Of a DNA stretch of 64,000 bases, positions 1 to 64,000 are shown piece after piece; position 1 is the stretch's first letter, and the number at the start of each line of letters is the position of its first letter. The notes below the pieces were generated by a model that was not told the origin of the DNA, did no database searches, and saw only the letters and a program-made list of their open reading frames with translations. Made by a program: the position numbers and the translations under genes. Origin of the DNA: Candidatus Altimarinota bacterium (GTDB lineage: Bacteria > Patescibacteriota > Gracilibacteria > BD1-5 > UBA2023); the NCBI GenBank assembly GCA_028689065.1, contig JAQTWX010000001.1, positions 1-64,000 on the forward strand. The letters run 5' to 3'.

Positions 1-2
1 TA

Positions 3-164
3 TATGTTGATATGGTATACGTAATCTTTTTTCTGTCGTACTTTCCTAGGGGAAAGTCGTACAGAGAAATGACAAGTCTTTCGACTCATCGATACGTTTC
101 TTTTATTGAGTGTGTTAAGGAGCGATTTGACTATCCGTTTTGGATAGCGGGAAGGAGTATATAG
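3..164 (+). CDS. C-terminal end of an unrecognised protein, cut by the window edge
   Basis: An open frame enters from the left edge and runs 53 codons to a TAG at 162-164. It ends with residues RFDYPFWIAGRSI, an ordinary amino-acid mix with aromatic and charged residues. No domain can be recognised from so short a piece. The 135 bases between its stop and pilT hold no further gene. In an AT-rich genome with only two stop codons an open stretch of this length could arise by chance, so the call is tentative. Confidence 0.4.
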   Translation, partial: YVDMVYVIFFLSYFPRGKSYREMTSLSTHRYVSFIECVKERFDYPFWIAGRSI

Positions 165-299
165 AAAAGACCATCATTGTCAAAACGATTTTGAAAAATA
201 TAGTTTTTACTCTTACTTAATAGATAATATTATCCTAATTTTTGCTTTTTCCTGTATTATATAGTACTATTGAAACACATACATTTATTATCAATTAAT

Positions 300-1358
300 A
301 TGATTATTAAAAAATTCAAACAACTCCTCGATGACATGATTCAGACACAGATTCCAGATATCCACTTCACTGCGGGGTCTGAACCATATATCCGAAAACA
401 TTCAGGAGATATAGAAATACTTTCAAGTTTCGGAATAACAGAAAAGGAAGATATTATTGCTATTGTTGTGGAAATGATTGGACAAGAACGTACTGACAAA
501 CTTATACATAACCATGAGGGAGATTTTAGTTATGCTCATGGGATTCATAAATTTCGTATTAATGTCTTTGAAAATGCTAAAGGATTTGGTATTGCTATTC
601 GATACATCCCAACAAAAATCCCGACTTGTCAGGAACTTTCTATTCCAGAAGATGTCATAAAACTTCTCCATAGAACAAAGGGGCTTATCCTTGTGACTGG
701 CCCAACTGGAAGTGGTAAATCCACTACCCTCGCGGCGATGATTGAGTACATCAATACAACCATGAAAAAACATATTATCACCATCGAGGATCCGATAGAA
801 TTCAATTTTCAAGGAAAAGAATGCCTCGTTCACCAGCGGGAAGTAGGCACTCATACTGAGTCTTTTGCTCGTGCTATCAAATCCGCACTCCGTGAAGATC
901 CAGATATCATCATGGTTGGAGAAATGCGTGATCCAGAAACCATTCAAGCCGCTCTTACTCTTGCAGAGACGGGACATCTCGTCCTTTCAACGCTCCATAC
1001 CAATGATACAGTTCAATCTATCGATCGTATTATCGATACATTTCCAACAGCCGGGCAGAGTCAGGTTCGTGTACAACTCGCTATGAGTCTCGTAGGAGTC
1101 GTAAGTCAAACACTTCTTCCGAAGAAAAATTCTTCCGGACGAGTAGTTGCTCGAGAAATACTTATTAATAATGATGCTATTCGAAGTATTATTATTCAGG
1201 GACTCACTCATCAAATCTATTCTATGATTGAACTTGGTGGTTCAGAAGGAATGATACTTATGGATAAATATCTCGAGATGCTCTATAATAAAGGAATGAT
1301 TACAAAAGAAGTTTATATGAGTCGAGTCCGATACAAAGATCTTGTCACAAAATTCTAA
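300..1358 (+). CDS. pilT: Type IV pilus retraction ATPase PilT
   Basis: PilT is a hexameric cytoplasmic ATPase that drives retraction of type IV pili. The 352-residue protein has the full family layout: an N-terminal PAS-like region, a Walker A motif GPTGSGKSTT near residue 135, an Asp box (TIEDPIEF), a Walker B region DPDIIMVGEMRD and a His box (LSTLHTND). The length matches the family. An in-frame TTG lies 30 bases upstream, but the ATG at 300 gives the normal PilT N-terminus. It contains no UGA codon. It is followed after 22 bases by the cNMP/GAF gene, probably in one operon. No pilB, pilC or pilD is seen here. PilU is the main alternative. Confidence 0.93.
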   Translation: MIIKKFKQLLDDMIQTQIPDIHFTAGSEPYIRKHSGDIEILSSFGITEKEDIIAIVVEMIGQERTDKLIHNHEGDFSYAHGIHKFRINVFENAKGFGIAIRYIPTKIPTCQELSIPEDVIKLLHRTKGLILVTGPTGSGKSTTLAAMIEYINTTMKKHIITIEDPIEFNFQGKECLVHQREVGTHTESFARAIKSALREDPDIIMVGEMRDPETIQAALTLAETGHLVLSTLHTNDTVQSIDRIIDTFPTAGQSQVRVQLAMSLVGVVSQTLLPKKNSSGRVVAREILINNDAIRSIIIQGLTHQIYSMIELGGSEGMILMDKYLEMLYNKGMITKEVYMSRVRYKDLVTKF

Positions 1359-1380
1359 GAAATAATTTAATTATTCTTCT

Positions 1381-2355
1381 ATGTCAAAAGAAATCAAACA
1401 TTCTCCCGAAATATCAAAGATTCCTGAAATAAATTCTTTAAAAGAATCTCTTGGTACACTTCAGCAAAGTCTTAATATTCATCCTATTCTTGCATTCTTG
1501 GAAGAATTCGATAGTTTTTTCAAGAAAAAAAAACGCATTCTCACAAATAATGAAGTACTCTTTACTCCATGAGAAAATCCCTATTTCTACGTTATCTCTT
1601 CTGGGGCGCTCTCTATTCTCCGTATGACTCCAACAGGAGAAAAAAAGGAAATATGACGAGCTTATACAGGAAGTTTTATAGGTGAAGGGGTACTTTTTGA
1701 TAGAAATCAAAAAGATATCGAGGCAGTTGCAATCGGGGAAGGAGCAAGTGTTGTGACGCTTACAAAAGAAGACATTACATATCTTGAATCACAAAATCCA
1801 GAAAAAATTCTCGCTCTTTTTAAACATATTATAGAAATCACTAATTCTCGACTTCTTGATGCCTGAAAAGAAATAGCTTCCCTCTATGAGATAAATATAA
1901 AAATCGATGAACTCTCTAGCCTCGGAGAGCAAGGATTTAAAGATATTATCAATCATATATCCAAAACTCTTGATATTGATTATATCATATCCATAGAACA
2001 ACATCCGGCTGTTCCTGGGCTTTTTATTCACAAATATAATTCTCGATTTCCTTCTATCTGGCCTATTAATCAAAAGGCGATTGAAGAGATACGAGAAGAT
2101 ATGCCGACGGGAGAAATAGTAAGTACTGGAAATATTCTTGGTACCTCTGAAAGTGACAATCTCTATCTTGTTCCTCTCAAAACTCGAAAAAATCTTAAGG
2201 GATATTTTATCCTAGGAAAGAAAAATAAAAAAACATTTAATAATACCGATATGCGTATTATGAATAATATCGCTCCTCTTCTCGGTTCTATGATTGAAAA
2301 TAACCAGACTCTCGCTGAGAAAAAAGCACTAAGCCTCAAGCAAGAAAACTTTTAG
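1381..2355 (+). CDS. Cyclic-nucleotide-binding-fold protein with a GAF-like domain
   Basis: The 324-residue reading frame is whole only if TGA at 1570, 1654 and 1864 is glycine. About residues 45-150 look like a Crp-type cNMP-binding beta barrel (FTPGENPYFYVISSGALSIL, then SFIGEGVLFD). The C-terminal half resembles a GAF domain (YLVPLKTRKNLKGYFILGKK). No DNA-binding helix-turn-helix is visible, so it is probably a sensor or adaptor rather than a Crp transcription factor. The Arg of the usual phosphate-binding cassette is not at its expected place (KDIEA instead of PRSA-like), so cAMP binding is uncertain. Its position between pilT and a TraG-like ATPase suggests a role at the pilus or envelope. 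Confidence 0.72.
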
Positions 2356-2417
2356 CTTGCGAGATTAGGGTTTTTGATTACAATCCACCGGAATGTTACA
2401 TTCGTTACAATCAACCT

Positions 2418-4835
2418 TTGAATAAAGAGAGAACTATATTGGAAGTATCTGTCGACCGCCTCAATGAAAAGGGGGTTTTTATGGCGGAACAAATTCTGAA
2501 TATCTTTCATAATACTATTGAAGAACATAAATATCTCTTTTCCAAAATCTATACTGCTCCAGAATTTAGTTTTGAGATGGCAAATATTGGTGGAACTATT
2601 CGGTTCTTTTTTGTAGTTGATAGCACCTATGCTGAATTTCTTGAAAACCAAATTTATGCTCACTATCCAAATATTGAGATACGGAAGGTGGAAGATTATA
2701 TCCCAAAAAGTACTGGTTACATTGGAAAACTTGGTCTTGTGAAACCATATATTTTCCCAATTAAAATTTATACGGATTTCAAAGAAAAGTCCGAAAAAGA
2801 AAGTGTGGATCCATTTTCCTCTATTACAAGCGCTCTTCAAAAAGGAGGAAAAGATGATATTAAAGTAATTCAAGTTCGATTTTCCCCTATCCATGATAGC
2901 GCCTGGAAAGACCCAAAAAAAATTTCCATTATTACTTCTCATTCTCCAAAGTGGCTCAAGAAAGCCTATCTTTCAAAGTACGGAATCGCTTGGAAAATAG
3001 GACTTTTCCCTTTTATAGGACTCGCGAAACTTCTCCTACTCATCGTTCATCCGCACGCACATACCGAAGAAACAGGTACAAAAGAAAATAAAGAAAAGAA
3101 TGATCCTATTGATCGGAAACTTGCTGGTTTTGGATATTCAGTAGGGATAAATATTGGATGTTATTGAACAGATAGTGTGACATCCAGAGTAACTATCAAA
3201 GAAGCTGTTTCTTCGCTTAATATCTTTTCTATTTCTGGAGGAAATGGATTTAAACTCGCTGGAGAAGCTAAGGAAGATGTTCTTTCTGAACTCAAAAATC
3301 GTACTGGAAAGAACGATATTATTCTCAATTCATCAGAACTTGCAGGACTTGTACATCTTCCGACCATCTATGTACAAACTCCTGGAATTAACTGGGTAAC
3401 TACCAAGATGCTTGAACCACCTCAAAATCTTCCACTCGCAAGCGATACCAAGGATGTCACTCCGCTCGGTATTACCAATTTTCGGGGAAATCGAACACAG
3501 TTTGGTATGTTGCCAAGTGACCGACGACGTCATGTTTATATTATCGGGAAAACCGGTATGGGTAAATCGACCTTGCTTGAAAATATGATTTACGATGATA
3601 TCGTAAAAGGACGTGGGGTTGCAGTCATAGATCCACATGGAGATCTTGCTGATACGATCCTTGCGAATATTCCGAAATCTCGAACAAATGATGTGATAGT
3701 TTTTGATCCCTCTGATTATAAAAATCCTATTGCATTCAATATGCTTGAGAGTGTTCCGAAAGAACTTCAACCAATTGTTGCATCTGGACTTCTTTCCATC
3801 TTTAAGAAAATGTTTGCTGAGAGCTGGGGACCACGGCTTGAATATATTCTTCGAAATACGATTATAACTCTTCTGCAAGTTCCAGATTCCACTCTTATGA
3901 CGATTCCTATGATGCTCACACAGACATCGTTCCGCAGAAAAGTCATCGCCAAAATCCAAGATCCACTTATGGAAAAGTTCTGGACGAGCGAATTTGAAGC
4001 GATGGAAGGCAAACAAATGGTCGAAGCCGTGAGTCCTATTCTCAATAAAGTCGGACAATTTCTCTCCTCCACTCTCCTCCGAAATATCCTCGGTCAGCCC
4101 AAGAACCCATTCTCCCTCCGATGGATCATGGATAATAAGAAAATTTTTATCGTGAATCTCTCCAAAGGGAAAATCGGGGAAGATTCCAGTGCTCTTCTCG
4201 GAGCTATGATGGTTACCAAGTTCCAGATTGAGGCAATGGGACGAGCCGATATCCCAGAAGAAAAACGAGAAGATTTCTATCTCTATGTCGATGAGTTCCA
4301 GAACTTCGCGACCGACTCGTTTGCGACGATACTTTCGGAAGCTCGGAAATATAAACTCAATCTCGTGATGGCGAACCAGTACATCGAACAGATGTCTGAG
4401 AATGTCCGCGGAGCGGTGTTCGGAAATGTCGGAACCATCGCAAGTTTTCAGGTCGGATTTCAAGATGCGGCCGTTCTTTCTGGTCTCATGGATGAGGAAG
4501 TAGTATCGACCAATGATCTCGTAAATCTCGGAAAGTACGATATCTATACCAAGCTTCTCATAAATGGAATGCCATCAAAAGTCTTCTCTGCTACAACATT
4601 CTGACCAATCAAACTCCGCGTGCCAAACCCTGAGCAGAAAAAAGAAGTTATCATGAAGGTGAGTCGCGAAAAGTACTCAAAACCCGTCGAGTTCGTAGAA
4701 AAGAAGATCAACGATTACATGACCAAGATCGTCGAGGAAGAAAAGAAATTCAAGGCAGCGCAAGAAGCGTACAAAGAGAAAATGAAGGCAGAGAAGAAAA
4801 AGAAAGCCGAAGAGGCGAAAAAACCATCCGTGTAA
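2418..4835 (+). CDS. VirD4/TraG-type coupling ATPase
   Basis: The protein has 805 residues, with glycine UGA at 3165 and 4602 joining three open segments. After an N-terminal domain of about 330 residues comes a P-loop (HVYIIGKTGMGKSTLLE), then VIDPHGDLADTIL, and a Walker B strand DFYLYVDEFQNFATDSFATI followed by MANQYIEQ, typical of the conjugative coupling / TraM-recognition ATPase family. The last 60 residues are a Lys/Glu-rich coiled coil. Members move DNA or protein through type IV secretion-like machines, and related stand-alone copies are common in candidate phyla. The TTG start at 2418 is uncertain because the frame is open further upstream. It ends just before a strong terminator. 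Confidence 0.8.
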
Positions 4836-4838
4836 GAG

Positions 4839-4873
4839 AAAAAAGCGACTATCTATACGATGGTCGCTTTTTT
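4839..4873 (+). terminator. Intrinsic terminator of the pilT operon
   Basis: An 11-bp perfect stem, AAAAAAGCGAC with GTCGCTTTTTT, encloses a 13-base loop and ends in a T run, three bases after the stop of the TraG-like gene. Confidence 0.9.
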
Positions 4874-4884
4874 AGTATTGTTTT

Positions 4885-4921
4885 AAATGAAACTTGATTT
4901 ACAAAAGAAAAATGTAATAAT
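4885..4921 (+). promoter_or_regulatory. Promoter box shared with 53555-53591
   Basis: The first 22 bases of this stretch (AAATGAAACTTGATTTACAA and two more A) are identical to bases 53555-53576. Both contain TTGATT (here 4894-4899), a 16-base spacer and AATAAT, a plausible sigma-70 type promoter. In both places the downstream gene starts with TCTATGAAAAC and encodes an exported protein. Confidence 0.55.
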
Positions 4922-4959
4922 AGTTTTATTTGAAATACTTATCTTCTCAATTTTTCTCT

Positions 4960-7491
4960 ATGAAAACAAAAAATAATATTTGTCATTCTGAGCGTAGCGA
5001 AGAATCTACCGCTATAAATCTCAAAAAAGGAAGATGCTGAAATAAATTCAGCATGACAAAATATAATGGTTTCACCCTCGTGGAACTCATCGTCGTCATT
5101 AGTATACTTGCTATTCTTGGTACTATTGCTTTCGTCAATCTCCAGGGTTTTTCAGGTTCTGCGAGAGATAGTGATAGGATAACAACATTAGCCAATCTAC
5201 AAAAATGACTGAACTTATTTCAAATAAAAGTATGAAGTTATCCAACACCAGATAATCAAACAGGAACTTGAATAGTGAATTGAATAGTACTTTCATATGT
5301 ATGAATAATATGAGATAATATTTCAAGAATAATAAACTATAGCCAAATACCAACAGACCCACTATCACAAACAAACTATGTATATGGAACAGATGTAAAT
5401 AGAACAAACTACCAAATAGCAACAACACTAGAAAATCAAATAGCATATACTCCAGTAATAGAAACTACATATGCAAATGCATGATATAAAGCAAAAGTAG
5501 TGTGAAACTATAATTGATTACTAAAAGTATGAACAGGATTATATAACCTACCAAGTCTAATATTTATATGAACATGAATAATATCAATAGATACATTCAC
5601 AGGATTCATAATAGATAAATGAACAAATCTTCCATACAAACTAAACACAACAGATCCAGAAAATAAAGAAACGATTACAAAACAACTACAACAATTAAAT
5701 CAAACAACAGCAACATTAGTATTAACATGAGTATCAATCCCAAACTATACAAGTAGTGAATTCAAATGATTACTAGAAATACCACCAGGACTATTATCAT
5801 TATGAATAACAAACAAAGATAAACTATGACAAGCAATTTACTGAGATAATTATTTTACAACAATAAATAATGAAATAACATGTGCAGATAAACAAACCCC
5901 AACAGCAGAACAATACTTTACCTTTGATGCACTAACCCAAACAATAACAAACTATGATGCTACATGATGAACAGATATAGTAATTCCTTGTAAAATATGA
6001 TGAGTAACTGTGAAAACACTTTGAATTCAATCTTTCAAGAATAAATGATTAACAAGTGTAATAATTCCAGATAGCGTTATAACAATAGTAAATCAAGCTT
6101 TTATGAGTAATTCATTAACTGAGGTAATAATCCCAAATGGTGTTACAACTATAATGGGAGCAGCTTTTCATACCAACTCATTAACAAGTGTGGTTATTCC
6201 AAGTAATATAATAAGTATTGCAAATAATACTTTTTTTAATAATCCACTAACAAGTATTACAAACTATGATGGATTTACTTCAAGTGAATATTTCTATACA
6301 GCTACTTGAGCTGGTATAGAGATAAATGGTTATATATGAACTGCAACTAATCTAACAATACCAAGTACTATTAATGGAAAAAGTGTAGTGAGTTTATGAG
6401 TTAATGCTTTTAATAATAAATGATTAACAAATGTTGTAATTCCAACCAGCATCATATCTATATGAGCTTATGCTTTTAATAATAATCCAATAACAAATAT
6501 AACAAACTATGATTGAGTAGTTTCAACAGAATATATTTATGGGCCAAGTTGAGCTGGTATAGAGATAATTAATTATATATGAACTGCAACGGATCTAACA
6601 ATACCAAGTACTATTAATGGAAAAAGTGTAGTGAGTTTATGAATGTATTCTTTTTATAATAAGTGATTAACTAGTGTTGCAATTCCAAATACTGTTACGA
6701 ATATTTGAAATTCAGCCTTTTATGGGGATTTGCTAACGAGTGTAGTAATTCCAGATAGTGTTACAAATATTTGAAATTATGCTTTTTTTACTAATCAGTT
6801 ATCAAGTATAACTATTTGAAATAGTGTTACAGATATATGATGGTATGCCTTTTACAGTAATAAATTAACAAGTGTAGTAATTCCAAATAGTGTAATAAAT
6901 ATATGAAAAGAGGCTTTTTATAATAATCTTATTTCAAGCTTAACTCTGGGAAATAGTATTAAAACTATAGAAATATGAGCCTTTTATGTTAATTCACTAA
7001 CCAATGTGGCAATTCCAAATAGCATTACAAGTATATGAGGTTATGCCTTTCATAATAATCCACTAACAAGTGTAACAAACTATGATTGAGTAGTTTCAAC
7101 AGAATATGTCTATGGTCCGAGTTGAAATGGTATAGAAATAAGTAGTTATATGTGAGCTGCTACAAATCTCACTATACCAGGTAGTATTAATGGGAAGAAT
7201 GTGATAAGTTTATGAGTTAATGCCTTTGGTGGTAAATGATTAACAAGTGTGGTAATCCCAATGGGTATTACCACAATATGATTAAGTGCTTTTTATAATA
7301 ATGGATTAACAGCTATTACAATACCGAGTAGTGTTACAAGTATATGAACTAATGCTTTTAGTAATCAAAATACTTCAGTTTGAAATTGAACAGTATATTG
7401 ACCAGCTAGTTGATATGTATTTGATACTTATGCTAATAATACAAATACCGAGTTTGATAAAGTAAAATTACCAAATTATGTGGGGCAATAA
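4960..7491 (+). CDS. Prepilin-like protein with BspA-type leucine-rich repeats
   Basis: The 843-codon frame contains about fifty TGA codons and no TAA or TAG before 7489. Near residue 38 is a type IV prepilin cleavage and methylation motif followed by a hydrophobic helix (NGFTLVELIVVISILAILGT). From about residue 350 the protein consists of BspA/LRR_5 repeats of the type LTSVVIPNSV...IG..AF.NN, interrupted three times by an insert with the core ITNYDG. BspA repeats occur in surface adhesins. ATG 5053, just before the motif, is an alternative start, but 4960 fits the shared promoter and TCTATGAAAAC start context. A palindromic repeat lies inside the leader. Strikingly, UGA is the main glycine codon here, unlike in the housekeeping genes. 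Confidence 0.82.
4981..5058. repeat. Palindromic repeat of the HSERSEES-encoding type inside a coding leader
   Basis: The element is bounded by TGTCATTCTGA and TCAGCATGACA, which are imperfect inverted ends. It contains an inner perfect hairpin TGCTGAA-ATAAA-TTCAGCA at 5035-5053. Its left end translates to CHSERSEES, the signature of a dispersed REP-like repeat seen in many bacterial genomes (recalled from general knowledge). Here it sits in frame within the leader of the prepilin-like gene. I saw no other copy in the window. Confidence 0.7.
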
Positions 7492-7501
7492 TCTGACAAT
7501 T

Positions 7502-7534
7502 AAAAAAGTCATTTGCTAAGCGAATGACTTTTTT
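7502..7534. terminator. Bidirectional terminator between convergent genes
   Basis: A 12-bp perfect stem (AAAAAAGTCATT with AATGACTTTTTT) around a 9-base loop has A runs and T runs on both sides. It can serve the LRR gene on the plus strand and terC on the minus strand. Confidence 0.88.
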
Positions 7535-7539
7535 AAAGC

Positions 7540-8448
7540 TTATTTCCCCTTCCGAACCCTTGCAAGGGACGCTACTTCCAAAAGACTGAAAAAGAGGATG
7601 AAAATAATACTGTAAAATATAGAAGTATGAGAGCGAATATATACCGCAATACTATCCCCAAAGAAAAGTACAACAAAGAGGAACAAGATTCCGAAAGAAA
7701 GAATAGTGAGTGTGTGATTTTGGAGATAGAGTGCGAGCTTCTTTTCATCCGCAGGACGAATGTACTTTGTATGGAGTACAACGAAGAGTCCTCCGAGAAT
7801 GAAGAGGACAAACGGGAGGATATTAAAATGGAGGAACTTCGTATCTATTTCGTGAGTTCCAGAGAGAATCATTTCAACAGCCACAAAGAGTATAACAAAA
7901 AGACCTACCCACTGAATCTGTGGATAACAGTCGAGGTATTTGGCGATGAGGTTTGACGCAAAAGCCATGAGAACAATCGAAAATACAAGTCCAATTCCAA
8001 GGGCTGCAATATTTTCATGAGCTGCTCCAGCAACCGCGAGGACATTGTCGAGACTCATGGAGAAATCGGCTATGAGAATAGTCCAGATAGCCGCCATAAG
8101 TCCTGCTTTTTTCGCATCTATATGATGTTCCTCATGAGCAGGCGCTCGAAGTTCACGATAGAATTTCCACACGACATACATAAGCAGGAGACCTCCAGCA
8201 AACTTCACTCCTACGAGTGAGAGGAGAAATACTGCAAAAAATGCAAGGATGATACGCAAAACTGTCGCGAGAGCGATTCCGAAAAATATCGCCTGTTTCC
8301 GCTCCTTTCCCTGGAGTTTTCGGGTTGCCATCCCGATGAGGATAGCATTATCCCCGCTCATCACGATATCAATAAGAATAATATTTAGGAGTGCCATCGC
8401 TCATTGAGCAGTAAAAAGATTGTAAAATTGGGAAATGAACTGTTCCAT
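7540..8448 (-). CDS. TerC-family integral membrane protein
   Basis: The 302-residue polytopic membrane protein carries the TerC family signatures MSGDNAILIG near the N-terminus and SMSLDNVLAVAGAA near the middle. These acidic, membrane-buried motifs are thought to bind metal. Members export or handle metal ions (Mn in Alx/YkoY types). The ATG at 8448 is used because reading TGA as Gly extends the frame 17 codons above the next Met and gives a normal first helix (MEQFISQFYNLFTAQGAMAL). The start is preceded by a T-rich tract, not a Shine-Dalgarno sequence. It converges on the LRR gene and is divergent from the methyltransferase gene. Confidence 0.9.
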
Positions 8449-8534
8449 AAAAAAAGATTGCAAAATAGGATGGATGTGAGTATAGTAATTAAGTTAATAA
8501 AGTCAAAAATCCCTAAAATTCCTAAAGCTAAAAA

Positions 8535-9911
8535 ATGAAAAAACATCAATCCGATATCAATCCCCGCTTCGTCGAATATTTCCAAGAGAACTTCTTCGCG
8601 AACAAACCCGAGGAACTCGATCGATTCCTTGAAGCCCTCACTAAACCGCTCCCGAAGACTATCCGAGTCAACACCACTCGTATCAATGTCGAGGATTTCA
8701 AGGCGCGTGCAGAGCGAAATAATTGGATTCTCACCCCAACCAATAATCCGACTGTCTTCCGAATTGATAGAACCGAGATTAAGATGCCACTCGGACATAC
8801 ATTAGAGCATTTGCTTGGATATTTCTATATGCAGGAATTGTCAGCAAGTATGAGCGTACATTATTTAACTGATGGAAAAATAAACAATACTCCATATCTC
8901 ATTCTCGATATGGCAGCAAGTCCGGGAGGAAAAACCACTCAACTTAGTGAACATTATCCCAATTCCATTATCGTCGCTAATGAACCGACCCGCGACCGCA
9001 TGGCACAGCTCGTTTCCAATACAGAGCGTCTCAGAAATGACCGGATTATGATTACGAACTATGATGGAGGATTCTATAGTAATCTTCCAGAAACTTTTGA
9101 TCGTATTCTCATTGATGCTCCATGTTCAGGAGAAGGCATTGGGTTCAAGGAATCTCAGACAGTAAAATACTGGAATCTCAAAAACATTCATAAGATTGCT
9201 CGACTTCAGATAAAACTTCTCGATGCTGCTTTTCGAGCCCTCAAAACTGGCGGAGAAGTTCTCTATTCTACCTGTACACTCAACAAGATTGAAAATGAAT
9301 GAGTCATAAATGAAATTCAATCCAGATATCCAGAAAGTTTCGAAGTACTTTTTGAAAAACGATTCTGGCCACACGAAGAGGCATCTGGAGGATTTTTCGT
9401 GTGTAAGATTCGAAAAAATGCAACAGTAAAAGAAGTGGAAAATAAAGTTCCCCGTGCTATTAAAACAAACAAAGAGCTCATTCCGCTTACCAAGGATCAT
9501 GAAAGAATTCTTTCAAAATTTATTGAGATTGTCGGACTTGATTTATCAAATTATTATCTCTATGAATTTAAACGCGACATCCTCGCTATCCAAAAAAATA
9601 GTACCGCGAAAGCACTATTACAAAACATATTCCCTATTCGTCTCGGACAGAAAATCGGACGAATCGAAGAAGGAGTATTTACACCTGATAACCGTATTGG
9701 ACGCGATTTTCGGCTCACAAAAACTCCGGTATACGAGATAATGAGTGAACAAGAGCTCGATGATTACCTCCGAGGGAAAGAAATAGGTGAGAATATTCAG
9801 GAAGAATATTCTGTACTTCAATATAAAGGACTCAATGTCGGATTTGAATCCAAAAATCCGAAAACTGAGAAATTTACAAATACTTTCCCAAGAGAATGGC
9901 AAAGAAAATAA
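8535..9911 (+). CDS. RsmB/RsmF/Nop2-family RNA cytosine-5 methyltransferase
   Basis: The 458-residue protein is joined across one glycine UGA at 9300. It has the SAM-binding motif DMAASPGGKTTQL (near residue 120), the motif IV catalytic segment DAPCSGEG and the motif VI segment STCTL, whose two cysteines are the catalytic pair of NOL1/NOP2/Sun enzymes. The C-terminal 150 residues resemble the RNA-binding extension seen in RsmF/YebU-type enzymes. It should transfer a methyl group from SAM to C5 of cytosine in rRNA or tRNA. The exact target cannot be read from sequence. Confidence 0.88.
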
Positions 9912-9915
9912 AATA

Positions 9916-10242
9916 TTATTCTTGCTGCAAAAATAATATTCTCTCTACTTTTGTTCGAGAAACTTCATTTCTACTATAAATAACCGATTGCTCTCATTGA
10001 ATACGATGAATAATACCAGCAACCATAGATAGACAGTCTTTTGGATTTGTACAAGCAAGGATCTGTTCAGTATCTCTTTTTGTAAAAAAAGGTATGAATT
10101 TACGCAATCCCGGAACCATATCCTGAGTAAAATTACTCAGTAAATAAATCTCTTTGATGGTTCTCGGAGCGAAAAAGAATTGTTCAAGAATCTCGACTTG
10201 TGTTCATATACAAGGCTCTTTTTTATTATTTAACATATTCAT
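9916..10242 (-). CDS. Small hypothetical protein (108 aa)
   Basis: This frame is visible only when TGA is read as Gly; two such codons occur. It starts MNMLNNKKEPCIGTQVEI (ATG at 10242, alternative at 10236) and ends in LFLQQE before TAA at 9916-9918. The composition is protein-like: EIYLLSNFTQDMVPGLRKF is a plausible amphipathic helix, and two cysteines lie close together (ILACTNPKDC). No family is recognised and no membrane segment is seen. It converges on the methyltransferase gene with four bases between stops and is divergent from groES. Confidence 0.62.
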
Positions 10243-10321
10243 ATACTGCAACTTATAAGATATTTGCAGTATGGTAATAGAAAAAAAGTTTTTTGTCAAA
10301 GGTAATTCCAGAAATAAAAAT

Positions 10322-10360
10322 TTGACTTCTTATTTAGCACGCATATAATGCACCTGCTAA
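10322..10360 (+). promoter_or_regulatory. groES promoter overlapping a degenerate CIRCE-like operator
   Basis: TTGACT (10322-10327), a 16-base spacer and TATAAT (10344-10349) form a good sigma-70 promoter. Overlapping the -10 is TTAGCACGC-N9-ACCTGCTAA (10334-10360). Its length and outer arms (TTAGCA...TGCTAA) match the HrcA-binding CIRCE element TTAGCACTC-N9-GAGTGCTAA, but the inner bases differ. No hrcA lies in this window. The promoter is well supported, the operator less so. Confidence 0.6.
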
Positions 10361-10413
10361 TTTCTATTTCGAAATTACATTTTCTCAATTTAATTTCTTA
10401 ATTTTTAGAGCTT

Positions 10414-10704
10414 ATGCAGATACAACCGTTATCCGATCGCGTACTCCTCCGTGGAGTAGAAGCTGAGATGGTTACCAAGAGTGGTATCTATCTCCCAGAA
10501 AATGCCAATAAAGAAAGACCCCATATCTATGAGGTCGTAGCAATAGGTCCCGGAAAAAAGGACAAGGATGGAAATATAACAACCATTGATTTGAAAGTCG
10601 GAGACCAAGTGATTTCCGGGCAATACTCTGGAGACGAAGTCGAGGTCGATAAACTCAAATACAAGATTGTCGGGTACGAGTATATTTTAGCGAAAGTGGT
10701 TTAA
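10414..10704 (+). CDS. groES: Co-chaperonin GroES
   Basis: The 96-residue protein has the usual GroES length and pattern: PLSDRVLLRGVEAE at the N-terminus, a mobile-loop region (KSGIYLPENANKERP), then VVAIGPGKKDKDGN and a C-terminal YILAKVV. GroES caps the GroEL cavity during ATP-driven folding in the cytoplasm. It contains no UGA codon. It lies 390 bases upstream of groEL, separated by a small gene on the opposite strand, so the pair is probably not one simple operon. Confidence 0.96.
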   Translation: MQIQPLSDRVLLRGVEAEMVTKSGIYLPENANKERPHIYEVVAIGPGKKDKDGNITTIDLKVGDQVISGQYSGDEVEVDKLKYKIVGYEYILAKVV

Positions 10705-10728
10705 AAAAAGGTAAACCGAAGTTTACCT
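10703..10728 (-). terminator. Minus-strand terminator with UUCG loop
   Basis: Read on the minus strand, AGGTAAAC-TTCG-GTTTACCT is followed by a run of T. It overlaps the stop codon of the 46-residue membrane gene. On the plus strand the hairpin lacks a T run, so groES is not clearly terminated here. Confidence 0.75.
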
Positions 10729-10863
10729 GAAAAGAGAAACGATAAGTAATTCAACGAAATCGAGATGAGGATATTTCACATGTTGTATATAAAACCATGC
10801 GATAATAAATCCCACACACAATACTCCCACAACTACTACTTTTAATCGTTCTTTCCAATTCAT
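10723..10863 (-). CDS. Small single-pass membrane protein (46 aa) with a strong Shine-Dalgarno
   Basis: The ATG at 10863 is preceded by GGGAGG at a five-base spacing, one of very few clear ribosome-binding sites in the window. The product starts MNWKERLKVVVVGVLCVGFI and has one hydrophobic helix (residues 8-26) with positive charge before it, then a short tail with a second hydrophobic patch. Its own terminator follows. It lies between groES and groEL on the opposite strand. No family is recognised. RBS, membrane helix and terminator together make a real gene likely. Confidence 0.68.
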   Translation of the reverse strand: MNWKERLKVVVVGVLCVGFIIAWFYIQHVKYPHLDFVELLIVSLFR

Positions 10864-10970
10864 AACAACCTCCCTTTATTGGTTTATGAAAAGTAAAATT
10901 ACTTTAATTAAAATTCAAAATAAGTCAAATACAAAAATAATGATTTTCAAAAAATGGGGGTTTTAGGGGG

Positions 10971-11027
10971 AAAACTGCTCGAGTCCGACGATAAACAGCT
11001 TATTTGCTGCTACCAGACGAGTTTTTT
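10971..11027. other. Structured intergenic sequence upstream of groEL
   Basis: Nested pairing is visible: an outer CTCG...CGAG stem with flanking AAAA and TTTTTT, and an inner CAGC-TTATTT-GCTG hairpin. It could be a terminator or a leader structure ahead of groEL. No gene is supported between 10864 and 11094. Confidence 0.4.
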
Positions 11028-11046
11028 ACCCTTAAAGACTTTTGGT

Positions 11047-11064
11047 ACTTTTGGTCACAAAAGT
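11047..11064. promoter_or_regulatory. Inverted repeat in the groEL promoter region
   Basis: ACTTTTG-GTCA-CAAAAGT is a perfect 7-bp inverted repeat directly upstream of TATAAA (11066-11071) and 31 bases before the groEL ATG. Its position fits an operator. No known regulator motif is recognised. Confidence 0.35.
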
Positions 11065-11094
11065 ATATAAAATACATTCTTAATTTATAAAGCT

Positions 11095-12738
11095 ATGTCA
11101 AAAACAATTCTTTTCGGAGACGAAGCTCGTCTCCAGATGTTCTCCGGTATGGAGAAAGTCGCAAAAACTGTGACTGCCACCATTGGACCAAAAGGTCGTA
11201 ATGTTATATTTGCAAAATCCTATGGAGCACCTCAGGTGACCAACGATGGAGTGACCATCGCAAAAGAAATCGAACTCGAAGACCCGATTGAAAACATGGG
11301 TGCCGAGCTTATCAAGGAAGCAGCAAGTAAGACCAACGATGCTGCTGGGGACGGGACAACCACCGCTACCCTCCTCACCTATGCAATGGTCAAGGAAGGA
11401 CTCCGCGAGATTCGTTCTGGAATCAATGCTATCGAACTTAAAAACGGGATGAAGATGGCAGGAAACCTCGTAGAGGCAGAACTTGCCAAAAATTCCAAGA
11501 AGATATCCACAAGTGAAGAAATCACACAGATTGCGACGATTTCCGCACAAGATAGCGAAGTTGGAGAAGTTATCTCCATGGCGATGTCCAAGGTTGGAAA
11601 CGACGGAGTTATAACGGTTGAAGAAGGTCAGACTTTCGGGCTCGAAGTCGAGCTCACGGAAGGTATGAAGTTCGATACTGGGTATGTTTCTCCATACATG
11701 GTAAGCGATGCCGAGAAGATGGAATCTCGTATGAGCGATACCTATATTCTCGTAACCGACAAGAAAATCACATCTCTTAAAGATATGATCCCCGTATTTG
11801 AAGAACTTGCGGGAAGTGGGAAACGAGACCTCGTCATCATTGCGGAAGATGTCGAGGGTGATGCACTTGCGGGAATTATTCTCAATAAGCTCAAAGGAGC
11901 ATTTAATGTCCTCGCTATCAAAGCACCAGGATTTGGAGATCGCAAGAAAGAGATTCTCAAAGACATTGCCATCCTGACTGGAGCGACCGTCATTACCGAT
12001 GAGCTCGGATTCAAACTCGAGCACGTTACTATGGAACATCTCGGGCATGCAAAAACTGTTATTGCCAAGAAAGATAATACCACGATTATCGGTGGAACCG
12101 GAGACAAATCTCGTATCGAAGCTCGCGTAAATGAGATTCGAGGACAGATTGAGAATACGAAATCTGAATACGACCGAGAAAAACTTGCAGAACGTCTCGC
12201 AAAACTCGCGGGAGGAATCGCAGTTATCAAAGTGGGAGCCGCAAGTGAAGTGGAGATGAAAGAAAAGAAGCTCCGTATCGAAGATGCACTCAATGCGACC
12301 AAAGCAGCGGTGGATGAAGGAATCGTTGCAGGTGGAGGAGTTGCCTTACTGAAAGCTTCTCTTGCTCTTGAAAATATGAAGCTTGAAAATAAAGACCAGG
12401 AAGTCGGTGCTCATATTGTCGCACGAGCACTCTCCTACCCTATGAAACAGATTGCTGAAAACGCTGGAAAAGAAGGAGCCATTATCGTTGATACAATCCG
12501 AAAGAACAGCGATGTAAATTATGGGTATGATGCTGCAACTGATACTTTTGTTGATATGATTAAAGTGGGTATCATCGACCCAAAGAAAGTAGCCCGGGCA
12601 GCTCTCGAGAACGCCATTTCCATCGCTGGAATGTTTCTCACAACCGAAGCGCTCATCGCTCCAGTTCCAAAAAAAGAAGAACCAAGCATCTCTCCATGAG
12701 CTGGAATGGGAGGTATGGGCGGAATGGGAATGTACTAA
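11095..12738 (+). CDS. groEL: Chaperonin GroEL
   Basis: This is a 547-residue ATP-dependent chaperonin. The N-terminal ATP-binding motif [12 protein letters not shown], the apical domain and the conserved AGGGVALL and GYDAATDTF segments are all present. Under the standard code it would stop at TGA 12697. Read as Gly it continues through [12 protein letters not shown] to TAA, which restores the hallmark GGM-repeat tail of GroEL. This is one of the cleanest proofs of the recoded UGA in the window. It is the only UGA in the gene, and it ends directly before a strong terminator. Confidence 0.98.
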
Positions 12739-12757
12739 GAGTAAAATATGAAGTTTT

Positions 12758-12789
12758 AAAAAACCTCGAGAGATTTCTCGAGGTTTTTT
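12758..12789 (+). terminator. Intrinsic terminator after groEL
   Basis: A 14-bp perfect stem (AAAAAACCTCGAGA with TCTCGAGGTTTTTT) around GATT ends in a T run. It can also serve the convergent prepilin gene. Confidence 0.92.
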
Positions 12790-12795
12790 AAATGA

Positions 12796-13536
12796 TTAAT
12801 AATTCATCGGGCAATCTATATCCTCAATGAGAGCACTTCCAGAGTTCACGATCTGATATGTTCCAGACCCCATACTTCGTCCGGCATTATATACTTCAAG
12901 ACAAGATAAATAATTTCAACCCGTTTCTATGGTTACTCCGCTTTCTGATAAGATTCCAGAAAGAGTGGATCCTAGGGAAATTAATTGTCATTTCATATCA
13001 TATGGAAGATTATAACTCCCTCCGTCAAGGATAAATTTACCACTATTTACATTCACATCAAATGAAGTTGCTCCAGTTACCGCGAGAAGCAGTGTCGGAA
13101 AGAGATTTTTTGTGATGCTCTTATAATCCCCTTTCACGACCGCTTTCGGGGTATCGATATTTTCAAGAGTAAGAGCCAGTTGAAATTGTTGCCGATTTGT
13201 TGGAGTACTATACCAGTACCAATTTTTACTTCGTGGATCTTTTGGGATATTCGAGAGGACATTAGAAATAATATCACTTGTCATAAGTCCCTGAAATATA
13301 ACCACTCCTGAATTTGTTATGTTTATAGGATTTATTGGTAATGGATATGCTCATTCTTTTTGTTTATGACTCTTGAGATCAATCCGAAGCTTCTCTATAT
13401 CATTTATTCTCTGAGAATCACGAGCATCAGCAATAGTATCAGTATAATATATACTCCCCATTACAGAAAGAATGGCAAGAATAGTCATGGCAACTACTAA
13501 TTCTACAAGAGTAAAAGCATTATTATTTTTTAACAT
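12796..13536 (-). CDS. Type IV prepilin-like protein (246 aa)
   Basis: The short leader MLKNNNA is followed by FTLVELVVAMTILAILSVMG, a canonical prepilin peptidase site with Glu at +5 and a hydrophobic helix, then YTDTIADARDSQRINDIEKL as in GspG/PilA-type pilins. The globular part contains YNAGRSMGSGTYQI and two cysteines near the C-terminus. The frame is joined through three glycine UGAs (the first two near 13348 and 12985). It is likely a pilin or minor pseudopilin exported to the envelope. It stands alone between groEL and uvrB. Confidence 0.85.
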
Positions 13537-13740
13537 TTAGACTCAAGAGTTAAGGAAAAAATATTATATAATCAAGTATATCTTTGATTCTTGATTTTCA
13601 AAATCAAAATTATTAACCAATAGAACATTTTTTTAAGAATTGTTTAAAAAAAGAAAACATATCCAAAAATTAAGGTTTTCTTTTGCAAATAATAGGAAAA
13701 AATCTATACTCAGGAGTTACTTTAAAATTATTCTTCCTTC

Positions 13741-15690
13741 ATGCCCCAATTCAAACTCCACGCAAAATACACTCCAACAGGAGATCAACCTCAAGCTATT
13801 GAGAAACTCCTCCAGTGACTCAAAACAGGGAAAAATTTCCAGACACTTCTCTGAGTAACAGGATCAGGAAAGACTTTCACGATGGCAAATATCATAGAAA
13901 AGATACAACGTCCGACACTTGTTATCGCTCACAATAAAACTCTTGCTGCACAACTCGCACAAGAATTCAAGGAGTTTTTTCCAGAAAATGCCGTGCATTA
14001 TTTCGTCTCATACTACGATTACTATCAGCCGGAAGCATTTATTGTAAAAACTGGAACCTATATCGAAAAAGAAGCTACTATCAATGAAGAAATTGATCGT
14101 CTCCGTCATGCTGCGACAGAAAGTCTCCTTTCTCGAAAAGATGTTATCATCGTGGCATCAGTTTCGTGTATCTATGGTATAGGAGAACAAGAAGAGTATG
14201 AAGCACAGACATTTAAAATACAAAAAAATAATAAAGATACGATTGAATCTATTATAGAAAAACTTGTGCAACTCCAATTCAAGCGTACAAAGACCGATTT
14301 TAAGCCAGGAAATTTTCGAATTCAAGGCGACACACTCGATATATTTCCAGCGAGTTCCGAGCTTTTTTATTCCATCGAATTTTTTGGTGATGATATCGAA
14401 CGAATCGTACAAAAAGTACCGATTACAAATGAAGTAATAACCTCTTTCGATGAGATTACTATTTTTCCTGCGAAGCACTTCATCTCGTCAAGTACGACCA
14501 TAGAGGAAGTAATTCCGAAAATAAAAAAAGAACTCGATGAACGACTCGAATTTTTCAAATCACAAAACGACTTTGTGAAGATTGAACGACTCAAAACCAA
14601 AGTCGAGTATGATCTAGAAATGATGCAGGAAGTCGGATATGTGAATGGAATTGAGAACTATTCTATGTATTTATCCAAAAGAAAACCTGGAAGTAGTCCA
14701 ACCACGCTTATAGATTTTTTCCCGAAAGACTTTATGACTTTTATTGATGAGAGTCATATATCTATTCCACAAATTGGCGGAATGTACGCGGGTGACCGAG
14801 CTCGTAAAGAAAACCTCATCGATAATGGATTTCGTCTTCCCTCGGCATTTGAGAACCGACCACTTCGCTTTGAAGAATTCGAGAAAAAAATCGGGCAAAC
14901 CATATTTGTTTCTGCCACTCCGTCCAAGTACGAGGCAGCTCATAGTGAAGCCACTGTAGAACAAATTATCCGTCCAACAGGACTTCTCGATCCCGAGATT
15001 AGTATAGAAGATATGGAATATGTGGCAGATAGTCTCATGGGACATATTCAATCCACTATTAAACGAGGTGAACGATTTCTTATTACTACTATCACCAAGA
15101 AATCTTCCGAGGAACTTTCGGAATATCTCGCCAGTAATGGAATCAAGGTTCGGTATCTTCATTCGGAAATCGAAACTATCGAACGACTGGAGATTCTTCG
15201 AGACCTTCGACTCGGAAAGACTGATGGAATTGTCTGAGTCAATCTCCTTCGAGAAGGACTCGATCTTCCTGAGGTCTCCTTTATCGGAATCCTCGATGCG
15301 GAGAAAATTGGATTTCTTCGATCTACTTCTTCTCTCCTCCAGATTATCGGACGTGCTGCACGTAATATTCATGGATATGTTGTGATGTATTCACATAAAT
15401 GTCGGGAATCTATCGCTATGACAGAAGCAGTAGATATCACCTACAAACGACGTGCGATTCAACATCAGTACAATATAGACCATGGAATTACTCCGGAAAC
15501 CATCGTTTCTCGCATCAAGGACACTGGACTCAAGTGAAAGAAACTTCATGATGACGAAGCGATGCGCTGAGAAAGTCAAAAAACTCGTATCAAGCGACTC
15601 GAACTCGAAATGGACATAGCCTCTGCAAACCTCGATTTTGAACTCGCTGCCGAGATTCGAGATGAACTCCTCGCGATAAAGAAAAAATAA
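13741..15690 (+). CDS. uvrB: Excinuclease ABC subunit B (UvrB)
   Basis: UvrB is the DNA-damage-verifying helicase-like subunit of nucleotide excision repair. The 649-residue protein needs five glycine UGAs (13816, 13852, 15235, 15535, 15568). The second supplies the first Gly of the Walker A segment GVTGSGKTF. The beta-hairpin region ([11 protein letters not shown]), [26 protein letters not shown], motif [10 protein letters not shown] and a C-terminal UvrC-binding helix pair are all visible. Length is normal for the family. The start is a lone ATG after a CTTCCTTC tract. No uvrA or uvrC is in the window. Confidence 0.97.
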
Positions 15691-15774
15691 TATACTTTTC
15701 TCTCTCATTTTTTGCAAAATCCACCAGAAAAGAGTACAATATCAGGAAGTATAACAAAAAACAAAAACAAAAAT

Positions 15775-16776
15775 ATGACGGAAGCTCTCCATACTCCAAG
15801 CACGCCAGAAGTGCGTATATATCCTCCGATGAACGTGGGAAATCTTTTGGCGAAGTACTCGCATCTCGCGAGTACACAACAGGAAGTGGAACTTGCGGAG
15901 AGGCAGACAAGTGAGCGGAATACGTTGAAACATCGTCACCGAGAAGCAGGACAACGAGTCCAACAAGAAACTCATGAGAGACTCAATATCGAGCAGATGA
16001 TCACAAGAGCTCAGGCTCTCCTCTATGAAGCCTTTGGAATCGACCCAAAACTGGATCGAAACAGTGTGTTCGGCAAGTTTACCAAGGGAGGAATCGATGC
16101 GATGATCATGGATAATATCGATTTCGTGAAGGATATCGTCGAGCATGGAATCGGGACGGTCATAGAGGGAATTAAATCACTATTCTCTCTCGAAGGAATT
16201 GAACGGATGCTCAAAGAAACTGGCAAATCCCTGCATGATCTCATATCCGGAGATGCGTATGCCACCGGAAAGGCAGTGGGAGGACTTGGATTCGGAGCGG
16301 TGGGTATGGTGCGAGGAGCGCTGAAATCGGAGATGAAGCATATACTTAAAGAAAAATCGGTCGTACGAGGGGTGAATGCTCTGGTAGAAGAAAAACACAT
16401 CACGCCTCCGAAAATAGGAGAGCTCCTCAGATGATTCGATCCTATGAAACTCAATCCAAAAGAAGCACTTTTCGCCATAGATCAAATCAATGCCCATATG
16501 GATGTCACTGAGCTCATTCATACGACTGGAAGTATACAAAATTTCACACAAAGTCTTAAAAATCTTGCGAAGTACGTGGAAGTAAATACAGAGAAAATAG
16601 GATCATTACGAGGAGAGTATTTACGCTCTATGATAGAACTGCGAAAAAATCTAAAAGATATAATTTTGGATCCAAAAATGACAGTGGATGATGCTCAAGA
16701 CTTAGCTAAATTAAACAAAGATACCCTAGATAAAACTATTTATTATCTCAATCCTCATTTATGACCGCAAAAATAA
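15775..16776 (+). CDS. Hypothetical protein (333 aa), mostly helical
   Basis: No family is recognised. The frame starts at ATG 15775, crosses a UGA near 16432 and a second at 16762 that overlaps the next gene's ATG, and then stops at TAA 16774. Residues 35-75 are a charged coiled-coil-like stretch (QQEVELAERQTSERN). The middle is Gly-rich and amphipathic (GKAVGGLGFGAVGMVRGALK), possibly membrane-associated. It overlaps the following gene by 16 bases, so the two are almost certainly cotranscribed and may act together. Confidence 0.75.
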
Positions 16777-17180
16777 ACACTACTCACGAAAATCAAGGAT
16801 TCTTCCGAGAAGTATGGGATGCTGTGGATACTAAAACTGCCACTTACCTAATCCGTTTTGAAGATGGGGGATTTGAAAAGCTTATTGACCGATGGTGGGA
16901 ATTTTATTTTAAAAAACAAACCGAATATATTAACGAGGAAGAATTTAAAAACTATTTGCGCGAGATGATTGGCATATACATCAGATATATAACAGTCGAA
17001 AAAGATGAACCATTTAATTCAGAAAAATCCGCTAGAATAAAATGGATAAGAGAAACTTATAAAGAACTTCTCTACGAAGAATTACATGGAGATACAACAA
17101 AAAAACAAGAAGCTCTCATCAAACAAGTCGGAAAAAGAGGGATAGTTTTACAGATTTTGGACTGGACACGAGGAAAGTAA
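16761..17180 (+). CDS. Hypothetical protein (139 aa)
   Basis: The compact, soluble, charged protein contains FEKLIDRWWEFYFKKQTEYI and ends ILQILDWTRGK. No family is recognised. Its ATG lies inside the end of the upstream gene, which suggests translational coupling. A hairpin terminator follows eight bases after the stop. Confidence 0.78.
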   Translation: MTAKINTTHENQGFFREVWDAVDTKTATYLIRFEDGGFEKLIDRWWEFYFKKQTEYINEEEFKNYLREMIGIYIRYITVEKDEPFNSEKSARIKWIRETYKELLYEELHGDTTKKQEALIKQVGKRGIVLQILDWTRGK

Positions 17181-17187
17181 AATAAGA

Positions 17188-17210
17188 GAACCCGCCGTGG
17201 CGGGTTCTGA
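17188..17210 (+). terminator. Hairpin after the two hypotheticals
   Basis: AGAACCCGC and GCGGGTTCT pair perfectly around CGTG, followed by a weak T-rich stretch (GATTTAGTTTT). Confidence 0.65.
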
Positions 17211-17234
17211 TTTAGTTTTGGTTCGCGTACTGAT

Positions 17235-17900
17235 TTACCATTTTGGTAGAGTAGAGTAGTCCTGAGAACTATGAAACGAGTCAATTTCATCAAGAATCTT
17301 CGTGAGTCCATTCATACTTGAATCTCGTGCATAGAGCTCTATCGTATGAAACAAAAAAGGTTTATCTCGGAAGCGAATATGGAGGTATTTAAAAGGTTTA
17401 AATCCATACACAGCACACTGCACATCCGCAAGAACTGCGGAGATTGTGCCATTGGAATCACCGAAAGGATGCACTTGACCGAACTCGATATAAAATCTGA
17501 GAATATCTTCCCGACTTACCCTTTGGATCGCATTAAATTCGGTAATAAGTTTTTCGAGATCACGAGGTATATTTTTACAGTCCGTAAAGTTCATTATCCG
17601 AAAAGAAAAAAACTGTTTTCTCCACTCTCCCGGGAGATTTTCTACTTCTATCCCATCATTTCCCACTGCTTTTATACTATACCCTACTGGATAGAAAAGT
17701 GTGTGAAATTGTCGGAAAAAACCAACATTCAAGACTCCTTTTTTGAAATATTCGTTTTGAACAAACTCTGCAAGAATGCTCGTATGTTTCTCGAACATTG
17801 CGACCATATTTTCTTTCTCACTTTCACTTTTTCCTTTCAAAATCGACTCCAGCCGTGGAGAGAGACTGTTTCGTATCACTTTCAAGATATCTATTACCAT
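17235..17900 (-). CDS. Fic/DOC-family protein with an altered active-site motif
   Basis: The 221-residue protein has a Fic fold signature near residues 140-150, FGQVHPFGDSNGTISAVLAD. Fic enzymes usually transfer AMP or another nucleotide part to target proteins and carry HPFx(D/E)GNGRxxR. Here the His, Pro, Phe and the Asn-Gly are kept, but the first Gly is Ser and the Arg that binds the phosphates is Thr. It may use another substrate, be weak or be inactive. No antitoxin gene with the (S/T)xxxE(G/N) inhibitory helix is obvious beside it. Transcription seems to start at or next to its ATG. Confidence 0.72.
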   Translation of the reverse strand: MVIDILKVIRNSLSPRLESILKGKSESEKENMVAMFEKHTSILAEFVQNEYFKKGVLNVGFFRQFHTLFYPVGYSIKAVGNDGIEVENLPGEWRKQFFSFRIMNFTDCKNIPRDLEKLITEFNAIQRVSREDILRFYIEFGQVHPFGDSNGTISAVLADVQCAVYGFKPFKYLHIRFRDKPFLFHTIELYARDSSMNGLTKILDEIDSFHSSQDYSTLPKW

Positions 17901-17908
17901 TTGATATA

Positions 17909-17937
17909 TTAATATTTATAAATTTTTACAGAGTCAA
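17909..17937 (-). promoter_or_regulatory. Promoter of the fic gene, leaving little or no leader
   Basis: On the minus strand TTGACT (17937-17932), 17 bases and TATTAA (17914-17909) form a good promoter. The expected start site is about seven bases on, within one or two bases of the ATG at 17900. Confidence 0.55.
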
Positions 17938-18062
17938 TTATATCGTTCCATTGATCCATATTAGAGCTAATAGTATGATTATACCTATTACCAACGCAAA
18001 GACTATTTATTAAAGGGAAGCGGAAGGAGTTGATGTACTTATAAGACTGGAAGATATAATAG

Positions 18063-18086
18063 GATTAATATTTAAAATATTAATCC
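18063..18086. repeat. Inverted repeat over the end of the prepilin-FecR gene
   Basis: GGATTAATATT and AATATTAATCC pair over 11 bases around a two-base centre and include the stop codon. There is no strong T run on either strand, so termination is uncertain. The surrounding 17901-18079 holds no supported gene. Confidence 0.45.
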
Positions 18087-20284
18087 TTCAGACAACGTAC
18101 AGAGAGATTATAATAATTAATATAATTATTATTGAAGCTCAACTGTTTTAAATCACTATTTATACTAAATTTAGACATTGATAATATGAGAGTAGACATT
18201 GTTGTTGATAGGAAGGATACTTCTTCACGATTCATACAAGCACTTCAACTAACACAATAACCAGCAAGAGTAAATCCTAGTTTGTTTTTAAGACTATTTG
18301 AATTATTTGAGTTCCATCCGAGATTGCTTCCTGTAGAGCTACCAAGTATTGTTTCAAGATTTGTCCATTCCGTATCGGACGGGATATGATATCCTCCTTT
18401 ACAAGGACAGGTTGTGTTATCTATAGATATACCAGTTCAAAAACAAGTATTTGTATTCATTACATTCCATTGATAGAGAGCTCCATAGAGATTCCCAGAT
18501 ACATCAACTTCATTCAAAGGAGATTGAGTAGTTCCTGATAAGTACTGAATACCAATCGACCCGATAGTAGAGTTACATCCCGCCCAAGTCTGCGATCCGA
18601 TAATAATATCTGATTTAAAACAGTTTCTATCTATATCTTTCCAGTTTCAGGTAGATACTTTAGTATCTATCTTTTTCTCCTCTCCCCATATGCGAAAATT
18701 ATCAAAAGAAAATTCACTTCCTCCGAGTACTTTAATATCGGGAGCAGAACACTCTCCACGGAAACAAAGTTGAAAGGTGTAGGTTCGTGAGACCTGAGTG
18801 TCAGAGATATAGGCAAATGCTCCGGTAATTGTTGTCAGAGTCTGAGTAACATCGAGTATTCCAGTAACTTCTGGGTTCGGTTTACTTAAGAATGTCGCAT
18901 CTGTCACGTCTCCAGTTCCAAAAGTGAGTCTATAGGAATCAGCTCCTGGATTCTGGAAAGTTACAGAAAGTGTTCCAGTTTGAGTAATAGTTCCATTTGA
19001 ATCAGTTATTTTTGTAAATGAAATATTATCTGCTTTTGGACGATATCCGAGAGAGAAGCGAGGATGTTGAATCTTTGTATCAATCGTGCTTTGGTCAATC
19101 GTACCAGTCGAGATTTGTATGGTCTGATTATCTGTTCGATTTGCGATACCATCAAGTTTGATTGCTTGTCCTCCATCAGGTACAATCATGTAGGATTTTG
19201 CATTATCTATAACAAATCCTTCTGTAGTAGTTGTATTAAAATTTTGAGTAAATGGAGTCTCTTTCCCCGTTGTATCAAGTTTCGCTACTTCGAGTTTACC
19301 AGATGCAAGAGAGAATGTGGTTACTCCAGTAGGGTTCTTTGATACTCCAAAAACTGTTCCACGAACTGCTGCGAGAGCAGAATCAGTTTGGATAGAGAAA
19401 TCACTCGGAGAATCCATCTCGGTTCTATAATGCGGAGCTTCAGTCCAAACCTCTCCAGACGTAAGAATAAGTACTACTCTGGATGCAAGATTATTATCAT
19501 CGTTATATTTCAAAGAACTTAAAGAGAGTTCTGTCTGGCTTTCCGTACTTCCGAGAGAAAGTTCAGAACCATCAGATATATGAAGCAGAGCAGTAGATCC
19601 CGTTGCAACTGTAATCACATCACCAGAATTAAGCTCTCCAGTAAGCGAAAGAGATGAATGAAGAGTAACTGTTCCTGAATAACTTGAAATATATGCGGTT
19701 ACTTTTCGTTCATACGGATTATACGGGAGGTTTTCCGTACTATCCTGCGATACAAAATTCGAAGAAGAGTATGATCGAATAAGAGAAGAAAGTCGCGTTT
19801 TTTCATATGTTCCACGAAGATATGTTTTGTATCCTCCTGTTGTTTCGTCATACAAGGTAGCAGCTACATCAAAAGCAGTATTATCTGTCAGCTTTCCATA
19901 TCCATAGAACTGTTTACTCTCAGGATCAAGAGCTTGGAAATTAAGGTATCCTGCTGGAAGAAAATTATTACTTACATATCCAGATATTCCATATGCACCA
20001 GAAAGCGAATGAGTGTATGTTCCTCTTTCATCATAAGAAATATAATTAGAATTTGGTTCTGGAAGAGTTTTCTTCATCTGATAATAATCTGATAAACTTA
20101 AATGAAGAGAGTCGATAGTCTCAATACGAGTAGTATTGTTAGCAGTTTTTATATATCCTGCGTATGAAACATAACTAACAATACTAATAGTTGCCAATAT
20201 AGATACAGAGACAAGTAATTCTATAAGAGAAAAACCGTAGATATTTTTTAAAAGATGTTTCTTTATTTCTGTATGTGTTTTCAT
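18080..20284 (-). CDS. Prepilin-like protein with FecR-type and FISUMP-type domains (734 aa)
   Basis: The leader ends in IYG and is followed by FSLIELLVSVSILATISIVS, a prepilin site and helix. Residues about 200-340 look like a FecR domain (STALLHISDGSELSLGST, then ALAAVRGTVFGVSKNPTG). Past the TGA at 18647 the frame continues about 190 codons into a FISUMP-like module: GYHIPSDTEWTNLETILG, GSNLGWNSNNSNSLKNKLGF and a final YYNLSVRCLKD. This combination should place a sensory or binding domain on a pilus tip or the envelope. Without UGA reading, the C-terminal module is lost from the gene model. Another prepilin gene lies upstream on the same strand. Confidence 0.8.
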
Positions 20285-20352
20285 ATATGAAAAGATAAGA
20301 ATTAAAGTTTCGAGGGGATTTTAGCAGATAAAATCAAAAAACAAAGTTATTT

Positions 20353-21138
20353 TTAAAGTGACAGAGTTATTTCCATAGTTTTTCCATTCTTTTCAAGGAA
20401 AATAGTTGCTTTTTCAAGATTATCAATATGTACTCCAGAACCTTGAAGTGTTTTTTTTCCGAGAATATTGCGAATCAAAAGAGATTCATATGATATATCA
20501 TTTCATCCAACTATGTCTACAAGATATACTTCTTTTTCTGAATTTTTATCCTTGTTTGTAAAGTTATAATATTGTATCTCATAAGAATTCATATTTTCAT
20601 CCCCTATCGCACTCGATATATTTTGCCATCTTTTTTGACTATCAGAAGGAAAAGAAAAAGAAAGTAATCCTCCACTTGCAAGCAATGTAGTAGTATGTCA
20701 TGGGGTGTTATACGTAGAAAAGTTAACCTCCCACATTCCAGTACTCGTATTGGTACTTTTCAAGATACCTGTTCCAGTAGAAAAATCAAATGAACATTCC
20801 ACGGGAGTGGCTTTTTTATAGTGATTAAGATTTGTAATAAATCCGAGGGAACCGCTTTCAAACATTATTTCATATGAAATCATTTCATGTTTCGCTATCA
20901 TCTGGTCATATCAATCAAGAGTATGAGAGATAAGATTTATAGTTGTTTCAGCATCCTGAACTTCTGTCATACGAGAAAGTCATGATATGGAAGTTACTCC
21001 AATCAGAGCAATAATAGTAACAACAATGAGAAGTTCTATAAGAGTAAAAGCAAAATTTCCTCCAATCCCTCTTCTTCAAGAAGAAAAATAGTATTGCATT
21101 CATCTTAGTAGAGTGGAAAAAATTGTTTTTGTTTTCAT
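20353..21138 (-). CDS. Type IV prepilin-like protein (261 aa)
   Basis: The leader of about 30 residues contains two glycine UGAs (MKTKTIFSTLLRGMQYYFSS at its start) and is followed by FAFTLIELLIVVTIIALIGV with Glu at +5. The mature part has a helical stalk (LSRMTEVQDAETTINLISHT) and a globular domain with one cysteine (PVECSFDF). At least six in-frame UGAs are needed. It lies 68 bases upstream of the prepilin-FecR gene and is probably cotranscribed with it, so the two may form one minor-pilin complex. Confidence 0.82.
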
Positions 21139-21312
21139 GGTTCTCACCACTAAAAAATAAAAAAAATAATTATTTGTAAGTATAGGTCTTTTTCATATAA
21201 TTTCAAGGAAACAAAGAGAAAAACACAATGACATTTGTAAAAGATAATCTATAAAAACTTATCATTTATACTCCTGAAAATAGAGTATTTTTAAAAACTT
21301 TTACAAAACAAT

Positions 21313-21340
21313 TTGATTTTCTCTTTCTTTTTTATATAAT
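21313..21340 (+). promoter_or_regulatory. Promoter of the bL25 gene
   Basis: TTGATT, a 16-base spacer and TATAAT lie 34 bases upstream of the ATG at 21375. Confidence 0.65.
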
Positions 21341-21374
21341 CTCCCCGTTTTATAGAAATTACCCGTCTTTTTGT

Positions 21375-22019
21375 ATGGAAAAACTTACACTCGTCGCTAC
21401 TATTCGTGACACTGAAACAAAACTCTCCACTATTCGTGCTGATAAAAAAGTACCCGCTGTTGTCTATGGACACAAGGTTCCTTCTCAAGCTATTACTCTT
21501 GGAGCTTCTGAACTCCTTAAGGTATTTCGAAAATCTGGAAAGACTCATATTATTGAGCTTAATCTCGATGGAAAAAAACAAGATGTACTTATTCATGAAA
21601 CTCAACGAGCACCAGTAAGTGGAGAATTTCTTCATGTTGATCTCTTTGTTGTTTCTGCAACTGAAAAAATTCATGTTCAGGTTCCTGTTAACCTTGTTGG
21701 TACTTCTCCTGCACAATTACAGGGTGGTCTCATCGAACAAAATATGCATTCTGTGGAAGTTAAATGTCTTGCAAAGAATCTTGTTGATGCATTTGAGGTA
21801 GATCTTGCAAAACTTGCAAATCTCGGAGATATTATCCATGTAAAAGATCTTGGTATCGATACTAAGAAATTTGATATCCTTTCCGATCTTGATGGAGCTA
21901 TCGTTTCTGTTCATCTTCCAAAAGGAACAACAGAAGAAGAGGTTACTGCTCCTACAGCTGCAGAGGTTCCAAGTGTTCAGGATGAGAAAAAAGCTGAAAA
22001 GGAAGCAAAATCTGAATAA
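21375..22019 (+). CDS. rplY: Ribosomal protein bL25, long (CTC) form
   Basis: bL25 binds 5S rRNA in the large subunit. The 214-residue protein has the N-terminal L25 barrel (RADKKVPAVVYGHKVPSQAI), the middle PVSGEFLHVDLFVVSATEKI segment and the extra C-terminal beta domain of the general-stress CTC form, ending in an acidic/Lys tail. No UGA is used. It has its own promoter and terminator. Confidence 0.95.
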   Translation: MEKLTLVATIRDTETKLSTIRADKKVPAVVYGHKVPSQAITLGASELLKVFRKSGKTHIIELNLDGKKQDVLIHETQRAPVSGEFLHVDLFVVSATEKIHVQVPVNLVGTSPAQLQGGLIEQNMHSVEVKCLAKNLVDAFEVDLAKLANLGDIIHVKDLGIDTKKFDILSDLDGAIVSVHLPKGTTEEEVTAPTAAEVPSVQDEKKAEKEAKSE

Positions 22020-22043
22020 TTTCCCATTTCTATGGATTCCAAA

Positions 22044-22068
22044 AAAAGGAGAGTTCTACTCTCCTTTT
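22044..22068 (+). terminator. Terminator after the bL25 gene
   Basis: AAAAGGAGAG and CTCTCCTTTT pair perfectly around TTCTA, followed by AATTTG. Confidence 0.8.
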
Positions 22069-22168
22069 AATTTGTCAAAATATTACAAAAATTTCATTTT
22101 TAAGAAAAATTCGATATACTCCCCCCTAAATAATATTTCATTTTATTTTCATACTCCTTTTTATTGTT

Positions 22169-22504
22169 ATGCAAATTGTTATTGTTGGATCCGCTCCTCT
22201 TCGTACTGATCTCTTTAATCGTACATCTGAGGTTCTTACAGAACTCGGACTTTCCGATATTGTAAAAATTCGTGAACTTGATGATGAAGCTTATAAAATG
22301 GAACTTGGTATCACAGAGAATCCAGCCCTTTGTATAGAGGAAGAGACTATCGAATTTCGTGATGTTATTTTCCAAGGAATTATCCCAGAAAAAACAGAAA
22401 TAAAATCCCTTCTTATTTCTATTGTTGGCGGAGAAGAAGTATCTGGTGGAAGTTGTGGAACAGGTGGATGCGGAAGTTGCAGTACAGCTGGTGGTTGTCA
22501 TTAA
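22169..22504 (+). CDS. Small thioredoxin-fold-like protein with a Cys-rich tail
   Basis: The 111-residue protein begins MQIVIVGSAPLRTDLFNRT and continues ENPALCIEEETIEFRDVIFQ, which resembles the beta-alpha-beta layout of small thioredoxin-like (MTH895/redox-active disulfide) proteins. The CxxC expected after the first strand is absent (GSAPLR instead). Four cysteines and a terminal His are packed into the last 20 residues (SCGTGGCGSCSTAGGCH), which looks like a metal or Fe-S ligand set. Fold assignment is by pattern only. The winged-helix gene follows after 15 bases. Confidence 0.6.
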   Translation: MQIVIVGSAPLRTDLFNRTSEVLTELGLSDIVKIRELDDEAYKMELGITENPALCIEEETIEFRDVIFQGIIPEKTEIKSLLISIVGGEEVSGGSCGTGGCGSCSTAGGCH

Positions 22505-22519
22505 TCTTTAAATCTTTAT

Positions 22520-23134
22520 ATGATTCTCTCTAAACTCTTCGGATCAAATTGTCGTACAAAGATTTTGGAAAAGTTCTTTATAGAACACTCGGTATCGGGA
22601 GATACAACGGGTATTTTTATACGGGAACTTTGTCGAGATATTGACGAACAAATCAATAGTGTACGACGGGAACTTATGAATCTAGAAGAACTCGGTATAC
22701 TTAAATCACGTGAAGAGAATAAAAAAAAGTTTTATAATATCAATCGGAATTGTCCTGTTTATGACGAGCTCTCTGAGATTTTTATAAAAACGTTCAATCC
22801 CATGGAACCTCTAAAGAGTTTCTTCAAAGGGAAAAGAAATCTCAGTCTCATAACTATTGCTGATAGTATTAGGCAAATTACCAATACAAAATCCAATAAT
22901 ATTGTCGATATATTTATTATTGGAGAACTCGACAAGATAGAATTTAATAATTTTCTCGAAAAAACATTCTTTCGAAGAAAAGTAAAATATGCTGTTATGT
23001 CCGAGGAAGATTTCATTCATCGGCTCGAATACGATGATAAACTTGTCCTGTCTATTCTATCTCAAAAAAATATATCTTTTCTCAAAGATACGCTCAATAT
23101 ACAGGAGATTATTCATAAAAAAATTGGGAAATAA
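22520..23134 (+). CDS. Winged-helix protein with a nucleotidyltransferase-like C-terminal domain
   Basis: Residues 1-80 form an ArsR/MarR-like winged helix (SVRRELMNLEELGILKSREE is the recognition and wing region). The remainder (NNIVDIFIIGELDKIEFNNF, then KVKYAVMSEEDFIHRL) resembles the MNT-type nucleotidyltransferase-like fold linked to such winged helices in archaea and candidate phyla. The usual GSxxxG...D catalytic signature is not clear, so it may only bind a ligand. It probably regulates transcription, with the adjacent Cys-rich gene as a candidate partner. Confidence 0.6.
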   Translation: MILSKLFGSNCRTKILEKFFIEHSVSGDTTGIFIRELCRDIDEQINSVRRELMNLEELGILKSREENKKKFYNINRNCPVYDELSEIFIKTFNPMEPLKSFFKGKRNLSLITIADSIRQITNTKSNNIVDIFIIGELDKIEFNNFLEKTFFRRKVKYAVMSEEDFIHRLEYDDKLVLSILSQKNISFLKDTLNIQEIIHKKIGK

Positions 23135-23162
23135 AAAACTCCGAAATGATTCGGAGTTTTTT
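23133..23162. terminator. Bidirectional terminator between convergent genes
   Basis: A 13-bp perfect stem (AAAAAACTCCGAA with TTCGGAGTTTTTT) around ATGA has flanking A and T runs that suit both strands. Confidence 0.88.
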
Positions 23163-23165
23163 ATT

Positions 23166-23921
23166 TTATTTCTCTTTAAAATGTTTCTGAAAGTATTCTT
23201 TCGCTTCTTCAAGTTTACCAAGAACATTCTTATCATCCCCTACTCCAAGTTCTTTTGGAGCAACCTTGAGAGTAAAATCCCCTTTATATCCTCCATCAGC
23301 AAGCTTGATCAGAAGACTTTCAAGAGGCATATCCCCCTTTCACGGAAGAAGTTCTTCTTTATTTCCAGTTTTATCTGAAAGATAGACGTTATGAATACTA
23401 TTTCCAAGAAGGGAAAAAGTTTTAATAAGATCTGTTCCACTTTCTGGATCTACATTGGAGACATGAAGTGTTGTCTTTCCTGTTATCTTTTTAATAAGAG
23501 GAAGTGTTGCATCTTTATATTCTGAAATCAAAAAGAGAAATGTTTTTGGCTCTACATTAATAACAGTGATATCGAGGTTATTCTCTCGCTGTTGTACTTT
23601 TGGAAGATATTCAGAAAACCATTCCCCATTCTTATCGAGTCTGTGTGGTGGATAAAAATTTACTGTTTTAGCTTCAAGAATATTTGCCATACATATTATC
23701 TGATCGACTACTTTTGGAGTTATCTTACGCTCATAGGCGGTAATACCAACTACCGGTATCTTAAACTCTTTGGAAAGACTTGCGATGTATTCAGCATTTT
23801 CTGTATCGAAATCAAGAGGATTGAGATCAAGACAAATCCCATCATAATGAGCATCTCGTGCAAAAGAGAAAATCTTATGAAGTCCATATCCACGAAGAGA
23901 TGATGTCGAGAGAAGAAACAT
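23166..23921 (-). CDS. TIM-barrel protein of the xylose isomerase-like / AP endonuclease 2 superfamily
   Basis: The 251-residue protein begins MFLLSTSSLRGYGLHKIFSF. Alternating beta-alpha units include ICLDLNPLDFD, IPVVGITAYERK, AKTVNFYPPHR, VINVEPKTFLFLI and LHVSNVDPESG, in the order typical of sugar-phosphate isomerase/epimerase barrels. Metal-binding residues cannot be assigned with confidence. A glycine UGA near 23337 joins the last strand (GDFTLKVAPKELGV). The start follows a TTTTCTCTTTT tract. The substrate is unknown. Confidence 0.7.
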
Positions 23922-23988
23922 AAAAGAGAAAACTATCAGTTATAATGGGTCTATTGTAGCATAAAATAGGGAAAGATGCAAATATTTC

Positions 23989-24729
23989 CTATTCTAAGAA
24001 CTTTACTATGGTCATTCCTATTGCTCATAACACAAAACAAAATATAGTGAGATATTTGTATCTCGATTGACTATGAACAACTGGAAGAAGATCTGTAGCG
24101 GCTATATAAAGAAGAGATCCTCCAGCAAATGCAGTTATAAGAGCAGTAAATGCCTCACTTGTATGAGAAATAAGCACATCCGAGAGGTAAAAACCGATAG
24201 GAGCTGCAAGAGCAAAGAACATAAGAGCTCCGATTTGGATATTTCTTTTGAATTTCGATTCTTGAAATATGGCAGCAAGCGAGAGAGATACAGGAATCTG
24301 ATGAATAATAACTCAAAAAAGTATAGTATATCCGAGGGAATTTGATATCCCAAATCCTGCACGAATACCGAGTCCATCAAAAAGTGTATGAACAAAAATT
24401 GCGATTCCGGTCACAAGAGCCACATGATTATAGTGTTCATGAGGATCCTCATGAGTGTGATCTTCATGAGTGTGATCATGTTGGTGTCGTGTCAAAAGTT
24501 CTTCTATGAGATAAATACTCAAAAACCCTCCCATAAAAGTATAAATAGCCAGTTCACTGGATTGAAGAGACTCTGTTAATATATGCACAAGCGAAACAGC
24601 AAGCATAGAACCTGCTCCGAGTGCAATCAAAAGATTCAAAATCGTTTGATTTATTTTCTTAAAAAAATAGAGAGTAATTCCTATTGAAGAAACGCAAAAA
24701 AGAATAACAAGAGGGAGGATAAGATTCAT
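23989..24729 (-). CDS. ZIP-family metal transporter
   Basis: The 246-residue, eight-helix protein has the ZIP layout: a His-rich cytoplasmic loop (RHQHDHTHEDHTHEDPHEHY) between helices 3 and 4, then HTLFDGLGIRAGFGISNSLG in helix 4 and VIIHQIPVSLSLAAIF in helix 5, which carry the metal-site His residues. It should move Zn, Fe or a related divalent ion into the cytoplasm. Glycine UGA codons join the segments near 24310 and 24022. It stops at TAG 23989-23991. Confidence 0.88.
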
Positions 24730-24822
24730 AAAAACAGAGGTAATAATTATATTCCAAGGAACTATAGTAAAAATTCAAAAGGAAGCAAATAATTTATCAT
24801 TTTATGCTAAAGTTTTTCAAAT

Positions 24823-24941
24823 AATCTTAAAATATATTTTTTCGAATGCATCGAGGACTGTTTGAGTGCATATCTCTGATCTATTAAAAATAAACAGAAG
24901 CGAGTTCCGCAGAAAGTGAGAAAAGATATATTTTAAGATAA
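24823..24941. repeat. Long imperfect inverted repeat in a 225-base gap
   Basis: AATCTTAAAATATATTTTTTC (24823-24843) pairs with GAAAAGATATATTTTAAGATAA (24920-24941 region), about 20 of 22 positions, across an 80-base interval without a supported gene. It could be a structured RNA, a terminator or a MITE-like remnant. Confidence 0.45.
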
Positions 24942-24954
24942 CGAGAGTATTTTG

Positions 24955-26877
24955 TTATTTCAGTTCTTCGCCATCAAGAATATTTTCTTTTCCTTCAGTA
25001 ATAACTTCCTGTCATACAGAAAGTCCTGTAATTGAAACATTTTTACCATCTGAATGAAGAATGGTTACGAGAACAAACTTCGCTCGGGTACCCTCGAGAA
25101 TATATACTCCCGGTTCACCATATTTTGTAATAATAGCAGAGAGGGGGATAGTAACACTTTCCTCGTCGGTATTGTTTATTTGTTTTGCTAAGAAAATTTC
25201 AACCCTATTTCCAACAATACCTGGAAATTCAGAGAGAATTGCTTCAAAATAAGCCTTGTCATGCACTGTATCAGGATGAAGATTTACAAGTGAAACTTTT
25301 GCTTGATACATAATATCTGATTCAAGAAGACGAATAGTAATGTAATCCCCTATTTTAAGCGGATGAAGAGAAGAATTAAAATAAGTTTTTAATATCTTTC
25401 CATCTGTACTCGATATAGAAAATATAGAAATACCTGCACTCACTACTGATCCAATATCAACATTTTTTCGCAATATTACTCCGTCAAATGGAGCACGAAT
25501 AATTCCAGACTCCATGGAATTATTCGCAAGATTCTTATTCATTTTGGTTTCAGAAAGTTTTGCATCTATTTCTCGAAGTTTTGAATCTCGTTCAGCATTC
25601 AGAATAGCCCGATTCTTCTCTACTTCGCTGATAGTAATTCTTGCGAGTTTCAGAGCATCTTCTTTGAGATGAACATTTGTCGTAAGTGTATCTATGTTTT
25701 TCTTTACATCACTTGAAGAAGTATCTTTTCCTGTTTTAGCAAGATTCAAATCTTCTTCTGCGAGCTTAACGGTATCTTCAAGTTGTTGGATTTTCAATAT
25801 ATAATTTGAATCAAATGCACTCAGTGCTGCGATACTTCCTTTTATCCCATTTCCAAAACTATCCAACATAGCAAGTTCGAGACTTGATAGAAAATTCGTA
25901 GTTTTAGTTTTCAATCCAGTCAAATCGCTATCAAGAAAAGTGGAAGATGTTATGGAATTTTCAAGAACACCAGAAAATAGATGAAGTAGATCTCTCAAAT
26001 GTTCTGTGATAATCAATGATTGGGAAAGTGTTTCTGATAGTGTTTCTTTTGAGATATCCGTCTTTCCAATAATATAAGTATAATACCAAGTGTACATTGT
26101 TTCATATTCGGTATTGAAAGCTCTGAAAGCCTCTTCTGCTTGTATCTTGCTGGTACTATTTTTCGCACCAAGGTACATTTCAAAAGAATCATTCTTTGTC
26201 TTGTTTGTAGTTGTTACCCCAAGTGTCTCATCTATAAAATCTCGTGCATTTCGTGCAATAATAAAAGCATTGGACATACTACTGAGAGCATTTCTTTGCA
26301 GTGAGTCCCCTTGAATCTCCAAGAGTTTCTGGGAATTGGCGAGATTATTGCGAGCATATTCCAGATTTTTCTCAGCTTGACTTACTTTTTCTGTATCAGA
26401 AAGAGTAGATCCTGAGAATATAGCTGTCGAGTTTAAGAGTGTAGATTTGGCAAGTTCTAAATCTTTCTCAGCAATCTGTACACCAATCTGAGCTCGTGCC
26501 TCATCATTTGCAAGATTATCAAGTCGAGAAGCATAAAGCGAATCGATACTTCCAAAGATATCAGAAAGATTTCCTGCTACTTGAGAAAGTCCCACGGAAG
26601 TAATCGCTCCTTCTTCATTTCCAAGAGTCGCCAAAATCTGTCCTTTTTTCACAATATCACCTGGATTTACAAACATGTTTGCTATACGACCAGATGTTTT
26701 GAAGGCTATATTTGCTGAATTCTTTCCCTCTACTGTCGCGAGAATTCTGTCAGTTTCAACAACCGCACCAGTACTGACTACTGAAGTTGCAAAGGATTTT
26801 TTTTCAGGAACTTTTATCTCACTACAAGAAGTAAGAAAAAGAGTAGAAATAAAAAGGAGTAAAAAACTTGTTTTCAT
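24955..26877 (-). CDS. RND/HlyD-type efflux adaptor lipoprotein
   Basis: The 640-residue membrane-fusion protein starts with a lipoprotein signal (LLFISTLFLTSC, lipobox LTSC). A biotinyl-lipoyl half follows (VNPGDIVKKGQILATLGNEE), then a very long alpha-helical hairpin of about 350 residues, then the second half (GIIRAPFDGVILRKNVDIGS) and a C-terminal beta barrel. It should link the inner-membrane RND pump to the exterior. It is much longer than typical AcrA (about 400 residues). One UGA near 25012 adds the last 19 residues. It is downstream of tetR and the pump gene on the same strand. Confidence 0.87.
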
Positions 26878-26943
26878 AAAATAATTGACTTATAAAATAT
26901 AGAGAAAAACCAATTCCTTCCTGTGGTAAATCTTAGGATTCTT

Positions 26944-27465
26944 TTATTTTCCAAAGAAGAGTTTTTGAATCTCTCCTATCACCTCTTTCTTTTGTTCTCC
27001 TTCACAGTTCTCCAGACAGGTTTTTTTGGATAGACTCTCAATGAGTGCAAAGAAAATTTTTGTACGTGCAGCATTCCAGCTGAAGCGTTCTTGAAAGATT
27101 TGTACTTTTTTTCCTTCGAGTTCGAGAAATCTCTCCTCGATTTTTTGACGGATTTCATCCATTTGACAGTATCCTTTTTGAGAAACTATAGCAAAAAGAT
27201 TTTGAGTTTGAAGTGGAAAAAGAATAAGTTTCTCAATCAATTCTCCATTATTTACTATCTGTAAAGTACTCTCAAGAAACACTTTGTACGACTCGAAAGA
27301 ATATTCCAAAACTTCCAAAAACATCGCTTCTTTTGAAGCAAAATGATAATAGAGTGATGGTTTCTTTATTCCTATTCTTTCAGCAACCATATCCATAGAG
27401 AGGTCAGAGAAAGCATATTCCCAGAAGAGTATCTCGATAGTACGAAGGAGTTCTGATTTTTGCAT
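26944..27465 (-). CDS. TetR-family transcriptional regulator
   Basis: The 173-residue protein has a TetR helix-turn-helix near residues 20-50 (LSMDMVAERIGIKKPSLYYH followed by FASKEAMFLEVLE) and a ligand-binding helical C-terminus with three cysteines (CQMDE, CLENCEG). ATG 27465 gives the normal TetR start; the longer frame upstream adds only a spurious hydrophobic region. It lies between the RND pump and adaptor genes. A palindrome at the pump promoter (31084-31097) is its likely operator. Confidence 0.9.
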   Translation of the reverse strand: MQKSELLRTIEILFWEYAFSDLSMDMVAERIGIKKPSLYYHFASKEAMFLEVLEYSFESYKVFLESTLQIVNNGELIEKLILFPLQTQNLFAIVSQKGYCQMDEIRQKIEERFLELEGKKVQIFQERFSWNAARTKIFFALIESLSKKTCLENCEGEQKKEVIGEIQKLFFGK

Positions 27466-27471
27466 ATTGAT

Positions 27472-27499
27472 TTGACTTAAAAAGTAATTTGAATATAAC
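27472..27499 (+). promoter_or_regulatory. Promoter of a small plus-strand transcript
   Basis: TTGACT, a 16-base spacer and TATAAC lie just upstream of a stem-loop, a 32-codon frame and a terminator, all on the strand opposite to tetR. Confidence 0.6.
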
Positions 27500-27505
27500 C
27501 ATAGC

Positions 27506-27532
27506 CCGATTTTATTGAAAGGAGAAAATCGG
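27506..27532 (+). other. 5' stem-loop of the small transcript
   Basis: CCGATTTT and AAAATCGG pair perfectly around an 11-base loop containing AAAGGAG. It lies at the predicted 5' end of the small transcript. The loop sequence could mimic or hide a ribosome-binding site. Confidence 0.5.
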
Positions 27533-27575
27533 AAACAAAACCTTTTCACAAACACAAACAAAATAGAGGAAACAA

Positions 27576-27674
27576 ATGCAAAAATTAGCATCCGTAGTAC
27601 GAGCAACTGTAACATCCGCACTCGTTTCTGTTGCCGCATCGCCTGCAGTAATTAGTTTGCAAACAATGCTGTAA
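27576..27674 (+). CDS. Possible 32-residue hydrophobic peptide
   Basis: The ATG follows GAGGAAAC, a clear Shine-Dalgarno-like sequence in a genome where these are rare. The peptide starts MQKLASVVRATVTSALVSVA; two positive residues near the N-terminus precede a small-residue hydrophobic stretch, like a tiny signal peptide or membrane peptide. Its stop lies in a hairpin (AATGCT-GTA-AGCATT) and a strong terminator follows. It is encoded opposite to the efflux genes. It may be a type I toxin-like peptide, a leader peptide or part of a regulatory RNA. Confidence 0.5.
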   Translation: MQKLASVVRATVTSALVSVAASPAVISLQTML

Positions 27675-27701
27675 GCATTGCGCAACTAATTATCATCACG
27701 T

Positions 27702-27738
27702 CCCGAAAAGCCTCCAAGCCTTTTCGGGGCTTTTATTT
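27702..27738 (+). terminator. Terminator of the small transcript
   Basis: CCCGAAAAG and CTTTTCGGG pair perfectly around CCTCCAAGC and are followed by GCTTTTATTTTTATTTTTT. The T run exists only on the plus strand, so the minus-strand pump transcript is not stopped here. Confidence 0.85.
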
Positions 27739-30700
27739 TTATTTTTTCACTTCCTGTTCATGTTCTATGATATGCTTCAATTGTATCTCATCGGCATCAT
27801 GACGATGATATTTCTGGAGATAGGTATAGTAGAATATCGGAATAAAGAAGAGCGTAAGAACTGCCGAGGCTGATAATCCCCAGATAATAGACCAAGCAAG
27901 TCCAGACCAGACAGGATCTCCTGTGATTATAAACGAACCAGCAACCGCTGCTATAGACGTAAGCATAACAGGAATAAATCGTTTCTTTGCACCTTCTATA
28001 ACCGCAAACTCTAGACTTTTTCCATCCGCTATGAGCTGATTAATATAGTCGAGAAGAATTATCGCATTTCCGACGACGATACCACCGAGTGCAATCGCTC
28101 CGATCATCGCTGTTGCAGTAAAATATATTCCAGAGATAAGATAAAGAAGAGAGAATCCCGGAAATATTCCAAAGAAGGAGAGAAGGAATGTTGTCATGAC
28201 GATTCCACCAATCAAAAAGCTCTTAAATTGTGCAACAATGAGAAAATAAATTCCGAGAAGCGAGAATATCATAGCAAGTCCAAGATCACGGAATGTATCC
28301 ATAGTAAGTTCCCATTCCCCTCCCCATTCAATCCTATAATTCTTTCCGTCTTTCAATCCTACAAAGTTAATCTCGTATGGTGTTGAGGAAATTCTCTTGT
28401 ATCCAAGTTTCTCAAAATCAGGAGATTTAAATAATCCGTAGAGTTTCAATACTGGATATACGACAGAGTTATTTCCCAGCTCTGCATACAAGTGAATCGT
28501 ATTGGTACGATTATCAGTGTATGCCTCCTGTCCTGTAAAATGAGGAACTACTTGTGCGATATCCGTAAGAGCAATTTTTTCTCCGCGAGTATTTATAAAT
28601 GTAAGGGATTTAAGTGTATCCATAGTGGTTCTTTCTGCTTTCGGAAATCCAATGACAATATTGGAAGCTTCTTTGGAAACTGTATTCGTATGGAGAAATG
28701 CGACTGGAACTGATTGAAAGAAAGTAGCTATTGTCGAGGAAACTTGAGCAATAGAAAGTCCAACTTCTGTAATTCGTTCAGGATTAAGAGTTATCTTTAG
28801 TTCTGGATATGTCGAAGAAATAGTATTTTGAAGATCTACTAAATCTTCTTCTTTTGCGACACTCCGAACTGTTTGTTCAACCGCATCAGCAAATCGTGTC
28901 AGTTCTACTGATGAGAGGTCTTCTTGTCATTTTATCTTTATGTGAAACGTTGCTTGTGTCGGTGGTCCTGGTGGATCCTCCAGGAGACGGAGTTTTATAT
29001 CGGGATATTTCGCAAGAAGATATGATCGGAGAAGCGGACGAATTTTTATAACGTATTCTTCAGATTTCATAGAGCGATTTTTCGCATGAATGAGATTAAC
29101 TCGCATACTGATTTGATTCTCATTTATACGGTTCGCCCCACCTCGAAACAGATTCGCAAAGTCTCCGAGAAATTTATCGCCAATAGAAGTACTAATGTTT
29201 TCTACAAGACAGAGATTTTCTGCAATAGGAGTCTTCTTGTCTTGACAAAAAAGAAAATGAGAAGCATCTTCTTCAATAGCAAGAACTTTTTCCGCACTCC
29301 AATCACGTGGTGCATCAATCCAGAGATACACTTGATCTTTATCTGCTTTCGGAAGCATACGTGCTTTAAAAACATCCATCATAATAGGTGCGAGGATAAT
29401 CGCAAAAAGTGCTATCCAAAAACCGATTTTCAAAAACCGACGATTTCGAATACTTCGTGCTTCTGGATTGATATATCGAGCAAGTAAATGTCCATACCAA
29501 TCAAGGAATTTGTTCTCTTTCCCATGATTTCAGTGTGTTGTTTTCTTGTTATAAAAAGCAAGGGCAAGAAAGGGGTTAATGCTGAATGCGATAAAAAGCG
29601 AGGCAGTGAGTGCAATAGAGGAAAATACTGGAATCGGTTTCATATAATCCCCCATCATTCCTGTTACTGCAAACATTGCAACAAACGACATAACACGAGT
29701 AATAGTCGAAAATATGATACTCGAACCTACTTCCCGCACCGAATCAAGAACTGCTTCCATAGGAGTACGTCCAGTTCGTGGAATCATCGCGAGATGGCGA
29801 GAATTATTCTCTACCATAACTATCGAGTCATCTACAAGGATACCGAGAGAGAGAATAAGTGCAAAAAGAGTAATACGATTAATATCGAGTCCAAAAATAA
29901 GTCCGACGATAAATACGATTCCAAGAACCATCGGTATACAAAAAGCAGCATTGAGAGCATCCTTGAGTCCGAGAAAGATAATAAGGATGATTCCTACAAT
30001 GAGAATACTCACGAAAAGATGGAAGAGGAGTTCATTTGTCGCTTCTCTTGCTGTTTCTCCTTCGTTTTGAATAATGGTCAGGGTAACATTCTCGGGAATC
30101 TGTTTGCGTACTTCTTCTATCTTTTGGAGGACATTTTCAACAACGTTCACAGCATTGGTTCCTTTGAGTTTGGCAACCCCGAAAAATACACTGTCTTTTT
30201 CTCCTGATACATCTGCAAATCGATAATAAGATCGTATATCTATCGGTCCTGATTGAACGGTAGCAATATCTCGAAGATATATTTTTATCCCATTTGTATC
30301 ATTCACGAGAAGATTCTCTATATCTTTTTTGGTATCGAGTTTCGTATCGAGAAGTACTGCGGTTTTCTCACCATCTGTTTCTATATTTCCAACCGTTGCA
30401 TACTGAAAACTCGAACGAATCTTTGAAAGCACTGAGGAAATATCAAGTCCAGCTGCTTCGATTTTCTTTCTATCCAGTTCTACAGAAATATCATTTCTAT
30501 ATCCTCCAAGGACATCTATTACCGTAGTTCCTGGAACTTGTTTGAGCTCTTCTCGTAAGAGAGATGCTACTGACCGAAGATAGATACCTGTTTTGATAGA
30601 ATCAAGAGGAGCGCCAGAGTATGTGAGTGCGAGTGAAACCTGAGGGAGTTCTTCTGGGTCGATTGAACGAATCTGAACATCCTGAATCCCGAATGGGCGG

Positions 30701-31059
30701 AGATCATAGTTGGAATAGAGTTTATCATAAAGGCGGGTTTTTGCCGTCTCTTGGTCTACTCCGACTTTAAAAGCTACCATGACAGATGTAAATCCATCCG
30801 TTGCATATGAATAAATTTTATCCACTCATTGAAGCTCTTTAATTTTATTTTCAAGAGTCTTTGCTACAAACTGACTCGCTTCCGATGAACTATACCCGAT
30901 CGAAGGAACCTCAACCGAAAAAGCCGGAGCAACAATCGAAGGATTATATTGTTTCGGGAGAAGTATGTATGCAAGAGAACCGAAAAGAGCGATTATAACT
31001 ATGAGTGTAATCGTAATCTTCCGATTTGAGAGAAAAAATCTAGTAAAGTTTGTAAGCAT
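27739..31059 (-). CDS. RND-family efflux transporter
   Basis: The 1106-residue inner-membrane pump is joined through three glycine UGAs (about 30826, 29530, 28927). It starts with a classic N-terminal helix (FFLSNRKITITLIVIIALFG), has two large extracytoplasmic domains and twelve predicted helices. RND core motifs include LGILVDDSIVMVENNSRH in helix 4 and GGIVVGNAIILLDYINQLI in helix 11. It resembles AcrB/HAE1-type pumps and uses the proton gradient to expel hydrophobic compounds or metals. It heads a minus-strand run with tetR and the adaptor. No outer-membrane factor is present. Confidence 0.92.
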
Positions 31060-31083
31060 TTGAAGTATGTTAAAAAAATCTAC

Positions 31084-31126
31084 CTACCAGTTGGTAGTCA
31101 TTGTATAGAAAACAAAAAAAAGTCAA
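31084..31126 (-). promoter_or_regulatory. RND operon promoter with a TetR-type operator
   Basis: On the minus strand TTGACT (31126-31121), 15 bases and TACAAT (31105-31100) form a promoter. Directly downstream lies CTACCA-AC-TGGTAG (31097-31084), a perfect palindrome of the type often bound by TetR-family efflux repressors. A repressor bound there would cover the start site. Confidence 0.65.
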
Positions 31127-31127
31127 G

Positions 31128-31173
31128 AAAAAATCCCCCAAGCAACCGGACCGGAGCAGTAAGGGATTTTTTT
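31128..31173 (-). terminator. Terminator downstream of the FecR gene
   Basis: On the minus strand AAAAAAATCCC pairs with GGGATTTTTT around a loop that itself contains TCCGGTCCGG. It lies just after the FecR stop and before the RND promoter. Confidence 0.7.
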
Positions 31174-31179
31174 TAAAAA

Positions 31180-32700
31180 TTAACGAGTAATTTCGCCAGA
31201 AACAGAAGGTTTTGGAGCAATGAGTACCTCACCAGAAACAGAAGGTTTTGGAAGAGATTGAACTGGAAGTGGTATAATTTTCGGTTCTGTTGGAGTAATC
31301 AATGGAGATTGTACTTCAGGAAGTGACGTGTTGAGTACTGGAGGATTTACTATAGTCGAAGGAGATGTGGCTCCTGTTTCGGTATTTTCCCTTGAAATTG
31401 GATTGAGTATTTCTTGAAGTTTTATCTCTTTTTGTTGTTTTATTTCTTCGATATGAGTTTCTACTGTATCTTTTATCTGTTTATCTGAAATATTTATCAA
31501 AATACCACCACTAAGGTAATCAGATTCTTGTCCATTGTTTCGAAGGATAATGTTCGTATCAACATTCAGAATAGGATCTATATCTTTTGCGTGAATAATT
31601 CCCTCTATAGTTTTCTCCATTTCTTTACGGATTGAAGTTTTTTTCTCTTCTGTAACTTTCTGTGTTGCTGGAGTAGCTTCTTGCTGAAGAAGGTCAATAG
31701 TTTGTTCTGCTTCAGTTCTAAGAGCAGTTACATATACTTCTTTTTTTACTCCGATAATAATATCCTCTGGTTTGATTACACCCGTTATGGAAGCAACCTG
31801 CATATTAATTGCCCTTTCAGCAAAAAACTTTGGAATCTCTGTTGATTTTGGAAGCGTAACAGCAAGTTCTCAAGACACTTTGTCTGCTAAGTTTTTTGAT
31901 CCGCTGGAAGTTTTTTGAAGATAATCCATGAAGACAATGTCTTTTTGTGTACTTTGTCGCTTAAAAGTATCGGCATATATTTCGTTCATTTTGACGTTTT
32001 GTTTAACGATTGTCGGAGTTTTCCCTGTATTAAGAACAAGTCGTTTTTCTGGTTGAATCCTTTCCTCAACAAATTCAGTTGTTTTCGGATTTTTATACCG
32101 AACGACTACCCCTCGATTTTCTTCTGTTTCTGCAAAAGAATCGATAACTTCCAGCTGGGTTTTATCCCCATTTTTCGTCATATATAACGATGTTCCACGA
32201 ACTCCTGCACTGAGGTCTCCTGTATCAATAGCAAAAAAAGAAGTATCATAGAGAGGTTTCAAGACTCGAGCCCATATTTCACCGTTTTTAAACTCGATAC
32301 GTGTCTCATCTTTTGCGAGTTTTTGAAAAGATATCGCAGAATTATTATTGAGACGAACAACAGAGTTGTCTGCAAATGTTACTGTTGCCGTTCCGTCATC
32401 ACCCGTTTTAAGAGTATCACCAACCATGAGCACTTCTCCAGTTTCTTTGAGAAAATAAGCTCCTTGAGTACTAGTTTTTTTTACATTTCCTGAGAGTTCA
32501 CTCACATATGCAAGCATGGAAGTAGTTTCGGTTTGTACTACACCTGTAGCGGATGTATCTATCGTCCCGCTTGAAGTACGGACAGCATACTCATAGGTGT
32601 TATTTTCACCCGTCCAAAAACTTATAAGTATGACGATAAAAGGAACGAGTACAAGTCCTATTCCTGTAAAGATTATAATGTTTCTTTTGGAGTTTTCCAT
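31180..32700 (-). CDS. Membrane-anchored FecR-domain protein (506 aa)
   Basis: An N-terminal transmembrane helix (IIIFTGIGLVLVPFIVILIS) is followed by a FecR domain at about residues 60-190 (LMVGDTLKTGDDGTATVTFA, then DTGDLSAGVRGTSLYMTKNG). The C-terminal half is helical and Glu/Lys-rich and ends in a Pro/Ser tail where KPSVSGE occurs twice. A UGA at 31870 joins the halves. It is divergent from the CHASE2 cyclase with 43 bases between starts. FecR proteins beside CHASE2 cyclases are a known arrangement, so it may pass an envelope signal to the enzyme. Confidence 0.82.
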
Positions 32701-32743
32701 GGTACGAATATAATCAAATTAAATATTTCCTACCGCAAATTAT

Positions 32744-34729
32744 ATGCACATTTGGAAAAATACAAAAGATATTGGCATCGTTCTTTTTATGAGCATTATC
32801 GCAACTTTCTTTTTGTATTTTATCCTGCGTGGTCCTGTTGAACTGAATTTTAATTCTTCCCTTCTTTATCGGGAAAATTATGGAAAAAGTTCCGATTCGA
32901 TTGTCATCGTACGGGTAGACAATAAAACACTCGATGCTCTTCAAAAAACCGATATTCGAGTTCTGAATCTGACAAAGACCGTATTTTCCAAAACGATTGA
33001 GAAGCTCGAAGAAAGTGGTGTAAAAGCTATCGGAATAGACGTTATCTTTGCAAATCTTGCGACCGATGCAAATATTCTCGCCAATACTTTGGAAAAATAT
33101 AAAAATATTGTCATCGCTGCAAAAGTAGGAAACCCTTCTATCTGAGAAGAACGTATCCTCCCGCTCGATGTCTATTCTGGAGCAACATGGTGATCTATTG
33201 ATACAAAAAATGATGGAAATATCGTCACCAAACTCCGACTCCGTTATGATCTTCCAGATCGTGCCATAGAGACACTTTCTCTCGCAACATACCGAAAATA
33301 CATATATGATACCAAGATGGGGCATAGAGAAAATGGGCAATACATCATAACGCCACTTCGCCAAGTTCCCGTTGACTCAGAGGGAAATTCCCTCATCCGA
33401 TTCTTTCATCCCCCAGAAGGATATCCTTCTTATTCTCTCATTGATGTACTGGATGGGAATATTGATTCAAAAATTTTCGATGGAAAAATAGTTCTCATAG
33501 GTGAGTATGGAACCCTTATCCATGATGCGTACTTCAGTCCGCTCGATTCGACAAAAAGCATGCCCGGAATTGAATTTCATGCAAATATGCTCGATTCTCT
33601 CATTCAAGGAAAATATCTTACATCTCTTTCGGACACTTCTGTCGGAATTGGTATGATGATTTTTACACTTCTTCTCATAACAGGCTTCTATATTTTTTCG
33701 ACTCGGATATCCGTTATCATACTCTGTCTCTATAGTATCGGGATAATCGTAGGTGGAAGACTCCTGCTCCAATATGGTATTTTTGTAAATATATTTCCTT
33801 TTTTTCTTCTTTGAGGTGTTACTTTTCTCATCAGTTATGTCTATAAATTTTTCATCACCAATAAAGATAGACGATATATCGAGCATGCTTTCTCTCACTA
33901 TATCGCTCCAGAAGTAGTACACAGAATTGCAGAAGATCCTGAATCATTTCGACTCGGAGGAGAAAAACGAGAGATTACCATCTTTTTCTCCGACATTGCC
34001 TCTTTTACAACCATCTCCGAAAAACTCGGAACCGAACGGATATTTTCACTTCTGGAAGAATATCTTTCAGCAATGACCGATATTTTAATTCATAATAATG
34101 GAACACTTGATAAATACATCGGAGATGCGGTAATGGGATTTTTCAATGCTCCACTCACAATCGAACATCCAGAATACTGGGCATGTAAAACTGCTCTTGA
34201 ACAACAATCGAAAATCACAGAACTCAACAAAAAATGGACATGAGAAGGTATACCAAATATCGCTGCTCGCATCGGAATCGACACGGGTGAAGTGATGGTC
34301 GGAAATATCGGATCACGCAACCGATTCAATTATACCGTCATCGGTGATCATGTGAATCTCGCCTCTCGATTGGAAGGAGTAAACAAGGAATATCTCACAA
34401 AGATATGTGTGAGCGAATCCACTTATCAGAAAGTGAAAGGTGATTTTATCTTCCGAGAACTCGATACTATTCGAGTAAAAGGAAAAATAGAAGGAGTAAA
34501 AATATACGAACTGATAGGATTTACAAGAGACGAAATAAACACGGAAATATACAAAACATATGAACGAGCACTTGCTCTATACTATGCAGGAAAATACAAA
34601 AAAGCTCGCGATTTATTTATTACCAATGCCCATGACCCTGTTTCAGAAATTATGGCAAAACGATGCGATGAAGCGATTGCGGGAGATATTACCGTTGTGG
34701 ATGGAGTCTATACGATGACACGGAAATAA
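32744..34729 (+). CDS. CHASE2-domain class III adenylate cyclase
   Basis: The 661-residue protein starts with a membrane helix, then a CHASE2 extracytoplasmic sensor (about residues 40-310: [17 protein letters not shown], then [20 protein letters not shown]), three helices, and a class III cyclase domain. The cyclase has both metal Asp residues ([18 protein letters not shown]), the adenine-selecting Lys (DKYIGD) and the [16 protein letters not shown] segment. A short C-terminal extension may be helical repeats. It should make cAMP in response to an outside signal. Three glycine UGAs, near 33143, 33812 and 34241, are among those used. Guanylate specificity is less likely. Confidence 0.9.
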
Positions 34730-34754
34730 TTATTTCATATTTCCCAACTTGACA

Positions 34755-35963
34755 CTATTCTCTTATTTTTACAGTAGAAAGAGCGAATATAAATATAAGC
34801 CAATGACTTATAACAGGTATATTGAAGAAAAAGAAGGCGAAAAATAACAATATCACATGAGTTTCTGTATAATGCAAACGGTTTCTCAGGATTATCCATA
34901 CAGGAACAATAAACGCAAAAAATCACAATATACCAAAGGAAAAAAGAATATCGAGGAAAATATTGTGTGCTCGATCTATGGAATAGTTATCGGGAATATA
35001 TTCTCGGAGTGTACTGGATCGTCGACCAGAATCCAGAAAATACCCAAGCGTATCCGCTCCATTTCCAAATAATACCGAAACGGAATCTCGTTTCCAAACA
35101 CCAAGCGTCTCATTCCAGATAACCAATCGTGTCTCCAGATTCTGTATCTTTATATCCAGAGGAATATATTTTATAGAAGAAAAAACCATTCCTCAGAGAA
35201 ATATTGCAAATATAAGGAGAAAAAGTATTTTTACCCGTACTTTGTTTGTTGGTAATTTTTTATATTCTTTCCAGCCTACAAAGAAAATATAGAATATCGT
35301 AAGAATGATTGCGGAAATACTTCCCGTTATGAAAATAATTATGGTTGCGAAAATCCCAACAGTATACCGAAAAACTCGGGGATTTTTTTCCTGAAATATC
35401 CACGGAAGAAGTATAAGTATATATCCAGCAAGATACGCACTATTTCCAAGGGTAGAAGAAATCACGATAGGATTATCCGAGGAGATATCTCAGAACCCAT
35501 AATATTGCATAAGTGCATACCCGGAAAGGAGTATGAAACTCATAAACATCCCCCACTCCCCCATCTGTTTTACTTCCGCAGACATACTCTGTCGGAGAAG
35601 GAGATAGAAGCATACGAGACTACCATAAAAGATAATTCCATGCCTACGTTCTGGAGACCCTAGAAGAGAATAGATTGGAAAATCCGAAAAGAGAGTCGAG
35701 AAAGCGATACTCATCATAAGAAGCACTGTCCCGAGAAGCACCGAGTGAGAGAATCGGCTCATATTTTCTCTTTTTCTCCAGTTCAATAACGAGACGATTC
35801 AGAGAAGAGTTCCAAGGAAGAAAAAAACCAACACCTTGATTGATTCATAGTGATACCCCGGTACGACAAACGGAGCAAAAACCGTCGGATAATCGGTACT
35901 CATAAATACAATGGGGATCAGCAGAAAGAGGAGGAAGATGATGCGAGAAAAAAGAGTATTCAT
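34755..35963 (-). CDS. O-antigen ligase/polymerase-like membrane protein
   Basis: The 402-residue protein has about ten membrane helices and a large loop with the WaaL/Wzy signature: ETRLVIWNETLGVWKRDSVS, FGNGADTLGYFLD and RAHNIFLDILFSFGILGF. Such enzymes join polysaccharide to a lipid carrier or polymerise repeat units on the outside of the membrane; some glycosylate pilins. Glycine UGAs near 35487, 35190 and 34923 link the segments. It converges on the cyclase gene. No other glycan gene is adjacent, which leaves pilin or surface-protein glycosylation as a possibility. Confidence 0.82.
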
Positions 35964-36076
35964 GTTTCAAACAAAGGAGTAGAAATCAAGCAGATTGAAC
36001 GTATTGTAATGTGAAACTGAAAAAATACAATTATGGAAATCAAGATAAGCCTGCTCTTTTCTTGATTTTGCAATTA

Positions 36077-36110
36077 GAAAGAGCTCGTTCTCAGGAGAAC
36101 GAGCTCTTTC
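36077..36110. repeat. Long perfect inverted repeat in the 318-base gap 35964-36281
   Basis: GAAAGAGCTCGTTCTC and GAGAACGAGCTCTTTC pair over 16 bp with a two-base centre. There is no clean T run. It may be a terminator-like RNA structure or a recombination site. The rest of the gap shows no supported gene, apart from a 12-base copy of a tRNA end at 36138. Confidence 0.6.
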
Positions 36111-36137
36111 TTGCTGTAAAAAAACGGTTTTGTATCT

Positions 36138-36149
36138 TTTGGTAACGCT
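36138..36149. repeat. 12-base direct repeat of the tRNA-Glu 3' end
   Basis: TTTGGTAACGCT here equals 37073-37084, which spans the CCA, discriminator and acceptor end of tRNA-Glu(TTC). The two copies bracket a 0.9-kb UGA-rich cassette, as expected for attachment sites. The repeat is short, so chance is possible. Confidence 0.4.
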
Positions 36150-36281
36150 CAGGGGTTGCACCTTCGAACTTTTTCTGAGAGAATAAGGCTTTCATTTTCA
36201 CAATTAGAGTACTTGCTTTGAGTTTATGAATCGATTTAATTGGTGTGAGTTTTCGTCCAGATTTTCCAGATCATTATAACC

Positions 36282-36788
36282 CTATAAAATTCAATCTACC
36301 TTTCAAGAAACTTTTTTTGTTTCATCTTCAACTTCAAAAAATTTACTTGGATTTATAATTATTCATTTATAAATTCAATTATTTTCATTATTATCATCTT
36401 CATTTGTATCTTGATACAATAATCATAATAAATAAAATTTTCAATTAAATTCAAAATATCAAGATGGTTCTAATACTTGTTTTCAATCAATAGTTTCAGA
36501 AGTAAGAGTATTTTTCTTTTTGAATTTCTTTTTCCAATTTTCCATATCTTGGTTTAATTCTTCTAAAGAAGAGTATTCAAACATAAAAATATGTTCTCAA
36601 TAATTATGAAATTTCTTTCATCAAAAATTTATACTTTCTTCTAAAGTATTTTTAAATCTTCATTGTTTTTTAAAAGACCTTGCTATATCATTTAAGAAAG
36701 TTTCACTCACGTTTCAAATATCATTGATTGTAGTAAATCACTTTATTGTATAACTTGAATTTTGTGCTATTAAAACATTATTTGTCAT
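36282..36788 (-). CDS. Hypothetical cassette protein (168 aa), all glycines encoded by UGA
   Basis: The frame is invisible under the standard code because it contains fourteen TGA codons; all fourteen glycines are UGA and no GGN codon is used. It starts MTNNVLIAQNSSYTIKGFTT and ends in KVDGIL before TAG 36282. The middle is basic and helical (LEELNQDMENWKKKFKKKNT); then comes an aromatic, acidic part (GYFEFNGKFYLLGLLYQDTN, DTNEDDNNENN). No family or membrane segment is recognised. It lies two bases behind the kinase-like frame, so the pair is an operon. Confidence 0.65.
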
Positions 36789-36790
36789 AT

Positions 36791-36937
36791 TTATTTTTTA
36801 ATATTTAAATTTGTATTTCAAAAATCTATTATATAAGTAGTTTTTCAATCTCTAGAAAGCATAAAATTTCAACTATGCATGTCCGTGAGAGCTTTCCAGT
36901 TTTCTCATTCCAAATCGAGATCATTGAATTTTGGCAT
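36791..36937 (-). CDS. Short kinase-like fragment with catalytic-loop and DFG motifs
   Basis: The 48-codon frame starts MPKFNDLDLEGENWKALTDM. It then reads DMHSGNFMLSRDG and TTYIIDFGNTN, the order of the catalytic loop (Asp, Asn) and metal-binding DFG of protein-kinase-like and aminoglycoside-phosphotransferase-like enzymes. The whole N-lobe is missing, so it is a remnant, a mini-protein or the end of a gene broken by the TAA about 48 bases upstream. All four glycines are UGA. It precedes the 168-residue gene directly. Confidence 0.5.
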
Positions 36938-37036
36938 TTTTTAATATGGAAAGTTTTAAATTACCGTAATGATAAACATTTCATTAAAAAATCCAAATTT
37001 CATATTTTTAATTCCTCAAATATCACAGAAAAAATA

Positions 37037-37065
37037 AAATAGCCTCACAAAAGTGAGACTATTTT
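37037..37065 (-). terminator. Terminator of the tRNA operon
   Basis: On the minus strand AATAGTCTCAC and GTGAGGCTATT pair (one mismatch) around TTTT and are followed by TTATTTTTT. It lies just downstream of tRNA-Glu(TTC). Confidence 0.7.
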
Positions 37066-37074
37066 TGATTTCTT

Positions 37075-37149
37075 TGGTAACGCTACGGAGAATTGAACTC
37101 CGGCTTACGGGATGAAAACCCGTTGTCCTAACCACTAGACGATAGCGTC
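37075..37149 (-). tRNA. tRNA-Glu(TTC)
   Basis: The acceptor stem GACGCTA/TAGCGTT is closed by one G-U pair. The anticodon loop TTTTCAT carries TTC, the T loop is GTTCAAT and the CCA end is encoded. It is last of four tRNAs on the minus strand. Confidence 0.95.
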
Positions 37150-37163
37150 ATATATAACTTCTA

Positions 37164-37240
37164 TGGTCGGGAACGTGAGACTCGAACTCACAACCCCACG
37201 CTCCCAAAGCGTGTGCGCTAGCCAATTGCGCCAGTTCCCG
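37164..37240 (-). tRNA. tRNA-Pro(TGG)
   Basis: The acceptor stem CGGGAAC/GTTCCCG is perfect. The anticodon loop TTTGGGA carries TGG, the T loop GTTCGAG is normal and CCA is encoded. Confidence 0.94.
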
Positions 37241-37318
37241 GAAAACTAAAAAGCTAATGTCGAATTACAAATTATTAACGAAAGTCGTAATTGTTCATTA
37301 GCAAGTTGTAATATGTAA

Positions 37319-37395
37319 TGGTGGGTGCACGTGGAGTTGAACCACGGACCTCGTCCTTATCAGAGACGCGCTCTAACCAACTGAGCTATGCACCC
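37319..37395 (-). tRNA. tRNA-Ile(GAT)
   Basis: The acceptor stem GGGTGCA/TGCACCC is perfect. The anticodon loop CTGATAA carries GAT, and CCA is encoded. The D-arm AGCTCAGTTGGTTAGAGC is canonical. Confidence 0.95.
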
Positions 37396-37463
37396 GAGAA
37401 AAATATTAAGCCGAAAACCAGAAGGAATGCTCCAGAATTTCGGCTTAATGCTTTTGATTTTAT

Positions 37464-37539
37464 TGGAGCGGGTGATGGGACTCGAACCCATAACAGTCTG
37501 CTTGGAAGGCAGGGACTCTAGCCATTGAGCTACACCCGC
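37464..37539 (-). tRNA. tRNA-Gly(TCC)
   Basis: The acceptor stem GCGGGTG/CACCCGC is perfect. The anticodon loop CTTCCAA carries TCC, and CCA is encoded. It reads GGA/GGG and is not the UCA-anticodon tRNA needed for UGA. It is first in the tRNA operon. Confidence 0.95.
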
Positions 37540-37567
37540 ATAATGTATGTCTTACAAAAGCAGGGCT

Positions 37568-37595
37568 ATTGTATAAAAACTCGTGTTTTTGTCAA
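37568..37595 (-). promoter_or_regulatory. Promoter of the tRNA operon
   Basis: On the minus strand TTGACA (37595-37590), 16 bases and TACAAT (37573-37568) lie 29 bases before tRNA-Gly. The -35 is a perfect consensus. Confidence 0.75.
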
Positions 37596-37638
37596 AACTT
37601 TTTTATACTTTCTTTATTTTTTCTGAAATCAAAGCGAA

Positions 37639-37680
37639 TACTCCTTTTGGAGTAGCGCGAAGACTTCCCTATTCTTCGCG
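37639..37680 (+). other. Two adjacent hairpins upstream of the DEAD-box gene
   Basis: TACTCC-TTTT-GGAGTA (37639-37654) is followed by CGCGAAGA-N9-TCTTCGCG (37656-37680), both perfect. They may form a structured 5' leader of the helicase mRNA. Confidence 0.45.
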
Positions 37681-37759
37681 TTATTAAATCTTTTTTACTT
37701 GCTATCTTTCGTTTTAATCATACTATGTCGCCCTCTATATATTAAACGCTTTTTCTTTC

Positions 37760-39169
37760 ATGCTTTTCTCCGATCTCCCTATTATAGAACCTATTATACG
37801 TGCCATTGACGATGAAGGATATACAAATCCGACTCCTATTCAACAAGCTGCTATTCCTACTATCCTTTCTGGACGTGATTTCCTCGGATGTGCACAAACC
37901 GGTACCGGAAAAACTGCCGCTTTTGCTATACCTATACTTCAACTCCTTTATACAAAAAAGGATCCCCTTAAAGGAAAACGAAAAATAAAAACCCTTGTCG
38001 TTACTCCAACTCGAGAACTCGCCATCCAGATTGAAGAGAGTTTTCGGGCATATGGAAGATATTGCGGACTCCATCAGGCGGTGATATTTGGAGGCGTGAA
38101 GCAAGGAAATCAAACAGAACGGCTCCGACAATGAGTCGATATCCTTATCGCTACTCCATGACGCCTTCTCGACCTCATGAGTCAGGGATATATTTCACTC
38201 GCAGACATTGAGATATTCGTTCTCGATGAGGCAGACCGTATGCTCGATATGGGATTTATCAATGACATAAAGAAACTCTTGAAAGTCATTCCCGTAAAAC
38301 GTCAGACCCTCTTCTTTTCTGCAACTATGGCACCAGAAATTATGAAGCTTGCCGAAAGTATTCTCCGTAATCCTGAGAAAGTTGAGATTACTCCTGTTTC
38401 CACAACTGCCGAAACGATTAGTCAGTTCGTGTATCATATCGATAAAGGAAGTAAAAATAGTCTCATAGTTCACCTTCTAGAAGACCCAAAGATAAAAAAT
38501 GTACTCATATTTACCCGAACTAAACACGGAGCAGATAAAGTAGTGAAATTCCTTGTCGGACGAGGAATTGTCGCTGAAGCTATTCATGGAAATAAATCCC
38601 AGAATAATCGACAACGAGCCCTCTCGAATTTCAAAGAACAGACAACACGAGTACTCGTCGCAACCGATATTGCTTCTCGTGGAATCGATATAGATGCTCT
38701 TGAATATATGATTAACTATGATATCCCGAATATCTCAGAGACCTATGTACACCGTATCGGTCGTACAGGGCGAGCTGGTGCCAAATGAGTTGCTATATCT
38801 TTTTGTGATAATGACGATGTTCAGCATCTCCGAGACATCGAGAAACTCATAGCAAAAAAAATTCCCGTGGTCGAAGATCACCCATTTCCTAAAATGAATG
38901 TGATTCCATCAAATAAAGAAAAAACGATAGCTGCAAAAGCTGGAGCAGGACGTGGACGAGGAAGTTCTGATCCGAGATTTACTAAATCTTCGAACAGCAA
39001 CCGATTCTCTCAGCCGAAAAGAGAAGGACACTCACACCAAAAACCACGAAGTAGCGAGCGAGTTCACGGATCCGATAAAACTCCCTCATCTCGCCCATCC
39101 ACTCCAGGAAATCGTCCATCGGGACCAAAAGGAAATGGGGCAAAGAAAGGATACTACGGAAAAAGATAA
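37760..39169 (+). CDS. DEAD-box RNA helicase, RhlE-like
   Basis: The 469-residue protein is joined through two glycine UGAs plus ordinary codons; one UGA (near 38132) precedes [12 protein letters not shown] and another (near 38786) follows the [10 protein letters not shown] motif. The Q motif ([13 protein letters not shown]), motif I AQTGTGKT, Ia [20 protein letters not shown] and III SAT are present. The tail of about 90 residues is Arg/Gly/Ser/Pro-rich and disordered, as in RNA-binding helicases. It likely remodels rRNA or mRNA. Confidence 0.94.
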
Positions 39170-39212
39170 ATTCTCTGCAAGACAGGAATGATAGTTTTTA
39201 AAAACCTATTTT

Positions 39213-39869
39213 ATGCTCAAAAAACTCAAAATTTTCCTCAGTTATATTTCCCCTTTTGTGACTCATAGAAAGTCTGAATACAATGGGAATCTGAAAATAA
39301 TGTTCATGAATGGGAAAAAGATTCTCAATACAAAGGATGCCAATTATTCTTTTGCCTCTCTCCATAGGATTATGCGATTTGCGCTCGGGCAGATTACACT
39401 TGCTCCAAAAGAAAATATCCTCCTACTCGGACTCGGAGGATGATCCGCAATAGACCTTATTCGAAATGAATTTCACCTTCCCAATACTATACGAGCAGTT
39501 GATATCGACCCTGTTATTATCGAAATTGCTCGACAAGAATTTGGTTTGGATTCATATACAAATACAGAGATTATCTGTCAAGATGCCTATAAATATGTCC
39601 AGGAAACATCCGAGAAAAACGGTCTCATAATTATCGATCTCTTTATCAATAATAAAGTTCCGGAAAAGTTTTATGACGATATTTTCTGGGAAAATATCTT
39701 TCGTATCCTGACACCTACGGGTCAGATTATTTTCAACACCATGATCAAAACAACAAATACCGAACTCTTTGAATCTATCATCACCCGACTGAATCAGTCA
39801 GGATTTCATGTAACCGTACACGATAAAGTGGATTTTACCAATATGATGGTGCTCGCGAAACGCGGATAA
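39213..39869 (+). CDS. Spermidine synthase-like SAM-dependent enzyme
   Basis: The 218-residue protein has the spermidine synthase Rossmann core: NILLLGLGGGSAIDLI (the last Gly by UGA near 39441), AVDIDPVIIEIARQEFGL, CQDAYKYVQ and GLIIIDLF. It lacks the full N-terminal domain of polyamine aminopropyltransferases (about 280 residues or more), so substrate cannot be assigned. No speD is nearby. It follows the helicase gene by 43 bases and ends before a terminator. Confidence 0.75.
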
Positions 39870-39884
39870 AAAGTATTATAAAAA

Positions 39885-39926
39885 AAAATCTCTCTACTTT
39901 GCCAAGATGGCGGTAGAGAGATTTTT
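39885..39926 (+). terminator. Terminator after the spermidine synthase-like gene
   Basis: AAAAATCTCTCTAC and GTAGAGAGATTTTT pair over 13-14 bp, with an inner GCC-AAGAT-GGC hairpin in the loop. Confidence 0.85.
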
Positions 39927-39941
39927 ATTGTTTTACAATTT

Positions 39942-40016
39942 TGGTGACGTCACGGAGAATCGAACTCCGATTGCGGGAATGAGAATCCCGCGTCCTAACC
40001 GTTAGACGATGACGCC
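39942..40016 (-). tRNA. tRNA-Glu(CTC)
   Basis: The acceptor stem GGCGTCA/TGACGTC contains one G-U pair. The anticodon loop TTCTCAT carries CTC, and CCA is encoded. It is a second glutamate tRNA, downstream of rplK on the same strand. Confidence 0.94.
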
Positions 40017-40021
40017 GTAAC

Positions 40022-40041
40022 TTCCCCACCGAAGTGGGGAA
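40022..40041 (-). other. Hairpin between rplK and tRNA-Glu
   Basis: On the minus strand TTCCCCAC-TTCG-GTGGGGAA is a perfect stem with a UUCG loop and no T run. It may be a processing or partial termination site between the mRNA and the tRNA. Confidence 0.55.
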
Positions 40042-40048
40042 AGGACTA

Positions 40049-40489
40049 TTATTGTTTCTTCATGTCAGTAGTAATACCCATAGAACGAGCAGAACCAGCG
40101 ATGATAGACATAGCATGTTCTTCATCGTGTGCATTGAGATCCACCATTTTAAGACCAGCAATCTTCTTGAGTTGTTCAAGAGTAAGATTTGCAACTTTAT
40201 CTTTATGAGGAAGTTTTGAACCACTCTTAAGATTCAATTCTGTCTTGATAAGATATGTTACTGGTGGTTGTTTTGTGATAAAATCAAATGAACGATCATC
40301 ATAGATATTAATGATAGTTGGAAGAACCATACCCATTCGATCTTTTGTTGCATCGTTAAATTGCTTACAAAAGTCTGCAATTTGGATACCTGTAGGTCCG
40401 AGGGCCGTTCCGACTGGAGGAGCTGGGTTAGCTTGCCCTGCCTTGAGTTGAAGTTTTACAACTTTACTCGGTTTCTTTTTTGGTGCCAT
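40049..40489 (-). CDS. rplK: Ribosomal protein uL11
   Basis: The 146-residue protein has the L11 RNA-binding and N-terminal domains: VVKLQLKAGQANPAPPVGTA, GPTGIQIADFCKQFNDATKD and the C-terminal GSARSMGI. It binds 23S rRNA in the GTPase centre. Length and motifs are normal. The usual rplA partner is not downstream; tRNA-Glu(CTC) is. Confidence 0.97.
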   Translation of the reverse strand: MAPKKKPSKVVKLQLKAGQANPAPPVGTALGPTGIQIADFCKQFNDATKDRMGMVLPTIINIYDDRSFDFITKQPPVTYLIKTELNLKSGSKLPHKDKVANLTLEQLKKIAGLKMVDLNAHDEEHAMSIIAGSARSMGITTDMKKQ

Positions 40490-40521
40490 GTGAGATGATG
40501 ATTAATAATATGAAAAAAGGT

Positions 40522-40604
40522 ATTGTTTATGGAGAAATAAACAATGAATCAAATATATATTTTTTAGAAGCAGGGGTATTATAGGGAAATATAGAAAAAA
40601 TCAA
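40522..40604 (-). promoter_or_regulatory. rplK promoter and leader hairpin
   Basis: On the minus strand TTGATT (40604-40599), 15 bases and TATAAT (40583-40578) are followed by ATTGTTTAT-TTCTCC-ATAAACAAT (40545-40522), a perfect 9-bp hairpin in the leader. Confidence 0.55.
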
Positions 40605-40691
40605 CAAAAAAATAGATTTTTTTCGGAAAATGGGTATAAATGAGGAAAATAAATTTCTAGTACTAGCAACGAGTCACTAATAATTTCCCTT

Positions 40692-41717
40692 ATGGCTATA
40701 AAATCTACTCACATATCCGAACCTACCGAGCCTCGTGTAGTTGCTTCGGTGGAACGAGAAAATGATTCAGTCAATGAAAACATTCTTCGTCCTAAAACAC
40801 TGAGTGAATATATTGGACAAGAGTCTATCAAGAAACACCTGAATATCGCGATACAGTCTGCAAAAATCCGAAAAGTTCCACTCGAACATATCCTCCTCTA
40901 CGGTCCACCAGGACTTGGGAAAACTACTCTTTCTGCAATTATAGCTCAAGAGATGCAATCACACCTCAAACAAACCAGTGGACCAGCCATCGAGAAACAA
41001 GCGGATATTGTATCACTTCTCACAAGCCTCGAGGAAGGAGATATTCTCTTTATCGATGAGATTCATAGACTCCGTCCTCAGATTGAGGAAATACTCTATA
41101 GTGCTATGGAAGATTTTGCAATAGACATTATGATTGGAACGGGAACCGGTGCAACTTCTATACGAATGGATATACCAAAATTCACGCTCGTCGGTGCGAC
41201 AACGAAACTTGCGAAGATTACTGGACCTCTTCGGGATAGATTCGGAAACGTATTGAAACTTGATTTCTATGAGATTCCCGACCTTACAGAAATCGTCCGA
41301 CGTTCATTTCATATCCTCGGAATTCCCGTGAAGAATAATGAAATCTGGGAACTCGTGGCAAAAAAAAGCCGAGGAACTCCCCGTATCGTCAATCGATTCG
41401 TTAAAACCCTCCGAGATTACCAAATCGTCGGGCATGATATCGGAGACACGACCGAAAGCGAGAAGATTTTTACTTCACTCGGCATAGATTCTCTTGGGCT
41501 CGATGGACTCGATCGGAAGATTCTCGAAACTCTCGCCTACAGTTTCGCAGGTCGAACTGTCGGACTCCATACCCTCGCTTCCATCGTCGGAGAAGAGGAA
41601 GAAACTATCGAAGATGTCGTGGAACCATATCTCCTCAAAATCGGATTCCTGGAACGAACTCCACGAGGTCGAAAGCTCTCAGAAAGTGGAGAAAAATATA
41701 TACGACTCGGAAAATAA
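40692..41717 (+). CDS. ruvB: Holliday junction branch-migration ATPase RuvB
   Basis: The 341-residue AAA+ motor has Walker A YGPPGLGKTT, Walker B ILFIDEIHRL, sensor VGATTKLAKITGPLRDRFG and the C-terminal winged helix (GRTVGLHTLASIVGEEEETI, then FLERTPRGRKL). It drives branch migration with RuvA. No UGA codon is used. The gene stands alone with its own terminator; ruvA and ruvC are not in the window. Confidence 0.97.
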   Translation: MAIKSTHISEPTEPRVVASVERENDSVNENILRPKTLSEYIGQESIKKHLNIAIQSAKIRKVPLEHILLYGPPGLGKTTLSAIIAQEMQSHLKQTSGPAIEKQADIVSLLTSLEEGDILFIDEIHRLRPQIEEILYSAMEDFAIDIMIGTGTGATSIRMDIPKFTLVGATTKLAKITGPLRDRFGNVLKLDFYEIPDLTEIVRRSFHILGIPVKNNEIWELVAKKSRGTPRIVNRFVKTLRDYQIVGHDIGDTTESEKIFTSLGIDSLGLDGLDRKILETLAYSFAGRTVGLHTLASIVGEEEETIEDVVEPYLLKIGFLERTPRGRKLSESGEKYIRLGK

Positions 41718-41723
41718 ATATAT

Positions 41724-41756
41724 AAAAAACAACCAACAAAAAGTTGGTTGTTTTTT
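41724..41756 (+). terminator. Terminator after ruvB
   Basis: AAAAAACAACCAAC and GTTGGTTGTTTTTT pair perfectly around AAAAA. Confidence 0.9.
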
Positions 41757-41820
41757 ATATTGAAAACTCAGGAAATTCCTGTATACTCTTTTATAAGAAA
41801 TCTAACTCATAAATTCAATT

Positions 41821-44055
41821 ATGACCAATACTACTCTCCCAACCACCACCGACTATTTCCACATAAACATACTCGTAAAATCGATCATTGATGAGGTTTC
41901 TCTATACATGAAAAATGTTCCAAAAGAAACTATTACCGATGAGATACAAAAAGCATACATCTATGCTCGAAATGCTCATGAAGGACAGTTCCGAAAATCA
42001 GGAGACCCTTATATTCTTCATCCAGTAGAGGCAACGAGGGAACTCCTTATCTTACGACCTGATATTGTTACAATTCAAGCTTGTCTCCTTCATGATGTTC
42101 CAGAAGATACAGATAAAACCGTAGAAGATATTCGTATAGCATTTGGTGATGAAGTAGCATACATAACTTCAGGAATGGAGAAACTCTCTCACCTCAAATA
42201 CCGAGGAGAGGAACGAACTATCGGAAGTCTTCGAAAAATGTTTATCGCGATGAGCGAAGATGTTCGTGTTATTTTTGTAAAGCTTGCGGATCGTCTCCAT
42301 AATATGAAAACGATTGGATTTCATCCCAATCGGGAAAAACAGGAACGAATTGCGCTCGAAACCCTCAATGTTTATGCTCCAATTGCGGATCGACTTGGAA
42401 TCTTCGATTTCAAGGAAGCACTTGAAACTGAGTGTTTTAAGATTCTTTATCCAAAGGAATATGCTCAAATTCGAGAAGAACTTGATGTGTTTAAAGAAGC
42501 TCAAGAAATTTTTGCAACCAAAGTAAAACAGCTCATCGTCGACACTATTCCAAATGATGTTCCTATTATCGATATCTCTTATCGAGTAAAATCTCCTTGG
42601 AGTATCTACAAAAAAATGCAACGAAAAGGATATGAACGAGTGCAAGACCTGTATGATCTCTTTGCTCTCCGTATCATTACCGATTCGGTACATCATTGTT
42701 ACGACGTACTTGGGACTATACACACGGTTTGGACACCAGTTCCGAACCGATTTAAAGATTATATAGCACTTCCGAAAGAGAACGGTTATCAGAGTCTCCA
42801 TACTACCGTAGTCGGTATGTTTCATGAATTTCGATCACAACCGACCGAGATTCAGATTCGTACTCTTGCTATGCACCGACAAGCAGAAATTGGAGTTGCA
42901 GCACATTTTGCTTACTCTGAAACAGGACAATCTAAAACTGCTCAAGATGCTTACTGGGCAGCAGAACTCAAAGAAATCCTTGATAAATCAGAAGACTCCG
43001 AATTTATGAATCAGATGAAAATCGGAGTATTTGATGATCGGATTTTTGCATTTACTCCAAAAGGACAAATTCAGGTACTTCCAAAAGGAGCTACCCCGGT
43101 TGATTTTGCTTATTCAGTTCATTCAGAACTCGGAGATCATATCACTGTTGCCCGAGTAAATGGAAAAGTAGTACCGCTCGATTATGAACTTCGAAATGGA
43201 GAAAGTGTGGAAATCATTATCGATAAGAATAAAAATCCAAATATTACTTGGCTTTCTTTTGTAAAAACTACACGAGCAAAAGAGTGTATCAAAGCATATA
43301 GTAATCGGGCAAATCGATGAGAACTTATAGAAAAATGACGCTTTATACTCAATGCTCATCTTCTAAAACATTTTAATAAAACTCTTGATAAAGATCTTTC
43401 CCTCCTAAAGATTCTTGATGGAAAAACTCTTGATACAGAAGGACGAGAAAATGTACTTGTACAACTCGGAAATCTTTCCAGAAAACCATCATCAGTCACA
43501 AAAAGTATACTGGAGAACAGCAGTTCAGAACTTCATAAAATTAAAGAACTTTATAGCAAAAAAAAGGAACAAAAAACAGTTTCTGAAATAAAAAATGAGG
43601 AAACTCCTCGGGAACTTATTATCGGAGGAGAAAGTGGTATTCCTTATCGATTTGCACAGTGTTGTAATCCTCAGGTACTCGATAAGGTTGTCTGATATAT
43701 TACAAGAAATGGGGTAAATATCCATAAAATTGATTGTGCTTCTCTAACACAAAAAGATTTTGATAGATATATTCCTGCTTATTGGGAAGGTATGAAAACC
43801 CAAGGACTTCATATACAAGCTGAAATGATTTTCGAAAATAAGATTGGAGTTTTAAAAAAACTCACCGAAATATTTTTTCTTATGCGAATCAATATTGATG
43901 AGATGAGTGCTCATGTCGATACAGACAATCTTTCTCATGTAATTTTCTCCCTCAAAACCGAAGAGGAGGATTATTATCTCTTTGAACGTCTTATGGAACG
44001 AGTAAAACTTTCAATTAATGAATTCAAGGAAGGAAAACTTCTAGAGATGAAATAA
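41821..44055 (+). CDS. RelA/SpoT-family (p)ppGpp synthetase/hydrolase
   Basis: The 744-residue bifunctional stringent-response enzyme has an HD hydrolase domain (ARNAHEGQFRKSGDPYILHP, LLHDVPEDT with intact His-Asp), a synthetase domain (RVKSPWSIYKKMQRKG, DLYDLFALRIITD, ENGYQSLHTTVVG), a TGS domain (FTPKGQIQVLPKGATPVDFA) and a C-terminal ACT region. Three UGAs (43318, 43336, 43693) fall in the C-terminal half. Both active sites look complete, so it is a Rel-type rather than a synthetase-only enzyme. Confidence 0.95.
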
Positions 44056-44125
44056 TAAATATATCTTGTTTTTTCATTGTTTTCCCATATAGTCAAAATA
44101 TCTCTATTCATTCACCTTTTTATCT

Positions 44126-44554
44126 ATGAAAGTCCGAATTAAAAATAGTACAGGAAAAGCTCTCGAATACAAGACTCCTGGAGCTTGTGCATTTGATTTT
44201 GAATCGCTCGAAAAAGTAGTATTTGCACCAGGCGAATGGAAGCTTGTTGATACAGGAACAGTTATTGCGACTCCAGAAGGATATTGCCTTGTTATAGCAC
44301 CACGATCTGGGACATTTAAAAACTACGGACTTATGCAGGTAAACAGTATCGGCATTATCGATCAGGACTACTGTGGTGATAATGACACTGTAAAATTTGC
44401 CTACATCAATATGAAAAAAGAAGAAGTGGTCATAGAAAAAGGGGAACGAATCGGTCAAGGAATGTTCGTAAAAATCGAAAAACCAGAGTTTGAACTCGTG
44501 GAAAATATGGGAGGAACAGACAGAGGAGGATTCGGAACTACCGGAGTAAAATAA
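44126..44554 (+). CDS. dut: dUTP diphosphatase
   Basis: The 142-residue trimeric-type dUTPase carries the usual motifs: ACAFDF (I), APRSGTFKN (II), NSIGIIDQDYCGD (III), GERIGQGMF (IV) and the C-terminal GGTDRGGFGTTG (V). It converts dUTP to dUMP and supplies thymidylate synthase, whose gene follows after 35 bases. Confidence 0.95.
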   Translation: MKVRIKNSTGKALEYKTPGACAFDFESLEKVVFAPGEWKLVDTGTVIATPEGYCLVIAPRSGTFKNYGLMQVNSIGIIDQDYCGDNDTVKFAYINMKKEEVVIEKGERIGQGMFVKIEKPEFELVENMGGTDRGGFGTTGVK

Positions 44555-44589
44555 TTTAAAATATTAAATTAATAATTAATCTCATTTCT

Positions 44590-45468
44590 ATGTCTCACAG
44601 TGAACAACAATACCTCGACCTCCTCCGTAAGATTATGGACGAAGGAGTCGACAAAGGAGACCGAACCGGAACAGGAACTCGGAGTATCTTCGGGCATCAG
44701 ATGCGGTTCGATTTATCAGAAGGGTTTCCCCTTTTGACAACCAAGAAAGTTTTCCTCAAAGGGATAATCCATGAGCTTCTCTGGTTTCTTCAGGGGGATA
44801 CAAATATTAAGTATCTCGTGGATAATGATGTACATATCTGGGATGAGTGGCCATACAAAAAATATCGTGAACAAGGCGGAGAACTTTCACAAGCAGATTT
44901 TATTACATCTATAAAATCCAATGCAGATTTCGCAAAAAAATGGGGAGATCTCGGACCAGTCTATGGTTTCCAGTGGCGAAATTTCAATAGCGAAGGGGTG
45001 GATCAAGTAAAAAATGTCGTGGAGACCCTCAAGACTAATCCAAATTCCCGACGTATGCTTGTTGTGACCTATAATCCGGTTCAGGCGGACAGCATGCTCC
45101 TGCCGCCGTGCCATATGATGTACCAGTTCTACGTCGCCAATGGGAAGCTCTCCTGTCAGATGTACCAACGAAGTGCAGACACCTTCCTCGGAGTCCCGTT
45201 TAATATCGCTTCCTATGCCCTCCTCACGATGATGATTGCCCAAGTGGTCGGACTTGAACCGGGCGAATTCATCCATGTGCTCGGAGATACGCATATCTAC
45301 TCGAACCATTTCGAACAGGTAAAGGAACAGCTCTCCCGAGAGCCTCGCCCGCTTCCGACCATGAAGATAAACCCGGAAATAAAGGATCTCTTCGCGTTCA
45401 GATACGAGGATTTCACACTCGAAGGGTATGATCCATGTCCGACTATCAAAGCACCAATTGCAGTCTAA
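44590..45468 (+). CDS. thyA: Thymidylate synthase
   Basis: The 292-residue ThyA methylates dUMP with methylenetetrahydrofolate. It has the N-terminal [20 protein letters not shown], the catalytic Cys in [33 protein letters not shown] and [12 protein letters not shown]. It contains no UGA. It forms a dTTP-synthesis group with dut upstream and tmk downstream. Confidence 0.97.
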
Positions 45469-45489
45469 TGGAATTAATAATTAAGAATT

Positions 45490-46005
45490 ATGAATTCAGA
45501 ACATATGGATTTGTCGAAACCTACAAGTCTTGAACATTTTTACACTCATCCGGAATGATGACTCAATAAGCTACAAAGAGAGTATTTTTGTGAATACGTG
45601 AGTGAAGTGCTCGCAAATCCTCGATTTCAAGACAATACTGCTCGAGGTATGCTTCGATATATTTGGTATGGTTATGATGTAGGATGACATTCTGTTGGAC
45701 GAAGTCCTCGATCCATATTGCTTGAAGCAACAATGAAAGCAATGGATGAAGGGGATACGGAAAAAGCAAAATCTCTTTTCTCGGTACTTATCGCCATGCA
45801 TCATGATGTTGATTATATCAATAGTCATGATTGGTATGATTTTAAAGTAGAAGAATTTACAGACAGTTGACTTCATCAAGTTTTCAATCTCGCCATTGTA
45901 GGAATACTTCTCGGTATCGATACTCTTCCAGATATTCAAGGACTTACAAATGAAGATATATACAAGATGACTCGAAACTCAATAATACCATCTCTTAATT
46001 CTTAA
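45490..46005 (+). CDS. Conserved-looking hypothetical within the thymidylate gene group (171 aa)
   Basis: The frame is visible only with UGA as Gly (two in a row at HPEGGLNKL, then at YDVGGHSVG and FTDSGLHQV). It begins MNSEHMDLSKPTSLEHFYTH. His and Asp/Glu residues are frequent in the second half (LIAMHHDVDYINSHDWYDF), which could suggest a metal-dependent hydrolase, but no family motif is certain. It sits 21 bases after thyA and 14 bases before tmk, so it is part of the operon and may act on nucleotides. Confidence 0.7.
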
Positions 46006-46019
46006 TTCATAATTAAATT

Positions 46020-46643
46020 ATGTATATCGTCTTCGAAGGAATGGTCGGTTCCGGGAAATCCACTCAGTCCAAAAAACTTTTCGAATACCTTCAGGAAAAA
46101 TATCCAGACAGAAAAATCATTCACGTTCGAGAACCGGGTTCGACGATAATCGCCCAGGAAATCCGACTTTTGGCACAATCCCGCGTGTTTGAGGAAGAAA
46201 TGGATCCAATCTGTGAAGCCTATCTCTATGCTGCATCTCGGGCACAATCGCTCCGTCATCTGGTACGACCCACGCTTGAGGCGGGTGGTATTGTCATTGC
46301 TGACCGAAGTTTTATTTCGTCACTCGCTTATCAGGGAGAAGCTCGTGGACTCGGACTTGATAGAATCATGGAAATAAACCAGCATGCTGTTGAATGAGTA
46401 TTACCGGATATGGTTATACACCTCTATGGCGATATTGAGCACTCTCTCGCTCGAACTTTTGATGCAACCGGGGATAAATTTGAGAAAATGGGACGAGATT
46501 TTTTTGAAAAAGTAAATGCAGGGTATTATAAAGCCTCTCAACTCCCCGAACTTGTGAAAGTATGGCGATGTGTGGATGGTCGCGGAACCATCGAGTGAGT
46601 ATTCGAACGGATACGATGAGAGATTGACAGAGAACTCCTCTAG
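46020..46643 (+). CDS. tmk: Thymidylate kinase
   Basis: The 207-residue kinase has the P-loop FEGMVGSGKSTQ, the REPGSTIIAQEIR dTMP-binding segment and the DRSFISSLAYQGEARGLG LID/DR motif. It phosphorylates dTMP to dTDP. Glycine UGAs lie near 46395, 46596 and 46617. The TAG stop is inside the terminator hairpin. Confidence 0.93.
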
Positions 46644-46658
46644 GGGAGTTCTTTTTTT
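46631..46658 (+). terminator. Terminator overlapping the end of tmk
   Basis: AGAACTCC and GGAGTTCT pair around TCTAGG, which contains the tmk stop codon, followed by a seven-T run. Confidence 0.85.
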
Positions 46659-47637
46659 ACATTCTCACATCCGTCTCTTCTATAACTTTCAATATCTCCT
46701 CAACAGATTCGCTCGTATACGCTCCGGCGGATTGTATATGTCCTCCGCCTCCGAAATGTCGGGCAATTCTTGAGACATCGAACCCGTCCCGTCTTGCACG
46801 GAAGCTGAGTTTCCTTTCTCCAGATTCCGTCTCCTTGATAAGGAAAGCAAAATCAGCCCCTTCGATAGAAGAGAGTACCTCATTGATAAGTTGCGGACCG
46901 AGCTCACTCTCAGGAATACCATATCGCTCGAAAATAGTCTGAGAGACATATCCTCCCACGATTGTGTCTCATTTAAGGGAAATGAGATTTTCGAGAACAT
47001 ATCCATAGAGTTTAAGATAATTGAGCTTCTCACTCTTGTACGAATGAAATATAATTTTCTCGTACTCTGCACTGAGGGCAAGAAGATTACTCGTTACTGC
47101 AAAAGTATTCGGACGGAGGCTGTTTTTAAAACAGTTAGTATCTCGGATAATTCCGAAAAGCAAAAGCGTTGCTATCTTGGAAGTAATATTTTTCTCATCC
47201 GATTCTAGGAGATCAGAAAGAATCTCACACGTGGAACTTGCCTCGGTATCGATGAGATTGTAGGTACCGAACATCTTATTTCCATTATGGTGATCGATGT
47301 TGACGATGGGGGTATTTCTGAAAATATCTGGATATTGTTCCAAGTACTTTCCTACGAGAGCGAGTTCTCCACAATCGCACACGAAAATCGCATCGAAATT
47401 CTTTCCGATAATCTCTGTATGAACCTCGTCGTGCACACCGAGAAAATAAAAGAGCGGGGTGATGGGAAAACTATTTGCTACTTCCACAGTCTTTCCGAGA
47501 CCTTGTAAATAAAAATACAGTGCCATACTTGAACCATAGGCATCGCCATCTACATTCCTGTGTCCCATAACAAGAAAGTTCTGTCCTTTTTTGATTACTT
47601 CTTGAATTTTCTGCATTTCCTGTTGTGTTTTATCCAT
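46657..47637 (-). CDS. DHH-family phosphoesterase, NrnA-like
   Basis: The 326-residue protein has the DHH/DHHA1 pattern: FLVMGHRNVDGDAYGSSMAL (motif I-like), FVCDCGEL, IVNIDHHNGNKMFGTYNLID, and the DHHA1 domain SFRARRDGFDVSRIARHFGG with GGHIQSAGAY. Such enzymes degrade nano-RNA or pAp, or cleave cyclic dinucleotides. ATG 47637 is preferred over 47688, which would add a hydrophobic stretch and leave two bases to the divergent rlmE start. One UGA lies near 46967. Confidence 0.88.
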
Positions 47638-47690
47638 TTCTGTGTATTTTAAGAGCAAATTAATAGAGCATAATAATAAAAACATCATTT

Positions 47691-48479
47691 ATGTCAACTA
47701 CAAAACCACCAAAGAAACTCACCCGTACAAGACGTCGCACGAAAATGGATAAAATCCTCGCGGGAGAAGCTCCGATAAAACAAAAAAATATCCGAATGAC
47801 TCGGAGTCCCGGTGCTGCACCTCAGAAAAAAGCACGCGATATAATTGTAGAAACTCCGAAAAAGAAAAAGAAAACAGGAAAGCCTCAATATATCGTTCGA
47901 GATGAATATTTCTATGAAGCAAAAAAACTCGGATATCGTGCACGAAGTGCTTTCAAACTTCTCGAAATTCAGGAAAAATATGACATCATCAAGCCTTGAA
48001 TGAAAGTTTTTGATATCGCGAGTGCACCTGGAAGTTGGCTTCAGGTTCTTTCTAAGGCTGTTGGTCCAACAGGAATGGTAGTTGGGGTGGATATCCAAAA
48101 AATTGCGGGATTTGGGCAGCAGAATATTCGTGTACTTCAATGAGATGTATTTGTAACAGAACCGATCATTGCCTTTCTCGAGAAACTAGGAATAGTACAA
48201 GTGGATTGTGTTACTTCCGATATTGCTGCACATACTACTGGACAAACAGGGGTTGATCAATATCGATCTGTAGAGCTCAATCTCGCCATTCTCGATATCG
48301 CAGATATCTTTCTGAAAAAATGAGGAACTCTCGTACTTAAGGTTTTTGTCGGAGAAGATGTAAATGATCTCATTGGTCCGATTAAAGATAGATACACTGT
48401 ACTTCATAAATGCAAACCAAAAGCAGTTCGTGAAAGAAGTTTCGAAGAGTACTTCGTATGTCAGGGAAAGAAAAGCTAA
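47691..48479 (+). CDS. rlmE: FtsJ/RlmE-like rRNA 2'-O-methyltransferase
   Basis: The 262-residue protein has a basic N-terminal extension of about 70 residues (RTRRRTKMDK) before the FtsJ core: YRARSAFKLLEIQEKYDIIK, FDIASAPGSWLQVLSKAVGP, VVGVDIQKI, VDCVTSDIAAHTTGQ and LVLKVFVGED. The K-D-K-E catalytic set appears complete. UGAs lie near 47997, 48141 and 48321. It should methylate the ribose of a 23S rRNA uridine. The long basic N-terminus is unusual. Confidence 0.9.
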
Positions 48480-48480
48480 A

Positions 48481-48511
48481 AATAATCCGCCAATTGGCGG
48501 ATTATTTTTTT
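48481..48511 (+). terminator. Terminator after rlmE
   Basis: AATAATCCGCC and GGCGGATTATT pair perfectly around AATT and run into T7. Confidence 0.9.
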
Positions 48512-48647
48512 ATAGTTATAAAAATCTCTCATTTACAGAGAAAGTATATATATTAAGTTTTATTTAAGGTTTGAGGCAATAGTGATTCAAAGTAGGATAT
48601 TTTATATTTTACTCTTTTCGTTTCTTTAATTTTTAATTTTAAAAATT

Positions 48648-50789
48648 ATGAGAGTTATAGGCGCCATCTTAGGACTAACAGCTGTTAGTTATACATTATG
48701 AATAAGTTATACATATGCAGAAGTAATAGGAACTTCATCTACCTGACTCGATAGAATTATTCAGGTGATAAATAATGATGAATGACTGAAAAATAGAATA
48801 GATATTAAAAAAAATCCAGTAACACAAGAAGATGTAGATATAGGGGCAAAGAGTGCAGATGAGATGAACAAGATTATTCTAGAGGCTATAAAAGCCACTG
48901 GAGTTGCAAATGATGGGATTATAAATACTGCGGATGCAAGAGATCTGAATGATTACATTTATAAAAATCATTACGCTCTTTGGAAAACTTTTCACGGGGA
49001 TGATGATAAAGCAACCGGAATTGAGACTGGATACCATCGCGTACAAAACGACGGGGGAAATACAGTTCTATACTGAGAAAATGCCATAAATACGGTATTC
49101 GATGGTATATATCATCTTGGATTTGAGACAAGTAAGAGTAATAATCTTCTCAATGAAGACGGGAATAATAATGCTACTTTTACTACGGTAGGCTTCTGGG
49201 TGAGTGATTTACTCAAAAATGAATTATCAAACGGAAGTCTCAGATGACCGAACGAGAAAAACATCATTGGAACCACACATACAGGACTCGATAAAATCAT
49301 AGATATCATAAAAAATGATCCTGGTGTGGCGTTAAAAGTTTCTACAAGCAATATACGCGAGGCATCAAGTTCAGCAAATGAGATGAATCGAATTATTATC
49401 GATTCTATAAAAGCAACAGGGGTTGCGAATGATAATGAAATCAATACAGCAGATGCGAGAGAATTAAATGACTATATATTTAAAAATTATCATGACAGTT
49501 GGGTAAGACTTCATGGAGATGACAAACAAGAAATATCTCCAAATACCGGAAAGAAAATCACTGTTGAAACAGGATATCATCTCGTTCAAAATGATGGAGG
49601 AGTGACTCAGATATTTGGAAAAAATGCTATAAATACGGTATTTGATGGAATATATCATCTTGGATTTTCATCGAGTAAAAATAATCTCAAGAACGAAGAT
49701 GGAAATGGAAATGCGAAATTTTCTTCCATTGGATTCTATCTCCAGTATCTTTTACAGGATGATCTTAGAAATGGAAGTCTCAGAAATGGAGCTATTCAGG
49801 AACTAAAAGGAACAACAAATACCGGACTTGATCAAATCATAGAATATCTTAAAACAGATGTTGGACTCAACCAAAATGTAAAAACTTCCGATATGCTTGC
49901 TGGAGCACATGCAGCCGATGGAATGAATGCAATTCTCATAGAGGCATTTAAAAAAACAGGAGTAACAAATGACGGAAATATTTCAGAAGCAGATATTCGA
50001 GAAATTAATCTCTTTATCACGAGAAATTATTTACAACAATGGTCAGCCTTACATGGAGATGATGATAAAGTTGGATGAGAAACAGGATTTCATCTCGTTC
50101 AAAATGATGGAGCATCCAAGAAAATGTTTGGGAAAAATGCAGTCAATACGGTTTTTGATGGCATATATCATCTCGGATTTGTAACCACCGGAAATAGATT
50201 GAAGAATGAAGATGGGAATAATAATGCGAGTTTTAAGGATGTCGCTGCCTGGCTCGATGGAATTATGTGAGCCGATATTAGAGGAAATACTACCATTAGA
50301 AATTCTACTTTTACATGACTCGATATTATTTCAGGTAGTTGGTATATGTTAAATAATGGATTCAAATGAGGAAACTTTCTCTCTAGTGGAATTGCTCTCC
50401 TAAAAGAAATACCTACAGGAAACTCTTCTACGATAAATGCCACTCTCAATTTCACAAGCGATGGACGATACCAAAATGGATTTGTGATATTTGATTATAT
50501 TTCCCCAACAGAATTTAAATACGTAGGAGCGAGAGCAAAATCAAAATACTGGACAGTAGGACAGTATAAAGACGGGAAATACAAAGACCTCAAGAAATTT
50601 AAAGAGGTAATATCTCCAAATAAAGATTATATAGCAAATATCTCTCTCGCAGGGAATACTATTACACTCAATGTGGATTCCGTAGAAAAGATACAATATA
50701 CATTTGCAAATAATTTTAATCAACAAATTTGATTAGCAGTGGAAAAATCTTCTGTGGAATTTAAAAATATTACTATTATTAATAATTAG
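48648..50789 (+). CDS. Secreted protein with three long repeats and a lectin-like C-terminus (713 aa)
   Basis: The signal peptide starts MRVIGAILGLTAVSYTLGIS and is cut near YTYA-EV. Three tandem units of about 190-200 residues follow, each with TGLDxII, (A/E)AxKxTGVxNDGxI, ADxRxxNxxI, HGDDxK, ETGxHxVQNDG, NTVFDGIYHLGF and LKNEDGNxNA. The ND.GNI and D.ND segments look like Ca-binding or dockerin-like loops. The last 130 residues resemble a LamG/jelly-roll carbohydrate-binding fold (FVIFDYISPTEFKYVGARA). At least eight UGAs are used. It is likely a surface or secreted binding protein. Confidence 0.78.
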
Positions 50790-50796
50790 TTTTCTT

Positions 50797-50832
50797 AAAA
50801 AATACCCCATTCAATCGAATGGGGTATTTTTT
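50797..50832. terminator. Bidirectional terminator between convergent genes
   Basis: AAAAAATACCCCATTC and GAATGGGGTATTTTTT pair over 16 bp around AATC. It overlaps the clpB stop codon. Confidence 0.92.
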
Positions 50833-53398
50833 AAGAAATTATTAGTTCTCCCTTTTTCATGCTGAGTTTCACACTCATTCCATCTATAAGTTCTCCGGAG
50901 AGAATCTTGGTTGAGAGTGGATTTATAACCATTCGGGTAATAGCTCGTTTGAGCGGTCGTGCCCCAAATTCACGGTCGTATCCAGTGGTGATAAGTTCTT
51001 TTTTAAGACTTACATCATACGTAACGGTGATATGTTTTTCTATGAGAAGATTTGTCACATCTTGAAGGAGAATATCCACAATTCCTCCTAGAATTGACTC
51101 TGAGAGCGGATTGTACACCACGATATCATCGATGCGATTGAGAAATTCGGGACGGAAGTGATTTTTTAACTCACCCATAATATTTTTTGTAAGTTCTTTT
51201 TCATCACTCGTTGTCTCAATGAGCCTACTTCCCACATTACTCGTCATAATAATAATCGTATTCTTGAAACTCACGGTTCGTCATTTTCCGTCAGTCAATC
51301 TTCCATCGTCGAGGATTTGGAGAAATACATTAAATACATCCATATGAGCTTTTTCTATCTCATCAAAAAGTATGACCGAGTACGGTTTGCGACGAACCGC
51401 TTCTGTCAGTTGTCCGCCTTCCTCGTGTCCGATATATCCAGGAGGAGAACCAATAAGTCGAGCGACCGTATGAGCCTCTCCGTACTCACTCATATCGATA
51501 CGAATCATCGCATGTGGGTCGTTGAAAAGTTCTTCAGCGAGGGCTTTTGCAGTCTCGGTCTTTCCGACTCCAGTAGGTCCGAGGAAGAGAAAACTTCCGA
51601 TGGGTTTTTCTGGATCTGAGAGACCTGCTTTATTTCTTTGGATTGCTTCAGAAACGAGTTTCAGAGCATTATCCTGTCCAACTACGTGCGATTGAATTCG
51701 CTCAAAGAGGTGAAGGTATTTTTCTCCTTCTCCTTCCACGAGTTTCCCAACCGGAATTCGTGTCCATTTTGCGATAATCTGAGCAATATCCTCGATATCT
51801 ACTTTTTCACGAAGGAAAGATTCTCCTTTCTTTTGAGTATCTGCGAGCTCTTGTTCAACTCATTCAATAGTTTTTTCGAGAACGGGGATTTCTCCGTAGC
51901 GGATTCGAGCAACTCCGGCATAGTCTGCATCTCGCTCGAGTTCGAGTGCTTCATTTTTGAGGGATTCAATCTTCTCTTTATTGGTTTTTACAGAAACAAT
52001 GAGGTCTTTCTCACGTTGCCATTTAGAGAGTTTGGTACGGAATTCCTCTTGTTTGTCTGCTAAGTTTTTCTCCAATTCTTTAGTGATAATCGGATCCTGT
52101 GTTTTCTCTGCCTTGATGGCTTCTTTTTGAATCTCAATCGAACGAATCTCTTTTTCAAGTTTATCCAGTTCGATTGGCTTACTGGTCGAGCTCATTTTTA
52201 CACTCGATGCCGCTTCGTCTATGAGGTCGATGGCTTTATCTGGGAGCTTGCGGTCAGCGATGTATTTAACCGAAAGTTCTACCGCGCCGATAATCGCTCT
52301 GTCAGTTATCTTGATTCCGTGAAATGTTTCGTATTTATCTTTGATTCCCCGAAGGATAGCAATCGCATCGGACATATTTGGTTCATCGACTATAACCTGT
52401 TGGAATCGACGTTCGAGAGCTTGATCTTTCTCAATATATTTTCGATACTCATTAATAGTGGTCGCTCCGATAACTTTAATCGTACCACGAGCAAGAGCAG
52501 GTTTCAGGAGATTTCCCGCATCTGCTCCGCCTTCCTGGTTTCCAGCTCCGACGATAGTGTGCACCTCATCGATAAAGAGGATAATACCTCCATCCGATTT
52601 CTCGACTTCTTTCAGAACGCCTTTCAGACGTTCTTCGAACTCTCCTCGATATTTCGCTCCTGCGATGAGCGCTCCAAGATCAAGCGTGAGAATGCGTTTA
52701 TTTTTGAGAACATCCGGCACATCCCCCTCGACTATTTTTCGGGCGATTCCCTCGACGATAGCGGTCTTCCCTACTCCGGGATCTCCGATCAGAACCGGAT
52801 TATTCTTAGTTCGTCGGGAGAGAATCTGAATGGTTCTGTGTATTTCTTCCTCACGTCCGATAACCGGATCGATTTTTCCTTTCTTCGCCAGTTCGACGAG
52901 ATCTATAGTGTATTTCTTCAGTGCTTCGTAGAGATTCTCTGCATCATTGGAAGTGACTTTCTCGCCTCCTCGAAGGTTTTCCACTTCTTTTTTATAAGAA
53001 GCAAAAGTAATACTGAAAGTTTTGAAAATATCTTTCAGGCTAGAAGATTTCTCAATAAGTGCGAGAAAAAGATGTTCCTCGGTAACATAACTATCCTGCA
53101 TGGTTTTCGCAAGCGTGTCCGCGTAGGCTATGACAGCATTCAGTTCCTGAGAAAGAGTCAGTCCAGACCCTCCACTCGCTTTTGGGAGGCGTTCCAATTG
53201 TTCGGTTAAACGTTTTATGAAAGTCTCGATCTCCACTCCAACTCGTCCGAGGAGTTCATGATTAATACTCTCTTTTGCGAGCAGGATAGAAGAAAGAAGA
53301 TGAATACTTTCGAGTGAGGGATTACTGTTCGAAATAGCGAGATTCTGTGCTTCCTCGAATCGTTTGGAAGCTGATAGAGTGTATTTTTCCGTATTCAT
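50831..53398 (-). CDS. clpB: Disaggregase ClpB (Hsp100)
   Basis: The 855-residue protein has a Clp-N domain, AAA1 with [10 protein letters not shown] and [12 protein letters not shown], a ClpB-type middle coiled coil (about residues 400-525), AAA2 with [20 protein letters not shown] and the C-terminal D2-small domain ([15 protein letters not shown]). It rescues aggregated proteins with DnaK. UGAs near 51860 and 51278 join the parts; the second lies in [10 protein letters not shown]. The start follows a TCTTCTCCTTT tract. Confidence 0.95.
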
Positions 53399-53554
53399 AA
53401 AGGAGAAGATTATGAAATAAACATATCATTATATGCGAGTATATATAATTTCAAATATTTCTTTTAGTATCTAAAATACTTAATATCGCAATATAAAATT
53501 AGCACTTTCATTATATACGTGCTAATTAAAAAAGCAAAAGAAATTATAATTTTC

Positions 53555-53591
53555 AAATGAAACTTGATTTACAAAAAAGAAATACAATAAT
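53555..53591 (+). promoter_or_regulatory. Promoter box shared with 4885-4921
   Basis: TTGATT (53564-53569), 16 bases and AATAAT (53586-53591) lie within a stretch whose first 22 bases equal those at 4885. The gene behind it also begins TCTATGAAAAC. Confidence 0.55.
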
Positions 53592-53621
53592 AATTATAAT
53601 TTAATTTCTCATATCTCTTCT

Positions 53622-54560
53622 ATGAAAACCCTTTGTTTTTGGAAAAAGTCTATTTATTCAGCAATTATATTCTTCAGTTCTCTTCTTGTACTCTCTGTTG
53701 GATATGGAGCTCTCTTTGGTTGACTTACTATTGCAGATAAAGTAGGAACTGGTTCAGGCCTTACTGCTACTTCATGGAATCGAATTGTGGATGGAGTATT
53801 AGATATCAATACACGACTCGAAAATCTTTCATTTTCAGGAGAAAATGTTGGAATAGGAACAAATCCAACAAGTAAATTGACCATAGGATGATCCTCACCA
53901 AATGGTGGAATACTTATCTATGACAATAGAGCAAGCAATCCTTCGCCAGTACTTGAAGTACAAGGAAGACGGAGTGATAATAATTCATCCCAGACATTTG
54001 GCGGAGGACTTGCTCTTGCCGGACTAAATACATGAGGTGCTGTAACAAGTGGAAAAAGATTATGAACGATATATTTTGGTGGTAATCAAACTAACGGGAC
54101 AGAATCAAATCTCCTCTATTCAGCATCTATATCTGGATATGCCGATAATATATTTAATTCAAGTTCTGATATGCCGACGGGTCTTGCATTTTATACTGGT
54201 CCAACAGGATTGCCATTATGAACTGCAAATACTAGTTATGGTACAGAGCGAGTTCGTATTGATTCGAATGGTAACGTAGGAATAGGAACAACGGCTCCAT
54301 GAATGAAATTAGACGTAAACGGAAATATTAGAGCCGAAAAGCTCTATCTTCAGACAAGTGGTGCGACAAGTGGTCCATATCTTTTCAGAATGTATGGTGC
54401 TTGTTCTGGTGCCGGTGTTGCCGAAAATTGCGATACTCTCTGTGCAACAGTACCAATGGGGCAATGCCTCAAAGCATGGAATAGAGCATCTCTTACATCG
54501 ATACCGACAAATTCTAATCAAGTTTGTGTTGGTTGTCTCTGTGCTTCCTGGCAGGAATAA
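53622..54560 (+). CDS. Exported protein with phage tail-fibre-like repeats (312 aa)
   Basis: The N-terminal hydrophobic helix (SAIIFFSSLLVLSVGYGALF) serves as signal or anchor. Tail-fibre-like modules follow: NVGIGTNPTSKLTIGG, then NGNVGIGTTAPGMKLDVNGN and IRAEKLYLQ, a pattern frequent before trimeric fibre or chaperone-type ends. The C-terminal 80 residues hold eight cysteines (CSGAGVAENCDTLC, VCVGCLCASW), suggesting disulfides or metal binding. Six or so UGAs are used. It is probably a surface-displayed adhesin or fibre. Confidence 0.75.
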
Positions 54561-54641
54561 TCCAGAAAAGTACGACTGAATTATATAAGAATTCCAAATA
54601 ATAATAGGGATCAATAAAGACTATTACGTTCTTAATTATTA

Positions 54642-55859
54642 TTATCGTACTTTATTCCTCCGAAACAATCCTATTTTATTCTCCACTTTTGAATAATCAG
54701 CAGTTCGAGAGATATTCAAGAGTACTCCTATAGCGAGCATAAGAGAAAGAAGTGACGATCCTCCATAACTAATAAACGGGAGGGTAATTCCTGTAAGTGG
54801 AAGGATATTAAGATTTACTCATATATTAATAAATGCCTGTGAAAGAATAAGGGTTGTTATTCCTGTTGCTACGTATTTTCCAAAGAGATCAGTAGTAGCT
54901 TCGGCAATGAGAAATCCTCGCCATCCAACATAAAGATAGAGACCTACGAGAAATACTATCCCAAGAAAGCCGAGCTCTTCTGCAATAACTGAGAATATAA
55001 AATCCCCTTCTACTTCTGGAAGGTATCCGAATTTTTGTATAGATTTTCCAAATCCAAGACCAAAGAATCCACCACTTCCAATAGCAATAAGCCCCTGTTC
55101 TGTTTGAAAATTAATGGTTTTATTTCGTATAGCATTTTGATTGTCCGCAAGAAAGTTATCCACTCGCTCCGTTATATAAGAAAAAGAATTTCTATCAGTA
55201 ACATCTTCATATTTTCCGAGTCCATAAATAGAGAGAGCAAATAACATAAATACTCATGCTGATACAAGCAAATGTTTTACATTTCCTCCTCCAACAAAAA
55301 ACATAGTAACTACAAGAGGAGTACAAATAAGGATAGAACCAAAGTCTGGTTGCAAGATCAAAAGCAGCATAATAATCCCGAAATTGAACATATACGGGAG
55401 AAATCCATTATAAAAATCAGCTATTTGTGAACGTCTTTTTTTAAGAAAATACGCTAGATAAATAATAAGTCCGAATTTCACAAACTCCACTGGTTGAAGC
55501 GAAAATGGAAGAAATGGAACATTAATCCACCCCTTTGCCCCATTGTATGTAGTTCCTATAAAAAGCACGAGAACGAGAGAAAAAATCCCAGCGATAAATA
55601 TATGTTTTGCATATTTTTCGAAGAAGGAATACGGAGTTTTTACGATAATAGCAAATAGAAAAAAACTCAAAAACACATGCGTAATATTTTTGAGAAGATA
55701 GAAATAATTATTTGGTTCAGAAAGTACTCCCTTTGTTACCATAAGGGAGGTGACTTTGAAAGAAGGATATACGCTTACGGAACTAATCATAATCATCCCA
55801 AACACAACAAGTGATAGGACGATAAAGAAAATAGAGTAGTCAATATTTTTAGATTGCAT
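54642..55859 (-). CDS. ftsW: FtsW/RodA-family cell-wall polymerase, FtsW-like
   Basis: The 405-residue, ten-helix SEDS protein has LQPVEFVKFGLIIYLAYFLK, LQPDFGSILICTPLVVTMFF, the loop GSGGFFGLGFGKSIQKFGYL PEVEGDFIF region and the final GITLPFISYGGSSLL. SEDS proteins polymerise peptidoglycan glycan strands. The loop sequence suits FtsW more than RodA, but no division genes adjoin it. ATG 55859 follows a pyrimidine tract; ATG 55877 is an alternative. UGAs near 55251 and 54816 join the segments. Confidence 0.88.
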
Positions 55860-55934
55860 ACAAGGAAAAATAGGCATTAGACTGTAAATATCCCTCTCAA
55901 TAGAGATATAGCGAAAAATATGAATATACGAAAA

Positions 55935-56216
55935 TTATCTTGGAAATAATCCCAAAATTCAGGGATCAAGAGTTATGATAAGTTTAGCTAGGAATTCGAT
56001 AGCAATAAATACAATGATCGGAGCAAAATCTATACCACTAAATGTAGACGGAATGAATTTTCTCACCGTTTCATAAAGTGGAAGTGTAATGGACCCTATA
56101 AATCGTGGACGAAAGTTTATCCCAAAAAGTGTCCCCCAAGACAATATAACGTCTATAAAAACTACCCATTGAATGAGTGATAAAAATATAACGAGCGAGA
56201 AAAGAAAAAGAGTCAT
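55935..56216 (-). CDS. YggT-family membrane protein
   Basis: The 93-residue protein has two hydrophobic segments and the YggT pattern DVILSWGTLFGINFRPRFIG, then LPLYETVRKFIPSTFSGIDF APIIVF. One UGA at 55959 adds GILGLFPR to the C-terminus. YggT proteins are linked to cell-wall or division functions, which fits the ftsW gene downstream on the same strand. Confidence 0.82.
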
Positions 56217-56350
56217 AGTATATGTTATTTAAAATATGCCCTTATAGTACGAAAAAATCGGAGAAATCAATACTTTCTTTGCAAAAATAAAAAAACAAGA
56301 TACAATCTCTCGGATACAGAAAAATACTTTATTTTTTATCCGGTACTTTT

Positions 56351-57094
56351 ATGAAAAATATCTCTTCGGTGTCATTTCTTGCACGAGTAAAATCCCGTGC
56401 TCTCGATGCATTCCTTTTTTCTCTCTTCTCCCTGCTCTTTATCGGAGGGATCGTTTATGCTGCCATTAGCTGGCCAACCACAACTCCGACAGGAGAAACA
56501 ACCGGAGGGAAATTTGCGACGATTCTGAATAATATTCTCGCTTCTGGGAATTATACAACCGATACAACCGGGAAAGTGAAAAGTGCTACGAGTGCAGATA
56601 CTGTTCCATGGTCGGGAGTGAGTGGAAAACCAACTATTCCAACGAATGTATCACAGCTTACGAATGATAGTGGATACATTACGAATAATTGTTTTATTAT
56701 AACATCAGCAAATAGAAACAAATGTTTTGACTGACATTGATTTCAATTTGGAGCTACTTTTACAAATTGCAATACAGATGGTATATCTCTTGCACATCCA
56801 AATTATAGCTGGACATGGCATGGTGATGAGCAAATTGTGACTCGAGTCGTTAATGGAAGCTTATGGGCATATGGTATCAATTTCCCATCATCAGTTAGAG
56901 ACTGTGGAGGATGGAATTTATGCAATCGTCCTGGTAAGATTGAGAAGCCTTTATGCAATTTATGAGCAGCACTTTCTTGTACTACTCCAACTTATGATTA
57001 TGGAAATACAACAATTACAGTAAGCGCTGCATGAATTACCACATCGTGTAATTGAATTCGTCATTCTTCTGTCTTTCATCCTTTTCAATGGTAA
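56351..57094 (+). CDS. Exported surface protein A with the shared N-terminal module (247 aa)
   Basis: Residues 13-37 (KSRALDAFLFSLFSLLFIGG then IVYA) form a helix identical to that of the gene at 60776, followed by a shared linker DTTGKVKSATSADTVPWSGV and IPTNVSQLTNDSGYIT, a phage-fibre-like spacer. The C-terminal part is unique, Cys- and aromatic-rich (NYSWTWHGDEQIVTRVVNGS, SVRDCGGWNLCNRPG). UGAs lie near 56732 and further on. The layout suggests a common anchor and stalk with a variable head. No head domain is recognised. Confidence 0.75.
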
Positions 57095-57157
57095 AAATAA
57101 TTTCAAAAAAACTCGAGGATATCTCTCTAAAATTAATTATTCATTACTCACTTTCTC

Positions 57158-58180
57158 ATGAAAAACCTCCCAATTTTCAAAACACTCCTTGTCGTATTTC
57201 TTATCGGAATCATGGCTCTTGGATTTTTTGCATCCAAGAAGAAGCCAGTTGCTCCAAATGTAGCCAAAACGTCGGTTGAGGCAACTCTTTCGGAGACCGG
57301 AACATCTGAAACACTTTCTCCGTATGAAGCAGAGCAGAAACGACTCCAGAAGAAGACCGAAGACTATGCTTTCTATAACACTGCGGTCGAGTCTCTCGAT
57401 ATCACGGCTTGTGACAGGATTATAGGGGATGATACTCTGAAAACCCAGTGTGCCGATAATGTCTACTCTGCTCAGGCATCCAAAGAGAAAGATGTGACAC
57501 TCTGTGACAAAATTACCGATACGACGACCAAAGCTCGTTGCACGAATAGTTTCGCGTACGATTCAGCTCTTGTATCTGGGAAACAGTCCGATTGCGACAA
57601 GATTACGCTCGATAGTGATCTCAAAAATGCCTGTATGAAAAATATCGTTTTCGCGAAGATCGAGAATGCCGGATTTTCTGGAACTGTCGATACCTGTGCG
57701 AGTCTTACCGGAGCCGATAAGGATTATTGTGTCGGTCGTATCAGTAAAGGGACGGATATCGAGCTCCTTCAAAAAGGAATCAATAATAAGGATATAGCTA
57801 CTTGTGGACAGATACAGGATACGAGCATGAAGAATACCTGTGCTGATACTGTCTATATGACGCTCGCTCTCGAAAAACAAGACGGTTCATTCTGTGCCAA
57901 GATTATAGACGCTGCTCGTAAAACAAACTGCACCACTCAGTTTGCTCGGGTGAATGACGCAAATATTCTAAGTAAAGCCCTTTCAGAGAATAATCTCCCT
58001 CTTTGTGCGACCATCACCACATCTGAACTGAAGGCAAAATGTAGCGATACACTTCTCCTTAAAACAGGAGTGGCAAACAGAGACACTGCCACATGTGCGA
58101 AGATAGTTGATACAGGAGCCCGAAAACAGTGTGATGATGCGGTGAAATTGATTTTAGAGCAAACAAATAAATCAAAATAA
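57158..58180 (+). CDS. Membrane-anchored Cys-repeat protein (340 aa)
   Basis: An N-terminal helix (TLLVVFLIGIMALGFFASKK) is followed by a Lys/Glu linker and about nine repeats of roughly 30 residues with paired cysteines, for example ACDRIIGDDTLKTQC, LCDKITDTTTKARC, TCGQIQDTSMKNTC and TCAKIVDTGARKQC. Each is a C-x(2)-I-x(4-8)-K-x(2)-C hairpin, presumably disulfide-closed outside the cell. It uses no UGA. No known family is named with confidence. It lies within the surface-protein run. Confidence 0.8.
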   Translation: MKNLPIFKTLLVVFLIGIMALGFFASKKKPVAPNVAKTSVEATLSETGTSETLSPYEAEQKRLQKKTEDYAFYNTAVESLDITACDRIIGDDTLKTQCADNVYSAQASKEKDVTLCDKITDTTTKARCTNSFAYDSALVSGKQSDCDKITLDSDLKNACMKNIVFAKIENAGFSGTVDTCASLTGADKDYCVGRISKGTDIELLQKGINNKDIATCGQIQDTSMKNTCADTVYMTLALEKQDGSFCAKIIDAARKTNCTTQFARVNDANILSKALSENNLPLCATITTSELKAKCSDTLLLKTGVANRDTATCAKIVDTGARKQCDDAVKLILEQTNKSK

Positions 58181-58204
58181 AATATCTCTTTACCTTTCTC
58201 TTGT

Positions 58205-60718
58205 ATGAAACTAAAGTCTCTTCAGTATATTATACTATTCTGTATTGCTTTTGGTAGTGGTATCTCAAATTCTTTTGCTGTTACTCAAACTCTTTCTACT
58301 GCCGCACCGGTTGTTGGGGCGAGTGTAGGTCAAAATGCTGGAAATATACAATTCGGCTTTACCACAGGACTTCCATATTCACAGAGTGTTTCTATTAATG
58401 GGAATACACTCGATTTTGCAGGCACTTTTTGGACAGAGAACGCCGGATGGTGTACGTTTAGTGGACTTGGTACAAATGGTGCAAAACTCACGGGAACTAC
58501 TGACAATATGCCCATGATAGGATTCGCTTGGTGTGAAAACGCCGGATGGATTTCTTTCAATCCGACAGGAGTTTATAATTACACGAGTAATTCTATCAAT
58601 TCCAATCCATCGGATGTTTTTTTTACGAAATCCACTGGACTCTTCCATGGATTCGCGTGGAGCGAGAATCTCGGGTGGATCAGTATGGAAGGGCTTATAA
58701 CATATATCACCGCTCCATCTCTTGCGAATTTTCAACCGTTTGCTGCAAGTGGATCAAAGGTATTTGCCATTAACAGCCCTTCTCCGATTCCAAGCGGAAT
58801 GAGCTATACATCCTATGTAGAAAACTGGGATAGTACTGCAACTGTATTTAAAGCTGGTACAACGTTTACCCACGATTTCCGTCAAGCGAAGCTTTATAAT
58901 CTCACTATAACCGATCCATTCGGGAATAGTACCTCTGGAAATGTACAGGTAGTGGCGGATGTGCCATCAGATACACTCAATGCAACAACAAATATTGGTG
59001 TTACCGAAGCTTCGACCTATACAGGAACTTTTGCTGACTCGAAAGTTGCTGATGCGAGTCAGGTACATTCCATTGGTCTCAAACTCCGCGACCAGTATGG
59101 AAATCCTGTGATTACGGTTCCAGGGATCAAAGATGTAAATGTAAAAGTTTCTTTCAATAATAATGTGGATAATAATCAATCTATTTTATCCACAGGGATT
59201 CTTGGTGATGCAATTCAATTTCCATCCACCACATTCGGATGACTTACGTATTACAGTGGGTCGGTTGGTGTAGACAATAATACTACAGGAGATTATTCTC
59301 TCAATATCTCTTCTTATGCTCCAACCAAGGCAGGATATTCTTTTACGAATAATGATAACATATCTCTCCAGAAACTTACCTATGAGGTAGTAGTAACATC
59401 TCCAAATGCAGGAGTGGGCGAAACTGCTGGACAGATTGATAAAAAGAGTAAATTAGGAACTAACCCTCTCAAATTCTCTCCAGCTCTTTCCATAGGAAAT
59501 GTGACGAATACCGATAATTGGTCTATTCGTCAGGGGTACGCAACAGATTTTAGTGCACCGCTCGCTACGGCAGGGACTATTGCAAATATCAGTTCTGCAA
59601 AGGTAGCACATATGCTCGATATCGACAGTAATTTACTTCTTTCCTATCAGAATCCATCCGTGACAGTTGGAGGAACAAAAAACTGTGAGGGGTATGTGAA
59701 AACTATCACTACATTCAACGGAGTTTATATGACTGGTGGTTCTCTGGATGTATGTAATCGTCCAAACTCCTCAAATATCCTCATAACTCCGGATTCTCTC
59801 ACGAGTACACTTGGATTCTCGTGGACTCCGAAGATCATCTATGCAGCACCACAGAACAGCACGGTCAAATACACTTCCCAGATTTCCTATAAAAATGGAA
59901 CGGTAGATGTAAAATACCCTTCCTTTGCCCGCTCTACCGCTTCTAATACTTTGGCAAATGGAACAGTTGTAGGAACTTCTAACGGGGTAGTGAATCAGTC
60001 TGTGAAAATCCTCGGTGTATCGAATAGCAATAATCTCTTCGATGTTCTTCAAGGGAACACCTCCAATAAGATAAGCTCTATGACCCGTGTTGATCTGAAG
60101 AATACGATCCATAAAAACGTGACGATCATGACACGATGAGGAGTTCCTGCAAGTGCTAAATATGAGTTCCATACAGGAAATTATACTCTCGCGACCTGGC
60201 CGACAGGAAAAGATACGATTATTGTACAATGAGGAGACCTTACTATCGCAAATAATATACCAAGTAGTTCGAATATGAAAGGGATTATCGTTCTCAAAAA
60301 CGATGCAGGAGTCGGAGGGAATATTTTCATCAAGAAAAATGTTTCCAATATCGCTGCGGTTCTTTATGCCGACAAGAGTATTATTTCCTGAAATGGAACA
60401 ACCTATTATTCCGATCTATTGCCAAATGCACAAACAGCCACAGGACAACTCTTCCTTCAGGGGTCGATTATTTCGGACAATACCATTGGTGGAGCCTCTA
60501 TGACGCCACTCAAGTGTCCGTATAACGTAACCGGATGTACTGACCAGATTGCAAAACGGTATGATCTTAACTATTTCCGATTCTATATAGGAACAACTGC
60601 GACGAGCCCCGGAGCTGCAACCGGCGTACCAACGGCAGGTCTTACATATCCATTTGTCATCCAGTATGACAGTCGCCTCCAGACAGCACCACCACCATGA
60701 TTTAACATGAAAGATTAA
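58205..60718 (+). CDS. Large secreted protein with aromatic ENxGW repeats (837 aa)
   Basis: A clear signal peptide (YIILFCIAFGSGISNSFA) precedes three short repeats: FWTENAGWCTFSG, FAWCENAGWISFNP and FAWSENLGWISME. A long Ig-like/beta-rich part follows (LTITDPFGNSTSGNVQVVAD, LKLRDQYGNPVITVPG). Five or so UGAs lie in the second half. The C-terminus ends with PPPGFNMKD. Such ENxGW repeats are frequent in exported proteins of candidate phyla (recalled, not searched). It is probably a surface-layer or adhesin component. Confidence 0.75.
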
Positions 60719-60775
60719 AAACTACTAAAATAGTCTTTGCTTTATTTCTATCATTATTCTTTTACCTTTTCTCTT

Positions 60776-61411
60776 ATGAAGAATACCACTCTAATACCAT
60801 CACTTCTCGCACGAACAAAATCCCGTGCTCTCGATGCGTTTCTTTTTTCTCTCTTCTCTCTCCTTTTTATTGGAGGTATTGTATATGCGATTAGTTTCCC
60901 AGCTACTGGTCCTGGAGGAATAGATGCAGGAGGAAAGTTTGCAACAGTATTTAATCGTATTCTTGTCTCTAACTATTTAACCGATACAACCGGAAAGGTA
61001 AAAAGTGCCACAAGTGCCGACACTGTTCCTTGGTCGGGAGTAAGTGGAAAACCTGCGATTCCAACGAATGTATCACAACTTGTGAATGATAGCGGGTATC
61101 TTACAAAAGCAGAGTTTTTATGTATCAATAAAGGAGGAACACTTATTGCTGGAATTTGTAAAAAGACATTGACATGAAGTGCTAGACATAATTATACTTG
61201 TTCATCTATTGAGATAAATGGAAGTCCAATTGGAGATATCACTTGTGGTCAAAATGATAGTGTTAATAATACTTGTAAAACAGATTTTATTGCACAAAAA
61301 TTTTGATTCTCTCATGGAACTATTTTGCAAGAAAGTGGTGGTTGGGGTGTTTGACCAAGCGCCTGATGTGGTGGTGGTTATGGTACTTCTTTTACAATAG
61401 AAATATATTAA
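60776..61411 (+). CDS. Exported surface protein B with the shared N-terminal module (211 aa)
   Basis: Apart from its first few residues, the N-terminal 115 residues closely follow the protein at 56351: the anchor KSRALDAFLFSLFSLLFIGG and the stalk VKSATSADTVPWSGVSGKP are the same. The head differs: LCINKGGTLIAGICKK, HNYTCSSIEINGSPIGDITC and a Gly/Cys-rich end encoded partly by UGA (GPSAGCGGGYGTSF). ATG 60776 is used; upstream frame extension is unlikely. It is probably a paralogue with an exchanged or diverged head. Confidence 0.75.
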
Positions 61412-61427
61412 AATTTTTTTTATTAAT

Positions 61428-61458
61428 AAAACACTCGGGGAATTTCCCCGAGTGTTTT
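61428..61458 (+). terminator. Terminator of the surface-protein run
   Basis: AAAACACTCGGGGAA and TTCCCCGAGTGTTTT pair over 15 bp around a single T. Confidence 0.92.
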
Positions 61459-61546
61459 ATTCGTTAAAGTTTTTTCTATCTTTCTCTTTTATTTTTCCGG
61501 GAAATCCATATACTGAGCAACAATTACTCGTCATTCACTATCATCT

Positions 61547-64000
61547 ATGTACACTAACTTCACCGAAGAATATAAAAATCTCATGCTTGAGACCGAGAAT
61601 GTCATTAAATCAAAGGGATTTTCTGAAATCCTCCCGGAGGATGTATTTTTGCGTTCTCTAGAGATAAAAACAGGACCTATTTATGATCTCTACGCAAGTG
61701 CAGGAATCAATATAAAAATAGCGAATGAGGTTCTTTCTCGTACTCCATTTAATCTCTTTAATTCAGAAAGGACAGGAACATATACAGGACTTTCTCCTCG
61801 TCTTAAAGAGCTTATCATTCTCAGTATGAAAGTAGCTGCTGGAGCAGAGAAAAAGAAAGCATGAGTTGAGGATTTTCTCCTCGCCCTTTTTCGAGCGAAT
61901 ACCGAAACGTGGTTCTATCAATTTTTTGATTTCATCGGACTCTCTCCAAAGGATATAGAACAGGATCTCAAAGATCTCAATGTATCGATTGTAAAAAATG
62001 GTGATAGTACAATTTTCGGACCTCTTGATAATATCCTTCATGCCATAGAGGAAGGTCTTGCTAACGGTTTTCAGGAAGGAGAAATGGCAGATCCATTTGC
62101 TGGAAATAAGAAACCAGACGGGAAAAAGAACGAAAGTCTCACACCCGCTCTTGATTTCTTTGGTACTGATCTCACAGAAGAAGCGCAATCAGGGAAAATC
62201 GATGCGATTATCGGTCGAGATATGGAGATAGAACGGCTCATATCTGTACTCAATCGTAAAACTAAGAACAATCCTTGTCTCGTTGGAGAACCGGGGGTTG
62301 GAAAGACGGCGGTTGTTGAAGGTCTGGCTCTCCGTATAGCAGAGGGGAAAGTACCTCTTGCTATGCAGAACAAACGAATCGTGAGTCTCGACCTTTCTGG
62401 AATGGTCGCAGGAACCAAGTACCGAGGGGAGTTCGAGGCACGCCTCAAGCAGATTATCGAAGAGGCATCCAAGATGGAGAATGAGGTTGTGCTCTTTATC
62501 GATGAGATTCATACGATTATCGGAGCATGATCAGCCGAAGGAACTCTCGATGCTGCAAATATCCTCAAACCTGCAATGGGACGTGGAAAAGTATGTATCA
62601 TCGGGGCAACTACACTCACTGAATATCAGAAATATATAGAAAAGGATTCTGCTCTCGAACGTAGGTTCCAGAAAGTAGATGTAGATGAACCAAAAGAGGA
62701 AGTCGCTATGGAAATTATTTCTGGGCTTCGCAACTCTTTTGAGGAGTTTCATAATCTTATCATCGACGATGATGCGATTACTGATTCGGTTCGTCTTTCT
62801 GTACGATATGTAACTGATCGATATCTTCCAGATAAAGCTATTGATCTGATTGATGAGGCATGTAGTGCGAAGAGTATGAAATATAATGGTGCCGAATCAG
62901 AAGCAAAAGGACTCAAACAAGAAATAGAAAAACTTCAAAAAGAAATTGAGAGTTATGTCTTATCTGGACAATACCATAAAGCGATAAAAATTAAAGAAAA
63001 ACAAAATGATCTTGAGAAGAAAATCCAAGAAAAGAAAGCAAAGAAGGTAATTCCCCGCTCAAAACGACTTCATATTACGTCAGATGACATCCAGAAGATT
63101 ATCGAGCGTATAACTTGAGTGCCTGCGAAAAATATCGCAACGGAAGATATGAAAAAGCTTCAATCTCTTGAAAAGAATATTAAACATCATATTATCGGAC
63201 AAGATGAAGCTATTTCCTCTATCGTGAGTGCTATCAAGCGAAATCGTACTGGAATCGGGAATAGAAATCGTCCGATTGGAAGCTTTCTTTTTCTCGGACC
63301 AACAGGGGTTGGTAAAACAGAGCTTGTGAAACAATTGGCACAAGAATTTTTTGGCGATGAAAAAGCTCTCATTAAACTCGATATGTCAGAATACAATGAG
63401 AAATCTTCTGCATCCAAGCTTATCGGTACGACCGCCTGATATGTGGGGTATGAAGAAGGAGGAATGCTCACAGAACGAGTACGTCAGAAACCTTATTCTA
63501 TTGTTCTCTTTGATGAGATTGAAAAAGGAAGTTTCGAAGTATTTAATCTCCTTCTTCAAATCCTCGAGGATGGAGCTCTCACAGATGGAAAGGGGCGAAA
63601 AATCAATTTCAAGAATACGATTGTTATTATGACCTCTAATATTGGAGGGGAAGAATTTACCTCTAAGGCATCGCAGATTGGATTTGATCTCTCATCTGAT
63701 GCGGAAGCGAAAATTATTCGGGATTATGAGAAAATCAAAGAAAAAATCACTGGAAGCCTCACAGAATATTTCTCTCCGGAATTTTTAAATCGTATCGATC
63801 GAGTCGTAGTATTTAATCCGCTCGATAAAGCTATTCTCAAGAAAATCATCGTACTTCAGCTTGAGATACTCAAAAAACGACTTACTGAGCTAGATATCAA
63901 TCTTGAGTACGATACAAAAGCTACTACTCTTATACTTAAAGAAACCTATAATCCAGAATTCGGAGCACGTCCCGTAAGACGATATATTCAAGATAATATC
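61547..64000 (+). CDS. Second Hsp100 ATPase (ClpC/ClpB-like), cut by the window edge
   Basis: At least 818 residues are visible. An N-terminal Clp-N-like domain is followed by AAA1 ([31 protein letters not shown] with the last Gly by UGA near 62528), a short middle region (about residues 445-500) typical of ClpC rather than ClpB, and AAA2 ([38 protein letters not shown]). UGAs also lie near 61862, 63116 and 63437. A ClpC would feed ClpP; clpP is not in the window. It is clearly diverged from the clpB at 50831. Confidence 0.92.

What the first reader, a model, noticed from the sequence alone, without database searches (positions are those of the whole stretch)
36138..37084. Small UGA-saturated cassette bracketed by copies of a tRNA-Glu end
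Two adjacent genes (36282-36788 and 36791-36937) encode all 18 of their glycines by UGA and none by GGN. They lie between tRNA-Glu(TTC) and a second 12-base copy of its 3' end (TTTGGTAACGCT). This is the layout of a small integrated element that itself evolved under code 25, for example from a phage or satellite of this lineage. Neither gene is visible with the standard code.
Basis: partly seen in the sequence, partly recalled or inferred. Interest (0 to 1): 0.7.

Follow-up and report, generated by a model that had tools for sequence, protein, structure and literature searches.

The report
Decayed toxin-immunity insertion at tRNA-Glu
A 0.9-kb piece of foreign DNA sits between a tRNA gene and its original terminator in a bacterium that reads UGA as glycine; it looks like the wreck of a larger inserted element, with one intact gene, probably an immunity partner, whose matching toxin-like gene is reduced to its last 31 or so residues.

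Summary
The two ORFs encode all 18 glycines by UGA, against 12.5% in the rest of the window. The 12-mer AGCGTTACCAAA occurs exactly twice in the 1.04-Mb genome, bracketing 923 bp next to tRNA-Glu(TTC). Two genomes of another genus (G014, G023) show the empty site: there the terminator that in the window lies beyond the second 12-mer directly follows tRNA-Glu. Congener G006 has its own 176-bp version of the layout. So this is an insertion at a tRNA-Glu hotspot. It is not an intact two-gene satellite, and nothing in it is phage-like. The 48-aa 'gene' is a chimera: the first codons of a DNA methyltransferase joined to the last ~31 residues of a kinase-domain protein. The 168-aa gene is intact. 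Its family (19 of 77 genomes of the order, no congener) lies just downstream of that kinase gene. The kinase protein shares its N-terminal ~330 aa with proteins carrying other C-terminal domains and different downstream genes: a polymorphic toxin/immunity layout. UGA saturation reflects an AT-rich Gracilibacteria donor (39-87% UGA-glycine around the homologues). Best reading: an orphan immunity gene in a decayed insertion.

The parts
37075..37149 (-). tRNA-Glu(TTC), the insertion target
   Evidence: ARAGORN
37073..37084 (-). tRNA-side copy of the 12-mer AGCGTTACCAAA (3' end of tRNA-Glu plus two bases)
36138..36149 (-). distal copy of the 12-mer, candidate second attachment site
   Evidence: empty-site comparison
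36150..37072 (.). inserted DNA between the two 12-mers, 24% G+C
37036..37065 (-). terminator-like hairpin right after tRNA-Glu, shared with G001 and G006; taken as an end of the inserted elements (inference)
36791..36937 (-). 48-aa chimeric ORF: methyltransferase start (about 36881-36937) fused to the C-terminal ~31 residues of a kinase-domain protein
36282..36788 (-). intact 168-aa gene, predicted immunity-type partner of the kinase protein
36078..36109 (.). hairpin homologous to the terminator that directly follows tRNA-Glu at the empty sites; taken as the original terminator
15712..16776 (+). 354-aa protein with the same N-terminal domain family as the kinase proteins (E 2e-31)
16761..17180 (+). 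139-aa ORF overlapping its end, candidate partner gene
   Evidence: position only

Best explanation
The locus is what is left of a horizontally acquired element that inserted between tRNA-Glu(TTC) and its terminator and then lost most of its interior. Shown: an empty site in two genomes of another genus; a unique 12-bp duplication of the tRNA 3' end; UGA use and base composition like that of AT-rich Gracilibacteria; the 48-aa ORF as a fusion of a methyltransferase start and a kinase C-terminus; an intact 168-aa gene whose relatives sit directly behind the kinase gene. Inferred: a tyrosine integrase did the inserting; the kinase protein is a polymorphic-toxin-like effector with the 168-aa protein as its immunity partner; the partner was kept after the toxin was destroyed because it still protects against the same kind of kinase from related cells, or simply has not yet decayed.
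For: Empty-site alignment: the flank after the second 12-mer matches the flank of tRNA-Glu in G014/G023 above all of 1000 shuffles, the flank directly after the window's tRNA-Glu does not. Independent 176-bp case in G006, whose outer flank matches the empty site of G008. 12-mer unique in the genome. 168-aa gene absent from six congeners, present in 19 of 77 genomes of the order. UGA-Gly 18/18 against 12.5%, and 39-87% around the homologues. Chimera: 51 of 56 nt equal to the G003 methyltransferase start, two halves matching two families. Linkage of kinase gene and partner, and loss of the kinase core with the partner kept in four loci. Shared N-terminus with varying C-termini and downstream genes.
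Against: No integrase in the cassette. The duplication is only 12 bp. A misassembly at the chimera cannot be excluded. Toxicity and immunity are untested, the C-terminal matches are weak, and the N-terminal domain has no known secretion role. The proximal hairpin could instead be old tRNA-operon sequence.
Confidence: 0.66

Rival explanations
1. An intact small integrative element or phage satellite of the code-25 lineage: the two genes are its normal cargo and a helper integrase moves it.
For: tRNA-Glu 3'-end duplication and empty sites; Gracilibacteria prophages are dense in in-frame TGA (PMC10746230).
Against: The 48-aa ORF is a chimera of two unrelated genes; no homologue in phage records or viral contigs; no element genes; homologues are chromosomal pairs.
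Confidence: 0.12
2. Same insertion history, but the kinase/168-aa pair is an intracellular system (toxin-antitoxin or phage defence kinase with regulator) rather than a secreted effector with immunity protein.
For: Kinase domains occur in phage defence (weak match to a defence kinase model); the pair lies next to a methyltransferase remnant here and no signal for secretion was identified.
Against: The N-terminal ~330 aa is shared with proteins carrying unrelated C-terminal domains and different downstream genes, which is the layout of polymorphic toxins.
Confidence: 0.18
3. Ordinary chromosomal region of low G+C; the 12-mer is chance and there is no insertion.
For: The repeat is short and no integrase is present.
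Against: Empty-site alignments, uniqueness of the 12-mer, homologues in distant genomes but in no congener.
Confidence: 0.04

Closest known systems
Polymorphic toxin/immunity systems (conserved N-terminus, variable C-terminal toxin domain, cognate downstream immunity gene)
   Same: Shared N-terminal ~330 aa with several C-termini, each followed by a different small gene; partner kept when the toxin core is lost
   Different: No Pfam or NCBIfam N-terminal domain, delivery route unknown, toxicity untested; here only the partner and a toxin tail remain
tRNA-targeted integrative elements and genomic islands (tyrosine integrase, attachment site in a tRNA 3' end)
   Same: Insert between tRNA-Glu and its terminator, duplication of the tRNA 3' end, empty sites, other inserts at the same place in congeners
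   Different: No integrase or mobility gene in the insert; repeat only 12 bp
Code-25 prophages of Gracilibacteria (PMC10746230)
   Same: High in-frame TGA, integrated
   Different: No phage gene here; chromosomal genes of AT-rich Gracilibacteria have the same UGA usage

Membership tests
Polymorphic toxin/immunity system (the gene family behind the cassette) | Conserved N-terminal region joined to different C-terminal domains | tested here: met
   N-terminus in 40 of 77 genomes, several C-termini
Polymorphic toxin/immunity system (the gene family behind the cassette) | C-terminal domains are toxins | tested here: inconclusive
   Kinase domain clear; Tas1 best match E 0.008, ADP-ribosyltransferases E 0.007-0.07; no activity data
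Polymorphic toxin/immunity system (the gene family behind the cassette) | Cognate immunity gene directly downstream | tested here: inconclusive
   Position and linkage met; protective function not testable here
Polymorphic toxin/immunity system (the gene family behind the cassette) | Export or delivery of the toxin | not tested
   No known delivery domain found in Pfam or NCBIfam; no signal-peptide search was run
tRNA-targeted integrative element | Direct repeat of the tRNA 3' end bracketing the insert, and an empty site elsewhere | tested here: met
tRNA-targeted integrative element | Integrase gene in the element | tested here: not met
   Neither ORF is an integrase; PF00589 matches in the genome lie elsewhere. 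Compatible with a decayed remnant, so no membership as a complete element is claimed
Phage or phage satellite | Phage-type genes or homologues in phages | tested here: not met
   PHROGs gives only weak kinase-motif matches and none for the 168-aa protein; no phage records; viral contig pattern hits were chance

The most novel reading that the evidence does not exclude
Gracilibacteria carry an undescribed, lineage-wide polymorphic effector/immunity system with its own N-terminal domain and a kinase among its C-terminal domains. Because its genes are dense in UGA-glycine they can be read through only in code-25 cells, so the reassigned code would act as a firewall that confines this arms race and its gene traffic to the code-25 lineage; the window shows an immunity gene that outlived its toxin after such a transfer.
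Probability: 0.35. Interest if true: 0.72.

Novelty: new member of a known kind. Interest (0 to 1): 0.48.

Why it matters
The cassette is a tractable example of gene transfer inside a recoded lineage, in which UGA density reflects the donor's base composition rather than a phage. It led to a gene family found in about half of the genomes of this order with the layout of polymorphic toxins and no N-terminal counterpart in Pfam or NCBIfam. If activity is confirmed, it would be a candidate weapon set for bacteria thought to depend on other bacteria, and a way to test whether genetic recoding limits the exchange of such genes.

Tried and rejected
Phage origin: tblastn on phages, two degenerate patterns on viral contigs, PHROGs; nothing real. 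Fold of the 168-aa protein: AlphaFold pLDDT 80, but Foldseek gave no significant match; many of the best hits were kinases (E from 0.13 in PDB) and profile-profile comparison with the kinase proteins found no homology, so a 'degenerate kinase lobe' origin is not claimed. O-antigen-ligase-like genes (my reading of their sequence) flank both the window cassette and the G003 methyltransferase, but the two proteins are not detectably similar. The tree of the 168-aa family does not place the window copy with support, so the donor is not named beyond 'AT-rich Gracilibacteria'. Distal repeat as a degenerate tRNA: no tRNA is found there and no shared 8-mer outside the 12-mer.

Full report
Setting and observation. 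The window lies in a 1.04-Mb genome (G000, contig C7) that uses code 25. The confirmed homologues in named contigs come from Patescibacteria MAGs, three of four named Candidatus Gracilibacteria. The ORFs are 22% G+C in a 37% G+C window. The 12-mer AGCGTTACCAAA occurs exactly twice in the genome, both here and in the same orientation.

It is an insertion. The tRNA cluster Gly-Ile-Pro-Glu is found complete in four of six congeners. In G014 and G023, of another genus, tRNA-Glu is followed directly by a terminator that aligns with the one lying beyond the distal 12-mer in the window (scores 38.8 and 37.6, above all 1000 shuffles), whereas the sequence directly after the window's tRNA-Glu does not align with those flanks (p 0.40-0.49). 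The shuffles keep base composition only. Independently, congener G006 has an insert whose bracketing 14-mers lie 176 bp apart and belong to a longer perfect duplication of its tRNA-Glu 3' end; its outer flank aligns with the empty site of G008. G001 has more than 4 kb at the same place, up to the contig end, with an RloB fragment and a KilA-N gene. G000, G001 and G006 share a hairpin right after tRNA-Glu that the empty sites lack; I take it as an end of the inserted elements, by inference. The site is therefore a hotspot.

The 48-aa ORF is a scar. Its residues 1-27 match a DNA methyltransferase of congener G003 (67%, E 9e-9), and its residues 17-45 match a kinase-side fragment in G050 (61%, E 2e-6). 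At DNA level 51 of the first 56 nt equal the start of the G003 methyltransferase gene, and similarity ends there, near window 36881. Beyond it lie the last ~31 codons of a protein whose full-length relatives have about 430-750 aa and a Pkinase/APH-type domain. A methyltransferase of another genome has GACATGAATAGTT where the window has GACATGCATAGTT, so short homology may have guided the deletion (inference). A misassembly cannot be excluded without reads.

The 168-aa gene is intact and has a family. It is found in 19 of 77 genomes of the order, mostly in a sister family, in none of six congeners, and in none of the 379 other genomes of a phylum-wide draw. UGA makes up 39-87% of the glycine codons around the homologues, with the highest values in the most AT-rich loci, so UGA saturation is explained by the donor's base composition without a phage.

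What the pair is. In the kinase-type loci of this family that I inspected and that were not cut by a contig end, a gene of the 168-aa type lies directly behind the kinase gene; in the most divergent pairs the match is weak. The N-terminal ~330 aa of the kinase proteins recurs, with the kinase domain or without it: 40 of 77 genomes match some part of the profile, and many matches cover only the N-terminus, followed by quite different C-termini and downstream genes. One C-terminus has Tas1 as best solved-structure match (E 0.008); another has Lmo0066 and C3 ADP-ribosyltransferases as its only matches (E 0.007 to 0.07; that Lmo0066 is an ADP-ribosyltransferase is my own knowledge). These are weak matches, but the layout as a whole is that of polymorphic toxins. 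Four loci, this one included, have lost the kinase catalytic core yet keep an intact partner; the reverse was not seen. That asymmetry is what an immunity gene would show, but the numbers are small and were not tested statistically.

Mechanism. Most likely an element carrying a methyltransferase and a kinase/partner pair inserted at tRNA-Glu through an integrase, then lost its interior by a deletion that joined the methyltransferase start to the kinase end, leaving the partner gene. The genome does hold tyrosine recombinases, two of them next to tRNA-Thr, so the means are at hand. Insertion and scar are shown; integrase action, toxicity and immunity are inferred.

Novelty. tRNA-anchored islands and orphan immunity genes are known kinds (own knowledge). 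The gene family is, as far as the libraries here show, undescribed. A paper search for 'polymorphic toxin' with 'Patescibacteria' returned four papers, none evidently on this family from title and start of abstract; TGA-dense Gracilibacteria prophages are described in PMC10746230.

Noticed in passing
window 15712-17180 (+): A second member of the same N-terminal family, with a different C-terminus and an overlapping 139-aa downstream ORF; possibly a complete effector/partner pair in this genome.
   Followed up: partly
window 4930-7491 (+): An 853-aa BspA-type leucine-rich-repeat protein with 53 of 84 glycines by UGA and 29% G+C, a second UGA-rich gene and transfer candidate in the window.
   Followed up: partly
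L191 13821-16040 (G000 C7 about 169.8-172.0 kb): Two tyrosine recombinase genes beside tRNA-Thr(GGT), whose first 26 bases are repeated 127 bp upstream; neighbours include a weak replication-relaxation match and an AAA_13 protein, so this may be an integrative element.
   Followed up: partly
L033 (G006) about 7265-7440: A 176-bp-spaced insert between perfect duplicates of the tRNA-Glu 3' end that also contains an inverted copy of the tRNA T-arm sequence.
   Followed up: partly
L100-L108: A methyltransferase family, mostly starting MPKFNDLDL, with a different downstream gene in most genomes, as if it moves with varying restriction or defence genes.
   Followed up: no
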